The notes below the pieces were generated by a model. It was not told the origin of the DNA. It did not search any database and saw only the letters and a list, made by a program, of their open reading frames with translations. A stretch of 64,000 nucleotides of DNA from an uncultured Oscillospiraceae bacterium (GTDB lineage: Bacteria; Bacillota; Clostridia; Oscillospirales; Oscillospiraceae). Shown piece by piece: positions 1 to 64,000 of the stretch (its first letter is position 1; every line of letters begins with the position of its first letter). A program made the position numbers and the translations under genes. The DNA lies in the NCBI GenBank assembly GCA_947629775.1, contig CANRFA010000006.1:23459-87458 (forward strand). Direction: 5' to 3'.

Positions 1-3
1 CGT

Positions 4-201
4 ATGACCCCGCTGGAAGGGGAAAACGGGCTGGCTGACTGGATGAAGATGTTTCTGGGGGTGCCCTTCGCAGGCCTGGAGGAGGAAACCGGGGAGGAAC
101 TGCGCCGGGAGGCGGCGGAACTTCTGCGGGACGACCTCTGTCGGGACGGCCGCTGGTATGCGGACTACGTGCGTCTGCGGATGAAAGCGGTCCGCCTGTG
201 A
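4..201 (+). CDS. C-terminal fragment of a probable class I SAM-dependent methyltransferase (5' end outside window)
   Basis: ORF open to the window edge; tail 'TPLEGENGLADWMKMF...WYADYVRLRMKAVR' resembles trans-aconitate methyltransferase-like C-termini. Confidence 0.5.
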   Translation: MTPLEGENGLADWMKMFLGVPFAGLEEETGEELRREAAELLRDDLCRDGRWYADYVRLRMKAVRL

Positions 202-309
202 GGGAATATCCCCATTCCCGTGTTCCATCCCGCTCCGGAGCGGGTGGGAGACGCGGGGCGACCGGAGCGGCGGAGAACCGCCTCCGGAATTCCGAAAGGA
301 GGATGCAGC

Positions 310-1971
310 ATGCCTGATTTTGATCCCCTGCGCTACGCCTATCCCTCCCGCCGCAATGTGGTTTACGCCCGGAAGGGGATGACCGCGTCCACGTCCCCCA
401 TGGCTTCCCAGGCGGGACTGGAGATGCTGAAGGCGGGGGGAAATGCCATGGATGCCGTCCTGGCCATGGCCGCCGTGATGCCTCTGGTGGAACCCACCAG
501 CAACGGACTGGGTTCGGACTGCTTCGCGCTGGTCTGGAGCGCGAAGGAGGGGAAGCTCTTTGGCCTCAACGGCTCCGGGGTGGCTCCCCAGGCCATCTCT
601 GCGGAGGAGGTGCGGCGCCGGGGCGGGGCCGGTTCCGAGCGGAGAACAGGAGCGGTGAATGAGACGGCGGTCCCGAAGGAGGGCTGGTGCCCCGTCATGG
701 TGCCCGGCGCCCCCGCGGCCTGGGCGGAACTCCGCCGCCGCTTCGGTACGAAGTCCATGGAGGAGATCATGGCGCCCGCCATGGCCTATGCCCGGGAGGG
801 CTTCGCCGTGCCCGTCAATGTGGCCCGGCTGTGGAACACCGGGATTCGCCGCTTTTCCGGCCCGTGCAAGGAGAATCCGGAACTGTTCGGGCCCTGGTTT
901 GCGTACTTTACGAAGGACGGAGCCCCCTATCGGGCGGGCGAGACCTTCCGGGCGCCGGAATACGCCCGCACGCTGGAGTCCCTGGCGGCCTCGGACTGCG
1001 AGAGCTGCTACCGGGGAGATCTCATGGAACAGATCGTGGCCTTCTCCCGGGCGACCGGCGGCTTCTTTACGGAGGAGGACTTCCGCAGCTACCGTCCCCA
1101 GTGGGTGGAGCCCATCTCCATCGACTACAAGGGGTATCAGGTGTGCGAGATTCCCCCCAACGGCCACGGGATCACCGCCCTCATGGCCCTCAACATCCTC
1201 AAGGGGATGGATCTTCCCCAGGAGCGGGACAGCGTGGAAGGGTTCCATCGGCAGATCGAGAGCGTGAAGCTGGCGTTTGTGGACGCAAAGAAGTATGTGG
1301 CGGATCCGAGGTACATGCGCGCGAAGGTGGCGGACATGCTCTCGAAGGACTACGCCGCCCGGCGGCGGGCTCTGATCGGGGAGCGGGCTCTGTACCCCGA
1401 GGCGGGAGATCCCTCCTGTGGCGGCACGGTATACTTCTGCGCCGCGGACGGCATGGGCAACATGGTGTCTTTCATCCAGTCCAACTACATGGGCTTCGGG
1501 TCCGGCGTGGTGGTGCCCGGCACCGGGATCAGCCTGCAGAACCGGGGAGCCAACTTCTCGCTGGATCCGGAGAGCGACAACTTCCTGGAGGGCGGCAAGA
1601 AGTCCTATCACACCATCATCCCCGGGTTCCTCTGCCGGGACGGAAAGCCGGTGGGGCCCTTCGGGGTCATGGGCGGCTTCATGCAGCCCCAGGGGCACGT
1701 CCAGGTGGTGGTGAACACGGTGGACTACCACATGAATCCCCAGGAGGCCCTGGACGCCCCCCGCTTTCAGTGGGTGGGGGAGAAACGGATCCAGCTGGAG
1801 CGGGAGGTGCCCGCCCATGTGGCCCAGGGGCTGGCGGCCCGGGGACACCAGGTGGAGATCGTCAACGCCAATCTGGAGATGGGTCGGGGCCAGATCATCT
1901 GGCGCCAGGAAGACGGCACGCTGGTGGGCGGCACGGAGCCCCGGGCGGACGGCACCATTGCCGCCTGGTAA
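310..1971 (+). CDS. Gamma-glutamyltransferase family protein (YwrD-like, no signal peptide)
   Basis: GGT motifs: ASQAGLEMLKAGGNAMDAVLA, GGTVYFCAADGMGNMVSFIQSNYMGFGSGVVVPGTGISLQNRG; RBS AAAGGAGG upstream of ATG 310. Confidence 0.9.
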   Translation: MPDFDPLRYAYPSRRNVVYARKGMTASTSPMASQAGLEMLKAGGNAMDAVLAMAAVMPLVEPTSNGLGSDCFALVWSAKEGKLFGLNGSGVAPQAISAEEVRRRGGAGSERRTGAVNETAVPKEGWCPVMVPGAPAAWAELRRRFGTKSMEEIMAPAMAYAREGFAVPVNVARLWNTGIRRFSGPCKENPELFGPWFAYFTKDGAPYRAGETFRAPEYARTLESLAASDCESCYRGDLMEQIVAFSRATGGFFTEEDFRSYRPQWVEPISIDYKGYQVCEIPPNGHGITALMALNILKGMDLPQERDSVEGFHRQIESVKLAFVDAKKYVADPRYMRAKVADMLSKDYAARRRALIGERALYPEAGDPSCGGTVYFCAADGMGNMVSFIQSNYMGFGSGVVVPGTGISLQNRGANFSLDPESDNFLEGGKKSYHTIIPGFLCRDGKPVGPFGVMGGFMQPQGHVQVVVNTVDYHMNPQEALDAPRFQWVGEKRIQLEREVPAHVAQGLAARGHQVEIVNANLEMGRGQIIWRQEDGTLVGGTEPRADGTIAAW

Positions 1972-2002
1972 ATCCAGACCCGGCAAAGAAGAGGCAGACA
2001 GC

Positions 2003-2039
2003 AAAACGGCGCGGTCCCAAGTGGGATCGCGCCGTTTTT
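2003..2039. terminator. Bidirectional rho-independent terminator between convergent genes
   Basis: AAACGGCGCGGTCCC-AAGT-GGGATCGCGCCGTTTTT hairpin. Confidence 0.8.
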
Positions 2040-2044
2040 CCGGT

Positions 2045-2770
2045 TCAGAGACTGAGACGCCGCCGCAGTTCCCGCAGGCGCTCCCGCCCGATGGGCAGCA
2101 CCGTGGAGGAACCCCGCACCCGAAGGGCGAAGCCGCTGTTCTTCCAGGGGAAGATGTCCTGGACGTAGCGCAGCTGCACCAGGCAGGTCTTGTGGATGCG
2201 GCAGAAGCCGTGGGAGGAGAGACGGTTTTCGTAGTCCGTGAGGGAGGAACTGTCCGTATAGCTGTTTCCGTCCAGCGTGTGTACCACGCAGCCCCGGCCG
2301 GCTCCGTCCGTTTCCACAAAGCAGATGTCCCCGATATCCAGCAGGATCGTGTGGCGGCTGGCACTGATGGCTACCCGGTCCTGAATCTGCTCCTGGGGTT
2401 CCGGGGTTACCTGAAGGGCCTCCATGCACTGATCCAGCACCTGCCGCACCCGGGCGGGATCGAAGGGTTTGAGGATGTAGTCGTCCACCCGCAGCTCGAA
2501 GGCCTGAACGGCGTACTCCGAGTAGGCCGTGGCGAAGACGATCTGGGCGGAGGGCATCAGGCGCCGGGCCAGTGAGGCGATGGTGGTGCCCTCCATGTCG
2601 CCGAGATGGATGTCGATGAAGAGGATATCGAAAGTCTCCTTCTCCAGGAGGGTCAGAATCTGGGCCCCGTTGCTGGCCTCGAAGATTTCGGCCTGGGGCA
2701 GGTGCTGGCGGATCTGATGGATCAGCTCCACCCGGGAATACTTTTCGTCGTCGATGACGGCAATGCGCAT
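2045..2770 (-). CDS. LytTR-family response regulator
   Basis: Receiver start MRIAVIDDEKYSR...DILFIDIHLG; C-terminal LytTR region (VAISASRHTILLDIGDICFVETDGAGRG...FCRIHKTCLVQLRYV). Confidence 0.93.
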   Translation of the reverse strand: MRIAVIDDEKYSRVELIHQIRQHLPQAEIFEASNGAQILTLLEKETFDILFIDIHLGDMEGTTIASLARRLMPSAQIVFATAYSEYAVQAFELRVDDYILKPFDPARVRQVLDQCMEALQVTPEPQEQIQDRVAISASRHTILLDIGDICFVETDGAGRGCVVHTLDGNSYTDSSSLTDYENRLSSHGFCRIHKTCLVQLRYVQDIFPWKNSGFALRVRGSSTVLPIGRERLRELRRRLSL

Positions 2771-4467
2771 CAGGATTCACTCCCTTCAGAGGCGGAGGGC
2801 GGAAGGACGTCGGGGTCCAGGGGCAGAGAGAAGGAGACGGTGGAGCCATGGTCCGTGCTCTCGATGGTAAACTGACAGCGGTCTCCGTAGATGCTGCGCA
2901 GCCGCTTGCGGACGTTGAAGAGCCCGGTGTAGGTGGGATCGTCCGGATCCTGCAGCTTTTTCAGCACCTGGGGCGGAAAGCCGTGGCCCTGGTCGGAGAC
3001 CCGGATGCGGGCCCGCTCCGCGTCCTGGCGAATAGAGATGTGGACCCGGCGGTCGTCCACGGAAACCATGCCGTGGCGGACCGCGTTTTCCACGATGGGC
3101 TGCAGGATGAGAGGCGGCAGGCGCAGGGCCGTGAGGTCTTCCGGCAGATCCCAGGTGACATGCAGGGCGTCCTCGAAGCGGGCCTCTGTCAGGAAGAGAT
3201 AGCTGTTGACGTTGGAGAGTTCCTGTTCCAGGGTCACGAAGGGCTCGTTGATGGTCAGGGTCTGACGGAAGTAGGTGGCCAGCACCAGAATGGTCTCCCG
3301 GGCCCGATCCGGGTCCGTCAGGCAGAGGGCGGAGATGGTATTGAGGGCGTTGAAGAGGAAGTGGGGGTTGATCTGGGACTGGAGCGCCCGCAGTTCCGCC
3401 TGTTGCCGCAGGGCGACCTCATGCTGCAGTTCGCCCAGTTCCAGCATGGAGGAGAACATCTGCGCCAGACTCTCCGCCACCCGCATATCCGCCTCCAGAA
3501 CCAGATTGGGCCCCAGAGGCACCACCAGGAGCAGGACGCCAGTGGCCCGTCCGTCCCACAGCAGGGGATATGCGAGAAGGACCTGGTCCTCTCCGTCGGA
3601 AACGGGCCAGGCGTTCCGGGAGACAATCCGCTTCTTCTCCGTCAGAGCCCGCAGAGCGGGAACAGGAAGAGAAGAGTCCGGAAGCCGGATGCCGCTGGCG
3701 GCCAGGATCCGCTCGGTATCGGTCAGGACCACCTGAAAATCCGGCAGGCTGGCCCGGACGGTGTCCGCCGCCTGCTGCAGGGCGGTCCGGTTGGAGAACC
3801 CCTCCCGCAGATAGGGCAGGCACTTCTGGGCGATGTAGAGAGCGAGAGACTGCTGTTCCGCCATTTCCAGGGTCCGGTCCCGGTACAGCCGGTCCATGAG
3901 GCCCATGAAGAGCGCCATGCCGATGGAATTGACGATGATCTTGGGCAGGAGAATGGCTTCCTCCAGGGCGATGGCGTCCTCCAGCGGGCGGGAGAGAAGC
4001 AGGATGAAGACACACTGGAGCGCCTCCGCCGCGACGACCAGGGCCACCAGAGCCAGGTAGCGCCGACGCACCCGCACGTACCAGGGCCCCGCCAGTACGC
4101 CGATGACCCCGAAGAAGAAGGTGCCCACGGCGCAGGCCAGGGAGGTGAAACCGGAGGGGTCGTAGAAATAGCGGTGCAGGCCGCTGAGAGCCCCCGCCAG
4201 CAGCCCGGGAACCGGACCTCCCAGGAGGCCGGCGGCCATGGTGGAGATCACCCTGGTGTTGACAACCGCTCCCTGAAATTCCAGTCCCGTGTAGGTGCAG
4301 GTGATGGACATCGCGCCGAAAATGACGCCGAGTGCCATCTGACTTGAAAAAGAACGACGCCGATCCTTCAAAATGGCCCGCAGCGGACGCAGCTCTGTCA
4401 GGCAGGCGGCCACCAGCAGGATCAGGCTGATATTGAGGAGAAGGTGGATCAGAAGGCTGTTTTTCAC
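2770..4467 (-). CDS. LytS-type sensor histidine kinase (5TMR_LYT + GAF-like + HisKA_7TM/HATPase)
   Basis: Membrane N-terminus; RALQSQINPHFLFNALNTI H-box; ATPase motifs; GTG start 4467 with GGAAGGA RBS; ATGA overlap with the regulator. Confidence 0.9.
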   Translation of the reverse strand: MKNSLLIHLLLNISLILLVAACLTELRPLRAILKDRRRSFSSQMALGVIFGAMSITCTYTGLEFQGAVVNTRVISTMAAGLLGGPVPGLLAGALSGLHRYFYDPSGFTSLACAVGTFFFGVIGVLAGPWYVRVRRRYLALVALVVAAEALQCVFILLLSRPLEDAIALEEAILLPKIIVNSIGMALFMGLMDRLYRDRTLEMAEQQSLALYIAQKCLPYLREGFSNRTALQQAADTVRASLPDFQVVLTDTERILAASGIRLPDSSLPVPALRALTEKKRIVSRNAWPVSDGEDQVLLAYPLLWDGRATGVLLLVVPLGPNLVLEADMRVAESLAQMFSSMLELGELQHEVALRQQAELRALQSQINPHFLFNALNTISALCLTDPDRARETILVLATYFRQTLTINEPFVTLEQELSNVNSYLFLTEARFEDALHVTWDLPEDLTALRLPPLILQPIVENAVRHGMVSVDDRRVHISIRQDAERARIRVSDQGHGFPPQVLKKLQDPDDPTYTGLFNVRKRLRSIYGDRCQFTIESTDHGSTVSFSLPLDPDVLPPSASEGSES

Positions 4468-4575
4468 GGGAAATCCTTCCTTCAGAAGGAGAAATGGAGG
4501 AGAGACGGAAACTGCTGTCATGATAACACAGGAGTTCGGGAAATGCAAGAGGGGATCTGGAATCCTTCATTTTTA

Positions 4576-4606
4576 ACCGTTCCCCGGGAAAAACCTACCG
4601 TTCTCC
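4576..4606 (+). promoter_or_regulatory. Candidate LytTR direct-repeat operator (ACCGTTC x2, 21-bp spacing)
   Basis: ACCGTTCCCC at 4576 and ACCGTTCTCC at 4597, upstream of the TAXI-TRAP promoter. Confidence 0.6.
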
Positions 4607-4636
4607 CTGGAAAATCGACAGGTGCCCGGAATTTCG

Positions 4637-4664
4637 TTGACGGATGTTCCGGGTGGCGTAAAAT
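4637..4664 (+). promoter_or_regulatory. Sigma70-type promoter for TAXI-TRAP operon
   Basis: TTGACG-N16-TAAAAT. Confidence 0.65.
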
Positions 4665-4769
4665 GAATGGCGTTCATGAATCTGTGCCCGAAGCGCATGG
4701 AATGGCATGGACGCCGGCGCGTGAGACGCCGGCGAAGGAAACGAAATTTCGAGAAAAGGAGCGATCACC

Positions 4770-5891
4770 ATGAAACGAATCCTTGCCCTGACCCTTGCTC
4801 TCTGCATGGCGCTGTCGCTTGCGGCCTGCGGCGGCGGCTCCAGCAGCTCCGGCGGTGCCGCCAGTTCCGGCGCTTCTTCCGCCGGCGGTGCTGCCAGTTC
4901 CGGCGCCTCTTCCACCGGTGGCGCTGCCAGCTCCGGCGCCGCTTCCAGCGCGGGCGGCAGCCAGGCTTCCGGCGAAGCCAGCGGCCACGGCCTGACCGCC
5001 GAAGAGCGGGCCAACGAGTTCGTCACCGTCGGCACCGGCCCGACCTCCGGTGTCTACTTCCCCGTTGGCGGCGCGTTCGCCACCGCTCTGCAGGACTACG
5101 GCTATAACACCTCTGCGGAGGCCACCAACGCTTCCGGTCAGAACATCACCAACATCCTCAACGGCGACGCCGAGATCGCCATTGCCATGCAGGACTCCGT
5201 CATGCAGGCCTACACCGCCACCGGCGCCTATGAGGGCCAGGAGGCTGCCACCGGGCTGAAAGCCATGATGCGTCTGTGGCCCAACTACGTGCAGCTGGTG
5301 ACCGTGGAGAGCACCGGCATCAAGTCCGTCTCGGATCTGAAGGGCAAGCGCGTGGGTGTCGGCGCGGCCAACTCCGGCGTGGAAATCAACGCCCGTATGA
5401 TCCTGGAAGCCTATGGCATGAGCTATGACGACATTACTGAGGACTACCTGGCTTACGGCGAGGCCATCGAGGCCATGAAGAACGGCCAGTGCGACGCCGT
5501 GTTCGTCACCTCCGGTCTGCCCAACGCCACCGTCATGGAGCTGAGCAACCAGTACGACATGGTGCTGGTGCCCATTGACGGCGAAGGCCGGGACAAGCTG
5601 ACCAGCGAGAATCCCTACTATGCCGCCTCCACCATTCCCGCTAACACCTATAACAACACCGAGGACGTGGAAGGCGTCTTTGTGTACAATATCATGCTGG
5701 TCCGGGAGGACCTGAGCAACGAGATGGTCTACGACATGCTGGAGGGTATCTTCGCCAACATCGACACCATCAAGGCCTCCCACAACACCGCCGATGAGAA
5801 CATTGACATCACCTTCGGTGTCAGCGACATCCAGCTGCCGCTCCATCCCGGCGCGGAGCAGTTCTGGAAGGACCAGGGCTACATCGACTGA
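4770..5891 (+). CDS. TAXI family TRAP transporter solute-binding lipoprotein
   Basis: Lipobox LAACGGG; 'FVTVGTGPTSGVYFPVGGAFATAL' TAXI motif; start of TRAP operon. Confidence 0.92.
   Translation: MKRILALTLALCMALSLAACGGGSSSSGGAASSGASSAGGAASSGASSTGGAASSGAASSAGGSQASGEASGHGLTAEERANEFVTVGTGPTSGVYFPVGGAFATALQDYGYNTSAEATNASGQNITNILNGDAEIAIAMQDSVMQAYTATGAYEGQEAATGLKAMMRLWPNYVQLVTVESTGIKSVSDLKGKRVGVGAANSGVEINARMILEAYGMSYDDITEDYLAYGEAIEAMKNGQCDAVFVTSGLPNATVMELSNQYDMVLVPIDGEGRDKLTSENPYYAASTIPANTYNNTEDVEGVFVYNIMLVREDLSNEMVYDMLEGIFANIDTIKASHNTADENIDITFGVSDIQLPLHPGAEQFWKDQGYID
4845..4960 (+). repeat. In-frame ~30-nt tandem repeat encoding a Ser/Gly/Ala linker (GGAASSGASS-like)
   Basis: Protein GGAASSGASSAGGAASSGASSTGGAASSGAASSAGG; repeated GCCAGTTCCGGCGC units. 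Confidence 0.8.
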
Positions 5892-5936
5892 ATCGGACCA
5901 TAAACGCAACCACAGCTGACTTCGGACCCAAAGACG

Positions 5937-5980
5937 GGGCGGTGCGGGTGACGGCATCCGTTGCCCGCGCCGCCCTTTTT
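5937..5980 (+). terminator. Intra-operonic terminator/attenuator between SBP and DUF1850 gene
   Basis: GGGCGGTGCGGG-loop-CCCGCGCCGCCC-TTTTT. Confidence 0.75.
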
Positions 5981-6000
5981 CGGAATCGAGAAGAGAGACC

Positions 6001-6507
6001 ATGAAACTGACAAAACGACGGGCCGTCTGCGCGGTCCTCCTGCTGGCGCTCCTTGCGGCCTTTGTGTGCTGGGCCTTTGTGATGCCGGCGGGGACCTGGT
6101 TCCGGCTCTACGACCGGGAGCGGAAGGAGACGGTGCTGGCCGTCCCCGTCCGGCCGGGGGACCGGTTCAGTCTGGAGATTGAACACTCCTTCGAGCACAT
6201 CCCCTGGTTCGAGTACTATACCGTTACGGAGGATCTCCAGTTCAACCTGGATGCCATTGCCGTAGCCGGGTACGGCGCCGGCATCCCGGCTGAAATGGAT
6301 GTGCCGACCCACATCGACGAGAACGGTATGGTCTGGATGGAAGAGATCAACAGCGTATTTCCCGAGTTCCGCTGGATCACTTCGTCCACCTATATGAAGG
6401 TCTTCACCCTCAACGACGAGGAGATCTTCGACTTCCGCACGCTGCCGGACGCCAGTAAGATCCTCGGAGAAATTGTCACCAAAAGGGGGTATCTGTCCCG
6501 TGTCTGA
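6001..6507 (+). CDS. DUF1850 domain-containing protein
   Basis: Small exported protein between TAXI SBP and TRAP permease; 'FSLEIEHSFEHIPWFEYYTV'. Confidence 0.85.
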   Translation: MKLTKRRAVCAVLLLALLAAFVCWAFVMPAGTWFRLYDRERKETVLAVPVRPGDRFSLEIEHSFEHIPWFEYYTVTEDLQFNLDAIAVAGYGAGIPAEMDVPTHIDENGMVWMEEINSVFPEFRWITSSTYMKVFTLNDEEIFDFRTLPDASKILGEIVTKRGYLSRV

Positions 6508-8512
6508 ACAGGAAAAGAACATGATCGCCCCGGAGGCCGCGCCTGTGGACGCCGCCAAAGGCGCCGAGATCATGGAGAAGTACGAAAAGGAATCCCGGAC
6601 CAGAACCTTTGAGTGGGACTGGCTGAAGAAGTGCGTATACATTCTCTGCCTGGCCTTCACCATCTATCACCTGGCCTACGCCTCCGGCATCCGGCTTCTG
6701 CAGATGGTTTCCATCAAGCACTACGCCATTCACGTGGGGCTGGTGCTGGTTCTGGGCTTCATCTTCTATCCGGCCTTCAAAAAATCCAGCCGGAAGAAGA
6801 TCTCCTGGTATGACTGGATCTTTATTGCTCTGTCTGCCTTCATGCCCATCTACATCTTTGTCCGCTATCCCACCTTCATCAGCACCGGTTTCCAGGGCGA
6901 GACCATCGACGTTGTGGTGGGCACCATCCTTATCCTCCTGGTAATGGAGTGCTCCCGGCGTATCAGCGGACCGGCCCTGACGATCCTCTCCGCCATCTTC
7001 CTGGTCTACGGCGTCTTCGGACGCTCGTTCCCCTGGATCTTCAAGCACCGGGGTTACACCTGGCACCGGATCGTCACCTATCTGACCACCGATATCTATG
7101 GCATCTACGGCACTTCGGTGGGCGTTTCCTCCACCTACATCGTGCTGTTCATCATCTTTGGCGAGGTCATGAACAAGTGCGGCATGGGGCAGTTTTTCAA
7201 CGACATCGCCAACGCCCTGGCCGGACATACCAAGGGCGGCCCCGCCAAGGTGGCTGTGCTGGCCTCCGGCTTCCTGGGTTCCATCAACGGCTCCGCGGTG
7301 GCCAACGTGGTAACCACCGGCACCTTCACCATCCCTCTGATGAAGAAGACCGGCTACACGAAAGAGTTTGCCGGCGCCGTGGAAGCCACCGCTTCCGTGG
7401 GCGGCCAGCTGCTGCCTCCCATCATGGGCGCCGCCGCCTTCGTCATGGCGGAGACCCTGGGCGTCAAGTACGGAGCCGTCATCAAGGCCGCCGTGCTGCC
7501 CGCCCTCATCTACTATCTGGGGATCATCATTCAGGTACAGATGCGGGCCACGAAGGATCACCTGCTGGGGCTCCCGAAGGATCAGATGCCCAAGGTGGGG
7601 CAGGTCATGCGGGACCGGGGGCACCTGCTGATCCCGATCCTCTTCCTGCTCTACATGCTGATCTGGAGCGGGAGAACGGTCATCTTCAGCGCCTTCTGGA
7701 CCATCGTCTTCACGATTGTGGTGGCGGAGCTGCGGCCCATCAGCCGCATGTCCATCAAGGATATCTGCGACGCCTTTGTGGCGGGAGCGAAATCCACTGT
7801 CTCCGTCGCCATCGCCTGCGCCTGCGTGGGTATCATCGTGGGCGTCTGCGGCCTTACCGGCTTTGCCCTCAACGTGGCCCGGGCGATTGTCAGCATCGGC
7901 ACCAGCGCTGTGCCGAACATGCCCAATGTGAGCCTCTTCCTGACCCTGCTCTTCACCATGGTGACCTGCATGATCCTGGGCATGGGCCTGCCGTCCATCC
8001 CCTCCTACCTGATCACCGCCACCATCGCCGCGCCGGCCCTGGTGCAGCTGGGTCAGCCGGATATCGCGGCCCACATGTTCTGCTTCTACTTCGCCATGTT
8101 CGCCAACCTGACGCCTCCTGTGGCCCTGGCTTCCTTCGCGGCGGCGGGCCTCTCCGGCGGCAATCCCATGAAGACAGGCTGGCAGTCGGTGAAGCTGGCG
8201 CTGGCCGGCTTCATCGTCCCGTACATGTTCGTGTTCAACCCGCAGCTGCTGCTGGAGAACGTGACCATCGCCTCCGGCATCCAGGTGATGGTTACCGCCT
8301 GCGTGGGCGTGCTGCTGATTGCGGCGGCGGTAGAGGGCTACCTCTACGGACGGATGAACGTCCTGACCCGGATCATCGCCGGCGTGGGGGCCTTCCTCCT
8401 GATCGACAGCGGCCTGGTGACGGATATCGCCGGCATCGTCTGCCTGGTACTCATCATTGCCCTGCAGAAACTGGTGTTCCAGCGCCATCACAACGGCACG
8501 GTATCCGCATAA
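6500..8512 (+). CDS. TRAP transporter permease, fused small+large subunit (4TM/12TM)
   Basis: Multi-TM; 'GHTKGGPAKVAVLASGFLGSINGSAVANVVTTGTFTIPLMKKTGY' is diagnostic of fused TRAP permeases; GTG start overlaps previous stop. Confidence 0.93.
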   Translation: MSEQEKNMIAPEAAPVDAAKGAEIMEKYEKESRTRTFEWDWLKKCVYILCLAFTIYHLAYASGIRLLQMVSIKHYAIHVGLVLVLGFIFYPAFKKSSRKKISWYDWIFIALSAFMPIYIFVRYPTFISTGFQGETIDVVVGTILILLVMECSRRISGPALTILSAIFLVYGVFGRSFPWIFKHRGYTWHRIVTYLTTDIYGIYGTSVGVSSTYIVLFIIFGEVMNKCGMGQFFNDIANALAGHTKGGPAKVAVLASGFLGSINGSAVANVVTTGTFTIPLMKKTGYTKEFAGAVEATASVGGQLLPPIMGAAAFVMAETLGVKYGAVIKAAVLPALIYYLGIIIQVQMRATKDHLLGLPKDQMPKVGQVMRDRGHLLIPILFLLYMLIWSGRTVIFSAFWTIVFTIVVAELRPISRMSIKDICDAFVAGAKSTVSVAIACACVGIIVGVCGLTGFALNVARAIVSIGTSAVPNMPNVSLFLTLLFTMVTCMILGMGLPSIPSYLITATIAAPALVQLGQPDIAAHMFCFYFAMFANLTPPVALASFAAAGLSGGNPMKTGWQSVKLALAGFIVPYMFVFNPQLLLENVTIASGIQVMVTACVGVLLIAAAVEGYLYGRMNVLTRIIAGVGAFLLIDSGLVTDIAGIVCLVLIIALQKLVFQRHHNGTVSA

Positions 8513-8594
8513 CATCACCGGACCGTTCCGCAGAACCGGACCGGACCACAACCGAAAACGAAACCGGCTGGCAACATACAGCCGGATATGAGAC

Positions 8595-8640
8595 AGAAGC
8601 ACGGAGACAGGAGAGGCATCCTGACTCCGTGCTTCTTTTT
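8595..8640 (+). terminator. Rho-independent terminator of TRAP operon
   Basis: AGAAGCACGGAG ... CTCCGTGCTTCTTTTT. Confidence 0.85.
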
Positions 8641-8792
8641 CTGCTCCTGGCGTCGGAACTCTCCTTTCCGGGGCGAGGTCCGCGTCCGGCTGCGTGGGAG
8701 CGGGACGCTGGTGCGGGGATCCTGTGGAGGGGAACGGGTCGCCGGCCGGTCCCCGGTTCCCGAATTCTCCGCTTCGCAGGCAAATGTTCCCC

Positions 8793-8836
8793 TTGACAGC
8801 GGGCGTAGACCGGTCTAAAATACTAACAGTGTTAGT
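8793..8836 (+). promoter_or_regulatory. Promoter plus TetR-type operator (ACTAAC-AGT-GTTAGT)
   Basis: TTGACA-N17-TAAAAT immediately followed by a perfect 6-bp-arm palindrome at 8822-8836, upstream of the TetR gene. Confidence 0.8.
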
Positions 8837-8856
8837 TTTGGAAGGAGGAATCCCCT

Positions 8857-9438
8857 GTGCCAAGACAGGGACTGACCCGGCGGGCCGTTGTGGAGACCGC
8901 CGTACAGATGATCGAGGCGAATGGTCTGGACCGCTTTTCGCTGCGGGAACTGGCCCGTACTCTGCAGGTGAAGCCCGCTTCCCTCTACAACCACGTGAAC
9001 AGCGCGGACGATCTGCACACGGAGATCGGGTATTACGCCATCGCCCGCATGAAGGAGGCCCAGCTGGCCGCCATCGATGGAAAGACCGGAGACGAAGCGG
9101 TTCTGGCGCTGGCCATGGCGTATTACCGGTTCGGAAAGGAGCATCCGGAGCTGTACCGGGTGATCCTCTCCCTGCCGATGATCCGAAACGACGCCCTGCA
9201 GACCGCGGCCGGGGACATTGTGGAGCCCATCATGCGGGCCATGGACGCCTATGAGCTGACGCTGGAGCAGAAGATGCACCTGCAGCGGGTCCTGCGCAGC
9301 ATCCTGCACGGATTTCTGACTCAGGAGGCGGCGGGCTGTTTCCGTCACTTCCCGGTGGAGCTTTCGGATAGTCTGCAGATGGCTCTGCGGGGGTTCCTTC
9401 TGCTTCTGCGCAGTCCGGAAAGCGGGGCGAGGGCATGA
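8857..9438 (+). CDS. TetR/AcrR family transcriptional regulator
   Basis: N-terminal HTH 'LTRRAVVETAVQMIEANGLDRFSLRELARTLQVKPASLYNHV'; GTG start with GAAGGAGG. Confidence 0.92.
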   Translation: MPRQGLTRRAVVETAVQMIEANGLDRFSLRELARTLQVKPASLYNHVNSADDLHTEIGYYAIARMKEAQLAAIDGKTGDEAVLALAMAYYRFGKEHPELYRVILSLPMIRNDALQTAAGDIVEPIMRAMDAYELTLEQKMHLQRVLRSILHGFLTQEAAGCFRHFPVELSDSLQMALRGFLLLLRSPESGARA

Positions 9439-10787
9439 AGACCGATAAGACCGAGCTGTTCGAGCGCACGCCGGTTCTGCAGGCGGTGCTGGCGCTGGTG
9501 ATTCCCACCGTGATCAGCCAGCTTGTGACGGTGGTCTACAATATGGCGGATACCTTCTTCCTGGGGCAGATCGGGGACCCGGACCAGGTGGCCGCCGCCT
9601 CCATCTGCATGCCGCTCTTTCTGCTGACGACCGGTATGGCCAATCTCTTCGGCATCGGCGGAGCCAGTCTGGTTTCCCGGAGTCTGGGTGTTGGGGACCT
9701 GGAGAAGGTGCGGAGAACCTCCGCCTTCTGTATCTGGACTGCGGCTGTCGCAGCGCTCCTCTACGGGCTTGGCATGATGGCCTTTCGGGACACCATCCTG
9801 CCCATGGCGGGCGCGGACGCGGATACCTTTGGCTTCGGCTGCAGCTATCTGTTCTGGATGCTTACGGTGGGGGCGGTTCCCACAGTTCTGAACGCCGACC
9901 TGGCCCATCTGGTGCGGGCGGAGGGTTACTCCGGCCAGGCCAGCTTTGGCGTGGCGCTGGGCGGGGTGCTGAACATCGTGCTGGATCCGGTCTTCATCTT
10001 CGGTTTCCACATGGAGATTGCCGGGGCGGCCATCGCCACCATGCTCTCCAACCTGATCGCCCTGCTGTACTTTATTGTCCTGATCCTCCGGAAGAGGGGC
10101 GCCTTCCACATCACCCTGGATCCCCGGGCGTACTCCATCGGGTACGGGATCCCGAAAGAGGTTCTGCTGGTGGGGCTGCCCAGCAGCGTCATGAATTTGA
10201 TGGCCATCTTCTCCAATATCACGCTCAACCGCCTGCTGGCGGCGTACTGCAACGAGGCGGTAGCGGGAATCGGGATCGCGAAGAAGATCGATATGATGGC
10301 CTTCGCCATCGCCAACGGGCTTTCCCAGGGCGTGATTCCCCTGATCGGCTACAACTACGCCACCCGGAATGTGCAGCGCATGCGAAGCGCCATGCGGGTG
10401 ACCCTGCTGCTGAGTCTGGCCGTCACCACGGTGGGAGCCGTTCTGCTGTTCACTTGCGCGAATCCTCTCGTGCGGGCCTTCATTGCCGATGCGGAGACGG
10501 TGCGCTATGGCAGCCTCTTTCAGAGGATCATCTGCATCACGGGACCCTTCACGGCGATTTCGACGGTCATCCTCTCCATTTTCCAGGCGGTGGGCCAGAA
10601 GGGAAAGCCTCTGTTTCTCTCCATGCTGCGTAAAGGTGGTCTGGACGTGCCGTTCATGTATTTGCTGGACGCGACGGTGGGCGTGAACGGGATCGCCTGG
10701 GCCACGCCCATTGCGGACACCGGCGCCATGCTGATGGCCGTCCTTCTGTTTGTGCCGCTCTGGAGGGAGATGAGCCGGGAGACATGA
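9435..10787 (+). CDS. MATE family efflux transporter
   Basis: 12-TM MATE pattern 'PTVISQLVTVVYNMADTFFLGQIGDPDQVAAASICMP'; overlaps TetR stop. Confidence 0.95.
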   Translation: MKTDKTELFERTPVLQAVLALVIPTVISQLVTVVYNMADTFFLGQIGDPDQVAAASICMPLFLLTTGMANLFGIGGASLVSRSLGVGDLEKVRRTSAFCIWTAAVAALLYGLGMMAFRDTILPMAGADADTFGFGCSYLFWMLTVGAVPTVLNADLAHLVRAEGYSGQASFGVALGGVLNIVLDPVFIFGFHMEIAGAAIATMLSNLIALLYFIVLILRKRGAFHITLDPRAYSIGYGIPKEVLLVGLPSSVMNLMAIFSNITLNRLLAAYCNEAVAGIGIAKKIDMMAFAIANGLSQGVIPLIGYNYATRNVQRMRSAMRVTLLLSLAVTTVGAVLLFTCANPLVRAFIADAETVRYGSLFQRIICITGPFTAISTVILSIFQAVGQKGKPLFLSMLRKGGLDVPFMYLLDATVGVNGIAWATPIADTGAMLMAVLLFVPLWREMSRET

Positions 10788-10908
10788 ACCCACCCGGTAC
10801 GGCCGGTACGGGTCCGTCTTCTTCAGAGGCGTGTTTGAGCCTGTGGGGAACCGGATCTGTCCGGTCAGAGGGAGACCGGAGAGGGCGAGGCTTTGAAAAC
10901 AGGATACG

Positions 10909-10949
10909 AAGACAGAGACCGGCGCCCGGACTGCGTTGGTCTCTGTCTT
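10909..10949. repeat. Perfect 12-bp inverted repeat (AAGACAGAGACC / GGTCTCTGTCTT), 17-nt loop
   Basis: Direct read; lies in a 374-bp convergent intergenic region. Confidence 0.85.
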
Positions 10950-11055
10950 TCGGCCTGGGGCTGGAACTGCGTATTCCGTGCCTCGTGTTGCGCAGCGATA
11001 CAGGGGCAGACGAGGCAGGGAGAAGAATCCGCCATGTCCGGGTCCGGAAAAAGAA

Positions 11056-11082
11056 CACGGCGCGGCTGGGAGCCGCGCCGTG
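11056..11082 (-). terminator. Terminator downstream of YcxB-like gene
   Basis: CACGGCGCGGC-TGGGA-GCCGCGCCGTG; T-rich (TTCTTTTT) on minus strand. Confidence 0.7.
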
Positions 11083-11161
11083 GGAAGAGCAGGGATCTGC
11101 CCTGGAAGTTCACGAGAGGGGATGGATCGAACGGGAAGATGTCCGGTCCGGGAGACGAAGG

Positions 11162-11761
11162 CTACTTCAGCCGGCGGGGACCGCTGCCGGGCAGTTTGAA
11201 GTCGAAATGGAAGTCCGGCCTTGGCAGATGCCGGTAGGAGAGCTTCTCGGCTTTCTTTCCGCAGCGGGACTCCAGAAGGGAGACCAGGTCGGCGCCGTCT
11301 CCGCTGCTGACGTGGGCCTTGTCGAGAACGATTCCCTGGCCATCCTTGAGGATCACGTAGCAGCGCTCGTCGGTTTCCAGCAGGCGGAAGCACTGGGAGT
11401 AGGGGTAGCGGGCGCTCCCCTTGGCGTTGGTGGCGACGATGTGGGACTTGTCCAGCAGGTAATCGTTGCGGACAACGCTCTTGTCCATGTCCATCCAGGA
11501 CTTCTTCCCCATGGACCGGTAGACATTCAGGACCCGGGCCCCGAAGAACAGTCCCACCACGAAGAAGAAGGCCACCAGAGCCGGATGTCCGTTCTTCCGC
11601 AGGGCGATGAAGGACGCCACAAAGGCGCAGACGCACCACACGAGGCCCACCAGGCGTTCCTTGCGGGCGACGGAGGGGTCGATGGTTTTGCTGACGACCC
11701 ACTGCAGTTCTTCCAGGCAGTCGGTGTCGTACATGGTGTAGGTGCTCAGTTTCAGGGCCAT
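11162..11761 (-). CDS. YcxB-like membrane protein
   Basis: Two TM helices and a C-terminal PH-like region 'YPYSQCFRLLETDERCYVIL'. Confidence 0.55.
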   Translation of the reverse strand: MALKLSTYTMYDTDCLEELQWVVSKTIDPSVARKERLVGLVWCVCAFVASFIALRKNGHPALVAFFFVVGLFFGARVLNVYRSMGKKSWMDMDKSVVRNDYLLDKSHIVATNAKGSARYPYSQCFRLLETDERCYVILKDGQGIVLDKAHVSSGDGADLVSLLESRCGKKAEKLSYRHLPRPDFHFDFKLPGSGPRRLK

Positions 11762-11989
11762 GGAGAGCTCCCCCTTTCCGGATTGGCAGGGATTCTGTAC
11801 GCATCATTATAAGCCAGCGCCGGGGTGCCGTCAAGAAACCGCGGACCGGGCCGGCGAAAATTCCCCTTGCCTCGGACCGGAAGATCCTGTAAACTGGTGG
11901 AGCGCGGCCAAGGCGGCGCGCGCCGCTCGGATGCCCCTTCCCGGGCGGGGAGCGGCGGCAGACAGAGAATCCGAAAGGAGTGCATCCTG

Positions 11990-13168
11990 GTGCGATACGA
12001 TTTTGACGAGATCCTGGACCGCAGGAACACCAACAGCCTGAAGTACGACTTCGCGGTGGAAAACGGTCTGCCGGCGGATGTGCTGCCCCTCTGGGTGGCG
12101 GACATGGACTTCCGGGCGCCCCGGCCGGTGCTGGACGCCCTCCAGCGGGCGGTGCGGCACGGCGTGTTCGGATACAGCGACGCGAAGGAGGACTATGCCA
12201 GGACTCTGCAGGCCTGGTTCGCGGAGAGCTTCGGGTGGAAGCCCGAGACGGAGTGGCTGGTGAAGACGCCCGGCGTGGTCTACGCGCTGGCGACGGCGGT
12301 GCGGTCTCTGACCGAGCCGGGAGACAGCGTCCTCATCCAGCCTCCGGTCTACCGGCCGTTCTTCAACGTGGCCCGGAACAACGGGCGAAAGGTGGTGGAG
12401 AGCCGTCTGGTATACGAGAACGGCCGCTACACCATCGACTTTGCCGACTTCGAGGCGAAGGTGGCCGCGGAGCGCCCGAAGATGTTTATCCTCTGCTCTC
12501 CCCATAATCCCGTCTGCCGGGTGTGGACCCGGGAAGAGCTGGAGCGCATGGGGGCCATCTGCCGGGAATACGGAGTGATCGTTGTCTCGGATGAGATCCA
12601 CTGCGACTTCACCCTGCCGGGCCATCCCCACACGGTCTTCCTGCAGGCCTGCCCGGAGATGGAAGATCAGGCCATTATCTGCACCGCGCCCAGTAAGACC
12701 TTCAACCTGGCCGGGCTGCAGGCCTCCGGCATATGGATTCCGAATCCCGAGATGAGGAAGAAGTTCCGCCGGGAGATGTCCGCGGAAGGGATCGGACACC
12801 TGAACGCCCTGGGACTGGTGGCCTGTCAGGCGGCCTATGCGGAGGGCCGGGAGTGGCTGGAGCAACTGAGGGCCTATCTGCAGAGCAATCTGGATTATGT
12901 GCGCGCCTTCCTGGCGGAGAACCTGCCGGAAATCCGCCTGGTGGAGCCGGAGGGAACCTATTTTGCCTGGCTGGACTGCACGGGACTGGGGCTGGAGGCG
13001 AAGGAGCTCAACGACCTCATCGTACACCAGGCGAAACTGTGGCTGGATGCCGGGGATATGTTCGGCGGCGGCGCGGAGCTGTTCCAGCGGGTGGTGCTGG
13101 CCTGTCCGAGGGCCACGCTCCAGGAGGCCATGGGACGGCTGAAGCGGGCCCTGGACGCCCGGAACTGA
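11990..13168 (+). CDS. MalY/PatB family PLP-dependent C-S lyase/aminotransferase
   Basis: 'VRYDFDEILDRRNTNSLKYD...LPLWVADMDF'; 'SDEIHCDF'; 'TAPSKTFNLAGLQ'; GAAAGGAG RBS and GTG start. Confidence 0.92.
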   Translation: MRYDFDEILDRRNTNSLKYDFAVENGLPADVLPLWVADMDFRAPRPVLDALQRAVRHGVFGYSDAKEDYARTLQAWFAESFGWKPETEWLVKTPGVVYALATAVRSLTEPGDSVLIQPPVYRPFFNVARNNGRKVVESRLVYENGRYTIDFADFEAKVAAERPKMFILCSPHNPVCRVWTREELERMGAICREYGVIVVSDEIHCDFTLPGHPHTVFLQACPEMEDQAIICTAPSKTFNLAGLQASGIWIPNPEMRKKFRREMSAEGIGHLNALGLVACQAAYAEGREWLEQLRAYLQSNLDYVRAFLAENLPEIRLVEPEGTYFAWLDCTGLGLEAKELNDLIVHQAKLWLDAGDMFGGGAELFQRVVLACPRATLQEAMGRLKRALDARN

Positions 13169-13274
13169 GCCGCAGATCCTCGGATCCGGAAAGCGGATTG
13201 GAAGAGCCGGGTTCCGGGCCGGCGCGGAAGAGAAACCGTCCAGATCCGGATGTCTCAGGGCGAAACGAACAGAA

Positions 13275-13319
13275 AGGCGGGGCCAATATCCACGCACGGA
13301 TACCGGCCCCGCCTGTTTT
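13275..13319. terminator. Terminator between convergent genes
   Basis: AGGCGGGGCC ... GGCCCCGCCTGTTTT. Confidence 0.75.
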
Positions 13320-13322
13320 GCG

Positions 13323-14216
13323 TCAGGAGGCCAGGGAGTTGAGAATCATGCCGGCCACAATGAGGGCGATGCCGGCGAAGGAGACGGGAGAGGGCATGCT
13401 GTCGTGGAGGAAGATCACGCCCAGCAGAAGGGTGAAGATCACTTCGCCGGACTGGGTGGCCTCGATGACCGCCAGCTGCCTGGGGTTGTCCCGCACCAGG
13501 TCCGTGGCCCGGAAGAAGAGAAGCGTGGCCAGCACGCCGGAGAAAAAGGCGACGCAGAGGGACTGAACCGTCTGTCCCGGAGAGGGCGGCCCGGCCTGGA
13601 GGAAGGCGGCGGCCGCGCAGACAAGCCAGAAGGGGATGCTGCACAGCGTCATCCCGAAGACCCGCTGCGGGGTGGAGAAGCGGTCCGCGCAGACCTGCAT
13701 CATCTTGCGGTTGCCCAGCGGGTAGGAGAAGGCCGCCACGGCGGTGGCGAGAATGGGCGGGAGAATGCTCTGCTGCGCTCCGGTTCCCAGGTGGGGAATC
13801 TGCATGACGAAGATCCCGAAGAGGATCAGGCAGGAGAGCAGCAGGTTCCGCACCGGCAGCCTGCGCCCGAACAACGGGGTGAGAAGAATGCCGGCCACGA
13901 TGGTGAACTGCCAGATGGCGGCGGTGAACCAGCTCTCGGCGAAGGTGGAGGCCAGGGACAGGGGGGCGTAGAACAGCCCGAAGCCCACGGTGCTCCAGAG
14001 CAGCCAGGGGAGTGGGCGGGTCCGGATGTCCTCCAGAACCGGACGGATCCGGTTGCCCCGGCACAGGGCCACGGCCAGAATGGGCAGGGTGAAGAAGTAC
14101 CGCAGAGCGGCGCTCCAGAGCCAGTAGCCTCCGGAGAGGTTCATGGCCCGGTTGAGAACAAACGTGAAAGCGAAGAAGAACGAGCCGAGAATGCCAAGGA
14201 AAAGTGCTTTGCGCAT
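13323..14216 (-). CDS. EamA/multidrug resistance efflux (EmrE-like) transporter
   Basis: ~10 TM helices; 'GSFFFAFTFVLNRAMNLSGGYWLWSAALRYFFTLPIL'. Confidence 0.85.
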   Translation of the reverse strand: MRKALFLGILGSFFFAFTFVLNRAMNLSGGYWLWSAALRYFFTLPILAVALCRGNRIRPVLEDIRTRPLPWLLWSTVGFGLFYAPLSLASTFAESWFTAAIWQFTIVAGILLTPLFGRRLPVRNLLLSCLILFGIFVMQIPHLGTGAQQSILPPILATAVAAFSYPLGNRKMMQVCADRFSTPQRVFGMTLCSIPFWLVCAAAAFLQAGPPSPGQTVQSLCVAFFSGVLATLLFFRATDLVRDNPRQLAVIEATQSGEVIFTLLLGVIFLHDSMPSPVSFAGIALIVAGMILNSLAS

Positions 14217-14350
14217 GGGAGAAGCCTCCGGTCTGATGAAAGGATTGCAGGAAAAGCATAGCACAAAGAGGCCGGTATGTCTACCGGCCCGATGTGATTT
14301 TCTGCCGTCCGGGGCCGAAGAGCGGCGGAAAAAGGGGAAGAGCGGTCTTC

Positions 14351-14379
14351 TTTACAGGGCCGGGAACGGCTGGTATAAT
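14351..14379 (+). promoter_or_regulatory. Sigma70 promoter
   Basis: TTTACA-N17-TATAAT with TGG upstream of -10. Confidence 0.7.
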
Positions 14380-14409
14380 GGCGGCGACGAAGAATGAGGA
14401 GGAATCGCC

Positions 14410-15378
14410 ATGGAAAAAGGGATCGTGCGCCGCGCCGCGACGGGAATCCGGGAACTGCTGGAAGGAACTGCGCCGGAACCGGAGAAGATCGGAGAGGCCA
14501 GCCTGGCGGATCTCCATATGCACAGCCAGGCCTCGGACGGGACGGATACGCCCCGGGGACTGCTGGAGCGGGCCGGAAACCGGGGCGTTTGCGTGGCGGG
14601 CCTTACGGATCACGATACGATCGCGGGTGTGGAGGCTTTGAACGCCGGCGTTCCGGAGGGGGTCTTCTTTGTACCGGGAATCGAGTTTTCCTGCAAGGAC
14701 GAGGGAGGAAAGTGCCACATTCTCGGGTATGCCTGCGATACCGCCCATCCGCAGTTTCGCGCCGTGCTGGAGAGAGGCCAGAGCCTGCGGCGGCAGAAAC
14801 TGGACCGGCGGCTGGCCTTTCTGGAGGAAGAGGTCGGCATCCGCTTTCCCCGGGAGGAAGTGGACCATCTCTACGACATGGTGGGGGCCGGACAGAGCGT
14901 CGGCAAACCCCATCTGGGCAACCTGCTGGTGAAATACGGCCTGGCGACGGACCGGAATCAGGCGATCCGGGAGATCGTCAACCGCTGCCCCACGGAGGAC
15001 GCCCGCGTGGAAGCGGCCATGGCGGTTTCCGCCATCCGGACCTCCGGCGGCATATCCGTGTGGGCCCATCCCATGGGGGGAGAAGGCGAGAAGCGCATCG
15101 GGTGGGACGCCTTTCTGAGGCTGCTTGGCATCCTGATGGATTATGGTCTGCGGGGGCTGGAGTGCTTTTACTCCCGCTTCCCGCTGGAACTGTGCGAGCG
15201 GCTGGCGGAGGAAGCCCGGGCCCGGGGGCTGTGGATTTCCGGCGGCAGCGACTGCCACGGAACCAACAAGCCCATTCTGGCGGGAACCCTGAACGCGGAG
15301 GGCATCCCGGTTTCCCCGAAGCGTCTGAGCATTCTGCCCGCTCTGGCGGACCGCCTCCAGACCCTGGGAGAGCGCTGA
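14410..15378 (+). CDS. PHP domain-containing phosphoesterase
   Basis: 'ADLHMHSQASDGTDTPRGLLERA...GLTDHDTIAGVEAL', 'PGIEFSC', 'GGSDCHGTNKP'. Confidence 0.93.
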   Translation: MEKGIVRRAATGIRELLEGTAPEPEKIGEASLADLHMHSQASDGTDTPRGLLERAGNRGVCVAGLTDHDTIAGVEALNAGVPEGVFFVPGIEFSCKDEGGKCHILGYACDTAHPQFRAVLERGQSLRRQKLDRRLAFLEEEVGIRFPREEVDHLYDMVGAGQSVGKPHLGNLLVKYGLATDRNQAIREIVNRCPTEDARVEAAMAVSAIRTSGGISVWAHPMGGEGEKRIGWDAFLRLLGILMDYGLRGLECFYSRFPLELCERLAEEARARGLWISGGSDCHGTNKPILAGTLNAEGIPVSPKRLSILPALADRLQTLGER

Positions 15379-15481
15379 GAAGCGGCAGAAGCGGGGAAGA
15401 AACTGTCCGAAGCGGCCCCGCGGGGAGGGAATGGAAGGTCCCGCTCCCCGAAGAAAGGAACCGGCTGGTCGGGCGCCAGGA

Positions 15482-16399
15482 TTATGTCTGTTCTTCCCCC
15501 TGCGGGGATTCCTCCCCGGGGAAGTGCTGACGGAGACAGTTCAGAAAGGCCGTCCCGGCGGGGGACAGGGCGGCGTCCTGCCGCCGCACCAGATACAGCT
15601 GCCAGCGGGGAGCGCTCTTCGGCAGGGGGAAGCAGAATCCGTCCGGCGGAAGATCCCCCCAGCAGCCGTCTGGAAGAATGGCGGCCGCGGTTCCCAGGCG
15701 CGTCAGCGCCAGCAGGGCGTTGAGGTCGTCCGTCCGGGCGATGACCTGGGGCATGAAACCGGCCATGCGCCCGACGTGGGCCGTGAGATGCTCGAAGACG
15801 TCTCCGTCCTGGGAGAGAACCGCGAAGGGCCAGCGGCGCAGATCCGTCGGGGCCTTGGGCTGCGCTCCCAGGCGGCGGATTCCCACCGCCACCAGGGGTT
15901 CTTCCCGCAGAAGTTCCGTGACCCGGCCCGCGCCGGGATCCGGGGGCGGTTCCAGGGTGGAGCGGGAGAGAAAGCGGAAGTCCGGTTCCGGGGCCGATCC
16001 GTCGCCAGGGGTTTTTGGCTCTGTCAGGCGGAAGAGATGGAGGGGCGTCTCGGGGGAGGTCGCCGCGAAAGCGGACAGAACGGGGGCCAGCAGGGAGGGA
16101 AAGGCCTCCCAGGCCAGGAGAAGAGGAGCGCCCGGTTCCGCCTTTCCGGCCAGCATGGCGGCCATGCCCTGATCCAGAGTCTGCAGGACCTTCCGGGCGC
16201 ATTCGGCGAACTGTTCCCCGTTGGCGTTCAGCCGCAGCCGGCGGCCCAGGCGGTCGAAGAGCGGGAATCCCAGGTCTTCCTCCAGATGGGCGATGTTCTT
16301 ACTGAGGTTGGATTGGGAAATGCCGAAGAGCTTTGCAGTGTACGTCATATGGGAATTCTGGCTCAGCAGAAGGAACTGGCGGATGATTTCAGTTTCCAT
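15482..16399 (-). CDS. LysR family transcriptional regulator
   Basis: 'METEIIRQFLLLSQNSHMTYTAKLFGISQSNLSKNIAHLEEDLGFPLFDRLGRRL'. Confidence 0.92.
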   Translation of the reverse strand: METEIIRQFLLLSQNSHMTYTAKLFGISQSNLSKNIAHLEEDLGFPLFDRLGRRLRLNANGEQFAECARKVLQTLDQGMAAMLAGKAEPGAPLLLAWEAFPSLLAPVLSAFAATSPETPLHLFRLTEPKTPGDGSAPEPDFRFLSRSTLEPPPDPGAGRVTELLREEPLVAVGIRRLGAQPKAPTDLRRWPFAVLSQDGDVFEHLTAHVGRMAGFMPQVIARTDDLNALLALTRLGTAAAILPDGCWGDLPPDGFCFPLPKSAPRWQLYLVRRQDAALSPAGTAFLNCLRQHFPGEESPQGEEQT

Positions 16400-16513
16400 G
16401 GTACGCGCCTCCATTCGTTCGGGTTCGGAAGGAGTATAGCACAGGCAGAGCCGAAATGCCAGCGAAACCGCCAGGAGTGCGGGACGGGACGAAGAGAAAG
16501 GAGGAGAGCGCAT

Positions 16514-17941
16514 ATGGAAAAGACGGTCCAGACTCCGTTTGGCGCCGTCCGCGGCACAAAGGACGGGGCCTTTCTGGGGATCCCCTATGGAGTGGCAAAA
16601 CGCTTCTGCCCCGCGGAGCCTCTGCGCTGGGAGGGAATCCGGGACTGTGGAAGGTTTGCCCCCGTCTGTCCCCAGCCGGGCTGGCTGGGGCGGAAACCGG
16701 AGGGGACTTCGTTTTCCTGGACCGGAGCGGAAGGACCCCTTACCCTGAACCTCTGGCTGCCTGAGACACTGCCCCCGGAAGGGGCCCCCGTGGCGGTGTA
16801 TGTCCACGGCGGGGGCTTTCAGGTGGGCAGCGGCAGCGAACCGGGGGCCCGGGCGGAGGCCTTTGGAGGCGGAGACGGTGTAATCTGGATCTCCGTGAGC
16901 TACCGCCTGGGGGCCCTGGGCGGACTGTATCTGGGGGATCTGGCAGGGGAGGAGTATACCCTCTCCGGAAGCAACTCTGCCCTGGACGTTCTGCTGGCGC
17001 TGAAGTGGATTCACGCCAGCGTGGGAGCCTTTGGCGGGGATCCGGAGCGGATTACGGTGATCGGGGTCTCCGCCGGCGCCAAGATTCTGGCGGCCCTGAT
17101 GACGCTGCCGGAGAGCCAGGGACTCTTTGCCCAGGCCTGGCTGGAGAGCGGCGCTACCCAGTGCCTGCGCAGCAGAACGGCGGCCGGCCAGGTGGCCCGG
17201 GGATTTCTGGACCTGCTGCCCGGGGTATCGCTTCAGGACCTTGCCACAATGCCGTTGGAACCGCTGCTGGAGGCCCAGGCCAGACTCTGTGACCGCTTTT
17301 ACTCCACCTGCTTTTTCGGTCCGGTGCTGGACGACGGGATGTTTTCCTCCCGCTGGCAGGAGGACTGGAAGGAGGGAAAGGGCTGGCGGGGCCGGGTGGT
17401 GCTGGGCAGCGCCCGCCGGGAGATGGCCTTCGCTCTGCCGGAGGAGACCTTCTTTGAGGAGGTTCACGCCTTTGCCCGGGGATCCTTCGGGGAAGAGGGA
17501 GGACGTCGGGCGGAAGAAGCCGTCCGGCGCCTGAGCCAGGGGACGGAGGACACCCGGGAGGTTTGGATCCGGGTTCTTTCGGATTTCATGTACCGGTCCC
17601 ATACGGACCGTTTGGCCCGCCGGCTTGCGGAGAGCGGAAGCACCGTCTGGCTGTACTCCATGGAGGCCTGGCCCGCCTGCCACGGGATGGGAATGAGTCA
17701 TATCCTCAGCCGGGGACCGGAGAGCGCGGTGGAGCATCCGGCTCTGGCCCGTCAGATGAATGGAAGCATGCGGAGTTTCCTGCTGCGGGGGGATCCCGGT
17801 GGCCCGGACCTGCCCGCCTGGCCGGAGTTTCATCCGGACGAGGGGGCGAAACTCTTCTTTGATACGGAGCCTTCTCTGCGTTTCCCGAAAGACGACGTGC
17901 TGGAAGAGGTTTCGGAATACAGCTATAACATCGGCCTGTGA
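16514..17941 (+). CDS. Type-B carboxylesterase family protein
   Basis: 'AVYVHGGGF', 'GDPERITVIGVSAGA', 'ACHGMGMSHI'. Confidence 0.9.
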   Translation: MEKTVQTPFGAVRGTKDGAFLGIPYGVAKRFCPAEPLRWEGIRDCGRFAPVCPQPGWLGRKPEGTSFSWTGAEGPLTLNLWLPETLPPEGAPVAVYVHGGGFQVGSGSEPGARAEAFGGGDGVIWISVSYRLGALGGLYLGDLAGEEYTLSGSNSALDVLLALKWIHASVGAFGGDPERITVIGVSAGAKILAALMTLPESQGLFAQAWLESGATQCLRSRTAAGQVARGFLDLLPGVSLQDLATMPLEPLLEAQARLCDRFYSTCFFGPVLDDGMFSSRWQEDWKEGKGWRGRVVLGSARREMAFALPEETFFEEVHAFARGSFGEEGGRRAEEAVRRLSQGTEDTREVWIRVLSDFMYRSHTDRLARRLAESGSTVWLYSMEAWPACHGMGMSHILSRGPESAVEHPALARQMNGSMRSFLLRGDPGGPDLPAWPEFHPDEGAKLFFDTEPSLRFPKDDVLEEVSEYSYNIGL

Positions 17942-17970
17942 GCGCGCCGGACGCGTGAGTAGAAAGGAAC

Positions 17971-19314
17971 ATGGTTATGGAATTCAGACTGCACACCACA
18001 TTTGGAGAAGGACGCTGGAATGAACAGTTCCGGCAGACGGCGCTCTTCGGGCCGGATGGCGGCGAGGAGAGCTTCGTGATAAACCTCTATCCGGAGGTTC
18101 TGGAGGAAACGCTGGAGGGGTTCGGAGGCGCTATCACGGATTCCGCCGGGTCGGTCTACGCACAGATGCGGCCGGAGCAAAAGCGGGAGTTTCTGGAGGC
18201 CTGCTTCGGGGCGGACCGCATGAATTATCAGATGGTGCGGGTCCCGCTGGACAGCTGCGACTTCTCTCTGGAGCAGTACGAAGCGGTATCGGACCCGGAG
18301 GACCGGGAGCTGCGGAGCTTCTCCATGGAGCGCATGGAGCGTTACATCCTGCCCATGCTCCGGGATGCCCAGGAGGTGGCCGGACGGCCGCTGGAGCTGA
18401 TGCTCTCCCCCTGGTCGCCTCCGGCGTTCATGAAGACGAACGGACGGCGGGAACGGGGCGGGAAGCTGAAGCCCGAGTACGCGGACCGCTGGGCGGAGTA
18501 TCTGTGCCGCTATATTCTCGAGTTCCGGAAGCGGGGAGTCACGGTGCGGCGCATGACGCTGCAGAACGAGCCCAAGGCGGTGCAGCCCTGGGACTCCTGT
18601 GTCTATACGGCCCGGGAGGAGCGGGACTTCCTGGTCCGCCACATGGCTCCGGCCATGGTCCGCAACGGGGTGCAGGACGTGGAGATCTTCGTCTGGGACC
18701 ACAACAAGGAGCGGCTCTACGACTGGATGCGCGAGATTCTGGACGAAGAGGCTGCCCCTCTGGTGGCGGGCGGCGCCTTCCACTGGTACAGCGGGGATCA
18801 CTTCGAGGTGCTGGATCTGGCCCGGCGCCGCTTTCCGGATAAAAGGATCATCGCCTCGGAGAGCTGCATCGAGTTTTCCCGGGGAGACATTCACGGGGCG
18901 GTGGACGGGGCCCAGAAGCTGGGCCACGAACTGATCGGAGACCTGAACCACGGCATGACCGCTTTCTACGACTGGAACATGCTCCTGGACGAGACGGGCG
19001 GCCCCAACTATGTGGGCAACAACTGTCTGGCGCCCTTCCTCTACGATACGAAGCGGGGCCTGCTGATGCCCCAGCTGCTCCAGCAGTATCTGGAGCACGT
19101 GACGGGCACGCTGCTTCCCGGCTCCCGGCGCATCGGGTTCAGCCGCTTTGGCGACGAGGTGGAGGTCACGGCATGGAAGCGGCCGGATGGCGCGCTGGCT
19201 GTGATCCTGCTGAACCGCTCGGAGGAGTCCCGGCCTGTGGTCCTGCGCCTGGAGGGCCAGTCGGCCTCCTGTCTGCTGTGCCCCCGGTCCATTACGTCCG
19301 GACTGATCCGGTAA
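17971..19314 (+). CDS. Glycoside hydrolase family 30 (glucosylceramidase-like)
   Basis: 'LEGFGGAITDSAG', 'QMVRVPLDSCDFSLEQY', 'LSPWSPPAFMKTNG', 'TLQNEPKAVQPWDSCVYT'. Confidence 0.93.
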   Translation: MVMEFRLHTTFGEGRWNEQFRQTALFGPDGGEESFVINLYPEVLEETLEGFGGAITDSAGSVYAQMRPEQKREFLEACFGADRMNYQMVRVPLDSCDFSLEQYEAVSDPEDRELRSFSMERMERYILPMLRDAQEVAGRPLELMLSPWSPPAFMKTNGRRERGGKLKPEYADRWAEYLCRYILEFRKRGVTVRRMTLQNEPKAVQPWDSCVYTAREERDFLVRHMAPAMVRNGVQDVEIFVWDHNKERLYDWMREILDEEAAPLVAGGAFHWYSGDHFEVLDLARRRFPDKRIIASESCIEFSRGDIHGAVDGAQKLGHELIGDLNHGMTAFYDWNMLLDETGGPNYVGNNCLAPFLYDTKRGLLMPQLLQQYLEHVTGTLLPGSRRIGFSRFGDEVEVTAWKRPDGALAVILLNRSEESRPVVLRLEGQSASCLLCPRSITSGLIR

Positions 19315-19390
19315 TCAGGGACGAGGAGATCTTCGGCGGGAAACCGTGAGCAGGATCCCCGGAGCATTCAACCGCAAAAAGAACGGAAAA

Positions 19391-19424
19391 CAGCCGCCTC
19401 TGTCCGAATGGGACAGGGGCGGCT
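19391..19424 (-). terminator. Terminator of the orphan TAXI gene
   Basis: CAGCCGCCtCTGTCC-GAAT-GGGACAGgGGCGGCTG; minus-strand T tract. Confidence 0.75.
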
Positions 19425-19437
19425 GCCGGTTTCGGGT

Positions 19438-20391
19438 TCAGGAGGTTTCCTCCGGCAGGCTGTCGTAGAAACGGCTGGCGCCGGGGTGCAGGGGAATGGG
19501 AAGATCCTCGTACAGGAAGGACCGGTCGCGCAGCGCCTCCATGGAGGGATGGGCCCGGGACAGGGTTTCCCGCTGCTCCCACAGGGTCTGCGTGAGGGCA
19601 AAGACCATGTCTTCCTCCATGGATGCGTTTGCACAGAGCAGACACCGGACCCCGAAGGTGCGCACCGCCAGGGTCTGTCCGGCATAGGTGCCGGCGGGAA
19701 CCAGAGTGTCCTCATATTGGGGATTGGCCTTCAGAATGGTGTTCAGTTCCTCCGGGGTGTAGAGCAGGACCCGGCAGGGAGTGCTTTCCGCCAGTTCGGC
19801 CAGACCGCCGATGGGAGCGCCTGTAAAGCCGTGGATGGCGTCCAGCCGGTCTTCCAGAACCATGTCCGCTCCGGCGCCCAGACCGCAGTTGACCAGGGAG
19901 GTTTCGCCTTCGTCCAGGTTCAGGGCATGGAGCGCCATGCGGGCCGCCTGATCCGTAGCGGAGTTCTGTGGTCCGATGCCCAGTCGGAGTCCGGCCAGGT
20001 CGTGGACGTAAAGAATATTCCTGCTGACCGGCGCAATCCAGTTGGAAACGCTGAGGTAAACGGCCCCGATGGCCCGCAGAGAGGATCCTTCCGGTGTCTG
20101 ACAGGCGCTGAAGGCGGTGTCTCCGGAAACCAGGGCCAGATCCGCCTCGCCGCGGAGCAGGGAATCCACGTTCATGCTGGAGCCGGTGGAGGCGCTGACG
20201 TTGACCTTCCGATCGTCCTGGCTGAGAACGGCGGCGATGGCGCTGCCCACCGGATACATGGTCCCACCGCTGTCCGCCGTGGCGATGGTGAGGACGGTCA
20301 GATCGCCGGGACGGGTCACCGGGCTGCAGGCGATGAGGATCAGACACAGGAGAACGACAAAGAGCAGAGGACGGTTCGGCGGGCGGCGCAT
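19438..20391 (-). CDS. Orphan TAXI family solute-binding lipoprotein
   Basis: Lipobox LILIACSP; 'LTIATADSGGTMYPVGSAIAAVLS'; no TRAP permease adjacent. Confidence 0.88.
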   Translation of the reverse strand: MRRPPNRPLLFVVLLCLILIACSPVTRPGDLTVLTIATADSGGTMYPVGSAIAAVLSQDDRKVNVSASTGSSMNVDSLLRGEADLALVSGDTAFSACQTPEGSSLRAIGAVYLSVSNWIAPVSRNILYVHDLAGLRLGIGPQNSATDQAARMALHALNLDEGETSLVNCGLGAGADMVLEDRLDAIHGFTGAPIGGLAELAESTPCRVLLYTPEELNTILKANPQYEDTLVPAGTYAGQTLAVRTFGVRCLLCANASMEEDMVFALTQTLWEQRETLSRAHPSMEALRDRSFLYEDLPIPLHPGASRFYDSLPEETS

Positions 20392-20453
20392 GGCTCACAA
20401 CTCCTTTCCGGGGAAACCGGCGGTTCCGGCAGCGCGGAGGGACAGGCAGCAGA

Positions 20454-20483
20454 AACGGGTCCGGCGTTTCCGCCGGACCCGTT
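20454..20483 (-). terminator. Intercistronic hairpin between gltS-like gene and TAXI gene (attenuator-like)
   Basis: Perfect 13-bp stem AACGGGTCCGGCG-TTTC-CGCCGGACCCGTT. Confidence 0.65.
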
Positions 20484-20494
20484 CCCCGGGCGGC

Positions 20495-21616
20495 TTAAGC
20501 CAGGAAGCTGCCAAAGAGAGAGAGGAAAATCGGGTTGTAGATGTCGTCGATGATGACGGCGAAGGAGGGATAGAGGATCCAGGCGATGGTGTGCCAGCCA
20601 TACTGGTCCATGACGGCCTTCTCGTTGGCCACCGCGTTGGGTCCGGAGCCGCAGCCCCAGCCGCAGTTGCCGGCGGTCATGACGGCGGCGCCGTAGTCCC
20701 GGCCGAACATGTTGAAGGAGACGAAGATGCCGAAGAGAGCCATGAGAACGGCCTGGCCGATCAGGATGATGCCCATCTGGCCAGCGACAGGAGCGAGGGC
20801 GGTGATGTCAATGGTCATCAGCACCAGAGCCAGATACAGCTCGAGGAACATGTGCTCGATGGCGTCCATCTCAGGAACGTTGAGGGGGATGTTGAGGGCT
20901 TCCATGACGTTGCGGCCGATGGCGCCGGCGAACAGGCAGCCGATAAATTTCGGCATTTCGATCATGGGGATGTTATCCAGAATGCAGTAGATGGGCATGC
21001 CGAAGGCGGCCACAGGTCCGCCGATCAGGGAGCCCATGATGTTGCCCATCGTGCCGGCGGCTACGCCTACGGTAGCGGCGGCTTCCGGGGCGCCCATTTC
21101 CACAAAGATGGGGCCGAAGGCGGCGGCGGTGCCGACACCGCCGGACATGGAGGCGGAGGAGCACTGCAGAGACAGCAGAGGGTGCATCCCTACCACGGAG
21201 CCCAGGGCCACGCCCAGGACATCCTGCAGGGTGATCAGCAGGCAGGCGGCGATGGCGATCTTCGCCAGCAGGGCGCCGCCGGCATGGCGGAGGGTCTTAA
21301 TGCTGAAGCCGAAGCCGACGCACAGGAAGAACAGGTTCTGGCACAGGTCCTGTACGTTGCCGGAGTTGAAGGAGAGGGCGATGAGGCCGGTTCCCTTCAG
21401 GATGGCGATGACCACGGAGAACAGCAGGCCGGATACGACCGGGGCGGGAATGGCGAACTTCCGCAGCAGGGCGGAGTGGGCGACGCACCAGCGGCCCAGG
21501 AAGATGACGATGGCGGCGAAGCCAAGGGTGGTGAGGTACTCGAACTTGAACGCCGTGATGGCCCCGTCCGCTGCGGGGGTCAGGGTTCCGAAGTACCCGA
21601 TGATGGTTTCGAACAT
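20495..21616 (-). CDS. GltS-family sodium/glutamate symporter
   Basis: 'FAIPAPVVSGLLFSVVIAIL', 'SASMSGGVGTAAAFGP', 'GTMGNIMGSLIGGPVAAF' ESS/GltS-like. Confidence 0.8.
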   Translation of the reverse strand: MFETIIGYFGTLTPAADGAITAFKFEYLTTLGFAAIVIFLGRWCVAHSALLRKFAIPAPVVSGLLFSVVIAILKGTGLIALSFNSGNVQDLCQNLFFLCVGFGFSIKTLRHAGGALLAKIAIAACLLITLQDVLGVALGSVVGMHPLLSLQCSSASMSGGVGTAAAFGPIFVEMGAPEAAATVGVAAGTMGNIMGSLIGGPVAAFGMPIYCILDNIPMIEMPKFIGCLFAGAIGRNVMEALNIPLNVPEMDAIEHMFLELYLALVLMTIDITALAPVAGQMGIILIGQAVLMALFGIFVSFNMFGRDYGAAVMTAGNCGWGCGSGPNAVANEKAVMDQYGWHTIAWILYPSFAVIIDDIYNPIFLSLFGSFLA

Positions 21617-21700
21617 GTACAGCTCTCCTCTCGTTCCTTTTTTCCCGGAGGAACTATTGTACCTTCAGGATACAGGACGGGAGAGGGAAATGCAATTTTC

Positions 21701-21721
21701 CGAAAGTATTGTTCGCTTTCG
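21701..21721. promoter_or_regulatory. Inverted repeat CGAAAG-N9-CTTTCG upstream of gltS-like promoter
   Basis: Just upstream of minus-strand TTGCAT-N17-TATCCT. Confidence 0.45.
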
Positions 21722-21758
21722 TAACTAAAGTTCAGAGAGAAGTGTCAGAATCTGCCGC

Positions 21759-22442
21759 TCAGAGGGCCTTTCCGGCGAGAATGTAGCGGATGGCGGGCCG
21801 GCCTCCGGTCTGGTAGTCGATGTTGCTGGAGATCTCCCCGCAGTCCGCCATGTAGCTGACGTAGCGGCGGATGGTGATGCGGGACAGACCGACCTGCTCG
21901 CTGGTGAAGCTCTCCCGGGGATGAGCGGCAAAGAAGGCGCGGACATGCTCCAGGGTGCAGAGGTTGAGCCCCTTTGGCAGCGGCTGAGAGGAAGGGGCGG
22001 AGGGGAGACCCCGGCCTCGGACCAGTTCGTCGATGGAGTTCTGATCCAGGCAGCCCGGCCCCCGTTCCAGGACGCCCCGGGTATCCCGGAAGCGGTCCAG
22101 CGCCTGCTGGAACCGCTGGCGCTGAAAGGGTTTCACCAGGTAATCGAGAACGCCGCGGGCCAGGAGGGCCTGGACGATGGCGGTGTCGTTGGCGGAGGTG
22201 ACCATGATGATGGCGGGGATCCGCCCGATGGCGTGAAGCCGATCCACGAACTCCAGCCCCGTCATGCCGGGTGTGTAGAAGTCCAGAATGATGAGATCTA
22301 CCCTGTGAGTGTCCAGCCAGGCGAGTCCCTCCTGGCCGTCCCGGCAGATGTGGACCACCTGAAAGGCCGGATCTGTTTCGACATACTGGCGATCAATGGC
22401 GGCTACCATGGGATCGTCTTCCACGATCAGGACCTTGTACAT
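21759..22442 (-). CDS. CitB/DcuR-type response regulator
   Basis: Receiver 'MYKVLIVEDDPMVAAIDRQYVETDPAFQVV'; C-terminal HTH 'FTSEQVGLSRITIRRYVSYMADCGEI'. Confidence 0.93.
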   Translation of the reverse strand: MYKVLIVEDDPMVAAIDRQYVETDPAFQVVHICRDGQEGLAWLDTHRVDLIILDFYTPGMTGLEFVDRLHAIGRIPAIIMVTSANDTAIVQALLARGVLDYLVKPFQRQRFQQALDRFRDTRGVLERGPGCLDQNSIDELVRGRGLPSAPSSQPLPKGLNLCTLEHVRAFFAAHPRESFTSEQVGLSRITIRRYVSYMADCGEISSNIDYQTGGRPAIRYILAGKAL

Positions 22443-22454
22443 ACTGAGGCCTCC

Positions 22455-24056
22455 TTATGAGCCGGACTCCGTAAAGGTGATGGTGAAACAGGTTCCTTCG
22501 CCGGGCTCGGTTTCCACCTGGATGGATCCCTTGTGCCCCTCTGTGATGCGCCGGACCATGCAGAGGCCAAGCCCCCGGTTCTCCCCCTTGGAAGAAACGC
22601 CCTTCTCCCAGATATGGGGCAGGAGGGCCGGGTCGATGCCCCGTCCGGTGTCCTCGCAGAGAATGAGATTGCAGTCCGGCCGGCAGTAGAGGGAGAGCTT
22701 GATCTCCCGGATCTCCGGCTGGCCCCGGACCAGTTCCTCGATGGCGTTTTCCAGCAGGTTGCCGACAACGGTGGCCAGATCCTCCACCGGCACAAGCAGG
22801 TCCTCCTCCCGGCAGGAACTGTCCTGGGAGACGGAGAGGGCGATCCCCTGCTCCGCGGCGTGCATCATCTTGCCAATGATCAGGGCGCTGAGGCGGGGAA
22901 CCCGGATGCAGTCCGCCACGCCCCGGATGGTCTGGCTGGAGACCAGACTGGAGTTGAGAATGAAGCGGATGGCCTCCTGGGTCTGATCCGTCTGCAGGTA
23001 CCCGAGGATGATGTGCATGCGGTTCAGGAACTCGTGATTGAAGAAGCGCAGAGTATCCAGCATGTACTTCGTGCCGGAAAGTTCGTCCGAGAGGCGGCGC
23101 ATCTCCGTCTTGTCGTGAAAGATGTTGAGAACGCCCTCGTTGCCCTGTTCCCCGGAAATGGGCACTTCCGTAGCCAAGACCTGTCGGCCTCCGACCATGA
23201 GGGAGCGGTTGTGGAGGGCCTGGCCGCTGTGGGCGACCTGATCGCAGCAGGTTTCCGGGAAGACCTCCCGCAACGGTCTGCCTGTCAGGGAATCGGACCG
23301 GTCCGGGAACAGACGGCGGGCCTGGTCGTTGGCAAAGAGCACCGTGCCCTGGAGATCCGTGGCGATCAGACCGTCTTCGATGGCGTTGAGCACATCGCCC
23401 TGCCGCTGGTACAGACCCAGCAGTTCGTCCGGCCGGCGGCCGCCCAAGGAGTCCTTCAGCAGGCGGACAATCATTCGGGAGAAAAGAAGCGCGGCCAGCA
23501 GGGCGGCAGAGAGAATGGCCAGGTAGAGCAGCCCCAGGGTGAGGCTGCGGCGGGAGATGGCGGAGTGGAACATGGCGACGGTGACGAAGCCGATGATGGT
23601 TCCTCCGGAATCTGTCACGGCGTGAAAGGCCATCCGCTGGCTGCCGATAGTGCCGTAGCCGGAGGTGATGTAGGGCTCCGCCCCCTGGAGAATGGGCTGT
23701 TCTTCACCATTCAGCAGGGTTTCTCCTGTTTCCCGGCGGCTGGTGTGGTAAAACCGCAGGCCGTCCCGGTCGTAGACCGCGATCACGTCCAGGTCCTGGT
23801 AGCTCTCGTGGAGCGTGTCCAGCAGGCGAGCCGCCTCGGGATCCGGATAACCCTGTTCCAGCATGCGGGAGACCTCCTCCAGAGAGGCGACGTAGCCGGC
23901 GGCGGAGGAGATGGCGGCGTCGATGCCCTGCCGCTGCCGCTGCAGGTCAAAGGCAAGGGTCAGGCACAGAGTGATGAGAAGGAGCAGCACGGCGGTGCCG
24001 GAGAAGCTGAAAAAGATCTGTTTCTCCAGCGGGAGAGCCCGGAAGCGCTTCGGCAT
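22455..24056 (-). CDS. CitA/DcuS-type sensor histidine kinase (sCache + PAS + SPOB_a/HATPase)
   Basis: 'YMLDTLRFFNHEFLNRMHIILGYLQ'; 'ENRGLGLCMVRRITEGHKGSIQVETEPGEGTCF'. Confidence 0.93.
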   Translation of the reverse strand: MPKRFRALPLEKQIFFSFSGTAVLLLLITLCLTLAFDLQRQRQGIDAAISSAAGYVASLEEVSRMLEQGYPDPEAARLLDTLHESYQDLDVIAVYDRDGLRFYHTSRRETGETLLNGEEQPILQGAEPYITSGYGTIGSQRMAFHAVTDSGGTIIGFVTVAMFHSAISRRSLTLGLLYLAILSAALLAALLFSRMIVRLLKDSLGGRRPDELLGLYQRQGDVLNAIEDGLIATDLQGTVLFANDQARRLFPDRSDSLTGRPLREVFPETCCDQVAHSGQALHNRSLMVGGRQVLATEVPISGEQGNEGVLNIFHDKTEMRRLSDELSGTKYMLDTLRFFNHEFLNRMHIILGYLQTDQTQEAIRFILNSSLVSSQTIRGVADCIRVPRLSALIIGKMMHAAEQGIALSVSQDSSCREEDLLVPVEDLATVVGNLLENAIEELVRGQPEIREIKLSLYCRPDCNLILCEDTGRGIDPALLPHIWEKGVSSKGENRGLGLCMVRRITEGHKGSIQVETEPGEGTCFTITFTESGS

Positions 24057-24124
24057 GGGATCACCTCCACAGGACGGGAAGGCGGCCTGATGTCCGGGCC
24101 GCTTGGGATGGAAAACGGGGAAAA

Positions 24125-24158
24125 GCCCGCAGAACCCTCCGGGGAGGGCCCTGCGGGC
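24125..24158 (-). terminator. Terminator downstream of SWIM-domain gene
   Basis: GCCCGCAG...CTGCGGGC stem, minus strand followed by TTTT-CCCCG-TTTT. Confidence 0.7.
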
Positions 24159-24192
24159 CGGAACCCGGGTGGGAAACCCGTCCGGCGGATGG

Positions 24193-25896
24193 TCAGGAGA
24201 ACTGCTCCTGCAGATCCTCGCGGATGGAACGGAGATTGGGGTGGTTCAGGATCTTCATCTGCAGAGCGGGCCACTCAGCGTCGTCTGTCAGAAGCTTCAC
24301 CTGCCTGGCTATGGCGATGGCGCGATCTGCGGGGATCCCGCGGATGCCAAAGAGCGCGGAGACAAGCTCGTCCCTGCATTTCCCGTTCTCTCCCATCAGC
24401 AGGTAGAAGGATGCGCAGTACATATGCAGGGAAGTCAGATTGATCGGATCGTCTTTTGCCATGAGCTTACAGGCGTTCATGAGGAGGAGCGAGGCACCGG
24501 GCTGGGCCCTGGAGACCGTCAGGATCCAGATAAACTGCTGAGAGGCGTCGAACGGAGTCAGGTTGCGAAGAAGTTCCGCAACCTGCTCGGGGGTGAGCTT
24601 CGTCGCCAGGAAGACCTCTGAGGCGCCGCGCAGGATCTGAATCTGCAGGGCGAACGGGATGGACGTGAACTCCGAGGAGGTCAGCAGGTCGCGGACGACG
24701 GACAGAACCGCGGAGAGCTGTTCCCCGGACCAGGCGGGAGAACTCAGGACGGGCAGGCAGGTGTACCTGTAACGGGAGAGGTTGTCCATCAGCCAGCGGA
24801 ACATGGTGTCCCGTTCGGAGCCGCTGGCCCTGGCGATCAGGGACATCCACGCATCGAAGCAGACCGCCTGTACAGGTTCGAAGCACAGAGGAACGCCGGA
24901 GCCCGAGGGGGCGCTGTTTTCCTCCCCGTCTTCCGCACTGTCGTCTTCCTCTTCTTCTTCTTCTTCGTCGTCTTCCCCGTCCAGCAGACCGGCGCTTTTG
25001 TCCCAGATGCTGTCCTCTTCGTCGTATTCGTCCTCGTACTCATCGTATTCATCGTCCCCGTCCAGGTCCAGCTCACAGGTAAGATGGTCCCAGACCCGGT
25101 CGTAAGCGATGCACACCAGGCGGAAGGCTTTCATGAGAAGGCCGTTTTTCAGCAGGATTTCGATGTTTCTGTTCAGGTAGCCCTCAACCTCGGCCGCCAG
25201 ATCAAAGCACTCGTCATCGACGGGATTGCAGTCCTCGACCATGTATTCATTCAGAATCCGGTCCAGATGGACGTGCCAGCGGGCCTCCTGGCCGGGAAGG
25301 GGTTCCCGGTTCCGGTACAGATAGAGCTGCTCCCGGACTTCGGGATTCGATGCCACCAGGTCGCTCAGCAGGTTCCGGAGATCTGCGCGCTTCATGTTGG
25401 AGAGCATGGAGTTCCAGTCGGGCTCGGGTTCCTCGAAGTCGATGGAGTGATCCTCCGGAATGTCGACCATGTCGTCCATGGCATACAGGAGGGCTCCTAC
25501 GTGGGGGCAGATGTCATCCGCGCCACAACTGCACCAGTAGCTGAAGGCAGGCAGGTCGTCATCGTCCTCGCCGTCCTCATCCTCATCCTCATCCTCATCC
25601 TCATCCTCATCGTCTTCGTCGTCCTCAAAGTCCTCATCATCGTCCTCGTACCCGTCCTCGTCGTCTTCGTCATCCTCGGGATCCCAGAACAGCCCGTCGT
25701 CATCGTCATCGTCCTCATCCTCTTCGATGGTAACCTCGGCGTAGTAGCGATGGTCGTCAAGGACGATGGCATAGACCGTATCGTCGTCGTCAGCCAGTTC
25801 TGCCACGCGGTTGTGCTTCCACAGCCAGGCGCTGCGGGCTCTGGTCCTGGAAGAGACCTGATCTTTCCAGGCTTCCAGGGGAAGGTAGTGAAACAA
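24193..25896 (-). CDS. SWIM zinc-finger protein with hyperacidic insert
   Basis: 'FSYWCSCGADDICPHVGALLYA' (CxC...CxH SWIM motif); long Asp/Glu tract; TTG start 25896 with AAAGGAGG. Confidence 0.8.
   Translation of the reverse strand: MFHYLPLEAWKDQVSSRTRARSAWLWKHNRVAELADDDDTVYAIVLDDHRYYAEVTIEEDEDDDDDDGLFWDPEDDEDDEDGYEDDDEDFEDDEDDEDEDEDEDEDEDGEDDDDLPAFSYWCSCGADDICPHVGALLYAMDDMVDIPEDHSIDFEEPEPDWNSMLSNMKRADLRNLLSDLVASNPEVREQLYLYRNREPLPGQEARWHVHLDRILNEYMVEDCNPVDDECFDLAAEVEGYLNRNIEILLKNGLLMKAFRLVCIAYDRVWDHLTCELDLDGDDEYDEYEDEYDEEDSIWDKSAGLLDGEDDEEEEEEEDDSAEDGEENSAPSGSGVPLCFEPVQAVCFDAWMSLIARASGSERDTMFRWLMDNLSRYRYTCLPVLSSPAWSGEQLSAVLSVVRDLLTSSEFTSIPFALQIQILRGASEVFLATKLTPEQVAELLRNLTPFDASQQFIWILTVSRAQPGASLLLMNACKLMAKDDPINLTSLHMYCASFYLLMGENGKCRDELVSALFGIRGIPADRAIAIARQVKLLTDDAEWPALQMKILNHPNLRSIREDLQEQFS
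25575..25610. repeat. Hexanucleotide microsatellite (CCTCAT)x6 coding for (Asp-Glu)n on minus strand
   Basis: Six exact tandem copies read directly. Confidence 0.95.
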
Positions 25897-26133
25897 GCAA
25901 ATTTCCTCCTTTCGGGGTATGCCTTCGTGGATCAGGCCCACCGGTCGGCGGACAGGCAGGCCGCTTTCTTCAACAGTATAGCACAGGAAAAAAGAGAAGG
26001 GAACGATGATTTTGAAAAATGGGCCGGACCCCCTGCGGGCAGCCTGCGGAGAGGGAAACCGGAGAACAGGCACGGCGTGCCCGGCGGAGCCAGGCCGGAA
26101 AAGACGTTCCTCGGAAAAGATCCGGTCCGGATC

Positions 26134-26163
26134 TTGAGGTTGGAACCGGCTCTGTGGTATATT
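26134..26163 (+). promoter_or_regulatory. Candidate promoter of helicase gene
   Basis: TTGAGG-N18-TATATT. Confidence 0.45.
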
Positions 26164-26208
26164 CAGAGAAAGAAGCCGGCGCGCAAAGCGGGAAAGGGGC
26201 CAGACGCC

Positions 26209-29200
26209 ATGGCAGGAACGGGAGAGAGACGGATTCTGGACGGACAGATGTATCAGATGGAGGAGATCCTGCCAGGGGTGGACCGGAGAAGCCGGTTTAT
26301 CCTCTGCCGGGATCCGGCGGGCAGACGCTTTGTGTGCCCGGAGGAGGTCTGGAGCGGGGAAGTTCTGCCGGGGGAGGGACCGGCTGGTTCCGGAGCATCG
26401 GAGCCGGTTTCCCGGCCGGGCGCACCGGTTGCGCCCACCCAGTCCGGGCTTACCAGAGAACAGAAGTTGAAGCGGCGGATCGATCTCTTCCGCACCCGTT
26501 TTCAGGGACGGCGGGACGTATACGCCCAGCGGTTCGAGAGCCAGACCAGCGGGAAGAAGGGGTACAGCTTCGCCTGCGGCAACCGGTGGTCCCCGGGATT
26601 ATGCGACCTGAAAAAGGGGAAGAAGTGCTCTGCGGCCTGTCCGAATCGGAGATTTCTGGCCATGACAGATGAGGTAATAGAAGCCCATCTGCTTGGCAAA
26701 GACGAAACCTGCGGCGATGTGCTGGGGGCGTATCCACTGGAGGAGGGGGATACCACCCGCTTTCTCGCGCTGGATCTGGACGAGGGAGACTGGCGGGAAG
26801 ACGTGAAAGCACTGCGGGAGACGTGCAGGGAGATCGGGGTGGTTCCCGCCGTGGAGCGCTCCCGCTCCGGCGATGGGGCCCACGTCTGGTTCTTTTTTGC
26901 CGGATCCGTGCCGGCGGAGAAGGCCCGCCGGTTCGGAAGCGGACTGCTGACCCGTACCATGGCCCGCCGCCACGAGCTCTCCTTCGACTCCTATGACCGC
27001 ATGTTTCCCAGCCAGGACACCCTGCCAAAGGGCGGTCTGGGAAACCTGATCGCGCTGCCCCTGCAGGGAAGAGCGAGAAAGAAGGGCAACTCCATGTTCA
27101 TCGATGAGGAGTTCGTGCCCTATGGGAATCAGTGGGCCTATCTGGCGGGACTTCCTCTGCTGACCGGGGAGCAGCTGGAGGCGTATCTGCTGCAGCTGGG
27201 TGGAGATACGGACCTGGGCGAGCTGACGCCGGTGGAGGAGAGCGGAGACGGGAAGCCTCTGCCCGGCCGGCGGGCGCCCCGGATCCTGCGGCGGGAGGAT
27301 TTTCCGCCCCAGGTGCGGGTGGGGCTGTCCTCCATGGTCTTCGTGGAGAAGGCCGGACTCTCCCAGGCGGCCATGAACGCCGTCCGCCGCCTGGCCGTAA
27401 TGCGCAATCCGGAGTATGTCCGCCGGCAGAGACTGCGGATCCCGATGAACAGCTACGGGAAGATCGATACGCCCCGCATCTTTGACTGCGGCTATGAGGA
27501 CGAAGACTTTCTGGGGGTGCCCCGGGGCTGCAGGCCGGCGCTGGAACAGATGCTGAGGTCGGCCGGCGTCCCATATCAGATCCGGGATGAACGTACATCC
27601 GGTCGGCCCATCCGGGTTTCCTTCACCGGCGAACTGCGCCCGGATCAGGTGCCGGCCGCCCAGGCCCTGCTGGAGCGGGAGACGGGAATCCTGCAGGCTC
27701 CGCCCGCCTTCGGTAAGACGGTCACGGCGGCCTGGCTGATCGCCCAGCGGAAGGTGAGCACCCTGATCCTGGTGGACTCCAACGCCCTGCAGGAGCAGTG
27801 GAAGAAGTCCCTGGAGGAGTTTCTGGAGATCTCGGAGCCGTTGCCGGAGGAAGCGCCCCGCCGGGGGCGGAAGAAGAAGCGGTCCGCCATCGGGCAGCTG
27901 GGGGCGGGCCGGGAGACCCGCAGCGGCATCGTGGACATCGCCAACCTGCAGTCGATGTCCGAAAAGGAGGAGAGCGAGGCGGAGCGGGTGGTGAAGTCGT
28001 TCATCGGGGAGTACGGAATGATCCTGATGGACGAGTGCCACCACGCGGCGGCCCGGACCTATGAGCGGGTGCTGAACGCGGCTCCCGCCCGCTATATCCA
28101 CGGCCTGACCGCCACGCCCATCCGGAAGGACGGTATGGAGCCCATCCTCTTCATGCAGCTGGGACCGGTCGTGTTCCGGCATAAGGGAGAAGGGGACGGC
28201 CTGCTGCGGTTTGTGGTCCCCCGCTTTACAAAGCTGCGAATGGGGGAGAACGCCGTCATTTATGACGCCTACGAGGCCATGATCAGCCACGAGGAGCGCA
28301 ACCGGCAGATTCTGGCGGACGCCCTGGCGGCGGTGGAGCGGGGACGCACTCCTGTTCTGCTGACAGAGCGCCGGGAACACGCCCGTCGGCTGGTGGAGCG
28401 GCTGGAGGGAAAGGTGGATCACGTGATTCTCCTGTGGGGCAGCGACTCCGGAAAGGAGAAGCGGGCCAGACTGGAAACCCTGCGGGCGGTGCCTGCGGAG
28501 GAATCCCTGGTGCTGGTGGCCACCGGCCGCTATGCGGGAGAGGGCTTCGACCTTCCCCGGCTGGATACTCTGCTGCTCACCATGCCGATATCATGGAAGG
28601 GGACCCTGGAGCAGTACGTGGGCCGGCTGCACCGGCTCTATGAAGGGAAGAAGGAGACCGTGGTTTTCGACTACGTGGACGCCCATGTTCCCATGCTGGA
28701 GCGGATGTACCGCAAGCGTCTTCACGCGTACGGCGAGATGAAGTACCGGGTGTGGAGCGGACAGCCGGAGGCGATCGTCTCCCGCATCTTCAGCGGCGAG
28801 GACTGGCGGGAGCCGTTCCGGGAGGATCTGGGTCTGGCCCGGAAGAGCGTGCGGATAGTCAGCCCCCGGCTGTCGGAGTCCACCATTCAGGCGCTGCTTC
28901 CATCGCTGCGGGAGACTGCGGCCGGCGGCGTGGCGGTTAAGGTCCATACCCGGCGGCCGGAAGACGGTCGGACCAGGAAAGCGGCCTCGGATACCTCCGC
29001 CTGCATCCGCATGCTGAAGGAAGCTGGGGTTTCCGTGGAGACGGACAGTCGGTACTGTCAGTGCTGCGCGGTCCTGGACGGCCAGGTGGTGTGGCACGGC
29101 AGCGTGTGTTTCCTGGGGCCCCGGGACGAGGAGGACAGCACCTTCCGCTTTGAAAATCCGGAGGTGGCCGGCGATCTGCTGGACGCCATGGAGGAGTACC

Positions 29201-29241
29201 GAAGAGGGGAGGTCATGGAGCAGCTGAGCCTGCAGCTGTGA
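26209..29241 (+). CDS. TOTE-type archaeo-eukaryotic primase domain + SF2 (DEAH-like) helicase + C-terminal PLD-like domain fusion
   Basis: Primase 'FLALDLDEGDW' (DxD) and 'GDGAHVWFFF' (sxH); helicase 'QAPPAFGKTVTAAWL', 'ILMDECHHAAA', 'GLTATPIRKDG'; C-terminus 'CQCCAVLDGQVVWHGSVCFLG' PLD-like. Confidence 0.88.
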   Translation: MAGTGERRILDGQMYQMEEILPGVDRRSRFILCRDPAGRRFVCPEEVWSGEVLPGEGPAGSGASEPVSRPGAPVAPTQSGLTREQKLKRRIDLFRTRFQGRRDVYAQRFESQTSGKKGYSFACGNRWSPGLCDLKKGKKCSAACPNRRFLAMTDEVIEAHLLGKDETCGDVLGAYPLEEGDTTRFLALDLDEGDWREDVKALRETCREIGVVPAVERSRSGDGAHVWFFFAGSVPAEKARRFGSGLLTRTMARRHELSFDSYDRMFPSQDTLPKGGLGNLIALPLQGRARKKGNSMFIDEEFVPYGNQWAYLAGLPLLTGEQLEAYLLQLGGDTDLGELTPVEESGDGKPLPGRRAPRILRREDFPPQVRVGLSSMVFVEKAGLSQAAMNAVRRLAVMRNPEYVRRQRLRIPMNSYGKIDTPRIFDCGYEDEDFLGVPRGCRPALEQMLRSAGVPYQIRDERTSGRPIRVSFTGELRPDQVPAAQALLERETGILQAPPAFGKTVTAAWLIAQRKVSTLILVDSNALQEQWKKSLEEFLEISEPLPEEAPRRGRKKKRSAIGQLGAGRETRSGIVDIANLQSMSEKEESEAERVVKSFIGEYGMILMDECHHAAARTYERVLNAAPARYIHGLTATPIRKDGMEPILFMQLGPVVFRHKGEGDGLLRFVVPRFTKLRMGENAVIYDAYEAMISHEERNRQILADALAAVERGRTPVLLTERREHARRLVERLEGKVDHVILLWGSDSGKEKRARLETLRAVPAEESLVLVATGRYAGEGFDLPRLDTLLLTMPISWKGTLEQYVGRLHRLYEGKKETVVFDYVDAHVPMLERMYRKRLHAYGEMKYRVWSGQPEAIVSRIFSGEDWREPFREDLGLARKSVRIVSPRLSESTIQALLPSLRETAAGGVAVKVHTRRPEDGRTRKAASDTSACIRMLKEAGVSVETDSRYCQCCAVLDGQVVWHGSVCFLGPRDEEDSTFRFENPEVAGDLLDAMEEYRRGEVMEQLSLQL

Positions 29242-29453
29242 AGCGACCGGGAGATGACAGAACCCGGGCCGGAACCGCCGAAGAGGATGAGCACCGGAAG
29301 AGGTTTCATCGGAACCGGTTGCAGCTGCCCCAAAATGGGAGAGGGCGCTGACGTGGAAGGCCTGCAGAGGGCCGAAAACCGGGGCGCACCCGTCGGAACA
29401 GATGGGAAATTCCGTGCCCGGGCAGATGAGGAGAAAAGACGAGGTGAACGGAC

Positions 29454-30485
29454 ATGAAAAAGAAAGTTCTGATTCCACTGATCCCGGCCGTGGCCCTCCT
29501 GGGTCTGCTGGCGGTTCAGCATCGGGCGGCGTATGTGGTGCTGCGCAACCTGACCACTCCGAAGTATCCCATGGAAGAAGACGCGGAGTGGACGGGTGGA
29601 CGGACCTGGCGTCATGTTCCCTATGCGGAGGGATCAGGCAGTCAGTATCTGGATCTCTATGTGCCGGAGGGGGAGAGCAGGCCGCCTCTCTTTGTCCTGA
29701 TCCACGGAGGGGCCTTCCTGACCGGCGATTCGGATACCCGGCAGGTTCGCTGGATGTACCGGTTCTTCCGGGATCGTGGGTTCGCCTGCGCCAGCGTGAA
29801 CTACCGTCTGGCCGGCGAGGCTCCCTTCCCGGCCGGACTGGAGGACTGCAGAGCGGCCATCCGCTTTCTGAGGGCCCACCAGGCGGAATACGGATATGAC
29901 GCCGGGAAGATCGCGGTCTGGGGTGAGTCTGCCGGCGGTTATCTGGCGCTGATGTGCGCTGTGGTCGGGGAGGAGGACTTCAGCAGCGTGCCTTTCCTGG
30001 GCCAGGAGGAGACGGGAGATGTGTCGGCCCGCTGCGATGTGCTGGTGGATTACTACGGCGCTGCGGAGTTCGGGTCCATGGCGCAGGACTGGAAGGAGAT
30101 GGGCATACCGGAGGTGGTTTACGATATCGGCAACGGGTGGATTCCGAAGGATCAGCTGGAGGGTTTCGAGAATGTGGAGTCATACTGGCTGCGGCAGAAC
30201 GTCTCGGAGGCTTCGGAGGAGGAGACTGCCCGCTGGGACCCTTATGCGTACATCCGGAAGCATCTGACGGAAGAGAGCGGGCCCGCCGTCTGGATTACCC
30301 ACGGAGACTGCGATATCACGGTTCCGTGCGCTCAGTCCCGGCGCCTCTATGAGACACTTGCGGGGATTCTGGGGACAGACCGGGTGCGTTTCCGGCAGGT
30401 GCCGGGGGCCGGGCACGCCGGTGACGTTCTCTATACGGACAGGGAACTGGAGGCTGTCCTGTCCTTTCTGGAAGAGCAGCTCTGA
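29454..30485 (+). CDS. Alpha/beta hydrolase (esterase/lipase), membrane-anchored N-terminus
   Basis: 'FVLIHGGAFLTGDSD', 'IAVWGESAGGYLALM', C-terminal 'GAGHAGD'. Confidence 0.88.
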   Translation: MKKKVLIPLIPAVALLGLLAVQHRAAYVVLRNLTTPKYPMEEDAEWTGGRTWRHVPYAEGSGSQYLDLYVPEGESRPPLFVLIHGGAFLTGDSDTRQVRWMYRFFRDRGFACASVNYRLAGEAPFPAGLEDCRAAIRFLRAHQAEYGYDAGKIAVWGESAGGYLALMCAVVGEEDFSSVPFLGQEETGDVSARCDVLVDYYGAAEFGSMAQDWKEMGIPEVVYDIGNGWIPKDQLEGFENVESYWLRQNVSEASEEETARWDPYAYIRKHLTEESGPAVWITHGDCDITVPCAQSRRLYETLAGILGTDRVRFRQVPGAGHAGDVLYTDRELEAVLSFLEEQL

Positions 30486-30586
30486 GGGCGCGGGTTTCGT
30501 CGCAGCGGGGTGCCGGAGGCTGAATGGAATCCGATTCGTATGAATAGAGGAAATAATACTGACTGTATTTATTGGGAGACAGAAAA

Positions 30587-30614
30587 CAGGGGCATCGGTG
30601 ATCCGATGCCCCTG
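30587..30614 (-). terminator. Terminator of the CAZyme operon
   Basis: Perfect 12-bp stem CAGGGGCATCGG-TGAT-CCGATGCCCCTG with minus-strand TTTT. Confidence 0.85.
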
Positions 30615-30642
30615 TGGCGTCGCCGGGGGATCCGGCGGATTG

Positions 30643-32109
30643 TTATTTCAGCTCGAAGGAGACGAAGTCGAAGGTGCCGCCTTTGCCCTCCACGCTGAAG
30701 TACAGGGCCTCCTTCTCGCCCAGGCCCTCGGGCAGAGCGCCGGTAAAGCCCTTCTGGGTGGTGCAGGTCTCCACGGGGATGCGGCAGACGACGTCGCCCT
30801 TCTCCTGGGTGCGGACGAGGACGGCGCAGCCGTTGCCGTAGCCCTGGAGGTTGACCGTGATCTCCCGGGTCTCCCGGAGGTCAAAATACTTGAAGCCCAC
30901 GGTGCAGTCCGTGCAGAAGTTGGAGACGTACTGGTCTGGGCCCTCCTCCCGGTCCCCGCCCTTCTGGGTCAGGAAGGGGCACATGCCCCGCTTGTACTTG
31001 ATCATGGAGAGAAAGCGGGTGCCGTTGCGGCCGTAGACGTTGCAGGCAATGTAGGAGGGATAGGTTCCCTTGCCGGCCAGAGGGCCGTTGTTGAGGCCGC
31101 AGGAGGTCATCTCCGCCTGATAGAACTTCCCGTCCTCGAAGCGGATCTCCTCCGCGCAGCCCTGGCGGGAGGACTGCTTGCGGTTGGAGTGGCGGTGGTA
31201 GAACACGTAGTAGTGACCCTCGATCTCGATCAGGCTGCCGTGGGTGTTGCCGGTGTCCATGCGGGCGTGCTTCGGGTCCGGCACGCCGGGCAGCCCGATG
31301 TCTCCGCAGCTGACCAGGATGCCGCCGTACTGGAAGTCCGCGTTGGGCTTGTCGCTGACGGCGTAGCACAGGTTGTGGCTGTTGAGGGAGGAGTAGATGA
31401 AGTAGTACTTCCCGTTGAACTTGCGCATGGAGCTGGCTTCCCCGAAGGGCTGGCTCTCGTAGGGGGTGCCCTTGGCCTCCTCGCCGGTGAGGACGCCCAT
31501 GTAGTGCAGGTCGTCGCCGGAGACGACGGTCAGCATGTCGCTGGTGTCCAGCTCGAACCACATGGGGCCGTGCTCGGTGGGCTTGGAGCCGTCCAGCAGG
31601 ATGGGGTTCCCCCCGAAGGCAAACCCCGTGTAGAGATACAGCCGTCCGTCCTCGTCCATCAGGCAGCCGGGGTCAAACTGGAAGGGCTCGTTGCGCTTTC
31701 CAATGGGCGTCCCGTCCTTATATTTCACATAGCCGTAGAACTCGTACTTGCCGGCGGGCTCGTCGCATACGGCCACGGAGATCATCTTGGTGCCGCCCAT
31801 GAAGTAATAGAGGTAGTAGCGTCCGTCCGGGCCCACCACCATGTCCGGGGCGGCCAGGCCGTTCGTAACCCGCACCTTGGGGGCGGCGGGATCCTGCTCC
31901 CGTTTATAGATGCAGCTGTGGTACGTCCAGTTGCCCAGGTCGTCCACGGGGGCGGACCAGCAGACGTAGTCGCCCAGGCAGAAATTGATGCCGTTGAACA
32001 GGTCGTGGGAGCCGTAGACATAGACGCGGCCGTTTACCACGTGGGGCTCGGCGTCCGGGACGTATTCCCAGCTGGGCATGTAGGGGTTGAAAGCCTGTCT
32101 GGTTTTCAT
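30643..32109 (-). CDS. Glycoside hydrolase family 43 protein
   Basis: 'NPYMPSWEYVPDAEPHVVNGRVYVYGSHD', 'AAPDMVVGPDGRYYLYYF'. Confidence 0.9.
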   Translation of the reverse strand: MKTRQAFNPYMPSWEYVPDAEPHVVNGRVYVYGSHDLFNGINFCLGDYVCWSAPVDDLGNWTYHSCIYKREQDPAAPKVRVTNGLAAPDMVVGPDGRYYLYYFMGGTKMISVAVCDEPAGKYEFYGYVKYKDGTPIGKRNEPFQFDPGCLMDEDGRLYLYTGFAFGGNPILLDGSKPTEHGPMWFELDTSDMLTVVSGDDLHYMGVLTGEEAKGTPYESQPFGEASSMRKFNGKYYFIYSSLNSHNLCYAVSDKPNADFQYGGILVSCGDIGLPGVPDPKHARMDTGNTHGSLIEIEGHYYVFYHRHSNRKQSSRQGCAEEIRFEDGKFYQAEMTSCGLNNGPLAGKGTYPSYIACNVYGRNGTRFLSMIKYKRGMCPFLTQKGGDREEGPDQYVSNFCTDCTVGFKYFDLRETREITVNLQGYGNGCAVLVRTQEKGDVVCRIPVETCTTQKGFTGALPEGLGEKEALYFSVEGKGGTFDFVSFELK

Positions 32110-32128
32110 GGTTACGTTTCCTCCTCAG

Positions 32129-32146
32129 GCCACGCGCAGGCGTGGC
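32129..32146 (-). other. Intercistronic hairpin (GCCACGC-GCAG-GCGTGGC)
   Basis: Between GH78 and GH43 genes. Confidence 0.7.
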
Positions 32147-32148
32147 GT

Positions 32149-34716
32149 CTATATGGTTGCCAGGGGACAGGATCTGCTGTAAATGCCGCTGCCGAGGGAG
32201 TGTGTGGCGCCGTCCGGAAGAGTCAGGTGGCAGCGGGCCCCGAAGGGAACCTGGACTGTGACCGTAAAGACACCCTTTTCCCATCGCCACTCTGCGGCGG
32301 TCAGACCATAGGGAGTCCGTGTGGAAGCTTTTGCCCAGGTAAGATCTCCGCCGGGCACGGGGCGCACGGAAAAGACCTTCCAGCCCGGTTCCTCGGCCTC
32401 CAGTCCGACCACCCGCCGGTAGAGGAAATCCCCCACGGCGCCGCTTGCGTAGTGGTTGTAGGAGATCATCAGATCCGTACCGTCGTCGCCGATGGGGCAG
32501 ACGCCGTTTTCGTCCAGGCCATCCCAGCGTTCCCAGATGGTTGTGGCGCCCATCTTCACCTCGTAGAGCCAGGATGGGCACTTTGTATTCAGGAGCATGC
32601 GATAGGCAGTGTCCGCATGGCCGTTGTCCGCAAGGGCGAAGAGCAGGAAGGGAGTACCGGGGAAACCGGTTCCGATGCGGTATTCCCGCCGCTCCGCCAG
32701 GCGGACCAGGTTGTCTGCGGCGTTCTGCCTGGCCTGGGGCGTGGCGAACATGTCCAGCCAGAGAGGCAGCACGTATCCGGTCTGGAACTGCTCTCCCAGC
32801 AGGGTGCCGTTGCCGTCGGTCAGGAGACTGGAGAAGGCGTCCGCCACCCGATCGCTGTAATCCGCATAGCGCGTGGCGTCTTCGCTTTCTCCGAGGATGG
32901 CGGCGATGCGGGAGAGAAGGCGGGTGGTGTTGCGCAGGCTGGCGGTGGCGGTCCACTTTGCCCGTCCCTGCCACTGGCTCATTCTGGGGACATCCGGAGC
33001 TACCCAGTCTCCGAAGTGGAGAGTGGCTGGGGTGTCCCAGATGTATTTTTTCTTCCCGATGCTGAACAGGCCGGCCCAGAAGATGCAGGCCTTAACGTAC
33101 TTCTTCATGGAGTCGTAACTGTCCCGCAGGATCTGCGTGTCGCCCCTGGCCTGATATTCCGCCCAGGGAACCAGGATACAGGCGTCGTCCCACCAGTCCA
33201 CCGCCATATCCGGCATGGTGGTGGGAAAGCCGTAGCCCTGGGGCGGAATCGTATTGGGGAAGCCGCCTCCTTTACGCTGTTCTGCGCGGAGATCCAGCAG
33301 CCATTTGTCCAGAAAGCGGCTCATGTCGAAATTGAAGCAGGCGGTGGGAGAGAACACGGCGATGTCGCCGGTCCATCCCATGCGCTCGTCCCGCTGAGGG
33401 CAGTCTGTGGGAATGTCCATGAAGTTGGAGGTGGCGCCCCAGACAATGTTGCTCTGGAGCTGATTGAGCAGGGGGTTCGAGCAGGAGAAGTCGCCAATGT
33501 GCTCCACGTCCGAGCAGAGGACCAGGCCTGTGACCTGCACATGCTCGCGGTCGATACCCGTTACACTGATGTAGCGGAACCCCATGTAGGTCAGGGTGGG
33601 GGCGTAGGTCTGTTCTCCTTCCCGGCAGGTATAAAGAATGGCAGCCTGGGCGGTTCGCAGAAAGCGGGTGTTGAGCGTGCCGTCGGGATTCAGAATCTCG
33701 GCGTGGCGCACCGTGACCTTCTGCCCCTGGCGGCCCTGGAGTTTCAGCTCCACCACACCGGCGAAGTTCTGCCCGAAGTCGTAAATCAGGGAACCGTCCG
33801 GCCGGGGCGTACAGGAGACGGGACGCAGACGGGTCCGCACCCGCACCGGAGCGCCGAAGTCCGCCCGGATGCGAGGGGAGATCTTCAGCTTTTCCGGGGC
33901 GGCGGGGCCCCAGCGGGCGGTGTCATACCGGCAGGTGGCGTCATAAGTCTCCCCGTCGTAGAGGTCCGCCATCTTCCAGGGACCGTCTTCGGTTACTTCC
34001 CAGGAGGAGTCTGTGCCCAGAATTTCCCGGCTTCCGTCCGCGTACTGGAGATGGAGTTCCAGAAGCAGTGCCTGGCGGTCCGCTGTGATCCGGTTGACCC
34101 GGGTGAAAACGAAGGATCCCACCGCCCAGCCGCCGGCCACGACGACGCGCAGTTCGTTTTCTTCCTTCAGAAGAGAAGTGATATCCAGCGTCTGGTACTG
34201 GAGGTTGGCCCGGTAGGAGGTGAAACCGGGGGCGAAGTACCGGTCTCCGGCCCGGGACCCGTTGACGTAGAGCTCGTATATGCCCATGGCAGTGGCAAGC
34301 ACCCGGGCCCGGACGATCGGCTTTTTCAGAGAGATCCGCCGGCGGAAGGTCATGGGAAGCGGGGAGACCTTCTTCTCCGTGAAGCGGTAGCGGGGATCGC
34401 TGATCCACTGTCCGGTCCAGGGAGTATCCATCCGGCCGGTTTCAAAGACCAGGGAGGCCCGGGCGGTTTCTCCGGCGTCGTCCTCTGCCACAAGGGTGGC
34501 GGTATACGTTGTGAAGGGACGCAGAGCGGGCCCTTCGTAGGGAATGGCGATCTGACGGTCCGTTTCCACGGACCAGGTTCCCACCCGCAGGGTGGCGCGG
34601 CGCAGAAGCGCGTCTGACCGGTCGCTGTCCAGAGCGAAGGAAAAGCGGGGATGGGGCCGGTCTGTGATACAGCCGGCGGTCAGATTTTCTACGGTAAAAC
34701 GAAGAACCTTCAGCAT
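32149..34716 (-). CDS. Alpha-L-rhamnosidase, GH78 family
   Basis: 'GMGFRYISVTG'-type region (YMGFRYISVTGIDREHVQ), 'MDIPTDCPQRDERMGWTGD', 'GATTIWERWDGLDENG'. Confidence 0.95.
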   Translation of the reverse strand: MLKVLRFTVENLTAGCITDRPHPRFSFALDSDRSDALLRRATLRVGTWSVETDRQIAIPYEGPALRPFTTYTATLVAEDDAGETARASLVFETGRMDTPWTGQWISDPRYRFTEKKVSPLPMTFRRRISLKKPIVRARVLATAMGIYELYVNGSRAGDRYFAPGFTSYRANLQYQTLDITSLLKEENELRVVVAGGWAVGSFVFTRVNRITADRQALLLELHLQYADGSREILGTDSSWEVTEDGPWKMADLYDGETYDATCRYDTARWGPAAPEKLKISPRIRADFGAPVRVRTRLRPVSCTPRPDGSLIYDFGQNFAGVVELKLQGRQGQKVTVRHAEILNPDGTLNTRFLRTAQAAILYTCREGEQTYAPTLTYMGFRYISVTGIDREHVQVTGLVLCSDVEHIGDFSCSNPLLNQLQSNIVWGATSNFMDIPTDCPQRDERMGWTGDIAVFSPTACFNFDMSRFLDKWLLDLRAEQRKGGGFPNTIPPQGYGFPTTMPDMAVDWWDDACILVPWAEYQARGDTQILRDSYDSMKKYVKACIFWAGLFSIGKKKYIWDTPATLHFGDWVAPDVPRMSQWQGRAKWTATASLRNTTRLLSRIAAILGESEDATRYADYSDRVADAFSSLLTDGNGTLLGEQFQTGYVLPLWLDMFATPQARQNAADNLVRLAERREYRIGTGFPGTPFLLFALADNGHADTAYRMLLNTKCPSWLYEVKMGATTIWERWDGLDENGVCPIGDDGTDLMISYNHYASGAVGDFLYRRVVGLEAEEPGWKVFSVRPVPGGDLTWAKASTRTPYGLTAAEWRWEKGVFTVTVQVPFGARCHLTLPDGATHSLGSGIYSRSCPLATI

Positions 34717-34737
34717 GGGTTCAGTCTCCTTCCGAAA

Positions 34738-34765
34738 GCCGGGCGGCCCCGCAGGGCCGCCCGGC
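34738..34765 (-). other. Intercistronic hairpin (GCCGGGCGGCCC-CGCA-GGGCCGCCCGGC)
   Basis: Perfect 12-bp stem between GPH symporter and GH78 genes. Confidence 0.75.
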
Positions 34766-34777
34766 GGAATGGGAAGC

Positions 34778-36232
34778 TCAGTCTTTCTTCCGTGCGGCGA
34801 TGGCCTTCTGCTCCTCGGGGAGATTCTTCTCTACGGTCCAGAGGAACATCAGCAGGGCGCACAGGGCGTAGGCGACGGTTTCAATCCAGATGTAGCTGAC
34901 GCCGATGGTGACTTCTACCGTCACGCTCTGGGAAGCCAGAGCGGCGCCGGGTGTGGGCGCCACATAGCCGGCTACGCTGAGCATGGCCATGAAAATGGAG
35001 TTGCAGATCGGGGTGGCGGCCACCATGATGGAGCTGTAGAGGGACATGGTGAGACCGTCTGTGCGGATGCCGCTCTTATACTCGATGTGATCCAGTACGT
35101 CCGCCAGCATGGCGAGAATCAGATAGGCGGCGGGGGAGGACCCCAGGCATTTGAGGGCTACGCCGATCGCGGTGGGGACGATATTGCCCCCGCCAAGACC
35201 GGCCAGAACGCCGCCGGCCACGCCCAGGATCATGCCCACGATGGTTACCGTCCGTTTCCCGAACTTATTTGCCAGGGGCACCACAAAGGCGGCGGCCACC
35301 GCCATGGGGATGGCGCCCATGACGGCCAGGATGGTCTGAACGATGCCATAGTCTCCGTTGAAGGGAGTGGTATCGATGACCCACTGACAGAAGTAGCTCA
35401 TGGAACCGTTCTTCATGGCGCCGGACCACTGGAAGAGGAGGTAGAAGATCATGACGATCCACCACCACTTCTCGCTGGTGACGGCCTTCAGCTGTTCCCC
35501 GATGGAGGGGGCGCCGGCTTTTTCTTCCACTGCGGCGCCGGAAAGCAGTTCCTCCGTGACGCGCTCGCGGGTGAACTGGTACTGAAGCAGAATGGTAAGG
35601 GCGGAGAAGATGGCGATCCCCAGCATCACCAGGAACCACAGGTTCTGGTCTTCGTGGAGCACGTTGGAGACCAGAGCGGGGAAGATCATGGAGCCCACGC
35701 CCATGACGCCCAGACCCGCGATGTTGGTGAAGGAGGCCAGACCGGCCCGCTGGGAGCTGTTGCGGGTGGAGACGGGTACCAGAGTGGAGTTGGCCGTATT
35801 GTAGATGGGGTAGGCTACGGCGTAATAGAGGTTATAAGCGATGGCGACCCAGACCATTCTGGCGGTTCCCTGGAAGGGAACGATGAACATGAGAACGCTG
35901 GCGATGGAGAGGGTGAGCGCGGAGAGCAGAACCCAGGGACGGGCCTTGCCGGCAAGAGAGTGTGTGCGTTCGATGAGCTGCCCTACGATGAGGTTGGCGG
36001 CGACAATGAAGATGGTGGAGATCAGCTGCAGGCCGGAGAGAAAGGCGGTGTCCAGCAGCAGCACGTCTGTGAAGTACTTGTTGAGGAAACTGGAGAAGAT
36101 ACCAGAGGAAAGCAGCGCGCCGAAGGGGCCGATGAAGTAGCCGAAGAGCATCTCCGGCAGACGGACTTCGGAAGAAGTGATGCGGGACCGCAGCAGAGGA
36201 CTGTTCCAGATCCCGCCGGTTTCCTTACGCAT
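34778..36232 (-). CDS. GPH/MFS family sugar:cation symporter
   Basis: 12-TM; 'LPEMLFGYFIGPFGALLSSGIFSSFLNKYFTDVL', 'GSMSYFCQWVI'; located among GH genes. Confidence 0.88.
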   Translation of the reverse strand: MRKETGGIWNSPLLRSRITSSEVRLPEMLFGYFIGPFGALLSSGIFSSFLNKYFTDVLLLDTAFLSGLQLISTIFIVAANLIVGQLIERTHSLAGKARPWVLLSALTLSIASVLMFIVPFQGTARMVWVAIAYNLYYAVAYPIYNTANSTLVPVSTRNSSQRAGLASFTNIAGLGVMGVGSMIFPALVSNVLHEDQNLWFLVMLGIAIFSALTILLQYQFTRERVTEELLSGAAVEEKAGAPSIGEQLKAVTSEKWWWIVMIFYLLFQWSGAMKNGSMSYFCQWVIDTTPFNGDYGIVQTILAVMGAIPMAVAAAFVVPLANKFGKRTVTIVGMILGVAGGVLAGLGGGNIVPTAIGVALKCLGSSPAAYLILAMLADVLDHIEYKSGIRTDGLTMSLYSSIMVAATPICNSIFMAMLSVAGYVAPTPGAALASQSVTVEVTIGVSYIWIETVAYALCALLMFLWTVEKNLPEEQKAIAARKKD

Positions 36233-36267
36233 AAGGCATGATTCCTTTCGTACATGAGTTGCCGGAC

Positions 36268-38679
36268 TCAGATGGTCCGGACAGGAATGGAGACGCTGCA
36301 GGAGAGAGTGCCGTCCGAGACGGACAGGGTGACAGGCCCTTCGCTGTCCGCCTTTACAACGGCCAGAGCCTCTCCGTAGTAGGTATCCGTTTCGCTGCCG
36401 GCGAAGCCTTTCGCATTGAAGGGGCAGGCGCTGCCCAGTCCTGCCAGGGTGCCGCCCTGGACGGAGACCTTGAGAATTCCCCGTTCCAGAGGCTTCAGGA
36501 TGCCCGCATTATCCGTGTACTTCAGGCGAATGAAGGCCAGACGGCCGGGACGGACATCCGGGGCCTCGGGAATGGCCTGCAGGCGGGTCTCCGAGGAGGC
36601 GGTTTTCAGACTGGCGCGGCCCAGCTCGTTGCCCGAGGCGTCAAAGCTGATAGCCTCGATGGTGCCGTCCTCGTATACACAGCGGAAGCGGGCGATACAG
36701 TCGTTTTTCAGAGCCTTCCGGCCCACGCTTCTGCCGTTGATCTTCAGTTCCACGGAGGCGGCCCGGGCATAGACCTCCACGTCCGCCTTGTTTCCGCTGT
36801 ACCCGTGCCAGCTCCAGCTGTCGATGGCGTTGGACATCTTCCAGGCCGAGGGGGAGTGCTTGTCTCCGGTGTGATTGACCGGACAGACGCCCAGGAAGGG
36901 GCCTTTGTCCTGTTCCAGAGCGACCCGGGTATAGAGGGCCTCGCACAGGGGGCGGCCGGTCAGATCCACCCGGCCGGAACCGGCGGTGACCCAGCCCAGA
37001 CCGCCGTCAAAGCGGGGCGCGTAGTCGCTGTACTCCCAGCTGCCGACCATGACTTCGCCCATGTAGTCCATTCCGGCCCACACGAAGTCGCCCACCAGGC
37101 GGGGCTCCACCTTGGCCAGTTCGCGGAATTTGTAAGCGTCGTTGCAGAAGGTTTCGCTGCCGAGAATCAGGCGCGACGGGTATTTTTTCAGATCGTGGCG
37201 GTAGCGGTAGATGCCGTAGTTGTATCCGGCGATATCCATCTGCGCGAACGCGTCTTTCGTGCGCCAGTCGCAGGGCGGAATTGTGGCGCCCCGCTTCATG
37301 AACTCGTCGCCCAGCAGGCCGGCCATGTCGTTGAAGAACTTGCTGCCGACCGCCTTTTCCTTTTTGGGTTTGCCGTCCGCTTTCCGCTTTTCCGCCTTCT
37401 GAGCTTCTTTCTTCGCCTTCTCGTCGCTGTAGACGCCGAAGCCCACGGAGGAGAGGAAGTTGAAGAAGATGTTAATGCCGCAGGTGACGGGGCGGCTGTC
37501 GTCCAGACCATGGAGAAAGTCGGTCAGCTGGCGGGTAAGGGCGATTCCCTTCTTCTGGGCGGTCTCGGAGACCTCGTTGCCGGTGGAGTACAGGATCACG
37601 CTGGGGTGATTATAGTCCTTTTCCACCATGTCCGTCAGATCCTGGCGCCACCAGTCGTTGAAGTACGTTACATAGTCGTGTTCGGTCTTGTGGATATACC
37701 AGTGGTCGATGTATTCGTCCATGACCAGGATACCCAGGTGGTCGCAGGCGTCCAGCAGGTACTTTGAGCAGGGGTTGTGGGCGGAGCGGATGGCGTTGTA
37801 GCCGTTTTCCTTCATCAGGCGGATCTTGCGCCACTCCGCGTCCTCGTAACAGCGCGCGCCCAGCACGCCGTTGTCGTGGTGGATACAGGCCCCCTGGATG
37901 ATGATGCGGCTGCCGTTCAGGAGAATGCCGTGGCGGCCCCAGGAAAGCGTGCGGATGCCGAAGGTGGAGCTGGCGGTATCTGCGCCGAAGAAGGCGTGAC
38001 AGAGGTAGAGAGCGGGAGAATCCGGGCTCCACAGACTGGCGTCCGGAATGGAAAGGGTCAGAACGGCCTTTCCGTTTTCGGCCCGGGCCTCGCCGGAGGC
38101 GGCCAGGTTGCCCGCGCTGTCCCGCACTTCCACCCGCACCGGGCCGTCCCCCTGGGTGAGGACCGTGACCGCGATGGAGGCGGGCTGGATGCTCAGCGTA
38201 CGGATGCGAAGACCATTGAGGAGAATGTGGGCGTCCGCCGGACCGGTCCACAGCCGGACCGGGCGGTAGATGCCGGCGCCGGAGTACCAGCGGGAGTTGG
38301 GCTGGTCCGCGTTGCGGGCGATGACCTGCAGAAGGTTTTCCTGGCCCGGGAGCAGTTTTCCGGTCAGGTCCACGTAGAAGTTCGTGTAGCCGTACGGGCG
38401 GAACATCAGGGACTCTCCGTTCAGAGAGACCTCCGCGTTATGATAGACACCTTCAAACTCCAGGACGGTCTTCTGTCCGACGACTTCGGGGCCGGGGACG
38501 AAGGTCTTCTCATAGAGATAGTCGTAGCCCTCGTACCAGCCGGTGTTGACACCGCCGGCGGACAGCTCGCTTCTGGACTCCGAAATCATGGCGTCGTGAG
38601 GGATGGATACGCTGCGGCCGGGACCCGGGTCCCCCAGATGCCTGCACGTCCAGCCGTCGTGAAAGAGATTCTGTTGCAT
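36268..38679 (-). CDS. Glycoside hydrolase family 2 protein
   Basis: 'VSIPHDAMI', 'KTVLEFEGVYHNAEVSLNGE', 'MKENGYNAIRSAHNPCSKYLLDACDHLGILVMDE', 'SVILYSTGNEV'. Confidence 0.95.
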   Translation of the reverse strand: MQQNLFHDGWTCRHLGDPGPGRSVSIPHDAMISESRSELSAGGVNTGWYEGYDYLYEKTFVPGPEVVGQKTVLEFEGVYHNAEVSLNGESLMFRPYGYTNFYVDLTGKLLPGQENLLQVIARNADQPNSRWYSGAGIYRPVRLWTGPADAHILLNGLRIRTLSIQPASIAVTVLTQGDGPVRVEVRDSAGNLAASGEARAENGKAVLTLSIPDASLWSPDSPALYLCHAFFGADTASSTFGIRTLSWGRHGILLNGSRIIIQGACIHHDNGVLGARCYEDAEWRKIRLMKENGYNAIRSAHNPCSKYLLDACDHLGILVMDEYIDHWYIHKTEHDYVTYFNDWWRQDLTDMVEKDYNHPSVILYSTGNEVSETAQKKGIALTRQLTDFLHGLDDSRPVTCGINIFFNFLSSVGFGVYSDEKAKKEAQKAEKRKADGKPKKEKAVGSKFFNDMAGLLGDEFMKRGATIPPCDWRTKDAFAQMDIAGYNYGIYRYRHDLKKYPSRLILGSETFCNDAYKFRELAKVEPRLVGDFVWAGMDYMGEVMVGSWEYSDYAPRFDGGLGWVTAGSGRVDLTGRPLCEALYTRVALEQDKGPFLGVCPVNHTGDKHSPSAWKMSNAIDSWSWHGYSGNKADVEVYARAASVELKINGRSVGRKALKNDCIARFRCVYEDGTIEAISFDASGNELGRASLKTASSETRLQAIPEAPDVRPGRLAFIRLKYTDNAGILKPLERGILKVSVQGGTLAGLGSACPFNAKGFAGSETDTYYGEALAVVKADSEGPVTLSVSDGTLSCSVSIPVRTI

Positions 38680-38731
38680 GGGAGAACATACGCCTCGCTT
38701 TCTGAAAAATTGCGTCAGGGGCTATGCGTCC

Positions 38732-38758
38732 GCCCCCTTCCGGTTTCCGGAAGGGGGC
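38732..38758 (-). other. Intercistronic hairpin (GCCCCCTTCCGG-TTT-CCGGAAGGGGGC)
   Basis: Perfect 12-bp stem between small membrane protein and GH2 genes. Confidence 0.75.
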
Positions 38759-38824
38759 AGGCGCGGGAAGAATTCAGATATGTTCCCGTTTCCCGCCTTG
38801 ACTTGCGGGGCGGGCCAGGGAATG

Positions 38825-39223
38825 TCAGGCGGATTTTGCCTTGCCCAGGAAGTTGGTGATGATGCTCAGCAGCAGGCCCACGCCTGTTACGGCGACGAAG
38901 GTGAGGAAGTGCTGCAGAGAGCTGGCCTCGTCCAGGCCGGCCACCACGTTGCCCAGCTGGTTCATCTGAGAGGAGAAACTGAGCACAAGGGCATAGGCGA
39001 AAAGCGTCACAGTGACGATGGAGATCAGGTTATAGATGGGGCGGGGGCCGGTTGCCATGACCAGAATCACTCCGGCAATTTCCAGAATGGCGGCGGCCAG
39101 CAGCAGGGTGGAGACGGTGCCCACCCGATTGGCTACCGTACCGTTGAGCACAAAGCCGGCGATGCCGAAGGCCGCGACAACGATGCCGAGATAGACGCCC
39201 AGCGCGCGTTTGGTAGGTTTCAT
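38825..39223 (-). CDS. Small 4-TM membrane protein, function unknown
   Basis: 133-codon ORF with four hydrophobic segments, 14 bp downstream of GH3. Confidence 0.7.
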   Translation of the reverse strand: MKPTKRALGVYLGIVVAAFGIAGFVLNGTVANRVGTVSTLLLAAAILEIAGVILVMATGPRPIYNLISIVTVTLFAYALVLSFSSQMNQLGNVVAGLDEASSLQHFLTFVAVTGVGLLLSIITNFLGKAKSA

Positions 39224-39236
39224 GGTATCTGCCTCC

Positions 39237-42200
39237 TTATTCCTGTTCTTTCTGTTTTCTGCCGGTTACGGAGCCCTTTACGCACAGAGCGAAAGATGCT
39301 ATGGCCAGAATTCCGCAGCCCGCTTCCACGCCGGTCAGCAGGTTCTGCCACCAGGTCCGTACGTGGACGATCTCGGTATCGGGATTGAAATTGTTCATGG
39401 CGGCGCTGCTGACGCCGTTGTAGAGGGCGTAGCGCAGGGCCAGTTTCATCTTCTGCTGGAAGCCGCTGTCCGCCCGGATTTTCTCCATGTTGGCGGCGGA
39501 ACTCATGGAGCCGATGTTGGAGGCGTCGTAGGCCGTGCTGGTGAGACAGCCGGTGCCGCCGCCCATGACCACGTCGCGCCAGTTCATGTAGTCGGCGCCG
39601 TTGATCATATCCGTGATGATGAAGCCGGTGAAGCCCCATTCATTGCGCACGATCTGCTCCAGAAGACCGGAGTGGGCGCCGGCGTAGACGGTACCGGCAC
39701 GGTTGAAGGCGGTCATGATGCTGCCGGAATAATTGCTGGAGAGCACGGCCTGGAAAGCCCGGAGTTCGTTCTCCCGGGCGGCCTGCTCGGTCATGAAGGT
39801 GGAAACGCCGGAGCGGTTCAGTTCCTGGTGATTGAACGCCAGGTGCTTGGGTTCGGAAAGCAGACCCTTGGAGCGGCAGCCCTTGCACAGGGAAGTGCCC
39901 ATCAGACTGGTCAGCATGGGATCTTCGGAGTAGTACTCATGGTTGCGGGCGCAGTAGGGAGTGCGGTGCAGGTTGAGGCCCGGGGCGATGATGGAGGCGA
40001 TGTTGCTCCAGAGTCCTGTCTCGCCGAAGAGGATGCCCTCCCGCTCCGCCAGTTCCTTATTGAAGGTGGCCGCTACGATGGGTTCGGTGGGCATGGTGCT
40101 GGAGGAATAGTTGGCGTTGGTTTCGCTGTTGTCCACATAGGTGGGTTCGTCCGCGGACGTATTGGCGTCCCAGTTGGCGTTGTAGCCGGGAACCTGGTCA
40201 TAGGCGAAGCCAATGGGGCCATCGTGGTTGACAATGGCGGGGAAGACGATGGATTCAATCTGCTCCAGGTTGTCGCCGGCGTGCTCGATGAAGTTGACGG
40301 CCTCTTCCAGGGTCATCTGATCCACGAGCTGATCCCAGGCGGAATCGTCCCAGTCCTTCACGCCGGCAAAGAGTCCGGTGGAAGGATCCGTGATCATGAA
40401 GTCGGCGGCCACCAGACCGCTGTCCACGCCCCACGAAACGGCGTCGCCGCCGGTGGTAAACTCATAGTTGCTGTTGGTGAGGCCCACCATCATTTCGTCG
40501 GTGGGGGTCAGATTCTCCACGGTCTTCCAGCCCTTCGTCCAGTCGGCGCGGGTGGTGTATTCCACGGAGTCGGGAATCAGTTTGTTCAGATCCATGTTCT
40601 GCAGGGCGTTCTGCACATTCTCGGAATACGTGCTGATATCCCGGGAGAGGAGGTTCCAGACCTGCGCGTTTTCGGCGCGGATCACATCGGAAGAAGCGGT
40701 GGAGACCAGTCCTTCCTGGCTGCCGGTCTTTGCGGCCAGCACATTGTTGAGCGCCTCGTGGGCGCCGTTGCCGATGGCGAAGTAGTAGTCGCCCTCGTCC
40801 AGAACCCAGGCGCCGGGTGTGCCGTCCGCCTTGGTGACCGTCTCATCGTAGCTGGCCATGAAGGCAGGATCAAACTCGATGGTGACGGTTTCGCTCTGGC
40901 CGGGGTTAAGAATGCCGGTTTTGGCGAAGTCCAGCAGCTGAATGGCGGATTTCTCCAGGCCGCCTGCGGTATAGGGGGCCTGTACGTAGAGCTGAACCAC
41001 GCTCTTGCCGGCTGTGCTGCCGGTGTTGGTGACCTCCACGACGGCGGTTCCGGTGCTGCCCGGGGTTACATCGACGCTGATCAGCTTCTGTTCAAACGTG
41101 GTGTAGCTGAGGCCGTAGCCGAAGGGATAGGAGACTTCGGAGGCATAGTTCCAGTTGCTGCCGCTGGTGGAGCCGGCGGGATCCGTGGCCTTGCCCTGGT
41201 TCAGGACAGAGTCCTCGTAGCGGGTTTCGTAGTACTTGTATCCGGTGTAGATGCTTTCGGTTTCGGCCAGGTACCAGTCGGCCTTGTCCGCCTCGGTGAG
41301 ACCGGGATTTTCGGACTGGGTGCTGTTGGAGTAGAGGTAGAGACCGAAGTTCTGCATGGCGGGCGCGGAGACGGAGCTGACGGCGAAGGTATCCGGCAGG
41401 TGACCGGAGGGATTGGCGTCGCCGCAGAGAACGTCCGCCACGCCCAGGAAGCCGTTCATGCCGGGAACGCCGGTCCAGAGGATGGAATCAATGTCCGGAT
41501 CGTTTTTCAGTTCGTCGATCTCCATGGCGTTGTCCGTATTCAGAAGGACGATGACCTTGCTGCTGTGGGCCTTCGCCAGGTCGATCATGGCGCGCTCATA
41601 GTCGGACAGGGCCAGAGGACGTTCGTAGTGGTCGCCCTCGGTGGAGTTGATCATGTTCGGACTGTAGTCGGCGGCTTCGGAGTTGTCCCGGGAGAGAACC
41701 ACCACCGCGGCGGTGCCGTCGGCGCTGGCAAGGATCTCGTCGGTGTAGAGGCTGGCGGGAATTTCGCCAACGGGATAGATGGCGGGAGGTTCATAGGTAG
41801 CCGTGAAGCTGGGGATCAGACCGTGCGCGGGCGCGCCGCCGCCACCAAAGCCCCGGCGGGCATAGGCAAAGGCCGCCTCGCTGGCATAAAGGGCCTTCAT
41901 GGTTTCGTTTACGCTGAAGCCCTTTTCCGCCAGGGCCTCTTCGATGCCGTAGATGGTCTGCCCCTCGGGGGCGTCCACCGAGGAGCCGATCATGCCGGCG
42001 ATGGTGGGGAAGTGGCTGTTCATGCCCCAGAGCGTGACGGTTTCGCTGTCCTTTTTCAGGGGCAGGGCGCCGTTGTCGTTCTTCAGCAGAACAGCTCCTT
42101 CGCTTCCGATCTCTTCCGCCAGGGCCACCTGGGCGTCAATAACCTCCTGAAGGCTGGCGTAGTCGGACTGGAAGTACTGTCCGCCGGTGTTCTTCAGGGT

Positions 42201-42341
42201 TACAGTAGTGGTTCCCAGACGGGAGTTCAGGAAGTCGGTGTACTGGTTTGCGATCTGGCTCAGACCGAAGGCGATGGCCAGCAGAGCGCAGAAGATGCCG
42301 GTCAGTCCCCGGTAGAGACCTGTGTGGGGTTTCTTTTTCAT
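39237..42341 (-). CDS. Membrane-anchored GH3 family protein with reversed domain order
   Basis: GH3 C-domain (SEGAVLLKNDNGALPL...GVPGMNGFLGVADVLCGDANPSGHLPDTF, SYPFGYGLSYTTF) precedes catalytic domain (EPKHLAFNHQELNR, AFQAVLSSNYSGSIMTAFN, GFTGFIITDM). Confidence 0.9.
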   Translation of the reverse strand: MKKKPHTGLYRGLTGIFCALLAIAFGLSQIANQYTDFLNSRLGTTTVTLKNTGGQYFQSDYASLQEVIDAQVALAEEIGSEGAVLLKNDNGALPLKKDSETVTLWGMNSHFPTIAGMIGSSVDAPEGQTIYGIEEALAEKGFSVNETMKALYASEAAFAYARRGFGGGGAPAHGLIPSFTATYEPPAIYPVGEIPASLYTDEILASADGTAAVVVLSRDNSEAADYSPNMINSTEGDHYERPLALSDYERAMIDLAKAHSSKVIVLLNTDNAMEIDELKNDPDIDSILWTGVPGMNGFLGVADVLCGDANPSGHLPDTFAVSSVSAPAMQNFGLYLYSNSTQSENPGLTEADKADWYLAETESIYTGYKYYETRYEDSVLNQGKATDPAGSTSGSNWNYASEVSYPFGYGLSYTTFEQKLISVDVTPGSTGTAVVEVTNTGSTAGKSVVQLYVQAPYTAGGLEKSAIQLLDFAKTGILNPGQSETVTIEFDPAFMASYDETVTKADGTPGAWVLDEGDYYFAIGNGAHEALNNVLAAKTGSQEGLVSTASSDVIRAENAQVWNLLSRDISTYSENVQNALQNMDLNKLIPDSVEYTTRADWTKGWKTVENLTPTDEMMVGLTNSNYEFTTGGDAVSWGVDSGLVAADFMITDPSTGLFAGVKDWDDSAWDQLVDQMTLEEAVNFIEHAGDNLEQIESIVFPAIVNHDGPIGFAYDQVPGYNANWDANTSADEPTYVDNSETNANYSSSTMPTEPIVAATFNKELAEREGILFGETGLWSNIASIIAPGLNLHRTPYCARNHEYYSEDPMLTSLMGTSLCKGCRSKGLLSEPKHLAFNHQELNRSGVSTFMTEQAARENELRAFQAVLSSNYSGSIMTAFNRAGTVYAGAHSGLLEQIVRNEWGFTGFIITDMINGADYMNWRDVVMGGGTGCLTSTAYDASNIGSMSSAANMEKIRADSGFQQKMKLALRYALYNGVSSAAMNNFNPDTEIVHVRTWWQNLLTGVEAGCGILAIASFALCVKGSVTGRKQKEQE

Positions 42342-42410
42342 AGGGCTCCTCCTCTTCTTCAGTTGGGGTAGCCCGATTTTAGCATGATGACGGAAGAGGG
42401 TGGCGAATCT

Positions 42411-42443
42411 GGCACAGATGACGGGAAATACGGCACAACTGAC
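42411..42443 (+). promoter_or_regulatory. Candidate LytTR operator: direct repeats GGCACAGATGAC / GGCACAACTGAC, 21-bp spacing
   Basis: 10/12 identity, starts at 42411 and 42432, immediately upstream of a TTGCAA-N18-TATAAT promoter. Confidence 0.65.
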
Positions 42444-42444
42444 A

Positions 42445-42474
42445 TTGCAAATTGTAGGAAATGTCGGCTATAAT
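42445..42474 (+). promoter_or_regulatory. Promoter of LytTR/AgrC-like operon
   Basis: TTGCAA-N18-TATAAT. Confidence 0.6.
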
Positions 42475-42537
42475 AACCGACAGGAGCAATTTCGCGGCGG
42501 ATATCCTGCACCGGAATGCAGAAAAGGGGGAGTCGAG

Positions 42538-43251
42538 ATGGTCTACATCTGTATTGTAGAGGATGACGACGCCTACGGAGATGTTCTGCAGAACTACATT
42601 GTGCAGTACGGAAAAGAGACTGAGACGGAGTTTCACGTGTCCCGCTACCGGAACGGCGCGGATTTTCTGGAGCACTACAGTACCCAGACGGATATCGTAC
42701 TGATGGACATCGACCTGCCGGTGCTGGACGGCATGACGGCGGCGGAGTCCCTGCGGAAGCTGGACTCCCTGGTGGTGCTGATCTTTGTCACCAACCTGGC
42801 CCAGTACGCCATTCAGGGGTACTCGGTGGACGCCATGGACTATGTGATCAAGCCCATCCGTTACTCCCACTTCGCCATCAAGATGGACAAGGCCATGCGG
42901 AACCTGCCCAGCCGGGAAGACTGGTTCGTCATTCCGGGGAAGGACGGGATGCTGCGCATTGCCACCAGCCGTATCTATTACCTGGAGAGCAGCGGCCACC
43001 AGATCCTCTTTCATACCGCAGAGGGGGTATTTCCGGTGCGCGGTACCCTGAAGAGCATGGAGGAGCGCATGAGGGGTCAGGGGTTTTCCAGGCCCAACAA
43101 CTCCTTCCTGGTGAATCTCCACCATGTTCAGACCATCCGGGCGGATCAGATTGTGGTTCACGGGGAGGAGTTTACTATTGGGCGTTCCCGGAAGCAGTCC
43201 TTCCTGGACGATCTGAACGCCTACCTGGGGGGACGGGTGATCCATGGATAG
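42538..43251 (+). CDS. LytTR-family response regulator (AgrA-like)
   Basis: 'MVYICIVEDDDAYGDVL', 'DIVLMDIDLPVLDGMTAAE', 'FSRPNNSFLVNLHHV'. Confidence 0.93.
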   Translation: MVYICIVEDDDAYGDVLQNYIVQYGKETETEFHVSRYRNGADFLEHYSTQTDIVLMDIDLPVLDGMTAAESLRKLDSLVVLIFVTNLAQYAIQGYSVDAMDYVIKPIRYSHFAIKMDKAMRNLPSREDWFVIPGKDGMLRIATSRIYYLESSGHQILFHTAEGVFPVRGTLKSMEERMRGQGFSRPNNSFLVNLHHVQTIRADQIVVHGEEFTIGRSRKQSFLDDLNAYLGGRVIHG

Positions 43252-44536
43252 GCTGGTTTCCGACTGGCTGCTCTCCTATCGGGCATTTTTCGTCTATGGA
43301 GTCGCCATGATCGAACTGCCGCTTTTCCTGTCCTTCCGCCGCCGGAGCCGGTTTCCCCTGCGGGCTTTTCTCTGCGGGGCAGGTTATCTGCTGTTGGGAC
43401 TCTTTCTGCCCTTCCCGGACGCCATCGAAGCTCCAATCACCGTCAGTACCCCCATCTTCTTTCTGTCGGTGCTTCTGTTCTGGGTTCTTTTCGATATTTC
43501 TCTGCGGGCGGCCCTTTACGTCTGCACCATGGCTTATCTGGTGCAGAACATGGCCCTCAATGTGATGAAGATCTGCATGGTGCTGTCCGGCCTGGCCTAT
43601 GAGCAGACCTACCTGCTGCATCTGGGAACGCTGCTGGTGTTCTCCCTGCTGGCGTACCTGCTGCTGATCCGCCACTGGAAGCTGGATCTGCTGGACAGTT
43701 CCGGCCCCGGTCAGGTGATGATGCTCCCCGGGGCGGTCATGGCTCTGTGCATCATCATTACGCTTGGCATGCTGTTTCGCCGGCAGGGGCTGGATTACGA
43801 CATCCTTACCCGCGTTACCATCATCATAGCCAGCGTCTTCGCGCTTGGCGTGCAGTATTACGGGCTCAAGAGCGGACGTCTGGAAGTGGAGAAGCAGGTG
43901 ATCCAGGAACTGCTGGCGGCGGAGCGCAGCCAGTACCGGATCAGCAGGGAAAGCATCGACATCGTCAACATGAAGTGCCACGATCTGAAGCATCAGATCG
44001 CGGCGGTACGCAGAGGGCTGGAGAAGGAGAGTCAGGAAGCTCTGCGGGAGGTGGAGAAGGCGGTCAGCATCTACGACGCCGTTTCCCGCACCGGCAGCGA
44101 GTCTCTGGACGCCGTACTGACGGAGAAGATCCTCTACTGTGAGCGCCATGGCATTCTTCTTACCTACATGGTGGATCCGGGAGCGCTGAACTTTCTTGGA
44201 GAGACCGACCTCTACGCCCTCTTCGGCAACATTCTGGACAACGGGATCGAGGCTGTCATGAAGGAAGACAGGGATCGGAGAGTGATCGCTCTGAATATCC
44301 GCCGGGTGCAGAACATGCTGAGCGTCCACGAAGAGAATACCTGCAGCGTTGCGCCTGTTTTCCGGGATGGGTTGCCGGTTACCACCAAGACGGACCATAT
44401 GAAGCATGGATACGGAGTACGCAGTATCCGCTACCTGGCAGAGCGTTATGGAGGACATGTCACGTTCCGGGCGGAAAACGGGATGTTTGTACTGGACATC
44501 CTGATTCCCATTCCGGCGGCCTCCGCCAGACCATGA
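43244..44536 (+). CDS. GHKL-domain sensor histidine kinase (AgrC-like)
   Basis: 6-TM N-terminus; 'MKCHDLKHQIAAVRRG' H-box; 'ALFGNILDNGIEAVMK' N-box. Confidence 0.92.
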   Translation: MDRLVSDWLLSYRAFFVYGVAMIELPLFLSFRRRSRFPLRAFLCGAGYLLLGLFLPFPDAIEAPITVSTPIFFLSVLLFWVLFDISLRAALYVCTMAYLVQNMALNVMKICMVLSGLAYEQTYLLHLGTLLVFSLLAYLLLIRHWKLDLLDSSGPGQVMMLPGAVMALCIIITLGMLFRRQGLDYDILTRVTIIIASVFALGVQYYGLKSGRLEVEKQVIQELLAAERSQYRISRESIDIVNMKCHDLKHQIAAVRRGLEKESQEALREVEKAVSIYDAVSRTGSESLDAVLTEKILYCERHGILLTYMVDPGALNFLGETDLYALFGNILDNGIEAVMKEDRDRRVIALNIRRVQNMLSVHEENTCSVAPVFRDGLPVTTKTDHMKHGYGVRSIRYLAERYGGHVTFRAENGMFVLDILIPIPAASARP

Positions 44537-44554
44537 GAGAAAGAAGGAAGTCCC

Positions 44555-45838
44555 TTGCTGAATGAGAGGAGAATCAGCCGCTGTGACCGGACCGGGGCGG
44601 TGGCGCTGGGTGCGGTGTCCATCATCGCCGCGGTGGATCTGATCCGCATGATCTGTCTGGGGTCTCTGATCCCGTTCGTTACTGTCCTGCTGGTGGAGGC
44701 GCTGTTCCTGCTGACAGCCGGGGCGGCCTGGAAGGGCAGAATGCCCTGGTTTCTGCTTCTGATCACGGTGGGAGGCGCGGTTCTGTATGGAAATCTGACC
44801 TACGCGGAGCTGGCGCCGTTCTATCTGGGTTTCCTGCTCCAGGCCGTTGCGGCGGGAGCGCTGGCGGTTCTGGGAACCGTTTTTCAGATCCGGGACCGTA
44901 CGCCTGTGGGACCTTTTCCCTGGCGGCCCATCCTGGCTGGACTGGTGATCGCGGGCGTGTCGGTTGGAACCTGGCGGGTTGCCGTGGCCCGGGCGAGGAG
45001 CGCCGAGGGACTTGCCCGGCGGGAAATCTGGGCGGTTCCGGAGCGGTATGACGGGGATACAGGCGCGCCGGCGGGTTCCGTGGAGGAACTGATCTATTCC
45101 ACGAAGGCCTATGCGACGGATGGCCGGGAGGTGGAAAAGCGGGCGCTGGTTTACCTGCCGGCGGGCTACGACCCCGCGCAGCCGTATAATATCCTCTATC
45201 TGATGCATGGAACCGGCGATGACGAGAACTACTGGCTGGAGACCCATCCTTCCAATCGGCTCATGCTGGACAATCTGATTGCCGCCGGTCAGATCGACCC
45301 TCTGATTGTGGTTACTCCCACCTTCTACGTGGAGGACGACTGCGCCGACGATCTGGATCAGCTGACCTGGTCGTTCCGGGAGGAACTGCGAAATGATCTG
45401 ATGCCCGCAGTGGAATCCCGCTGGTCCACATATGCGGAGAGCTGCGATCCGGCAGGGTTTGCCGCAAGCCGGGACCACCGGGCTTTCGCCGGACTGTCCC
45501 GGGGCGCGGTGACCACATATCACTCCGTGTTCTGCGGGAGCATGGATTACTTTTCCTGGTTTGGAACCTTCAGCGGCAGTCGTACAGGCGAGGAGGAGTT
45601 CCGGGAGGGACTGCAGGCGGCGGAGGTGGCCTCCCTTCCCATCCACTATCTGTATGTCTCCGGAGGCAACTTTGACTTTGCTCTGGTGGGACAGCTGCAG
45701 GACTATGACACCCTGCTGCGGATGGAACCCCGGCTGGTCTACGGAGTCAACACCCTCTTCGACATCTTCCCCATGCGCTATCACTCCATCGGCAGCTGGC
45801 ATCTGGCGCTCTACAACTTTCTGCAGAAGATCTTCTGA
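44555..45838 (+). CDS. Esterase D/feruloyl-esterase-like protein with N-terminal TM region
   Basis: 'YNILYLMHGTGDDENYW', 'HRAFAGLSRGAVTTYHS', 'HSIGSWHLALYNFL'; TTG start. Confidence 0.85.
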   Translation: MLNERRISRCDRTGAVALGAVSIIAAVDLIRMICLGSLIPFVTVLLVEALFLLTAGAAWKGRMPWFLLLITVGGAVLYGNLTYAELAPFYLGFLLQAVAAGALAVLGTVFQIRDRTPVGPFPWRPILAGLVIAGVSVGTWRVAVARARSAEGLARREIWAVPERYDGDTGAPAGSVEELIYSTKAYATDGREVEKRALVYLPAGYDPAQPYNILYLMHGTGDDENYWLETHPSNRLMLDNLIAAGQIDPLIVVTPTFYVEDDCADDLDQLTWSFREELRNDLMPAVESRWSTYAESCDPAGFAASRDHRAFAGLSRGAVTTYHSVFCGSMDYFSWFGTFSGSRTGEEEFREGLQAAEVASLPIHYLYVSGGNFDFALVGQLQDYDTLLRMEPRLVYGVNTLFDIFPMRYHSIGSWHLALYNFLQKIF

Positions 45839-45841
45839 AGC

Positions 45842-45874
45842 AAAACGGCCCCCGGCATTGCCGGAGGCCGTTTC
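45842..45874 (+). terminator. Rho-independent terminator
   Basis: AAAACGGCC...GGCCGTTT hairpin just after stop. Confidence 0.8.
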
Positions 45875-46045
45875 TGACTTCTCTGAATGACGTGGAGCGG
45901 GAAAAAGCGGAGCCCTCCGGGACGAGCCGATCGGCTGCCGGCGGGCAGAGGGGAGCCGAAGGGGGGCGTGTTCGGGGAATCCGGAATCTGTCGTCTGTTC
46001 CGGACGGCCAGGGGACGCGAACACGGGCCGCCGGACAGAAGAAAA

Positions 46046-46070
46046 CCGTCGCAGGCAAAGCCTGCGACGG
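46046..46070 (-). terminator. Terminator of tRNA operon
   Basis: Perfect 11-bp stem CCGTCGCAGGC-AAA-GCCTGCGACGG; minus strand followed by TTTTCTTCT. Confidence 0.85.
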
Positions 46071-46080
46071 AAAGAAAGGA

Positions 46081-46166
46081 TGGTGGATGAGGGTGGATTC
46101 GAACCACCGAAGCGATCACGCAACAGATTTACAGTCTGCCCCCTTTGGCCACTCGGGAACTCATCC
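46081..46166 (-). tRNA. tRNA-Tyr (GTA)
   Basis: Minus strand GGATGAGTTCCCGAGTGGCCAAAGGGGGCAGACTGTAAATCTG...GGTTCGAATCCACCCTCATCCACCA; long variable arm; encoded CCA. Confidence 0.97.
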
Positions 46167-46175
46167 ATAGGAAAC

Positions 46176-46251
46176 TGGAGCTGGTGGACGGATTCGAACC
46201 CCCGACCTGCTGATTACAAATCAGCTGCTCTACCAGCTGAGCTACACCAGC
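46176..46251 (-). tRNA. tRNA-Thr (TGT)
   Basis: Minus strand GCTGGTGTAGCTCAGCTGGTAGAGCAGCTGATTTGTAATCAGCAGGTCGGGGGTTCGAATCCGTCCACCAGCTCCA. Confidence 0.97.
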
Positions 46252-46580
46252 GTTTCGCGTCTGTCTGTCCAGCAGCATGGGAGAGTATAGCAGAGGGAAA
46301 GGGGGTTGTCAAGAACTTTTTTCGGAATCTGAAAAGATTTTTCATGCGCCTTTGGCCCACCATATCTTGGGGTCCTGCGCGGGCCGGACACAAGACCGGA
46401 ACAGGGAAGGGGCCGGAGGGGTCGGGGAAGTTCCCTTCTTCCGGCAGCGGAGACGACAATGGTCTTCCGGGCCGGCCTGCAGGCGGGAGTCCTTGGGCCC
46501 CAGGGGATTGGGCGCGGGGGCGCGGGAAACTTTTTCGGAAAAATTCACAAAAGCCTATGGCTTTTCATGGGGTGTTTTGG

Positions 46581-46586
46581 TATAAT
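46581..46586 (+). promoter_or_regulatory. hpf promoter -10 (TGG-TATAAT) with upstream inverted repeat AAAAGCC-TAT-GGCTTTT
   Basis: TATAAT at 46581; inverted repeat 46549-46565 covers the -35 position. Confidence 0.55.
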
Positions 46587-46646
46587 GAGAACAGCAGGGG
46601 AGTCTCCTCCCCTCACCAGCCCCTGTGAGCGAAAGGAGCGGACTTT

Positions 46647-47198
46647 ATGAAATTCGTTATGACCGACAAAAAGGTGGACATGCCCAAGAGGATCCACGCC
46701 TATGCGGAGAAGAAAGTGGGCAAGCTGGATCGCTTCTTCAAGGAGGACGCCGACGCGTCCGTGACCTTCAGCGTGGAGAAGGATCGCCTGAACCGGGTGG
46801 AGATCACCATCCGCTCCGGCGGTACCATCTACCGGGTCTCCGAGAGCACCTCGGACATGCGGGCTTCCATCGACGCGGCGGTGGCGACTCTGGAGCGTCA
46901 GATCCGGAGGAACAAGACCCGTCTGGAGAAGCGGCTGCGCCAGGGCGCCTTCGAGCGGGTTCTGGATCTGGACGAAGTGGCCACCTTTGCCCCCGACGAG
47001 CCGGAGGAGGGCGAGTACAGGATCGTCCGCCGCAAGACCTTCCCCATCAAGCCCATGACCCGGGACGAGGCCATCCTGCAGATGAACCTGCTGGATCACA
47101 GCTTCTTCGCCTTCAAGGACGAGGACAGCGACGGGGCCTTCGCGGTGGTCTACCGCCGCAACGATGGCGACTACGGCATCATCGAGGACGAGAAGTAA
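46647..47198 (+). CDS. hpf: Long-form ribosome hibernation promoting factor
   Basis: 'MKFVMTDKKVDMPKRIHAYAEKKVGKLDRFF', C-terminal 'KTFPIKPMTRDEAILQMNLLDHSFFAFKDEDS'. Confidence 0.96.
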   Translation: MKFVMTDKKVDMPKRIHAYAEKKVGKLDRFFKEDADASVTFSVEKDRLNRVEITIRSGGTIYRVSESTSDMRASIDAAVATLERQIRRNKTRLEKRLRQGAFERVLDLDEVATFAPDEPEEGEYRIVRRKTFPIKPMTRDEAILQMNLLDHSFFAFKDEDSDGAFAVVYRRNDGDYGIIEDEK

Positions 47199-47267
47199 GA
47201 CGCGGATCGGTCAGCGACACGATAAGGAACGGGGCTCCGCCGTAAGGCGGGGCCCCGTGTTGTCATT

Positions 47268-48971
47268 TCAGCCTTTGAAGCGGGAGAAGACGAACCGTCC
47301 GGATTCGCTCAGGTTCTCCTGGGTCCAGCCGCCATCGGGGTTGGCGCCCGATTTCAGGGCGGCGGAGGATTCGCCCAGGTCGCAGAGGGACCAGTTGCAC
47401 CAGCTGATGCCCCGCTTTGCCAGAAAGTCCAGCCATGTGGCGGATTCCGAAAGGAAGACCCCATCGCCGCCGCTGGCACGGCTGGTGCCCCACTCGGAGA
47501 CAAAGACGGGAAGCCCTTTGGCCATGGCCTCGTCGATGCGGTTGCGCAGCTCCGCCCCATGGGTGCCGGCGTAGAAGTGGAGCGTGTACATGAGGTTAGT
47601 GCCCTCCACGGGGTCCGCGGCGGCCAGGTGGATATCCTGGCTCCAGGTGGGACTGCCGATGAGGATCACGCCGGCGGGATCCTGGGCCCGGATGGCTTTG
47701 ACCACCGCCTGGGCGTAGGGTTTTACATCCGCGCTCCAGGAGACGTTGCCGTTGGGTTCGTTGCAGATCTCATAGAGGACGTTGGGGGAGTCGTGGTAGC
47801 GCTTCGCAGCCTCCGTGAAGAAGGTGACCGCCTCGCTCTGGTGGGTCCGGGGATTGCCGTCGTAGAGGATATGCCAGTCCAGAATCACGTACATGTCCTG
47901 GCGGATGGCGGCGTCCGCGGCGGCGAAGACCTTCGCCCGGATCGTGTCGGGGTGGGACAGATAGCCGTCCTGGTCCGTGTACATGGCGATCCGGAAGACG
48001 TTGGCCCCGTATTCCGCCGTGGTGCGGATGGCTCCTTCGGAGGCGAACTGGGGGAACCATTGCATGCCGTGGGTGCTCATGCCCCGCAGAACCACAGGCT
48101 GGCCCTTTTCGTTGCACAGCTGCGTGCCGACCACCTTCAGACGGCCGTTTTCCGAGACGCCGCCGGCCCGGGTTTCCACCGGCTGTTCGGGGACGGCGGG
48201 CGTCTGGGGCTGCTGAGGCTGCTGGGGGGTCTGGGAAGTGCCAGGGGAGCCTCCGGCGGCCAGATTCCAGGCCCGCCAGACCACGGCGCAGGCCTCGGCG
48301 CGGGAGAGTCCGTCTTTGGGGCGGAAGTTTCCGTTGCCGTCGCCGGTGATGACCCCTGCTTCATAGGCGGCCAGCACGGTGTCGTAGTAGCGTCCGTCCA
48401 GCTGGGCAAAGTCTTTCATGCGGGCGCTCTGGGTGTTGTAGTCGCCCCGCCGGTCCGGAAGGAAGGCCTTCATGACGATCTTACCAGCCAGCTGCCGGGA
48501 GATGGACTGGCTGAAGGTTTCCCCGGTGGGCGGGATCTCGTCCCAGTCGTACCAGCCTCGGTCCAGGGCGGTCTGGAGCCAGCCTGCCGCCCAGTGATCC
48601 GTCTGGGTCTGCGTGGCCTCCGAAGCGCCGGCGGCCCGGGCCACAACGGTCACAAACTCCGCCCGGGAGATGGTATCTGTAGGGTGAAACCGGCCGTCCG
48701 GCAGGCCGGTGAGCCAGCCCTTTTCCGTCATGCCGGTGACCACCTCGTAAAACCAGTCCGTCTCCTTCACGTCCGGAAAGGTGAGGGAGGCGCTGGAGGA
48801 AGAGGAGGCGGCGCCGGCAGGCCGGGGAACGGGCTGTGTGGGAACGGGGACGGTGTCCTGGGAAGACGCTCCCGGATTGCGGGAGGAGGTGCCTGTACCT
48901 GCCGCGCAGGAGATCAGGGTGAACTGTATGAGAAGCAGCAGAAGCAGAGGAGCGCGAAGTCTTCGCAGCAT
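47268..48971 (-). CDS. SLH-domain GH5 endoglucanase lipoprotein
   Basis: Lipobox 'LISCAAG'; SLH repeats ('DRGWYDWDEIPPTGETFSQSISRQLAGKIV'); GH5 'GMSTHGMQWFPQF', 'NVLYEICNEPNG', 'VFVSEWGTS'. Confidence 0.93.
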   Translation of the reverse strand: MLRRLRAPLLLLLLIQFTLISCAAGTGTSSRNPGASSQDTVPVPTQPVPRPAGAASSSSSASLTFPDVKETDWFYEVVTGMTEKGWLTGLPDGRFHPTDTISRAEFVTVVARAAGASEATQTQTDHWAAGWLQTALDRGWYDWDEIPPTGETFSQSISRQLAGKIVMKAFLPDRRGDYNTQSARMKDFAQLDGRYYDTVLAAYEAGVITGDGNGNFRPKDGLSRAEACAVVWRAWNLAAGGSPGTSQTPQQPQQPQTPAVPEQPVETRAGGVSENGRLKVVGTQLCNEKGQPVVLRGMSTHGMQWFPQFASEGAIRTTAEYGANVFRIAMYTDQDGYLSHPDTIRAKVFAAADAAIRQDMYVILDWHILYDGNPRTHQSEAVTFFTEAAKRYHDSPNVLYEICNEPNGNVSWSADVKPYAQAVVKAIRAQDPAGVILIGSPTWSQDIHLAAADPVEGTNLMYTLHFYAGTHGAELRNRIDEAMAKGLPVFVSEWGTSRASGGDGVFLSESATWLDFLAKRGISWCNWSLCDLGESSAALKSGANPDGGWTQENLSESGRFVFSRFKG

Positions 48972-49061
48972 GAGAATCCCTCCGGATTTCAGAATAGGCC
49001 GCCCGGAAGGGGCGGAGAGAGGAAGGCCGCCGCCCGGAAGAGCCGGAGCGGCGGTCTGCGA

Positions 49062-50102
49062 TTACCGGTTTTCCCGTGCCAGGGGCGGCACCACCCGCAT
49101 CAGATCCACGTGTTCCGTGATGCTGGCGATGAGGTCCGACTGCGCGGAGTCCCGGGCCTGCCGGATGGCGTTTTTGATGGCGTAGGCGTCCGAGGAGCCG
49201 TGGGCCTTGACGACGGTCTTCGAAATCCCCAGCAGGGGAGTGCCTCCCACTTCGCTGGCGCTCATCATCTTTTTCAGGTCGCTGATTCCGTCTTTCACGA
49301 GGACGGCGGCCAGCTTGGTCGTCAGACTCTTCAGGAACATCTTCTTCAGCTCCCGGCTGAGGAACAGTCCGGTTCCCTCCATGGTCTTGAGGAAGATATT
49401 GCCCGAGTAGCCGTCCGCCACAATCACGTCCACGGCCCCTTCCACGGCCTCCCGGGCCTCCACGTTGCCCGTGAAGTTGATGCGCCCGGCCTTCCCCTCT
49501 TCGTCCAGCATGGACCAGACGGTGGTCTGGAGGGAGGTGCCCTTGGAGGATTCCGCCCCGATGTTCAGCAGGCCCACCTTGGGATTGGAGCGGCCCAGAA
49601 CGTGTTCGGCGTAGTAGCTTCCCATGTAGGCGAACTGCAGGAGATATTCCGGCGGGCACTCCGCGTTGGCCCCGGCGTCGATGAGGACGGAGCCGCCGTT
49701 TCCGGTGGGAACCACGGGCGCCAGCGCGGCCCGGCGGATGCCTTTGATGCGTTTGGTGATGAGAGTGGCGGCCGAGAGGAGGGCTCCCGTGGAGCCGGCG
49801 GAGACGAAGGCGTCGCCGGAGCCGTCCCGGACCATGTTCAGTCCGACGGTCAGGGAGGAGTCCTTCTTTTTCCGGAAGGCGGTGGCGGGATCGTCGCACA
49901 TCTCCACCACCTGGCTGGCGTGGGCAATTTCCACGCCGGAGGGCAGACCCTGGATGCCGTTGGTCTCGAGGACCTTGAGAATGTCCTCGCCCCGCCCCAC
50001 CAGGGTGATGTCCACGCTGTATTCCTTATTGGCCTGGAGCGCGCCCAGAACGGGAGCCTCCGGGGCGTTATCGCCGCCCATTGCGTCCACGATAATGCGC
50101 AT
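49062..50102 (-). CDS. plsX: Phosphate acyltransferase PlsX
   Basis: 'MRIIVDAMGGDNAPEAPVLGALQA', 'GSTGALLSAA', 'DGYSGNIFLKTMEG'. Confidence 0.96.
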   Translation of the reverse strand: MRIIVDAMGGDNAPEAPVLGALQANKEYSVDITLVGRGEDILKVLETNGIQGLPSGVEIAHASQVVEMCDDPATAFRKKKDSSLTVGLNMVRDGSGDAFVSAGSTGALLSAATLITKRIKGIRRAALAPVVPTGNGGSVLIDAGANAECPPEYLLQFAYMGSYYAEHVLGRSNPKVGLLNIGAESSKGTSLQTTVWSMLDEEGKAGRINFTGNVEAREAVEGAVDVIVADGYSGNIFLKTMEGTGLFLSRELKKMFLKSLTTKLAAVLVKDGISDLKKMMSASEVGGTPLLGISKTVVKAHGSSDAYAIKNAIRQARDSAQSDLIASITEHVDLMRVVPPLARENR

Positions 50103-50143
50103 GATTGCCCTTCTTTCTTAACCTGACTGGCTGAGTGTGTGAC

Positions 50144-51484
50144 CTACTGCTGCTCCGGAGCCGGCTGGGGGCTGGCGTCCGTTTCCAGATCCAGATGCCC
50201 CAGGGCTTCCAGAGCCCGGCGGGAGAGTTCCGCGTTTTTGTTGCGCTTGCCGCGTACCCGGTACCCCAGAGGCGGGATGAGACCGAAGTTGATGTTCATG
50301 GGCTGAAACTGTTCCACACTGGGGTCGCTGACATAGAGGGCCAGTGCCCCGATGGCCGTCTCCTGGGGGAAGTTGATGGCGGGCAGCCCCCGCAGACGGC
50401 GGGAGAGCTCCACGGCGGCCAGACAGCCGGAGGCGGCGGACTCCACATAGCCCTCCACGCCGGTGATCTGTCCGGCGAACATCAGCCGTTCCTCCCCCCG
50501 GACCCGATAGTAGCGGTCCAGCAGCCGGGGGGAATCCAGGAAGGTGTTGCGGTGCATGACGCCGTAGCGGAGGTATTCCGAGTTGCGCAGAGCGGGGATC
50601 ATCGAGAAGACCCGCTTCTGCTCCGGCCATTTCAGGTGGGTCTGGAATCCCACCATATTATAGATGGTGCCCTGGGCGTTGTCCTTGCGCAGCTGGACCA
50701 CGGCATAGGGCAGGGCGCCGGTGCGGGGGTCGCGCAGGCCCACCGGTTTCAGGGGGCCGTAGCGCAGGGTGTCCCGGCCCCGGCGGGCCATGACTTCCAC
50801 CGGCATGCAGCCCTCGAAGACGCCCTTGTCCTCAAAGCCGTGGACGGGGGCCTGCTCCGCGGTGGAGAGGGCCTCCCAGAAGGCCTGGTACTCCTCTTCT
50901 GTCATGGGGCAGTTGATATAGTCCGGGGTGCCCCGGTCATAGCGGGAGGCGAACCAGGCGCTCTCCATGTCCACGCTCTCCGCGGAGACCAGGGGCGCCG
51001 CGGCGTCAAAGAAGCTCAGGCGCTTTTCTCCGGGAAAGCGGCGGGCGATGGCCTGGGAGAGGGCGTCCGAGGCCAGAGGCCCGGCCGCGATGATGACTTC
51101 GCCCTCGGCGGGAATCTCAGTCACCTCTTCCTCGATGACAGCGACCAGAGGATGTTCCCGCAGGGCGCGGGTGACGGCGGCGGCGAAGGCGGTGCGGTCC
51201 ACCGCCAAAGCGCCTCCGGCCTCCACCCGGTGCCGGTCCGCGCAGGCGAGAATCAGGGAGCCGCAGCGGCGCAGCTCTTCCTTCAGGAGACCCACCGCGT
51301 TTTCCAGCTGGTCCGAGCGCAGGGAGTTGGAACAGACCAGCTCGGCGAAATCCGGACTGTGATGGGCCGGCGTCATGCGCAGGGGCTTCATCTCCCGCAG
51401 CTGCACGGGGATGCCTCGCCGGACCAGCTGCCAGGCGGCCTCGCTGCCGGCCAGGCCGGCTCCGATGATGGTGACAGGGGTCAT
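50144..51484 (-). CDS. trmFO: Methylenetetrahydrofolate-tRNA-(uracil-5-)-methyltransferase
   Basis: 'VTIIGAGLAGSEAAWQLVRRGIPVQLREMKP', 'PAHHSPDFAELVCSNSLRS'. Confidence 0.96.
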   Translation of the reverse strand: MTPVTIIGAGLAGSEAAWQLVRRGIPVQLREMKPLRMTPAHHSPDFAELVCSNSLRSDQLENAVGLLKEELRRCGSLILACADRHRVEAGGALAVDRTAFAAAVTRALREHPLVAVIEEEVTEIPAEGEVIIAAGPLASDALSQAIARRFPGEKRLSFFDAAAPLVSAESVDMESAWFASRYDRGTPDYINCPMTEEEYQAFWEALSTAEQAPVHGFEDKGVFEGCMPVEVMARRGRDTLRYGPLKPVGLRDPRTGALPYAVVQLRKDNAQGTIYNMVGFQTHLKWPEQKRVFSMIPALRNSEYLRYGVMHRNTFLDSPRLLDRYYRVRGEERLMFAGQITGVEGYVESAASGCLAAVELSRRLRGLPAINFPQETAIGALALYVSDPSVEQFQPMNINFGLIPPLGYRVRGKRNKNAELSRRALEALGHLDLETDASPQPAPEQQ

Positions 51485-51508
51485 GGGGTCCTCCTTCTGC
51501 CTTATGGG

Positions 51509-54214
51509 TCAGCTGGCGTTGTCTCCGGAGGGCGCCTGGGCCTTTCCGGGACGGCCGCGCCTGGACTTCACTGTGGGTTTGTCCGAGGCGGTTTTGGTGT
51601 CCGCCTTCTTCCGGGAGGTCCGCTTGGGTTTGGGTTCCTCTGTGGTTCCGTCCGGAGCGGTTTCTGCGGAAGCTTTCTTCCGGGAGGACCGCTTCGCTTT
51701 GGAGTTCTCGCCGGTTTCTTCCGGGGTGGCTTCGGCGGTCTTCTTCCCGGAGCGCCGCTTGGGTTTGGTTTCCGTGGCGGTATCGTCTGAAGCAGTTTCC
51801 GCGGAGGTTTTCTTCCGGGAGGTCCGCTTTGCCTTGGACTTCTCGCCGGCTGCCTCCGGAGCGTCTTCGGCGTCCGCCTTCTTCCGGGGGGTGCGCTTGG
51901 GGCTGGCCTCTGCGACGGTGTCGCCCGAGGCCGCTTCGGCGGCGGCTTTCCTGCGGGTGGACGGCTTCTTGGTGGAAGCGGGCTTCTTTTTCTCCTCAGA
52001 GTCTTCCGCTTCCGGGGCCGGGGCTTCCTCTTCTTCTCCGGATTCAGGGGTCTTCTTCCGCCAGCCGCCCCGCTGATCCTCCGGGACAAACCTGGAACAG
52101 GAGGGGTTGATGCAGAAGGGTTTCCGGGCCCCCCGGCCGGAGGTTTTGAACAGGGTCTTGCCGCACTCGGGGCAGGTGTCCTTCACCGGAACGTCCCAGG
52201 TGATGAAGTCGCAGGTGCGGGTCTCCTCCTTGCCGGAGCGGTGTTCGCAGCAGTAGAAGAAGTACTGCTTGCCGTTGCGCTTGCTCTTGCCGGAGCGCTT
52301 GAAGAGGCGGCCGCCGCAGACGGGGCAGGAACCGGGCATTTCCACCACCAGCGGCATGGTGAAGTTGCAGTCGGGCCAGCCGGGGCAGGCCAGAAAGCGT
52401 CCGAAACGTCCCGACTTGACGATCAGATTCTTTCCGCACTGGGGGCATACCTCGTCGGAGACCTCCGGCGGGACCTGGATGCGCTCCAGATCGGTTTCGG
52501 CGTGGGTCAGTTCCTCGTGGAAGCCCTGGTAGAAGTCCTCCAGGACGTTCTGCCACGCTTCCTTGCCCTCTTCCACGCCATCCAGGCGCGCTTCCATGCG
52601 GGCGGTGAAGGCGGGATCCACGATGTCCTGGAACTTGTCCTTCATGAGGCCGGTGACCACTTCGCCCAGAGGCGTGGGCCGGAGGCTGCGTCCATCCTTG
52701 ACCGCGTAGTACCGGTTGAGGATGGTGGAGATGGTGGGCGCGTAGGTGGAGGGCCGCCCGATCCCCTGTTCTTCCAGGGTACGGATCAGGGAGGCGTCCG
52801 TATAGCGGGGCGGGGGCTGGGTGAAGTGCTGATCCTTCGCCATGGACTTCCCCTGGAGAGCCTCGCCCTCCTTCAGATCCGGCAGGGGAGACTCCTGGGT
52901 GTCCTCCTCCTCGTCTTTGCCTTCCTCGTAGACGGCGGTGAAGCCGGAGAACTTCATGGAGGAGTGGCTGGCCCGGAAGAAGTAGCCGGAGTTCTCCACC
53001 TCGATGGAGAGCATGTCGTAGACCGCGTTTGCCATCTGGCAGGCCACAAAGCGGTCCCAGATGAGCCTGTAGAGCCGGTACTGGTCGACCGTCAGGTCTC
53101 CGCGGATGGTATCGGGCACCAGCGTCACATCCGAGGGACGGATGGCCTCGTGGGCATCCTGGGCGTTGTTGCGGCTCTTGTAGTGCCGGGCCTGGGCCGG
53201 GCAGTAGCTCTGGCCGTAACGGCCGCCGATGAAGCTGCGGACCGCGGCGATGGCCTCTTCGGAGAGGCGCTGGGAGTCGGTACGCATGTAGGTGATGAGA
53301 CCGACGGCGCCCTGTCCGGTGATCTCCACGCCTTCGTAGAGCTGCTGGGCGATGGCCATGGTGCGGGAGGGGCTCATGCCCAGCTTGCGGCTGGCCTCCT
53401 GCTGGAGGGTGGAGGTGGTGAAGGGAGGAGCGGGGGTGCGGTTTTTCTCCTGCCGTCTGACCCTGGAGACCCGGAAGGTCCCCTGAGCGACGGCCGCCAG
53501 AATGGTATCCACCTCCGCCTCGCTGTGAAGCTCCATTTTCTTTCCGTTGCCGTGGAACTGGGCTTTGAATTCGCCCTGGTTGGGGGCAACGCGCTCCAGC
53601 GTGGCGGTGATGCTCCAGTACTTCTGGGGCTGGAAAGCCCGGATCTCCTCCTCCCGGTCCACCAGCAGGCGGGTGGCGACGGACTGCACCCGGCCGGCGG
53701 ACAGTCCCCGGCGGACTTTCTTCCACAGAAGCGGGGAGAGTTCGTAGCCTACAATGCGGTCCAGAATCCGGCGGGCCTGCTGAGCGTCCACCAGGCCCAT
53801 GTCGAGGGACCGGGGCGCGGCGATGGACTGCTGCACCACGTTGCGGGTGATCTCGTTGAAGGTGACCCGGAAGGTGCGGTTGTCCGGCAGTTCCAGCAGT
53901 TCCTTCAGGTGCCAGGAGATGGCCTCCCCTTCCCGGTCCGGGTCGGTTGCCAGGTAGACGCGGTTGCTCTTCTCGGCCTGAGCCTTCAGTTTGCGGATCA
54001 GGTCCTCTTTGTCCTTGATGGGTTCGTAATGCGGCTGAAAACGATGTTCCACGTCCACGCCAAGCCTGCTCTTGGGCAGGTCCCGGATGTGTCCCATGGT
54101 TGCCTGGACATCATAGCCGGGACCGAGGTATTTGCCGATGGTTTTGGCCTTGGACGGAGACTCCACAATGACCAGATCCGGCCTGGAGCTCGTCTTCTTT
54201 GTGCTGTTTGCCAC
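51509..54214 (-). CDS. topA: Type I DNA topoisomerase with Lys/Ala-rich H1-like C-terminal extension
   Basis: 'LVIVESPSKAKTIGKYLGPGYDVQATMGHIRDLP', 'ALITYMRTDS'-type motif (GLITYMRTDSQRLS), zinc-ribbon repeats; GTG start 54214. Confidence 0.96.
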   Translation of the reverse strand: MANSTKKTSSRPDLVIVESPSKAKTIGKYLGPGYDVQATMGHIRDLPKSRLGVDVEHRFQPHYEPIKDKEDLIRKLKAQAEKSNRVYLATDPDREGEAISWHLKELLELPDNRTFRVTFNEITRNVVQQSIAAPRSLDMGLVDAQQARRILDRIVGYELSPLLWKKVRRGLSAGRVQSVATRLLVDREEEIRAFQPQKYWSITATLERVAPNQGEFKAQFHGNGKKMELHSEAEVDTILAAVAQGTFRVSRVRRQEKNRTPAPPFTTSTLQQEASRKLGMSPSRTMAIAQQLYEGVEITGQGAVGLITYMRTDSQRLSEEAIAAVRSFIGGRYGQSYCPAQARHYKSRNNAQDAHEAIRPSDVTLVPDTIRGDLTVDQYRLYRLIWDRFVACQMANAVYDMLSIEVENSGYFFRASHSSMKFSGFTAVYEEGKDEEEDTQESPLPDLKEGEALQGKSMAKDQHFTQPPPRYTDASLIRTLEEQGIGRPSTYAPTISTILNRYYAVKDGRSLRPTPLGEVVTGLMKDKFQDIVDPAFTARMEARLDGVEEGKEAWQNVLEDFYQGFHEELTHAETDLERIQVPPEVSDEVCPQCGKNLIVKSGRFGRFLACPGWPDCNFTMPLVVEMPGSCPVCGGRLFKRSGKSKRNGKQYFFYCCEHRSGKEETRTCDFITWDVPVKDTCPECGKTLFKTSGRGARKPFCINPSCSRFVPEDQRGGWRKKTPESGEEEEAPAPEAEDSEEKKKPASTKKPSTRRKAAAEAASGDTVAEASPKRTPRKKADAEDAPEAAGEKSKAKRTSRKKTSAETASDDTATETKPKRRSGKKTAEATPEETGENSKAKRSSRKKASAETAPDGTTEEPKPKRTSRKKADTKTASDKPTVKSRRGRPGKAQAPSGDNAS
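51540..52060 (-). repeat. Imperfect tandem repeats encoding the topA tail (K-x-KR-[TS]-[SPG]-[RG]KK units)
   Basis: KPKRTSRKK, KAKRSSRKK, KPKRRSGKK, KAKRTSRKK, SPKRTPRKK units in the protein. Confidence 0.85.
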
Positions 54215-54392
54215 AGATTTCAGTCCTCCGTTTGAAGAATGAGAGAGCCGTCTCCCCGCTGGTGGCGGGGCCGCGGTTCCCACGTGCTGCCTGCGGACAG
54301 CTTCGAAATGGGTCTTTACAAATGGCCTTCGACAGAGTACCATCTGAGGTCAGCGGACCGGGATCATACGCTGCGAAAGGAAGGGTACCATT

Positions 54393-55613
54393 ATGCATCA
54401 GATAAGGCGTCCTCACCGGGCCTGGGCGGTGTGCCTGGGCGGCGGGATGGCCCTGTTTTCCACCATGGGTCTGGGGGTGAACGTGTTTTCCGTCTACCAG
54501 CCCTTTCTGCTGGAGGGGAACGGCTTCACCAATGCCCAGGGGTCCTGGATCACCACCACCCGCAGCCTCTTCATTCTGGCGGCTCTGCTGACGGTCAGTC
54601 AGCTGTGCGCCCGGATGGGACTGCGGCGGGTCATGACCCTGGGAACGGCCCTTGTGGGCGTGTCCTGCCTCTGCTTTTCCGGAGCCAGGAGTTTTCCCGC
54701 CTGCTGCGCGGCGGCCGCGCTGACGGGAATCGGGTACTGTTATGGAGGCATGGTGCCTCTCTCGCTGGTGATCGGACGATGGTTCCGGGACCGGCGCGGG
54801 CTGGCGCTGGGACTGGCCTCCGCCGGAAGCGGCGTGTCCACCGTGCTGGCGCCCGGCCTGATTACCGCCGCCATCCGCCGCTGGGGCATGGGCAGAGCCT
54901 TCCTTCTGGAGGGTCTGGTTCTGCTGGCAGCCGCCGCTCTGGTGGGGCTGCTGGTGCGGGACGACCCCGCCTCCCTGGGCCTGCGTCCCTATGAAACCGG
55001 GGAGTCCGGGAGCGGAGCGGCCCGGAGAAGGCAACCGGAAGGCCCCGGCCTGGGAAAGGGAGCCATGGCGGTCCTGCTGGCGGCGGCCCTGCTGGCGGGA
55101 GGTCCCGGCGGGCCTGGTTTTTCCCATCTGACGGTTCTCTATACCTCCAGCGGCTATCCGGAGGAGACCGCGGCCGCTCTGGTGGCCTGGATGGGACTGA
55201 TCATCGCCCTCAGCAAGGTGCTGGGCGGTCAGATCTACGACCGGCTGGGCGGGTACCGGGGGAACTTCTGTATCTATGGTATGTTCCTGGCGGGTTTTGT
55301 GCTGAGCACCCTGGCTCCCCTGGGCAGCCGCGTGCTGCCCTTCGTGGCGGTGACAGTGTTCGGGCTCGGAATGCCGGTCACGGTGCTCACCTTCCCCCAG
55401 TGGGCGACGGATCTCTGCGGAGCGGAGTCCGAGCGGGCGGTGCGTACCATTACGGTGGCTTACACGGCCGGCATGCTGGTGTTCGGACCCCTGCCCGGGG
55501 CTCTGGCGGATCGCCTGGGCAGCTATGTGCCGGCCTACTGGCTGTTTGCTCTCTTTCTGGTGGTGTCTCTGGCCCTCGTGCAAGGGGTCTACCGGAAAGA
55601 AGGAGTGTCCTGA
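54393..55613 (+). CDS. MFS transporter
   Basis: 12-TM; 'YGGMVPLSLVIGRWFRDRRGLALGLASAGSGVS'. Confidence 0.9.
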   Translation: MHQIRRPHRAWAVCLGGGMALFSTMGLGVNVFSVYQPFLLEGNGFTNAQGSWITTTRSLFILAALLTVSQLCARMGLRRVMTLGTALVGVSCLCFSGARSFPACCAAAALTGIGYCYGGMVPLSLVIGRWFRDRRGLALGLASAGSGVSTVLAPGLITAAIRRWGMGRAFLLEGLVLLAAAALVGLLVRDDPASLGLRPYETGESGSGAARRRQPEGPGLGKGAMAVLLAAALLAGGPGGPGFSHLTVLYTSSGYPEETAAALVAWMGLIIALSKVLGGQIYDRLGGYRGNFCIYGMFLAGFVLSTLAPLGSRVLPFVAVTVFGLGMPVTVLTFPQWATDLCGAESERAVRTITVAYTAGMLVFGPLPGALADRLGSYVPAYWLFALFLVVSLALVQGVYRKEGVS

Positions 55614-56368
55614 CGGGCCATTTCCCAGAGGAGAACCGCGGCGGCGGCGGCCGCGTTCAGAGACTCGCAGCGCTCCCGCATGGGTATTTTCACGGTGGCG
55701 CGGCAGAGGGCCAGCACTTCGGGCGAGACGCCCCGGCCCTCGCTGCCCACCACCAGCGCGCAGCGGGACAGGTCCATCTGGCGCAGATCCACGGTATCGC
55801 CCCGGAGGGCGGCCCCATAGAGGGGCAGTCCGGAGCGTTCCAGCAGAGCGGCCAGAGAAGCGGGCGTGGTCTCGTAAACGGGCAGGCGGAAGCAGGCCCC
55901 CATGGACGAGCGGACCGTCTTCGGATTCCAGGGATCCGCGCAGCCGTTGACCAGCAGCAGACCGTCCGCACCCAGGGCGTCCGCCGTGCGCCAGATGGTG
56001 CCCACGTTTCCCGGGTCCTGCAGGCCGTCCAGTACCAGCCAGCGGCCTCCGGCCAGGGTGGCGGGAGGTTCCATGGCGGGCATGCGGCACAGGAAAAGAG
56101 CCCCCTGGGGGGTTTCCATGGGGGAGATGGAGGCCATGACGTCCTCGGGGATCTCCACGGTCCGGACGGAATCCGGAAGATCCGGGACGCGGACGCCAGG
56201 GACGAGGAGAATGGCCTCCAGCGGGGCGTTCCAGCGCAGGGCCTCCTCCAGCAGCTTGACGCCGTCTCCCGGAAACAGACCCTGTTCCCGGCGCAGCGCC
56301 CGGCGGGCGACCAGTTTTTTCACCTGCGTGAGCAGGGGATTGCGGCGGCTGGTGATCTGCTCCCTCAC
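55589..56368 (-). CDS. SpoU/TrmH family RNA methyltransferase
   Basis: 'ITSRRNPLLTQVKKL', 'LDGLQDPGNVGTIWRTADALGADGLLL', 'LVVGSEGRGVSPEVL'. Confidence 0.94.
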   Translation of the reverse strand: MREQITSRRNPLLTQVKKLVARRALRREQGLFPGDGVKLLEEALRWNAPLEAILLVPGVRVPDLPDSVRTVEIPEDVMASISPMETPQGALFLCRMPAMEPPATLAGGRWLVLDGLQDPGNVGTIWRTADALGADGLLLVNGCADPWNPKTVRSSMGACFRLPVYETTPASLAALLERSGLPLYGAALRGDTVDLRQMDLSRCALVVGSEGRGVSPEVLALCRATVKIPMRERCESLNAAAAAAVLLWEMARQDTPSFR

Positions 56369-56537
56369 GGCTGCACTCCTCCCCGGGGTATCTGGGCGAA
56401 ACGGTCTGTAATCTTCGGCGTTTTTACTATAAAGATATCCGCGGGGCTTGTCAACCCCGGAATTCCGGAATGCCTGCAGGATTTTTCGGGGGGCAGAGAA
56501 GGCAGAAAGGCTGCCCTGACGGGCAGCCTTTCTGTAT

Positions 56538-57401
56538 TTACTGGATATGAGTATGGTTGTTGATGTGGTTCATGCAGTAGCAGTAATAGCCGTTGCATTT
56601 GGAGCAGTAGCGGAACTCCATGTCCGGGTCGTCCGCGTCGGTGATGCCGCATACCGTGCACTTGTGGAGGTACCCCTTGCGGTTTCGGACCTCTTTCTGG
56701 GCCTTGCGGAAGTTGATGGCCTGGGGGGAGCGGTGCTGCTTCTGCCGCCTGGCGGTCTGGCCCACCATGTCCTGGAGGGTGGGGTAGAAGAAGATCAGGT
56801 AGTTGAGGATGGCCACGATGGGGAGGATGGCGCCGATCAGGTTGAGGGACAGCAGGTTCGCTACCACGGTCCAAAGGAAGAGGGCGGCGTCAATCCAGGC
56901 GACCCACTTCATTTTCACCGGCAGGATATAGAAAAGCCGGATGTAGACGTCTCCGTAGAGGGTGGCCATGGCGAAGAACATGGAGAGGTTGACGTAGTAC
57001 ATGCTGGCGTAACCGGTGAACATGCCATAGACGATGTTGAGCACCACCCCGCTGACGTAGAAGAGGGTGAATTTGGCGGTCCCCCACTCCCGCTCCAGAA
57101 GACTGCCGATCCAGTAGTAAAAGAAGGCGGAGATGGCCACGAAGAAGATGCCGGTGCCCATCGCGAACATGTCCCCGCTCTCGGAGACCATGATGAAGGT
57201 GAGCAGGCGCCAGATCTGGCCGTGGAGGATGGCGTCCCGGGAGAACATGAGGATGCTGGACAGGGGAATGCGGCTGGGATTGAACAGGTCGATCAGATAG
57301 ACCGCCACGTTGGCCACCCCGATATAGAGCATCAGGTTGGAGATGCCGAAATTGGGGTGATTGAAGGAGAAGCGGTCAATCCAGCGGTTGATGGCTTTCA
57401 A
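56538..57401 (-). CDS. Rhomboid-like polytopic membrane protein with C-terminal zinc ribbon
   Basis: ~6 TM; 'CTVCGITDADDPDMEFRYCSKCNGYYCYC'; TTG start 57401 with GGGAGGG. Confidence 0.65.
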   Translation of the reverse strand: MKAINRWIDRFSFNHPNFGISNLMLYIGVANVAVYLIDLFNPSRIPLSSILMFSRDAILHGQIWRLLTFIMVSESGDMFAMGTGIFFVAISAFFYYWIGSLLEREWGTAKFTLFYVSGVVLNIVYGMFTGYASMYYVNLSMFFAMATLYGDVYIRLFYILPVKMKWVAWIDAALFLWTVVANLLSLNLIGAILPIVAILNYLIFFYPTLQDMVGQTARRQKQHRSPQAINFRKAQKEVRNRKGYLHKCTVCGITDADDPDMEFRYCSKCNGYYCYCMNHINNHTHIQ

Positions 57402-57512
57402 GGAGATCCCTCCCACTCGAATGTTGACTTCCTTATTGTAACCTTTTTCCTGCGGGCTGTCTACAGACATTTTGTGAACAATGTTGGGCGGGAGGAAAAC
57501 CGGAGGGGCCTC

Positions 57513-57541
57513 TTGTGGAAGGGGGGAAAGTGTGATAGTAT
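57513..57541 (+). promoter_or_regulatory. Candidate ahcY promoter
   Basis: TTGTGG-N17-TAGTAT. Confidence 0.45.
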
Positions 57542-57574
57542 ACCGGTAATTCTGAAAAAGGAGCGATTTTCACT

Positions 57575-58819
57575 GTGAGCATGGTAAAGGATATGGCGCT
57601 TGCCCCCTCCGGACACCGCAAGATCCGGTGGGTTCGGGACTTCATGCCGGCTCTGGGAGGGATCGAGGAGCGCTTCCGCCGGGAGAAGCCCTTCGCCGGG
57701 CTGACCATCGCCGTCTCCGTGCACCTGGAGGCCAAGACCGCCAATCTGGGGCTGGTTCTCCAGGAAGGCGGCGCCGAAGTCCACCTGACCGGCTGCAACC
57801 CCCTCTCCACCCAGGACGACGTGGCGGCGGCCATGGCGGAGCTGGGGGTGGAGACCTGCGGGATCCGGGGCGTGAGCATGGAGGAGTATGAAAACCTGCT
57901 GGTGGAGACGCTGAAGTGCCATCCCCATCTGATCGTGGACGACGGCGGGGACCTGATCAGCCTGCTGGGCGGCCGCTGCGCGGAATACGCGGACCGGCTG
58001 ATCGGCGGCTGCGAGGAGACTACCACGGGCATTCACCGGCTGAAGGCCCGGGAGAAGGCGGGCCTGCTGCCCTGCCCCATGATGGCGGTCAACGACGCCA
58101 AGGCGAAACACTATTACGATAACAAGTACGGCACCGGACAGTCCAGCTGGGACGCCATCATGCACACCACCAACCTGATCGTGGCCGGCAAGACCGTGGT
58201 AGTGGCCGGCTACGGCTGGTGCGGCAAGGGCATCGCCATGCGGGCCAAGGGTATGGGAGCCAACGTGATCATCACGGAGGTGGATCCGTTCAAGGCGCTG
58301 GAGGCCACCATGGAGAACTTCCGGGTGATGCCCATGGACCAGGCGGCTCCTCTGGGAGATCTCTTCATCACCGCCACCGGCTGCAAGGACGTCATCGTCC
58401 GCCGGCACCTGGAGGTCATGAAGCACAACGCCATTCTCTGCAACTCCGGCCACTTCGACTGCGAGGTGGATGTGAAGGCCCTGGCGGACATGGCCGTGGA
58501 GCGCTTCCCCCGCCGGGACGGCGTAGAGGGCTTCCGGCTTCCGGACGGGCGGATCCTCAATCTGCTGGCGGAGGGGCGGCTGGTGAACCTGGCGGCCGGA
58601 AACGGCCATCCGGCGGAGATCATGGACATGTCCTTCGCGGTGCAGGCCCTCTCCCTGGAGTGGCTGGCAAAGCACCGGGACAGCCTGGAGCGGAAGCTCT
58701 ACCCGGTTCCTGCGGAACTGGACAATCAGATCGGGCGGGTGAAGCTGGCCGCCATGGGACTCGCCATCGACACTCTGACGCCGGAGCAGGAGGCCTATCT
58801 GGCCGGCTGGGAGGCGTAA
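57575..58819 (+). CDS. ahcY: Adenosylhomocysteinase
   Basis: 'AVSVHLEAKTANL', 'GCNPLSTQDDVAAAM', 'YGTGQSSWDAIM', 'VVAGYGWCGKGIAMRAKGMGA'. Confidence 0.95.
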   Translation: MSMVKDMALAPSGHRKIRWVRDFMPALGGIEERFRREKPFAGLTIAVSVHLEAKTANLGLVLQEGGAEVHLTGCNPLSTQDDVAAAMAELGVETCGIRGVSMEEYENLLVETLKCHPHLIVDDGGDLISLLGGRCAEYADRLIGGCEETTTGIHRLKAREKAGLLPCPMMAVNDAKAKHYYDNKYGTGQSSWDAIMHTTNLIVAGKTVVVAGYGWCGKGIAMRAKGMGANVIITEVDPFKALEATMENFRVMPMDQAAPLGDLFITATGCKDVIVRRHLEVMKHNAILCNSGHFDCEVDVKALADMAVERFPRRDGVEGFRLPDGRILNLLAEGRLVNLAAGNGHPAEIMDMSFAVQALSLEWLAKHRDSLERKLYPVPAELDNQIGRVKLAAMGLAIDTLTPEQEAYLAGWEA

Positions 58820-58823
58820 GAGG

Positions 58824-59327
58824 ATGCACAACGAACTGACGGAAATTGACCTGCAGAAGATGCGGGAGGAGCTGGAATACCGACGCCTTACCCTCCGCCC
58901 GAAACTGCTGGAGGAGGTCAAGGTGGCCCGCGGCTTCGGGGATCTGAGCGAGAACTTCGAGTACAAGGCGGCCAAGCAGGAGAAAAACCGCAACGAGAGC
59001 CGCATCCGCTACCTGGAGAACATGATTAAGACCGCCGTGGTGATCGAGGACCACTCTTCCGAGGATACGGTGGGACTTTACGACAAAGTGACCCTCTATC
59101 TGGAGGACGAGGAAGACGAAGAGGTCTGGCAGGTGGTGACCACCGTCCGCCAGGACGTGCTCCACGGCCGGATCAGCAAGGAATCTCCCATGGGAAGGGC
59201 CCTCCTGGGGCGCCGGGTGGGAGACCGCTTTTACGTGCAGGTGAACAAGGACTACGGCTATTACGCCCAGGTGCGTTCCATCGAAAAGGGGCAGGACGAC
59301 GGCTCGGCGGAGCTGAACCGCTACTGA
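58824..59327 (+). CDS. GreA/GreB family transcription elongation factor
   Basis: 'GDLSENFEYKAAKQEKNRNESRIRYLE'; 'PMGRALLGRRVGD'. Confidence 0.93.
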   Translation: MHNELTEIDLQKMREELEYRRLTLRPKLLEEVKVARGFGDLSENFEYKAAKQEKNRNESRIRYLENMIKTAVVIEDHSSEDTVGLYDKVTLYLEDEEDEEVWQVVTTVRQDVLHGRISKESPMGRALLGRRVGDRFYVQVNKDYGYYAQVRSIEKGQDDGSAELNRY

Positions 59328-59385
59328 GCCCGAAACGGACCGGGCATTCATGGCAATATACGACAGTTTCCTGTGTTTTTTGTAC

Positions 59386-59415
59386 TGGACAGGAAGGCAA
59401 AAACGGTGTTAGAAT
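59386..59415 (+). promoter_or_regulatory. hbd promoter with flanking inverted repeat
   Basis: TGGACA-N18-TAGAAT; inverted repeat TTCCTGT (59368-59374) / ACAGGAA (59389-59395). Confidence 0.5.
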
Positions 59416-59477
59416 ACCCGTGATCTGTGGGGGATGAATCCCTCCGTGTGGATGAATAGGAAAGGCAGGCTAATTCT

Positions 59478-60383
59478 ATGGCCATTGAAAAGATCTTTGT
59501 GGTAGGCGCCGGCCTTATGGGCAGCGGCATCGCGCAGAACGCCATTACCAGCGGCTATACCGTCGTTCTCAACGACCAGCGGCAGGAGGCCCTGGAGCGG
59601 GCCAAACTGGGCATCGCCGGCCGTCTGCAGCACATGGTGGACAAGGGCACCCTGACCGAAGAGCAGAAGGAAGAGTGCCTGAATCGGCTGTCCATCGATC
59701 CCCGTATCGCCGGAGCCAAGGACGCGGACCTGGTTGTGGAAGCGATCTACGAGAACCTGAACGCCAAGCAGGCTGTTTTCGAGGAACTGGAGAAGTACTG
59801 CAAGCCCAGCTGCATCTTCGCCTCCAACACCTCCTCCATCTCCCTGACGGCTCTCGGCGCGGTCACCAAGCGCCCCGAGCGGGTGGTCGGCATGCACTTC
59901 TTCTCCCCCGTGCCCGTAATGCGTCTGCTGGAGGTCGTCTACGGCCTGCGCACCGCCCAGAACGTGCTGGAGGATATCCAGGAAGTGGGCAAGAAGATGG
60001 GGAAGACCATGATCCTGGCCAAGGATAAGCCTGGCTTCATTGTCAACCGCGCCCTGATCCCCATGCTGAACGAGGCCGTTGAGATCCTGGACGAGGGCAT
60101 CGGCACCGTCGAGGACGTGGATACCGCCATGAGACTGGGCTGCAACCACCCCATGGGCCCCCTGGCCCTGGCCGACATGATCGGTCTGGACATTCTCTTC
60201 CAGATCATGCAGGTCTTCTACGAGGACCTGGGCGACACCAAGTATCGTCCCGCCCACCTGCTGCGCAAGATGGTCACCGCCAGGTACTACGGTCGCAAGA
60301 CCGGCGCCGGCTTCTATCTCTACGAGAACGGCAAGGCCATCGGCGTCAACCCCGTGCTGACCCGCGACCACGCGCTGGCGTAA
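59478..60383 (+). CDS. hbd: 3-hydroxybutyryl-CoA dehydrogenase family protein
   Basis: 'IFVVGAGLMGSGIAQNAITSGYTVVLND', 'SNTSSISLTALG', 'VGMHFFSPVPVM', 'DTAMRLGCNHPMGPLALADMIGLD'. Confidence 0.94.
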   Translation: MAIEKIFVVGAGLMGSGIAQNAITSGYTVVLNDQRQEALERAKLGIAGRLQHMVDKGTLTEEQKEECLNRLSIDPRIAGAKDADLVVEAIYENLNAKQAVFEELEKYCKPSCIFASNTSSISLTALGAVTKRPERVVGMHFFSPVPVMRLLEVVYGLRTAQNVLEDIQEVGKKMGKTMILAKDKPGFIVNRALIPMLNEAVEILDEGIGTVEDVDTAMRLGCNHPMGPLALADMIGLDILFQIMQVFYEDLGDTKYRPAHLLRKMVTARYYGRKTGAGFYLYENGKAIGVNPVLTRDHALA

Positions 60384-60496
60384 GAAATCGCATTTTCCCT
60401 CTCCGTACATGGTTCTGGCAGGCGCCCTCCCTTCCCGGGAGCGGCGCCTGCTCCGCGTATTCCGGCGGGAAGCGGTCATGTTCGAGGCTGCAGGGT

Positions 60497-61117
60497 TCAG
60501 AGCTGGTGGACCGGTATCCCCCGAAGAGCCAGATCCCGGCGCAGACGGCCGGCGTCCCCCAGGAAGAGTACGCCGTCCATGCCGGCCTGTTTGCCTCCGT
60601 CGATGTTGGCGGGGCTGTCGTCGATGAAGAGACACTCTCCGGGGTGGAGCCCGAAGGTGCGGAAGAAGAGCTCGAAGATCTCCCGGTGGGGTTTGAGCAT
60701 GTGATGGTCTGCGGAGACCAGCACGCCGTCGAAACAGTCCCAGCCTGGCAGGCGAGGACCGTATTTGTGGAGCGCGGAGGTGGCATTGGAGAGCAGGTAC
60801 AGGTCATAATCCAGGCCCTTCAGCTCCCGGAGCAGGTCCTCCATGCCCGGGATCCCGGGCAGGGGGTGGCGCCACCAGCCCAGAAGCAGACTGCGGACGC
60901 AGGGGTGCAGCCGCTCCGGCAGCCGGGCGCAGATGGAGCGGATGGCGTCCTCCAGAGGGAGGGTGCCCCGGTCCAGCTGAACCCACTCCAGGTTCTGAAA
61001 GACTTCCCGGACGAAGAGGTCCGTGTCGTCCGGCGGGACGCCCTCCCGGGCGGCCTGCTCCGGAGGACAGCAGCGGAGCAGAACATTGCCCATATCGAAG
61101 ACGAGAGTACGGTACAA
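60497..61117 (-). CDS. HAD family hydrolase
   Basis: 'TLVFDMGNVLL', 'LYLLSNATS', 'CLFIDDSPANIDGGKQAGMDGVLF'. Confidence 0.93.
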   Translation of the reverse strand: MYRTLVFDMGNVLLRCCPPEQAAREGVPPDDTDLFVREVFQNLEWVQLDRGTLPLEDAIRSICARLPERLHPCVRSLLLGWWRHPLPGIPGMEDLLRELKGLDYDLYLLSNATSALHKYGPRLPGWDCFDGVLVSADHHMLKPHREIFELFFRTFGLHPGECLFIDDSPANIDGGKQAGMDGVLFLGDAGRLRRDLALRGIPVHQL

Positions 61118-61258
61118 GGCACGATTCTCCTTTCCTCCGGCCGAAGGCCGGGCGATGCGATGAGCAGAACAGACAGGACCTGCGGAGCAGGGCCTGAATG
61201 CCGGAAGAAGACGGTTTCCGGGTAACGACCCGTTTCAGGGAGCAGAGGCCGGCCGGCA

Positions 61259-61301
61259 GAAAAAGCGCCGCTTCCCGGGGAGAACCGGAAAACGGCGCTT
61301 G
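61259..61301 (-). terminator. Terminator downstream of C-GCAxxG-type gene
   Basis: AAAAAGCGCCG...CGGCGCTT; minus strand ends CGGCGCTTTTT. Confidence 0.8.
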
Positions 61302-61334
61302 AGGGAAGGCGTGGGGCAGATTGCGGGTCCTGGC

Positions 61335-61721
61335 TCAGGCGGGGTCTACGACCTCGGTCAGGGCCTCTACCATTTCGAAGACCAGTCCGTCGCAGTGGTC
61401 CTTGCGGACTTCGCCCCGCTCTTTGGAGGCGCGCAGCAGGGTGGCGCAGTCCGTAGCGCCGTGCTTCTCCCGGACTCTGCGCAGCATGGCCCGGGCCTGG
61501 TCTTCCCCATAGCCCAGTTTTCCAAGCACCATGAGGGCGCCTGTGATGGTGCCGCAGGTGGAGCCATGGAGCATGCCGGCCCGGAAGAAGCTCCCCAGGT
61601 CAAAAGCCTGCTGTTCGGTCAGGCCCATCTTCTCCGCGAAGGGGATGAGGACGGACTGGCAGCAGTTGTAGTGTACGGTTTCGTCGGCCCGCAGCTCCCG
61701 GGCCCGATCCAGATACGTCAT
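61335..61721 (-). CDS. C-GCAxxG-C-C family (putative redox-active) protein
   Basis: 'NCCQSVLIPFAEKMG', 'GSTCGTITGALMVLG', later single Cys residues. Confidence 0.85.
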   Translation of the reverse strand: MTYLDRARELRADETVHYNCCQSVLIPFAEKMGLTEQQAFDLGSFFRAGMLHGSTCGTITGALMVLGKLGYGEDQARAMLRRVREKHGATDCATLLRASKERGEVRKDHCDGLVFEMVEALTEVVDPA

Positions 61722-61807
61722 GACGGGTTCCTCCCTGAAAAATCGGATACCGCCATGGTAGCACAGGCCGGAACGGGGGTCAAGACAGATTCCGGAGAAG
61801 TGTCCGA

Positions 61808-62872
61808 TCAGGATCCGGGGAACGGCGGCGCGGCGGAAGTTCCGGGGGAATCCGGCCAGTGCGGGCAGGGACCCGGCGCATTTCCGGTCCGGCAGGTGTC
61901 CTGGCTGCCGCAGCGATAGCAGATCTCGTTTTCCAGGCGCTGATGGGCGAAGAAGTCGAGAATATTGTCCACGGTGGTCCGGGCGATGCCGTCCAGCGCC
62001 TCCCGGGTGAGGAAGGCCTGGTGGGAGGTGACGATCACGTTGGGCATGGTGATAAGCCGGGCCAGGACATCGTCGCCGACGATGTGGCCGGAGAAGTCCT
62101 GGAAGAAGAAATCCGACTCCTCCTCGTAGACATCCAGACAGGCCGCCCCGATCTTCCTCTCCTTGATCCCCGCCAGCAGAGCGTCCGAGTCGATGAGAGC
62201 GCCCCGGGAGGTGTTGAGCAGAATCACGCCGGGCTTCATGCGGGCGATGCTGTCCCCGTCGATCATGTGGTGGGTTTCGGGAGTCAGGGGGCAGTGGAGG
62301 GAGATGATGTCGCTCTCCGCCAGCAGCCGCTCCAGCGTGGTATACTCCACGCCCTCCAGAGAAGCGGGGAAGCGGTCGTAAGCCAGAACCCGCATGCCGA
62401 ACCCCTGACAGATGCGCAGGAAGGCCTGCCCGATCTTCCCGGTGCCGACGATGCCCACGGTCTTGCCGAAGAGGTCAAAGCCGGTAAGGCCGTTGAGGCT
62501 GAAGTTGAACTCCCGGGTGCGGTTGTACGCTTTATGGATGCGCCGCACGGAGCACAGCAGCAGGGCCATGGCGTGTTCCGCCACCGCGTGGGGAGAGTAG
62601 GCCGGAACCCGTACCACATGGATCCGCCCCCAGGCGGCGGCCAGGTCCACATTATTATAGCCTGCGCAGCGCAGGGCGATCAGACGCACGCCCAGTTCGT
62701 GGAGGCGTCTTATGGCGCCGGCGTCCGCCTTGTCGTTAACAAACAGGCAGACGGCCTCCGCGCCCCGGGCCAGTTCGGCGGTATCCGCGGTCAGTTTTGC
62801 CTCACAGAAGCGGAACTTCAGACCATTCTGGTCGTCATAGGAAGCGAAGGCTTCCCGGTCGTAGTCGTGGGT
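61808..62872 (-). pseudogene. D-lactate dehydrogenase / 2-hydroxyacid dehydrogenase, 5'-truncated by IS insertion
   Basis: 'TVGIVGTGKIGQAFLRICQGFGMRVLAYD', 'HCPLTPETHHMIDGDSIARMKPGVILLNTSRGALID'; N-terminal ~8 codons replaced by IS-end sequence (ORF begins TTG at 62899 inside the IS hairpin). Confidence 0.8.
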
Positions 62873-63257
62873 GTGAACCTCTCCACCCGCTTTTCCCAAG
62901 GGAAAATTGGGTGGAGCTTCCAGATTCCTTTAGGGAATCCCTATTCACCAGGGATAAAGCCGCTCTCAGAACGCCGGTCCGAAGAGCACGACGCCCGCAA
63001 GACGGCTAGGGGCCTGCCGGAAACCGTATGTACTGAGCCATGGCAGGAAGTTCGTTCCTGCCAGGATCAGTGCTCAGGGTAACGAGACCCTGTAATTCCG
63101 GTGCGACCCACATAACCCGGGTGAAACAGCTGCAGGTTCTGCGCCGCACAGCAGAAGCTTTTGTCTGCCATACAGCACTTACCTGTTACCAGGTAAGGTT
63201 TAAGGGATGCGTATGGTGGATACCGGCCGGAACCGGCACCCGGCCCGAACAATCAGG
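62873..63257 (-). ncRNA. Candidate omega-RNA (reRNA) region at tnpB 3' end/RE
   Basis: 385-nt non-coding tail with several hairpins (62882-62915, 62923-62939, 63041-63063, 63178-63197) between tnpB stop and element end. Confidence 0.55.
62882..62915. repeat. IS right-end subterminal hairpin
   Basis: TCCACCC-gc-TTTTCCC-aa-GGGAAAA-tt-GGGTGGA. Confidence 0.85.
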
Positions 63258-64000
63258 CTATGCAGCGCACTTTGCAGTGCGGAACATATTAAAGAAGTGG
63301 GAATAAGTCCGCTGGGGCACGCACGGCAGAGATCCCAGATACTTCTTCAGGATCTCGGGATCCAGCTGAGCAATGCCACACTGGAGGACAAATTCCTCAT
63401 CATCGTCGGCGTTCATCAGGGCCAGCCATTCCCGGAGGAAGTAGCGGGCTCCGATGTTATAGGTCGCACTCAGATCGCAGTTGTACACCTTCCCGGTCTT
63501 GAAGCGACAGACGCTGTAGTTCTTCTTCTGACCGTTGATCTCAATGGAGCGGGTTACCTCGCCACTGCCATCATAGGCATACTTGCTGGTCCCCCAGGGA
63601 CAGACGGTGGAAATCCGGATCAGGGCATTGTGGGCCTTGGACGTGGCGATCTCCTGGATCTCCCGTTTCCGCCACATGTGGAGACGCTGCTTTTTCGAGC
63701 CGCGAATCTTCCCCTTCATGTCCAGATGTTCGAAGACGATCACGCCGCAGGCGTTTTCAACTGCGAACTGGACGATTGCCGAAGCAATCTTCCGGGACAG
63801 GTCCGCATTGATGCGGTTGATCCGGCCCCACAGCCTTCTGCTTCCGTACCGCCCGTGCTCCCGCTGCCCGCGCTTCACCTGACCCAACAGCTTTGCGAGG
63901 CGGTCTTTTTCTCCCGCGAAATTGATGAACTTTCTCGCGAGGACAGTGCCGTCGCCTTGCATGATGGAGCAGGTTGCGTCGCAGTTGATACCGAGGTCCA
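63258..64000 (-). CDS. tnpB: TnpB-like RNA-guided nuclease / IS605 OrfB (5' end outside window)
   Basis: RuvC-I 'DLGINCDAT' read through the window edge, RuvC-II 'GVIVFEHLDMKGKI', RuvC-III 'YNCDLSATYNIGARYF'. Confidence 0.88.
   Translation of the reverse strand, partial: DLGINCDATCSIMQGDGTVLARKFINFAGEKDRLAKLLGQVKRGQREHGRYGSRRLWGRINRINADLSRKIASAIVQFAVENACGVIVFEHLDMKGKIRGSKKQRLHMWRKREIQEIATSKAHNALIRISTVCPWGTSKYAYDGSGEVTRSIEINGQKKNYSVCRFKTGKVYNCDLSATYNIGARYFLREWLALMNADDDEEFVLQCGIAQLDPEILKKYLGSLPCVPQRTYSHFFNMFRTAKCAA

Follow-up and report, generated by a model that had tools for sequence, protein, structure and literature searches.

The window analyzed here, meaning the whole 64,000-nucleotide stretch, comes from a gut bacterium and encodes a protein of 1010 amino acids at positions 26209–29241. 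The frame was open from an ATG at 26209 to a stop codon at 29239–29241, and its codon pattern was normal (GC3 of 0.78 vs. GC2 of 0.43). This ATG agreed with the N-termini of homologues in the alignment; an alternative start at 25084 was rejected as an upstream extension across a gene on the opposite strand. The gene, its domains, and its divergent neighbor were laid out as follows:

24193–26073, minus strand: divergent neighbor, an acidic protein carrying a SWIM-type finger, CxC-x6-CxH (PF04434 hit at E = 0.14, under the cut-off)
26209–29241, plus strand: AEP-TOTE primase/SF2 helicase/PLD-fold protein, 1010 aa
26209–26400, plus strand: N-terminal small beta domain, aa 1–64, at the position of DUF1653 in relatives and putatively homologous to it by alignment only
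26476–27183, plus strand: AEP (Prim-Pol) domain, aa 90–325, with D189, D191, H225, and D263 and the conserved C123/C132/C140/C144
27631–28638, plus strand: SF2 helicase core, aa 475–810, with GKT, DECH, TATP, and QxxGRxxR; XPB/UvsW/RadD-like
28729–29238, plus strand: tail with PLD-fold domain, aa 841–1010, with a single degenerate HKD motif, C950-x-C952-x4-D957, and W962-H-G-S-x-C967

The presence of a primase, an SF2 motor, and a PLD-like tail in one protein of ~1010 aa had been proposed in a sequence-only reading of this DNA, and this domain order was borne out by Pfam searches and structural models. The AEP-TOTE family (PF22548) matched aa 90–325 with E = 1.1e-85 and 287 bits, against a curated cut-off of 27. 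Its DxD motif corresponds to D189/D191 and is followed by H225, and the four conserved cysteines form a possible zinc site. The helicase part matched ResIII (7e-21, aa 475–639) and DEAD (2e-7), while the Helicase_C match (8e-4) fell under its curated cut-off. All of the hallmarks of an SF2 helicase were present, including the Walker A motif (GKT, 502–504), DExH (DECH, 608–611), SAT/TAT (TATP, 634–637), and the arginines of motif VI. The last ~200 residues alone had no Pfam match. At the other end of the protein, the DUF1653 domain that relatives carry was recognized in one of them (L008) by PF07866 with E = 3e-24.

The surroundings of the gene were also investigated. In agreement with the sequence-only reading, the window neighbors that were checked included no transposase, restriction, or methylase gene, and no mobile-element genes lay directly beside the gene in the window. 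The SWIM-type protein contains long Asp/Glu runs, and none of the 63 further genomes in the genus has its gene; the sole relative found in the genus was a weak paralogue in the same genome (C76). A conserved partnership with this gene was rejected, because the remaining genomes of the genus lack it and its product shows no homology to the neighbors of other family members. SWIM-like neighbors first suspected at two loci of relatives (L244 and L258) belonged to a different family. The sensor kinase and response-regulator genes at 21.7–24.1 kb are retained in four genomes of the genus, with a symporter gene beside them, and three of the four also keep the NMT1-like gene. In these four genomes, the SWIM-type gene, the primase-helicase, and the esterase are not found next to the kinase and regulator genes, so the block is accessory. 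A glycan-use cluster lies on the minus strand at 30643–42341 and encodes GH43, alpha-L-rhamnosidase, an MFS sugar transporter, GH2, and GH3. Recent transfer was not supported by composition, as the GC content of around 0.65 is within the range of the surrounding window.

The PLD-fold tail and the conservation of its residues

An AlphaFold model of residues 841–1010, built from 42 sequences, had a pLDDT of 89 and a pTM of 0.83 and showed a PLD fold. The closest solved structures were Zucchini, Salmonella Nuc, and H. pylori NucT (E about 1e-7, TM 0.57–0.75); FAM83 and other pseudo-PLDs, as well as TrmBL2, came next among the PDB matches. Relatives with an intact HKD motif matched PLDc_2 directly, at 3e-12 to 8e-11. 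In the alignment to HxK(x)4D, the window protein reads C950-Q-C952-x4-D957; C950 takes the place of His, C952 of Lys, and D957 of Asp, which upholds the earlier assignment of cysteine to both the His and Lys positions. C967 stands in for the Asn of GSxN, a replacement that had been missed, and C953 directly follows the Lys position. The tail therefore shares its fold, Asp, and Gly with Nuc, NucT, and Zucchini and differs in that His, Lys, and the GSxN Asn have become Cys. An intact HKD at another place was ruled out, as no H.K occurs anywhere in the 1010-aa protein.

The PLD fold is thus present and the HxK(x)4D motif of a catalytic PLD nuclease is not. The suspicion that this domain is not a nuclease was supported, and the tail is probably a pseudo-nuclease. 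We would call it "dead" only conditionally, because a cluster of cysteines may have activity of its own or coordinate metal. As the cutting residues have been lost, the tail probably binds DNA instead of cutting it. FAM83 is a precedent for a non-catalytic PLD (PMC6008594), and TrmBL2 is, by its PDB title, a DNA-binding chromatin protein. FAM83/DUF1669 and TrmBL2 have the PLD-like fold in common with the window protein, whereas neither carries a fused primase or helicase.

Conservation across the family differed strongly between the domains. The primase residues D189, D191, H225, and D263 and the helicase residues K503, T504, D608, E609, H611, R806, and R809 were invariant in 59/59 rows. The HKD motif was intact in only 12 of the 33 PLD-bearing rows on the tree; among the 31 aligned PLD-bearing rows, His was present in 11 and Lys in 18. 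Degenerate forms in relatives included N-R-D, R-R-D, T-R-D, Y-K-D, C-H-D, S-C-D, E-C-D, and others. Asp957, Trp962, and Gly964 were kept in 31/31, and therefore the fold has been retained. Six changes between intact and degenerate HKD were required on the tree, which came from a quick search (LG+G4) with 16 weakly supported inner branches and several deep forks open. The window clade (n = 7, SH-aLRT 97) was degenerate in 7/7 members, and the His was therefore probably lost before the window lineage arose. The expectation that this gene is unusual in its HKD loss was not supported, since the loss is clade-wide and recurs in the family. With the primase and helicase residues invariant and the HKD repeatedly lost, we read the motor and primase as the selected engine; priming and unwinding would be what selection maintains, and the PLD would persist as a fold but no longer as an enzyme.

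Distribution and genomic neighbors of the relatives

Relatives of the gene were sparse at the level of family, class, and phylum alike. Within the genus, the 63 other genomes yielded a single intact relative (51% identity), a broken copy (in genome G152), and a fragment, which backs the proposal that the gene is accessory and not housekeeping. A scan of the genome contigs returned one relative only. Among 62 surveyed loci, six were split over frames. Of 5426 complete E. coli genomes, 872 had a match to a PLD-less relative. L011/L058 (G066:C28) showed an in-frame deletion of the whole primase domain, and the ends of this deletion share 'QALL', as if produced by short-repeat recombination. A phage origin was rejected, as the phage matches listed covered the helicase half only, at 23–28% identity.

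The neighborhood survey of relatives covered 145 proteins, in which integrases and AlbA_2 proteins recurred. The commonest families were phage integrases (10), Schlafen AlbA_2 (8), HATPase_c_4 (8), and AbiEii (4). At most loci that have the AlbA_2 gene, it lies immediately upstream of the primase-helicase in the same orientation, and its presence required five changes on the tree. An AlbA_2/HATPase_c_4 protein lay directly beside the primase-helicase at nine loci (L051, L052, L057, L142, L231, L235, L238, L242, and L223), with PLD-bearing and PLD-less members alike. Tyrosine recombinases were found at another locus (L049), and IMG/VR contigs were among the sources of relatives.

Two loci placed the gene within Tn7-like operons. 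In L054 (G063:C279, 13541–19475), the order was tnsA, an AEP-SF2-PLD gene with an intact HKD, and an rve/Mu-C transposase; the last two genes share 4 bases at the start of the transposase, and the contig ends soon after. In L048, on the Sphingobium plasmid pTB1 (4703–12295), an rve transposase, TniB, TniQ, and an AEP-SF2 protein without PLD formed one overlapping run. The description of the gene as "solo" is therefore correct for the window locus and does not extend to relatives, which pair with the AlbA_2 gene or, at these two loci, sit in transposon operons. In E. coli M19 (L277, 3471–15901), the PLD-less relative lies in an island at tRNA-Thr, which carries genes for a small HTH regulator, YfjI, Gp2, this TOTE-AEP helicase, and DprA, and a CDI locus adjoins it.

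Likeness to known systems and possible roles

The AEP part of the full model matched crystal structures of CAPP Prim-Pols (7nqd and others) with TM 0.79–0.83 on the target (0.82 for 7nqd) and 23–24% identity, and the DxD of the window protein aligned with that of the solved CAPP. D177A/D179A in MpCAPP abolishes activity (PMC8211822), and in the same paper Zabrady et al. (2021) describe a CAPP-Helicase type, with non-CRISPR CAPPs mostly carrying a helicase domain and residing in mobile and transposable elements. The window protein has the Prim-Pol fold and a CAPP-like active site, and an operon association with cas1/cas2 was not found. Cas1 was absent from the 95%-complete genome, so the protein is of the non-CRISPR CAPP-helicase kind plus a PLD tail. 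A CRISPR link was also rejected on the lack of a CRISPR-like repeat array in 20–36 kb, where the only repeats were acidic-codon repeats of the SWIM-type gene. The protein thus matches the described "CAPP-helicase" Prim-Pols of mobile elements, and its C-terminal PLD fold with a lost HKD is an extra that is absent from the available text of that account. The motor matched structures of T4 UvsW, XPB, and RadD at about 16% identity; the SF2 core is the same, and in the window protein it is fused to AEP and PLD domains.

The name TOTE stands for TPR, OB, TBP, Effector systems (Aravind et al. 2022, as cited in PMC12458937), after which the primase domain PF22548 is named. In contrast to these systems, the window gene is a single gene, with no TPR, OB, TBP, or RNase H gene seen beside it. 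TPR/OB (CSD)/TBP partners were not seen among Pfam-scanned neighbors across 19.4–45.8 kb, where a few genes (e.g., 21759–22442 and 42400–43251) were read by sequence only. The label "TOTE-like" consequently stands as a Pfam and RefSeq name and falls short of the strict sense. RefSeq calls the relatives "TOTE conflict system" proteins, and a PADLOC PrimPol model gave a hit. No published biochemistry on any AEP-SF2-PLD protein was found in the open-licence literature.

We favor, at a probability of roughly 0.62, an accessory Prim-Pol/helicase of the mobile gene pool with a pseudo-nuclease tail. The XPB/UvsW-like motor, which like the primase looks active, would translocate on DNA and open it where there are forks, R-loops, or damaged ends. 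On the single strand so exposed, the AEP domain fused to it would synthesize primers or short strands complementary to it. The PLD fold was presumably a single-HKD nuclease in its ancestral state, active, by analogy with Nuc, only as a dimer; in the window clade, it may bind DNA, dimerize the protein, or both. The role may be one of keeping or contesting foreign DNA, through mobile-element maintenance or intra-genomic conflict.

Two more specific roles are compatible with this domain-level explanation. The protein could be a host defense effector that recognizes invading DNA as it replicates and stops it through unwinding and mis-priming, the tail being a regulatory or target-binding part. This is a tentative proposal, in keeping with the patchy distribution and frequent breakage, the recurrent pairing with Schlafen AlbA_2/HATPase_c_4, neighbors of the AbiEii, RhuM, and DprA/ShosA types, the PADLOC hit, and the RefSeq names. 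The neighbors, however, equally fit mobile-element cargo, and the window gene is not surrounded by any conserved multi-gene system of a known kind. A mobile-element Ppol of Thermus was first reported as a defense against environmental DNA (PMC7693054), a precedent that is weakened because every ppol mutant later proved to carry loss-of-function mutations in addAB; loss of addAB alone raises transformation a thousandfold (PMC9751324). The other role, held just as tentatively, is that of a replication or recombination factor of transposons, ICEs, or satellites, which would prime or repair the DNA of these elements once they have transposed or been transferred; the copy in the window would be a remnant or a domesticated one. 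The tnsA-gene-tnsB order in L054, the overlapping tniB-tniQ-gene run downstream of a transposase in L048, the tyrosine recombinases and repeated integrase-like neighbors, the E. coli tRNA-Thr island with its AlpA-like and YfjI genes, the IMG/VR contigs, and the XPB/UvsW-like motor all point this way. Yet Tn7-type linkage occurred in only 2/62 loci, most loci lacked conserved element genes, as does the immediate vicinity of the window copy, and the Thermus Ppol is dispensable for replication of its element (PMC7693054).

The tail allows two further readings. It may have been repurposed, with C950, C952, C953, and C967 as a thiol or metal (Zn or Fe-S) site serving redox control or a different chemistry. 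Cysteines fill the three classic pocket positions (His, Lys, and Asn) and C953; the window tail has five cysteines against 0–2 in 28 of 30 relatives and four in the other two, and some relatives have Cys at one such position (CHD, ECD, and SCD). The full set is nevertheless unique to the window sequence, and its nearest relatives have Arg at the Lys position and Arg, Asn, or Thr at the His position. A single base change turns Arg or Tyr into Cys, so drift in a relaxed pocket is enough to explain most of the set without a new function, and we consider the repurposing unlikely. Its narrower form, a four-cysteine site at the former active site that would serve the primase-helicase as a metal-binding site or a redox switch, is improbable; if true, a nuclease pocket would have turned into a sensor or structural metal site. 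PLD erosion could also mark the onset of a decay in which the gene is eventually lost altogether, and broken relatives are common (the split loci and the broken copy in the same genus). This is very unlikely given that the frame in the window is unbroken and its codon pattern normal, that every primase and helicase catalytic residue is present, and that the HKD loss is old, clade-wide, and found in otherwise intact genes.

Under the favored reading of an accessory Prim-Pol/helicase with a pseudo-nuclease tail, the invariant primase and helicase residues, set against the recurrent loss of PLD residues, suggest that what selection maintains in the AEP-SF2-PLD family is unwinding and priming, not cutting. 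Its members should not be called nucleases on the strength of the domain label. A large and little-studied family thereby becomes directly testable.
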